A stretch of 5,793 nucleotides of DNA from contig MNUP01000038.1 in assembly GCA_001871075.1 (NCBI GenBank), positions 1-5,793 on the forward strand, written 5' to 3'. Source of the DNA: Candidatus Desantisbacteria bacterium CG1_02_49_89 (GTDB lineage Bacteria; Desantisbacteria; UBA1551). Each line of letters starts with the position of its first letter. The first letter of the stretch is position 1. Below are positions 1 through 5,793 of the stretch, in pieces. A program made the position numbers and the translations under genes. A model generated the notes under the pieces. It saw only the letters and a list, made by a program, of their open reading frames with translations. It searched no databases and was not told where the DNA came from.

Positions 1-216
1 TGGAGCCGTTTGGAACCATTCAAAAAATTCGCCCAGATGATTGAGCGCCACTGGGATGACATCGTCAGTTACTGTCATCCCGACAACAAAGTATCACTCG
101 GATTTATGGAAGGACTGAATAACAAAATCCGTGTAATGCAGCGCCGGGCATATGGTATCACAGATACAGAGTACCTGATGCTTAAAGTATTAACTTCGTT
201 TATAAAGGAACCCTAA
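1..216 (+). CDS. ISL3-family transposase, C-terminal fragment (5' end outside window)
   Basis: The frame is open from the first base, giving 71 residues before the TAA at 214-216. It has the C-terminal signature of ISL3 transposases: an amphipathic stretch (KKFAQMIERHWDDIVSY, residues 8-24), then GFMEGLNNKIRVMQRRAYG at residues 34-52. In this DDE family the Glu of the MEGLNNK stretch (residue 37) is the expected last catalytic acidic residue, and the following basic RR..YG segment is typical. The first two catalytic Asp residues would be upstream of the window. The internal TTG at position 10 is not a real start, since family homology continues before it. The stop lies about 38 nt before the element end, normal for a compact IS. 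The visible part has no frameshift, so the element may be intact. Confidence 0.9.
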   Translation, partial: WSRLEPFKKFAQMIERHWDDIVSYCHPDNKVSLGFMEGLNNKIRVMQRRAYGITDTEYLMLKVLTSFIKEP

Positions 217-233
217 AATGACCAATTTTTACG

Positions 234-254
234 CACAAGAAACCCAGAAGACCC
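234..254. repeat. Right terminal inverted repeat of the ISL3-type element
   Basis: This 21-nt segment follows the transposase stop and ends in GAAGACCC. On the opposite strand it reads GGGTCTTC followed by TGGGTTTCTTGTG, an arrangement typical of ISL3-family termini (family knowledge from memory). Its left partner is outside the window, so the pairing itself cannot be confirmed. The inner limit of the repeat is approximate. Confidence 0.7.
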
Positions 255-808
255 TGATTTATATTGTCAACCCATCCGTAACCGAGAGGTCCGTCAGAAG
301 AAAAAATGCTTTTATAGGTTCTTCTAAATTTTATGGATATCCCAGGAGTAGGAATATTTAGGTCTTCTATAGAAAATATAAGCCCGCCAAGTCCTGGATT
401 GACAGGATCACCCTCTGGTTTATCTGTCTCCTGTTTATTTTCTTGGTTATCACATTGATCGGGACCCGTAACTACTACAATAGTTTTACCATCTGCAGCA
501 ACCCACCATTCTCCAGTTTTTCCAGTACCGTTTACTTGCTCATCAAATGTATAATCTATTTCGTTAAACCTCCAATTTTCACCGTGATCTTTTATTGAGT
601 TGAGTACATTTTCATCCTTGTCTTTATATATATAAATAATAAAATCTCCTCTTATATTTTCTTTCCATGCATAAGTTACAGCTTTATCTTTCAATATAGA
701 AATATTTTTGATGGGAATCCTAGCATTTTCTTTTGCATGGACCGAAAGGGTGAAGAAAAGAATTATAAAAATAAATTTGATTAAGTGTCGCTTTTTTTGA
801 AATACCAT
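254..808 (-). pseudogene. RHS/YD-repeat secreted protein, 5' fragment disrupted by the IS
   Basis: The gene starts with ATG at 806-808, preceded by a GGAG ribosome-binding sequence 5 nt upstream. The product begins with a Sec-type signal peptide: a basic start (KKRH), a hydrophobic core at about residues 10-23 and a likely cleavage after VHA (residue 25). Residues 26-130 are not recognised. From residue 134 the sequence matches the DUF6531 module that opens Rhs/WapA-type YD-repeat proteins: GDPVNPGLGG, then an FRRTYKS segment, then SDGPLGYGWVDNIN at residues 171-184. Family members are usually very large cell-surface or secreted proteins, often with a toxin or adhesion tip. Here the family sequence ends at residue 184-185, exactly at the IS boundary. 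The frame runs on through the IS to a stop at 200-202, adding 17 foreign residues. The visible part looks more AT-rich than the genes to its right, which may hint at separate acquisition. The remainder should lie beyond the IS, left of the window. Confidence 0.85.
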
Positions 809-827
809 TTGAACTCCATTAATTAAT

Positions 828-875
828 AAAAAAGGCGCTCGTCCGCCACCAATGCTTTGACGGATTCAGCGCCTT
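828..875 (-). terminator. Intrinsic terminator-like hairpin in the RHS gene leader
   Basis: Read on the - strand, AAGGCGCT (875-868) pairs perfectly with AGCGCCTT (839-832). A further inner helix TCCGTC (864-859) with GGCGGA (847-842) contains one G-U pair. The loop is 858-848. A run of six T follows at 833-828, two of them inside the stem. This is a textbook rho-independent shape for the - strand only, since the other strand has no comparable T-tract. It ends about 20 nt before the ATG of the RHS gene, too close to leave room for a full promoter between them. Transcripts entering the gene probably cross it, so it may act as an attenuator rather than as the end of an upstream operon (inference). 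Confidence 0.7.
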
Positions 876-895
876 GTGTTTATTCCATAAATCCC

Positions 896-960
896 GCTAT
901 TCTCCCTGCCCGAAGCATTATCCCGATTGGCATATATCAGGATCTTCGGACAGCAATAGC
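896..960 (-). promoter_or_regulatory. Structured leader element upstream of the RHS gene (candidate regulatory RNA)
   Basis: On the - strand three nested helices stack into one long hairpin. GCTATT (960-955) pairs with AATAGC (901-896). CTGTCCGAAG (953-944) pairs with CTTCGGGCAG (915-906), with one G-U pair. ATCC (943-940) pairs with GGAT (923-920). Internal loops are G954 against 905-902 and a one-sided bulge AATG (919-916); the apical loop is 939-924. Twenty base pairs in 65 nt is well beyond chance, and the terminator-like hairpin follows 20 nt later. A small hairpin TTTAT/ATAAA (891-879) lies between them. I cannot assign it to a known RNA class. No convincing promoter is visible; the AT-rich stretch at about 965-990 is a possible place for one. 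It could instead be a DNA-level element such as a mobile-element end. Confidence 0.5.
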
Positions 961-1047
961 CTAATTCTTCTATTTTTTTACTTAAAAACAAAAATCCCCC
1001 GAGCGTTTACAATTTCTGCCCTGTTCGGCGCTCCTTTCTGGCTCTTC

Positions 1048-1092
1048 GGGTTCAATCCTCCACCAAGATTGGCGGACAGGTGAATTGAACCC
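1048..1092. repeat. Palindromic hairpin element, 9-bp perfect outer stem
   Basis: GGGTTCAAT (1048-1056) is the exact reverse complement of ATTGAACCC (1084-1092). Inside, CC-A-CCA (1060-1065) pairs with TGG-C-GG (1070-1075) around a four-base loop, with one mismatch. It lies in the gene-free stretch between the oxidoreductase and the RHS leader and encodes nothing convincing. It is probably a dispersed intergenic repeat, but copy number cannot be judged from this window. Confidence 0.7.
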
Positions 1093-1097
1093 CTATC

Positions 1098-1118
1098 CGC
1101 CCCGACTAAATCGGGGCG
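1098..1118. repeat. GC-rich palindrome, 8-bp stem
   Basis: CGCCCCGA (1098-1105) pairs exactly with TCGGGGCG (1111-1118) around the loop CTAAA. No T-tract follows on either strand, so it is not a standard terminator. It directly follows the previous palindrome and precedes the next, as one of a chain of hairpins. Confidence 0.7.
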
Positions 1119-1124
1119 AGACCT

Positions 1125-1146
1125 CGCTCCGATGGACATCGGAGCG
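1125..1146. repeat. GC-rich palindrome, 9-bp stem
   Basis: CGCTCCGAT (1125-1133) pairs exactly with ATCGGAGCG (1138-1146) around the four-base loop GGAC. It lies 6 bases from the preceding palindrome. Neither strand shows a following T-run. Confidence 0.7.
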
Positions 1147-1151
1147 GGCAA

Positions 1152-1187
1152 AATCCCCCTCAATCCCCCTTTAATAAAGGGGGAATT
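1152..1187. repeat. C5/G5 palindrome with a preceding direct repeat
   Basis: AATCCCCCT occurs twice in direct orientation (1152-1160 and 1162-1170). The second copy opens a palindrome in which CCCCCTTT (1165-1172) pairs with AAAGGGGG (1176-1183) around a three-base loop. Very similar C-rich/G-rich interspersed sequences occur between genes in many environmental bacterial genomes (from memory), so this is probably a multi-copy intergenic repeat. Confidence 0.7.
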
Positions 1188-1210
1188 AACAAACGCAAGC
1201 CTCCCATCAA

Positions 1211-1256
1211 GGCGGGCAAGCCCGCCCCTACGCGTAGGCTGAAACCTTGTCCTACG
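1211..1256. repeat. Compound palindrome: GGCGGGC hairpin plus CCTACGCGTAGG
   Basis: GGCGGGC (1211-1217) pairs exactly with GCCCGCC (1220-1226) over only two loop bases. The next 12 bases (1227-1238) form the perfect palindrome CCTACGCGTAGG. Its right half CGTAGG (1233-1238) can pair instead with CCTACG at 1251-1256. This closes the gene-free stretch 961-1311. The remaining bases 1257-1311, just after the oxidoreductase stop, show no clear terminator or gene. Confidence 0.65.
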
Positions 1257-1311
1257 AAATACGATATAGAATGGGCATCAATCCTCATCTGCCGGCTATC
1301 TACTGGTAAAA

Positions 1312-2337
1312 CTACCATTTTAACAAGATCCTTTTGCCTTTATTAGATGACTCGTAAATGGCAAGGGCGACTTTGAGGGCGTCCTTAGCCTCTTCAGGCT
1401 TAACTTCGCATTCTTTTCCGGTAATGATGCAGTCTACGAAGTGATTCACTGCGCACATAAGGGAATACGAGTGCGGGTGGACATCAACAGGCTGCTCGGT
1501 CGGTATGACTTTCGGCTGGTTCGCTTTTATCAGCGTAAGCTGGTCAGTCGAAGTGTCTTTTATGTGTATCGAACCGTCTGTCCCGTATATGTTCCTTGTC
1601 TCCATCCAGCCTTCTGAAGTAACCGTATATGAAAGCGCTGCCGAACCGAGAACGTTGTTCTCAAACTCAAAAATAACTGCTGTGTTGTCGTCCGCCTTGT
1701 TCGCGGGCTTGACAAGCAGCTTCCTCGCGGTCCCGGTGACAGCAATGGGCCTGCCGAAGAAATGCAGCATGGTATAGATCACGTGGTATCCGGTGTCTAT
1801 CATTACCCCGCCGCCTGCCTTTTCCCACGAGGCTTTCCAGTAGTTTGGATCGTTCATTTCGTTGATGCAGTTCCCGGTCACGCAGTAAACAACCAGGAAA
1901 GGCTTTCCTATCGCTCCGCTGTCAAGAAGTTTTTTCGTTTCCTTATGATAGGGCATGAACCTCTGGTTCATTTCGATAAAAAGGCGCCTGCCTAATTTTT
2001 TTGCAGTACCGATCATATCGTCCGCTTCTTTCAGGGTCATGGCTATGGGCTTTTCGCAGATCACGTCCTTGCCTGCCTTTAATGAATCGATAGCCAGGCG
2101 GTGGTGGAGCCAGTGCGGGACGCAGATATCCACGGCTTTTATCGACAGATCCTTAAGCATTTCCCTGTAATCAGCATACGCTTTCTTCGCTTTCGGAAAA
2201 GCCTGCTGGGCTCTTTTGATCGCGGCTTCGTTTGTGTCAGCAATGCTTATTTCGTCAACATTCTTGTTCTGCTGCAGGGCGTTAAGATGCCCCTGCGCAA
2301 TACTCCCAGCCCCGATAAGACCGACCTTGATCCCCAT
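1312..2337 (-). CDS. Gfo/Idh/MocA-family NAD(P)-dependent oxidoreductase
   Basis: The 341-residue product has the usual two-domain length of this family of sugar and inositol dehydrogenases. The N-terminal Rossmann fold shows a GAGSIAQGH dinucleotide-binding turn at residues 9-17 and an acidic residue ending the second strand (D34 in SIADTNE), which in such folds usually favours NAD(H). The family signature EKP lies at 95-97 (CEKPIAMTLKEADDM); its Lys is the usual cofactor/catalytic lysine. The second part of the active site is GGGVMIDTGYHVIY at 175-188, with D181 and H185 in the typical D..G.H positions. The start ATG is preceded by GGGGG with 5 nt spacing. An overlapping ATG 4 nt upstream is in another frame. 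It is the last gene of the - strand cluster, 137 nt after the nucleotidyltransferase. Such enzymes oxidise or reduce a sugar or nucleotide-sugar hydroxyl; the neighbours suggest an envelope polysaccharide role, but the substrate cannot be read from sequence. Confidence 0.92.
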   Translation of the reverse strand: MGIKVGLIGAGSIAQGHLNALQQNKNVDEISIADTNEAAIKRAQQAFPKAKKAYADYREMLKDLSIKAVDICVPHWLHHRLAIDSLKAGKDVICEKPIAMTLKEADDMIGTAKKLGRRLFIEMNQRFMPYHKETKKLLDSGAIGKPFLVVYCVTGNCINEMNDPNYWKASWEKAGGGVMIDTGYHVIYTMLHFFGRPIAVTGTARKLLVKPANKADDNTAVIFEFENNVLGSAALSYTVTSEGWMETRNIYGTDGSIHIKDTSTDQLTLIKANQPKVIPTEQPVDVHPHSYSLMCAVNHFVDCIITGKECEVKPEEAKDALKVALAIYESSNKGKRILLKW

Positions 2338-2355
2338 TCATTCCCCCTTTTTTTT

Positions 2356-2469
2356 AGTATCAAGTATCAAGAGTCAAGAGTCAAGTTTAATAATACCGCT
2401 ATTTATAAATTAAATCGAACCAGATAGTTTTTTGAATATGAATTTACTTGATACTTGACTCTTGACACT
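2356..2469. repeat. Inverted pair of 7-bp tandem repeat arrays (AGTATCA / AGAGTCA type)
   Basis: On the + strand, 2356-2386 consists of AGTATCA twice, AGAGTCA twice and a partial AGT. At 2446-2469 the same kind of unit appears inverted: its reverse complement reads AGTGTCA, AGAGTCA, AGTATCA, AGT. The arms are separated by about 59 AT-rich bases and can fold into a long imperfect hairpin; the best aligned run is TCAAGAGTCAAG, 12 bases. The right array begins 5 bases after the stop of the thymidylyltransferase gene. The left array ends about 8 bases before the Shine-Dalgarno of the oxidoreductase. No T-tract follows in the transcription direction, so it is not a simple intrinsic terminator. It resembles the short heptanucleotide tandem repeats known between genes in cyanobacteria and other genomes. 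Confidence 0.85.
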
Positions 2470-2474
2470 GTTTT

Positions 2475-3536
2475 CTAAACAACGCCTACCTGGCTGCTGT
2501 CCCCCAGCATAAATCTGTATGCCGCCGGCTTGTGCGGGTACTTCGAAACAACAACGCTTTTTCCGATAAGGCTGTCCTCGATACGCGAAATGTTCTCGAT
2601 CTTTGAATTCTCCAGCACCATGCTGTGCTCTATCTCGCTGTTCTCTATGACAGCATTGCTGGAAACTGAAGTAAACGGCCCTATGTAGGAATTGGTTATT
2701 TTCGCCCCTGACCCGATTATAGCCGGCCCCCTGATCACGCTTTTTGAAACTATAGCTCCTTTTTCCACCACGACCTTGCCGTAAAGCTTGGATTCGCTGT
2801 CGACCCTGCCTTTCCTCGAAGGCTCAAGCCCGTCGAGGATTATGCGGTTTGCCTCAAGAAGGTCTTCCAGCTTGCCTGTGTCCTTCCACCAGCCGGTTAT
2901 GATATGCGACTGCACGCTGAACTTTTTGTTTATAAGGTAGGAAATGGCGTCTGTTATTTCAAGCTCGTTCCGCCTGGAAGGCTTTATGTGCCTTATTGCC
3001 TTGAATATGTTGTGGTCGAAAAGGTACACCCCGACCAGGGCAAGGTCGGTCTTCGGTTTCCCGGGCTTTTCCTCAAGGCGCACCACCTTCCCGTTCTTCA
3101 GCTCAGCAACCCCGAATTCCTGCGGATTTTTAACGTGTGCCAGAAGTATCATGGCATTGGGTTTCGATTTCTTGAACTCGTCTATGAAAGAATTCACGCC
3201 GTCCTTCACTATGTTATCCCCGAGGTACATTACAAACGGGTCCTTCTTCAGGAATTTCTCGGAGATCTTTACCGCGTGCGCCAGACCCAGGGGAGCCTCC
3301 TGCTCTATGTAAGTCAGTTTCACCCCCCACTTTTTCCCGTCGCCCAGGGCAGTTTTTATTTCATTCTTTGTCTCACCCACGACGATCCCGATATCCGTTA
3401 TGCCGGCATCCCTTATCGCTTCAAGCCCGTAATAAATAATGGGCTTGTTCGCGATCGGTATAAGCTGTTTTGCAGAAGTATGCGTTATAGGGCGCAGCCT
3501 TGTGCCCTTTCCACCGCTCAGTATCAAAGCCTTCAT
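2475..3536 (-). CDS. rfbA: Glucose-1-phosphate thymidylyltransferase, long form
   Basis: This enzyme class joins dTTP and glucose 1-phosphate to give dTDP-glucose and pyrophosphate, the first step to dTDP-rhamnose and related sugars, in the cytoplasm. The 353-residue product has the nucleotidyltransferase core: the nucleotide-binding loop GGKGTRLRP at residues 8-16, KQLIPIANKPIIYY at 23-36, the metal-binding LGDN at 105-108 (Asp107), EEKP at 155-158 and the substrate-side WWKDTGK at 216-222. About 100 C-terminal residues (roughly 250-335) are hexapeptide-like repeats expected to form a left-handed beta-helix. This, with the conserved end (YRFMLGDSSQVGVV), marks the long RmlA form (TIGR01208 type; StrD-like) rather than the shorter enterobacterial RmlA. 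The ATG has a strong GGAGG at 3542-3546 with 5 nt spacing. No other dTDP-sugar genes are present in the window, so the final sugar is unknown. A different NTP or sugar preference is possible in this superfamily. Confidence 0.9.
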   Translation of the reverse strand: MKALILSGGKGTRLRPITHTSAKQLIPIANKPIIYYGLEAIRDAGITDIGIVVGETKNEIKTALGDGKKWGVKLTYIEQEAPLGLAHAVKISEKFLKKDPFVMYLGDNIVKDGVNSFIDEFKKSKPNAMILLAHVKNPQEFGVAELKNGKVVRLEEKPGKPKTDLALVGVYLFDHNIFKAIRHIKPSRRNELEITDAISYLINKKFSVQSHIITGWWKDTGKLEDLLEANRIILDGLEPSRKGRVDSESKLYGKVVVEKGAIVSKSVIRGPAIIGSGAKITNSYIGPFTSVSSNAVIENSEIEHSMVLENSKIENISRIEDSLIGKSVVVSKYPHKPAAYRFMLGDSSQVGVV

Positions 3537-3563
3537 TTTTTCCTCCGATAAATACCGTTGCCG

Positions 3564-3618
3564 GTTGTCAGTTGTGAGCTATGGATTAACTGACAACTCT
3601 CAACTCACAACTGATAAC
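3564..3618. repeat. Inverted 7-bp repeat array (GTTGTCA / GTTGTGA type) between lptD and rfbA
   Basis: The left arm carries GTTGTCA and GTTGTGA (3564-3577). The right arm carries TGACAAC, TCTCAAC, TCACAAC and TGATAAC (3591-3618), preceded by a degenerate GATTAAC. The left arm can pair in two ways: 3564-3573 with 3588-3597 (10 bp, perfect), or 3564-3578 with 3604-3618 (15 bp, one G-U). It starts 4 bases after the lptD stop and ends about 16 bases before the rfbA Shine-Dalgarno, so it fills most of the 86-nt gap. It is related in style, but not in sequence, to the array downstream of rfbA. Confidence 0.85.
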
Positions 3619-3622
3619 TATC

Positions 3623-5560
3623 TTAAAAAATACTCGGATGGAACTGGACGCTCATGCCCGGGAATGCCTTTAATCCGGCCTGCAGCCAGATCTCCTGCGA
3701 CAAAGCGCGGTACGTCAGCGAAACATCCCAGCAGTGAAGGTCCCTTGCAATAATGAGATCAACGACATCAAACCTGTTGTTCATAAGATCAAAACTGCTG
3801 GAAACCGTCAACTGGTATTTCCCAAGGAATGTTTTAATGCCGGGAAAATTCAGCTCCGAAGTAAGGCTCAACTGCATATAGTTGCCGTAATAATACTGCG
3901 TTCCGAGCTTTACGTTCATAATATCATTTATCCATTCGATATAAGAAATATTCTGCGACGTGTTTTTATATACGTGGTATTTAGTGCTGGAGAAGAACCT
4001 CAACCTTCCAGCCGGGTTGACCATTATGTCCAGCCGCGCTCTCTTGAACCTGTCCCAGATATATTCCTGCGAAAGCAGATCATAGTTTCCGCTGAGTTCG
4101 ATGCTTGTGATCCTGTCTGTATAAATTATAAATCCGCGTACATACTGCGACGCCGCCGGGGAAACCACCGAAGTATCACCTTCAACTATGGACTCTATAT
4201 TATACGTCGCTTCTGTAAGGAAGTAACCTTTCCGCATTCTGTAACGCGGCCCGATTTTCGCCCTGTATCCGGGTAGAAACCTGTCTCTGTTATGGTATGC
4301 GCCCTGAACTCCTACCCCCGAAACCAATCCCAGGCTGTCCGTCAGCTTCAGCTGTTCAGGAGTCACATTCAGCCAGTTGTCTGAAAAAACATAATTGTCG
4401 TAATTTGTATAGTAATTGCCGGTTTTTGTGGAAAAATCGGCGTACAAGGGCATGCTCCAAAGCCTTACCGGAGACGAATATAAACCCAGCACCGGCAGGG
4501 AAGTCTGCACGGCTTCTTTGCTGTCCTCCCTTTTAATATCCATCTGGAAATTTAAATACCTACCCAGGGGAGTATTGTAACAAACGTAGGCCGTGGACTT
4601 ACGTCTTACCCAGTTCAAAGGCGGGCCGAAATAGGGCCCGAACTCCCTGTCAAAACCCATGTCGCTGAGAAGGTATACGTAAATAAAAGAACTGCCTTTT
4701 TCAGGCCTTAGTTTAAGATCCGCCTTGTACCGGTCCGTATCCCTGTCCCTTACATAATAAATTGATGACGCACCCTCATACCTGTTTGCGCTGTATTCAA
4801 ACTCTGACCCCAAACCGAAACCTTTCTTTTCCATGTATTCGCCGAACACGTTGCCATACAGGGCTGACCTGATTGAATAATTGTAACCTGCCTGCACATA
4901 CCATCCTTTATCGGCGCTGTATCCCACAGTGGGGATAAGCCAGGATATCCTTCCTTTTTTGAGGGGAAACGTAAAAACAGGAATGTAAAAAACCGGGACG
5001 GACCCCAGGAAAAGCCCTACGTTGAAAGCGACTATGCTGTCTTCCGGATATATACTGATGCGGCTTGCCCGGAGACTGTAATGCGGCTCAGGCAGATCGC
5101 ACGTTGTGCAAAGCCCGTTGCTTACCGTCAGTTCCTTATCGCTGAGCTTCTCGATCTTTTTGCCGCGGTAGAAGAGTGGCTGAAAAGAAGTGGAAGCATT
5201 CTGAACTATTCCCCTTTCGGATTTTATGCCGTACGCGACTGAATCCCCCTCGATCTTACCGGACCTGGACATAAAAGATATATTGCCGCTTGCCAGTATC
5301 TCTTCAGATTCCACATTAACGCGCAGGTAATCGGAATATATCTCAACATCCTTGTAACGGACGCCTACCTTGCCCCAGCCTTCAACAATGCCTTTTCCCT
5401 TATTATATTCCAGGTAGTCTGACTCGCAGTATATAGGAGTGGTTCCGGTATCTCCCGGCGCTGGCCCTGTTTCAACGGCTGCAAAGAGGAATTCCGCGGG
5501 GATAAAAAAAATAAGGCTGAATGCCGTAAAAAGAAGATGGGATATTTTGGATGGATGCAT
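3623..5560 (-). CDS. lptD: LPS-assembly outer-membrane protein LptD (OstA/Imp)
   Basis: LptD is the outer-membrane barrel that, plugged by LptE, inserts lipopolysaccharide into the outer leaflet. Starting at ATG 5558-5560 the product is 645 residues: a signal peptide with a hydrophobic core at about residues 9-28 and likely cleavage near FAA, an OstA-like beta-jellyroll at roughly 42-150 (YCESDYLEYNKGKGIVEG, then LASGNISFMSRSGKIEGDS), and a C-terminal barrel. The barrel entry is typical: CTTCDLPEPHYSLRA (151-165), then VPVFYIPVFTFPL (188-200) and LIP (208-210). The conserved C-terminal segment is RDLHCW (606-611), and the protein ends in Phe, as BAM substrates often do. A longer reading from TTG at 5620 would add 20 charged residues before the signal peptide and overlap the upstream gene, so I reject it. 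The start lies 19 nt after the upstream stop with only a weak ribosome site (CCGGA), suggesting translational coupling. It is shorter than the E. coli protein (784 residues, from memory), as in many non-enteric homologues. Confidence 0.93.
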   Translation of the reverse strand: MHPSKISHLLFTAFSLIFFIPAEFLFAAVETGPAPGDTGTTPIYCESDYLEYNKGKGIVEGWGKVGVRYKDVEIYSDYLRVNVESEEILASGNISFMSRSGKIEGDSVAYGIKSERGIVQNASTSFQPLFYRGKKIEKLSDKELTVSNGLCTTCDLPEPHYSLRASRISIYPEDSIVAFNVGLFLGSVPVFYIPVFTFPLKKGRISWLIPTVGYSADKGWYVQAGYNYSIRSALYGNVFGEYMEKKGFGLGSEFEYSANRYEGASSIYYVRDRDTDRYKADLKLRPEKGSSFIYVYLLSDMGFDREFGPYFGPPLNWVRRKSTAYVCYNTPLGRYLNFQMDIKREDSKEAVQTSLPVLGLYSSPVRLWSMPLYADFSTKTGNYYTNYDNYVFSDNWLNVTPEQLKLTDSLGLVSGVGVQGAYHNRDRFLPGYRAKIGPRYRMRKGYFLTEATYNIESIVEGDTSVVSPAASQYVRGFIIYTDRITSIELSGNYDLLSQEYIWDRFKRARLDIMVNPAGRLRFFSSTKYHVYKNTSQNISYIEWINDIMNVKLGTQYYYGNYMQLSLTSELNFPGIKTFLGKYQLTVSSSFDLMNNRFDVVDLIIARDLHCWDVSLTYRALSQEIWLQAGLKAFPGMSVQFHPSIF

Positions 5561-5579
5561 TATTATTCCGGACCCGCCC

Positions 5580-5793
5580 TCAGGCTTCTTCTTGCATAGT
5601 GATGCCTGCTGCTTCTTCAACGGTGGTTATGCCGTTCCTGACTTTCAGCATCGCTGATTCTCTCAGCGTTCGCATCCCCTCTTCTTTCCTTGCTATTTCC
5701 TGCAGGACCATTACATTCGCCCTTTTTACGACCAGCTCCCTGAGGTGTTGGTTAAGGGTAAGTATTTCATAAACCGCAAGCCTTCCCTTATAA
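5580..5793 (-). CDS. GspE/PilB-family secretion or type IV pilus ATPase, C-terminal fragment
   Basis: The frame is open from the right edge (first full codon 5792-5790) and gives 70 residues to the TGA at 5580-5582. They match the C-terminal end of type II secretion (GspE) and type IV pilus (PilB) hexameric ATPases: YKGRLAVYEIL (residues 1-11), the part after the zinc-binding region where the family reads Y.GR.g.yEvl, then ARKEEGMRTLRESAMLKVRNGITTVEEA (34-61), close to the family's GM.TLr.dgl.KV..GiTt.EE. The Walker motifs and any tetracysteine motif would lie outside the window. The fragment cannot separate GspE from PilB. The protein ends GITMQEEA, slightly longer and more acidic than the common RVT-type ending. 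The gene is read in the same direction as lptD with a 19-nt gap, so they are probably cotranscribed. Its start is outside the window. Confidence 0.88.
   Translation of the reverse strand, partial: YKGRLAVYEILTLNQHLRELVVKRANVMVLQEIARKEEGMRTLRESAMLKVRNGITTVEEAAGITMQEEA

What the first reader, a model, noticed from the sequence alone, without database searches (positions are those of the whole stretch)
828..960. Unassigned structured leader with a terminator directly before a secreted RHS gene
Seen: a 20-bp composite hairpin (896-960), a small hairpin (879-891), and a 14-bp hairpin with a T-tract (828-875) lie in series on the - strand, ending about 20 nt before the RHS start codon. An intrinsic terminator this close to a start codon leaves no room for a promoter after it. 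Transcripts must therefore read through it, which is the architecture of a riboswitch or other attenuation leader. I could not match it to a known class.
Basis: partly seen in the sequence, partly recalled or inferred. Interest (0 to 1): 0.6.

Follow-up and report, generated by a model that had tools for sequence, protein, structure and literature searches.

The report
Shared attenuator-type leader before RHS genes
Every recognisable RHS surface-protein gene in this genome is preceded by the same short leader, a small reading frame that runs into a transcription terminator, which looks like a ribosome-controlled on/off gate of a known general type and not like a riboswitch; the copy in this window is probably a dead relic.

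Summary
The terminator (828-875, - strand) and the hairpin before it (896-960) are real and fold better than every shuffle; the small hairpin (879-891) is not conserved. Nothing in Rfam matches. The genome holds six more copies ending in an intact terminator, a seventh cut by an IS3-type element, and a terminator-only fragment. All six RHS (DUF6531) genes found in the assembly, including this one, are headed by a copy. Five further copies plus the IS-cut one have near-perfect TTGACA/TATAAT promoters 5' of the terminator. Terminator pairing survives complete replacement of its inner stem. The upstream hairpin is absent from one copy and shows no covariation. What recurs is a Shine-Dalgarno site plus start codon opening a 22-54 codon frame that ends in, 10 nt before, or just past the terminator. 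The peptide is not under clear purifying selection. Best explanation: ribosome-coupled transcription attenuation, in the manner of pyrBI or Streptococcus gallolyticus pil1: a ribosome on the leader frame blocks the terminator and lets RNA polymerase enter the RHS gene. A riboswitch is not supported. The window's copy has no recognisable promoter, and its RHS gene is cut by an ISL3-family element, so here it is probably a relic. The mechanism is inferred; no transcript data exist.

The parts
828..875 (-). Intrinsic terminator: AAGGCGCT outer arm, 7-pair inner stem, AGCGCC arm, T6 tract
   Evidence: Fold -22.0 kcal/mol, z -3.7; pairing kept in paralogues whose inner stem is entirely different
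866..991 (-). Putative leader reading frame, TTG start, 41 codons, MFLSKKIEELGYCCPKILIYANRDNASGRENSGIYGINTRR, TGA stop just after the outer 5' arm of the terminator
   Evidence: Frame and start read; equivalent frames in L002-L006 and L040; chance per copy 1.4-13% by dinucleotide shuffling
995..1000 (-). Shine-Dalgarno-like GGGGGA for the leader frame
   Evidence: a 16S-type 3' end GGATCACCTCCTTT is present in the genome
896..960 (-). Hairpin inside the leader frame, possible RNA polymerase pause hairpin
   Evidence: z -4.8; a hairpin is present here in six of seven copies but with different pairs, absent in L040, no covariation
866..900 (-). Conserved core (AATAGCGGGATTTATGGAATAAACACAAGGCGCTGA) linking hairpin and terminator
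   Evidence: 78-nt core with terminator is 85-92% identical among L001, L002, L003, L005 and L006
255..808 (-). 5' part of a secreted RHS-family gene (DUF6531), Shine-Dalgarno GGAG at 814-817; interrupted at about 255
   Evidence: Pfam PF20148 E 1.5e-11; sequence
1..254 (+). End of an ISL3-family insertion sequence (transposase C-terminus 1-216, terminal GGGTCTT... repeat ending near 254) inserted in the RHS gene
   Evidence: Pfam DDE_Tnp_ISL3 E 1.1e-15; terminal repeat read from the sequence, element boundary not verified against a second copy

Best explanation
The element is a ribosome-coupled transcription attenuator shared by the RHS genes of this genome. A sigma-70-type promoter makes a leader RNA that carries a small translated frame (22-54 codons). 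The frame ends in, just before or just past an intrinsic terminator that lies directly before the RHS gene. If a ribosome follows RNA polymerase closely enough, it covers the terminator's 5' arm, the hairpin cannot form and transcription continues into the RHS gene. If translation lags or fails, the terminator forms and the RHS gene stays off. The hairpin inside the frame may pause RNA polymerase so that the ribosome can catch up. Shown: terminator, its conserved pairing, position before all six RHS genes found, promoters 5' of it, frame geometry. Inferred: translation of the frame, antitermination by the ribosome, the pausing role. The window's own copy has no recognisable promoter and heads an interrupted gene, so it is probably a relic.
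For: All six DUF6531 genes in the 2.48 Mb genome are headed by a copy. TTGACA-N16/17-TATAAT promoters lie 96-601 nt before the terminator in L002, L003, L004, L005 and L040, and before the IS-broken L007. Terminator pairing is kept through entire replacement of the inner stem: TCCGCCA/TGGCGGA, GAGTCTA/TAGACTC, and different again in L040 and L008. A Shine-Dalgarno-like site and start open a frame ending at -10 to +47 nt from the terminator arm in seven of seven full copies, and not in the non-RHS fragment L008. The spacer between promoter and frame tolerates large repeat insertions and shrinks to tens of nt in L040, so the frame plus terminator looks like the essential part. The 78-nt core is 85-92% identical in copies whose downstream genes show little or no DNA similarity. 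In E. coli, a stop codon within a few bp of a terminator cuts termination from about 90% to under 10% (PMC4824070). In S. gallolyticus pil1 the same layout controls a surface organelle (PMC3894217).
Against: No RNA, ribosome-profiling or reporter data. The frame's peptide evolves close to neutrally (pN/pS mostly 0.4-1.2), and two copies (L004, L006) have 1-nt deletions in it. The Shine-Dalgarno/frame signal is modest per copy (1.4-13% by chance), and copies are paralogues, so not independent. L006 and the window copy lack a recognisable promoter. No copy was found outside this genome, so conservation across species cannot be tested.
Confidence: 0.45

Rival explanations
1. A passive brake: a small independent transcript (sRNA or short gene) with its own promoter and terminator, with RHS expressed only by constant leaky read-through; no regulation by translation.
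For: Strong promoter and strong terminator in most copies; leader peptide not under clear selection; large variable insertions in the leader.
Against: A frame ending at the terminator is found in all full copies, including the very short L040 leader; the core is strongly conserved next to unrelated genes.
Confidence: 0.25
2. A riboswitch or protein-binding structured leader that chooses between terminator and antiterminator.
For: Hairpin at 896-960 with strongly negative z-scores in six copies; terminator before the gene; a conserved 30-nt linker.
Against: No Rfam match; no covariation in the hairpin; hairpin absent in L040; the terminator's 5' arm is free in leader folds of L002, L003 and L005; only one NusG gene, so no specialised LoaP/RfaH-type antiterminator found.
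Confidence: 0.12
3. A non-functional or selfish repeat: RHS loci spread by duplication and recombination within this genome and carried their 5' flank along.
For: Found only in this genome; copies broken by insertions (window, L007); L004 looks like a recombinant of two leader types; a lone fragment sits between two response-regulator genes (L008).
Against: Association with RHS is six of six; terminator pairing is preserved while its sequence is replaced; the leader is conserved where downstream DNA is not; consensus promoters are kept.
Confidence: 0.15

Closest known systems
Streptococcus gallolyticus pil1/pil3 attenuation-like leader (PMC3894217)
   Same: Promoter, leader frame, stem-loop terminator directly before surface-structure genes; the stop codon's position relative to the terminator sets read-through
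   Different: There GCAGA repeats shift the frame (phase variation); here no tandem repeat is seen, and one leader type serves at least six RHS loci in an unrelated lineage
E. coli pyrBI attenuator (discussed in PMC4824070)
   Same: A leader frame (about 44 codons, figure from own knowledge) that extends into the terminator, with a coupled ribosome blocking termination
   Different: pyrBI senses UTP through polymerase pausing (own knowledge); no nucleotide link or pause tract was shown here, and the genes are unrelated
Riboswitch or T-box type structured leaders (Rfam)
   Same: Structured leader ending in a terminator before a gene
   Different: No Rfam match, no conserved aptamer, no convincing antiterminator fold found
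LoaP/RfaH-dependent leaders of long operons (own knowledge)
   Same: Terminator or leader hairpin before long surface-related genes
   Different: Only one NusG-family gene in the genome

Membership tests
Ribosome-coupled (leader-peptide) transcription attenuator | Promoter upstream of leader and terminator | tested here: met
   for L002-L005, L007, L040; not found for the window copy and L006
Ribosome-coupled (leader-peptide) transcription attenuator | Intrinsic terminator before the first structural gene, pairing conserved | tested here: met
Ribosome-coupled (leader-peptide) transcription attenuator | Leader frame with ribosome-binding site reaching the terminator | tested here: met
   modest statistics per copy
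Ribosome-coupled (leader-peptide) transcription attenuator | Translation of the leader changes termination | not testable with these tools
   Needs reporter or in vitro coupled assay
Riboswitch | Conserved aptamer structure supported by covariation | tested here: not met
   covariation no higher than in shuffles; hairpin absent in L040; Rfam negative
Riboswitch | Mutually exclusive antiterminator | tested here: inconclusive
   Minimum-free-energy folds leave the 5' arm free in L002, L003 and L005 and only weakly paired in L004 and L040; single-structure folds only
S. gallolyticus pil1-type phase-variable leader | Tandem repeat in the leader frame that shifts its reading frame | tested here: not met
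   Sequences read show no tandem repeat in the frame (by eye; no repeat finder run on the paralogues); two copies differ by 1-nt deletions

The most novel reading that the evidence does not exclude
A single leader-frame attenuator type acts as a genome-wide regulon switch for RHS surface proteins, coupling their expression to the state of translation (and, through single-base indels that move the stop codon, possibly varying between loci), in an isolated bacterial lineage.
Probability: 0.25. Interest if true: 0.55.

Novelty: new member of a known kind. Interest (0 to 1): 0.38.

Why it matters
RHS proteins are large, costly and often used in contact-dependent competition; how they are switched on is poorly known (own knowledge). 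A shared attenuator before every RHS gene found in a genome would be a simple common control and gives a direct test: mutate the leader start codon and measure read-through. The same layout is known for pili in Streptococcus, so a second, unrelated case would suggest that leader-frame attenuation is a general way of gating surface proteins.

Tried and rejected
Rfam at permissive thresholds on the window and six paralogue loci: only chance hits. A relaxed pattern for the conserved core in 84,980 genomes and in viral contigs: 9 and 1 hits; the contexts look like coding sequence and none shows the element's terminator, so chance. Fifty-eight other genomes searched by DNA (only 20-25 nt chance-like matches) and the one same-order genome by covariance model (best E 3.7): no copy. 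LoaP/RfaH-type processive antitermination: only one NusG gene. The idea that hairpin 1 is a covarying RNA domain: no support. The idea that the leader encodes a conserved peptide or relic of a longer gene: pN/pS near 1 in most pairs; a search with the L006 peptide found only L006 and L005. A general terminator type of this genome: exact matches to the terminator pattern are all element copies. Two pattern calls failed on syntax.

Full report
Observation. The - strand of 815-985 folds at -56.7 kcal/mol, z -4.8, with no shuffle as good. The terminator 828-875 has 15 pairs and a U tract (-22.0 kcal/mol, z -3.7). The hairpin 896-960 has -29.3 kcal/mol, z -4.8. The T tract ends about 20 nt before the ATG of an RHS-family gene at 808 (DUF6531, E 1.5e-11). 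So two of the three hairpins are real; the third (879-891) is a five-pair hairpin that other copies do not keep.

The window copy itself is degraded. The RHS frame is cut near position 255 by the end of an ISL3-family element (transposase C-terminus at 1-216, E 1.1e-15; terminal GGGTCTT repeat read from the sequence). No consensus promoter was found on the - strand between 1040 and 1312, where paralogues carry one. The window is a whole contig (C63) of a 2.48 Mb, 150-contig genome.

Copies in the same genome. A DNA search and a covariance model (R1; search) give copies ending in a terminator at C63 (window), C19 (L002), C105 (L003), C143 (L004), C128 (L005), C133 (L006) and C101 (L040); a 5' half broken by an IS3-type element at C27 (L007); and a 3' fragment between two response-regulator/HTH_17 genes at C47 (L008; Pfam). 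DUF6531 has six matches in the genome, on C128, C101, C133, C19, C105 and C63, and every one has a copy before it. In C128 the copy heads a two-gene unit: a secreted HEAT-repeat gene, then an RHS gene with DUF5122 (beta-propeller), Ig-like and RHS repeats. L004 sits at a contig end, so its gene is unknown. The only same-order genome held has neither DUF6531 nor a significant model hit.

Anatomy across copies. Near-perfect promoters (TTGACA, 16-17 nt, TATAAT) lie before the terminator in L002, L003, L004, L005 and L040, and in the broken L007; the distance from the -10 box to the terminator is 96 nt in L040 and 333-601 nt in the others. Much of the extra length is dispersed repeats, so the promoter-proximal leader does not look essential. 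The terminator is kept although its inner stem is replaced wholesale: TCCGCCA/TGGCGGA in most, GAGTCTA/TAGACTC in L004, other pairs in L040 and L008. Predicted energies are -18.8 to -25.2 kcal/mol. A hairpin in the position of 896-960 forms in L001-L006 with z -2.9 to -4.8, but through different pairs in the L001-L004 and L005-L006 groups; column-wise covariation does not exceed shuffles, and L040 lacks the hairpin.

Leader frame. In each full copy a Shine-Dalgarno-like site and a start codon open a frame: 41 codons in L001, L002 and L003 (TTG), 54 in L004 (TTG, frame shifted by a 1-nt deletion), 40 in L005 (ATG), 35 in L006 (ATG, 1-nt deletion), 22 in L040 (ATG). [quoted passage not shown] Dinucleotide shuffles of the upstream 145 nt give an equally good frame in 1.4% (L040) to 13% (L005) of cases, and L008, which does not precede an RHS gene, has none. 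The signal is modest per copy but recurs in leaders whose sequences differ. The peptide is not conserved by clear selection: pN/pS is mostly 0.4-1.2. So if the frame matters, its position does, not its product. A standard anti-Shine-Dalgarno 16S-type end is present in the genome.

Mechanism. Promoter, short translated frame ending at a terminator, then a large secreted gene: this is the layout in which a closely following ribosome prevents terminator folding. In E. coli, moving a stop codon to 5 bp before a terminator reduced termination from about 90% to under 10%, the effect vanished when translation was removed, and it was lost when the stop was more than 27 nt away; terminators within the first 100 bp of a frame still work (PMC4824070). 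In S. gallolyticus, leader frames ending 28 nt or more before a terminator give mostly low pilus expression; those ending immediately before it, in it or beyond it give high expression, and destroying the leader start lowers expression (PMC3894217). By these rules all seven full copies are in the permissive geometry, with frame starts 113-116 nt (47 nt in L040) before the terminator, a range in which termination should be partial and sensitive to how closely the ribosome follows. I therefore favour ribosome-coupled attenuation at 0.45. Translation, coupling and any pausing role of the hairpin are inference.

Against a riboswitch: no Rfam family, no covariation, a promoter-to-gene leader of about 97 nt with no aptamer-like fold (L040), and no antiterminator pairing of the terminator's 5' arm in three of five leaders tested, with only weak pairing in the other two. 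Against LoaP/RfaH: one NusG gene. A passive terminator with leaky read-through remains a serious rival.

Conservation pattern. The 78-nt core is 85-92% identical between L001, L002, L003, L005 and L006. The 700 nt downstream of the terminators show blastn similarity only among L002, L003 and L040 and in a 132-nt stretch of L003 and L006; L001 and L005 show none. L004 combines an L001-like 5' part with an L040-like terminator, so these modules recombine. Recent gene conversion could explain part of the identity; cross-species data are missing because no copy was found elsewhere.

Verdict. It is best filed as a likely new example of a known kind of leader, of interest because one leader type heads all recognisable RHS genes of a genome from an isolated lineage.

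Noticed in passing
window 1-254: The RHS gene is interrupted by the end of an ISL3-family insertion sequence; the contig starts inside the element and no second copy is in the assembly.
   Followed up: partly
L007 (C27) about 1570-3070: A leader copy with its promoter is cut by an IS3-type element directly after the ...CATGCCAATTGGGATC sequence.
   Followed up: no
L008 / L079 (C47:32678-32745): The core and terminator alone lie between two paralogous response regulators with HTH_17 domains, the second with its own strong promoter.
   Followed up: partly
window 1040-1260 and leaders of L002, L003, L004, L007: Dispersed palindromic repeats (e.g. CGCTCCGATG/CATCGGAGCG, TCCCCCTTTA/TAAAGGGGGA) have accumulated between promoter and leader frame.
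   Followed up: no
L072 (C19) 2356-4835: The RHS gene downstream of L002 is broken into several frames (pseudogene or assembly error).
   Followed up: no
L074 (C133) 5415-6686: The gene before the L006 leader weakly matches UPF0164/PorV with a fibronectin type III domain, a hint at a type IX-like secretion partner next to an RHS gene.
   Followed up: no
window 2362-2470: Near-inverted repeat AGTCAAGAGTCAAG... between the oxidoreductase and nucleotidyltransferase genes; weak sub-threshold Rfam hit (WsnRNA46, 24.4 bits), probably chance.
   Followed up: no
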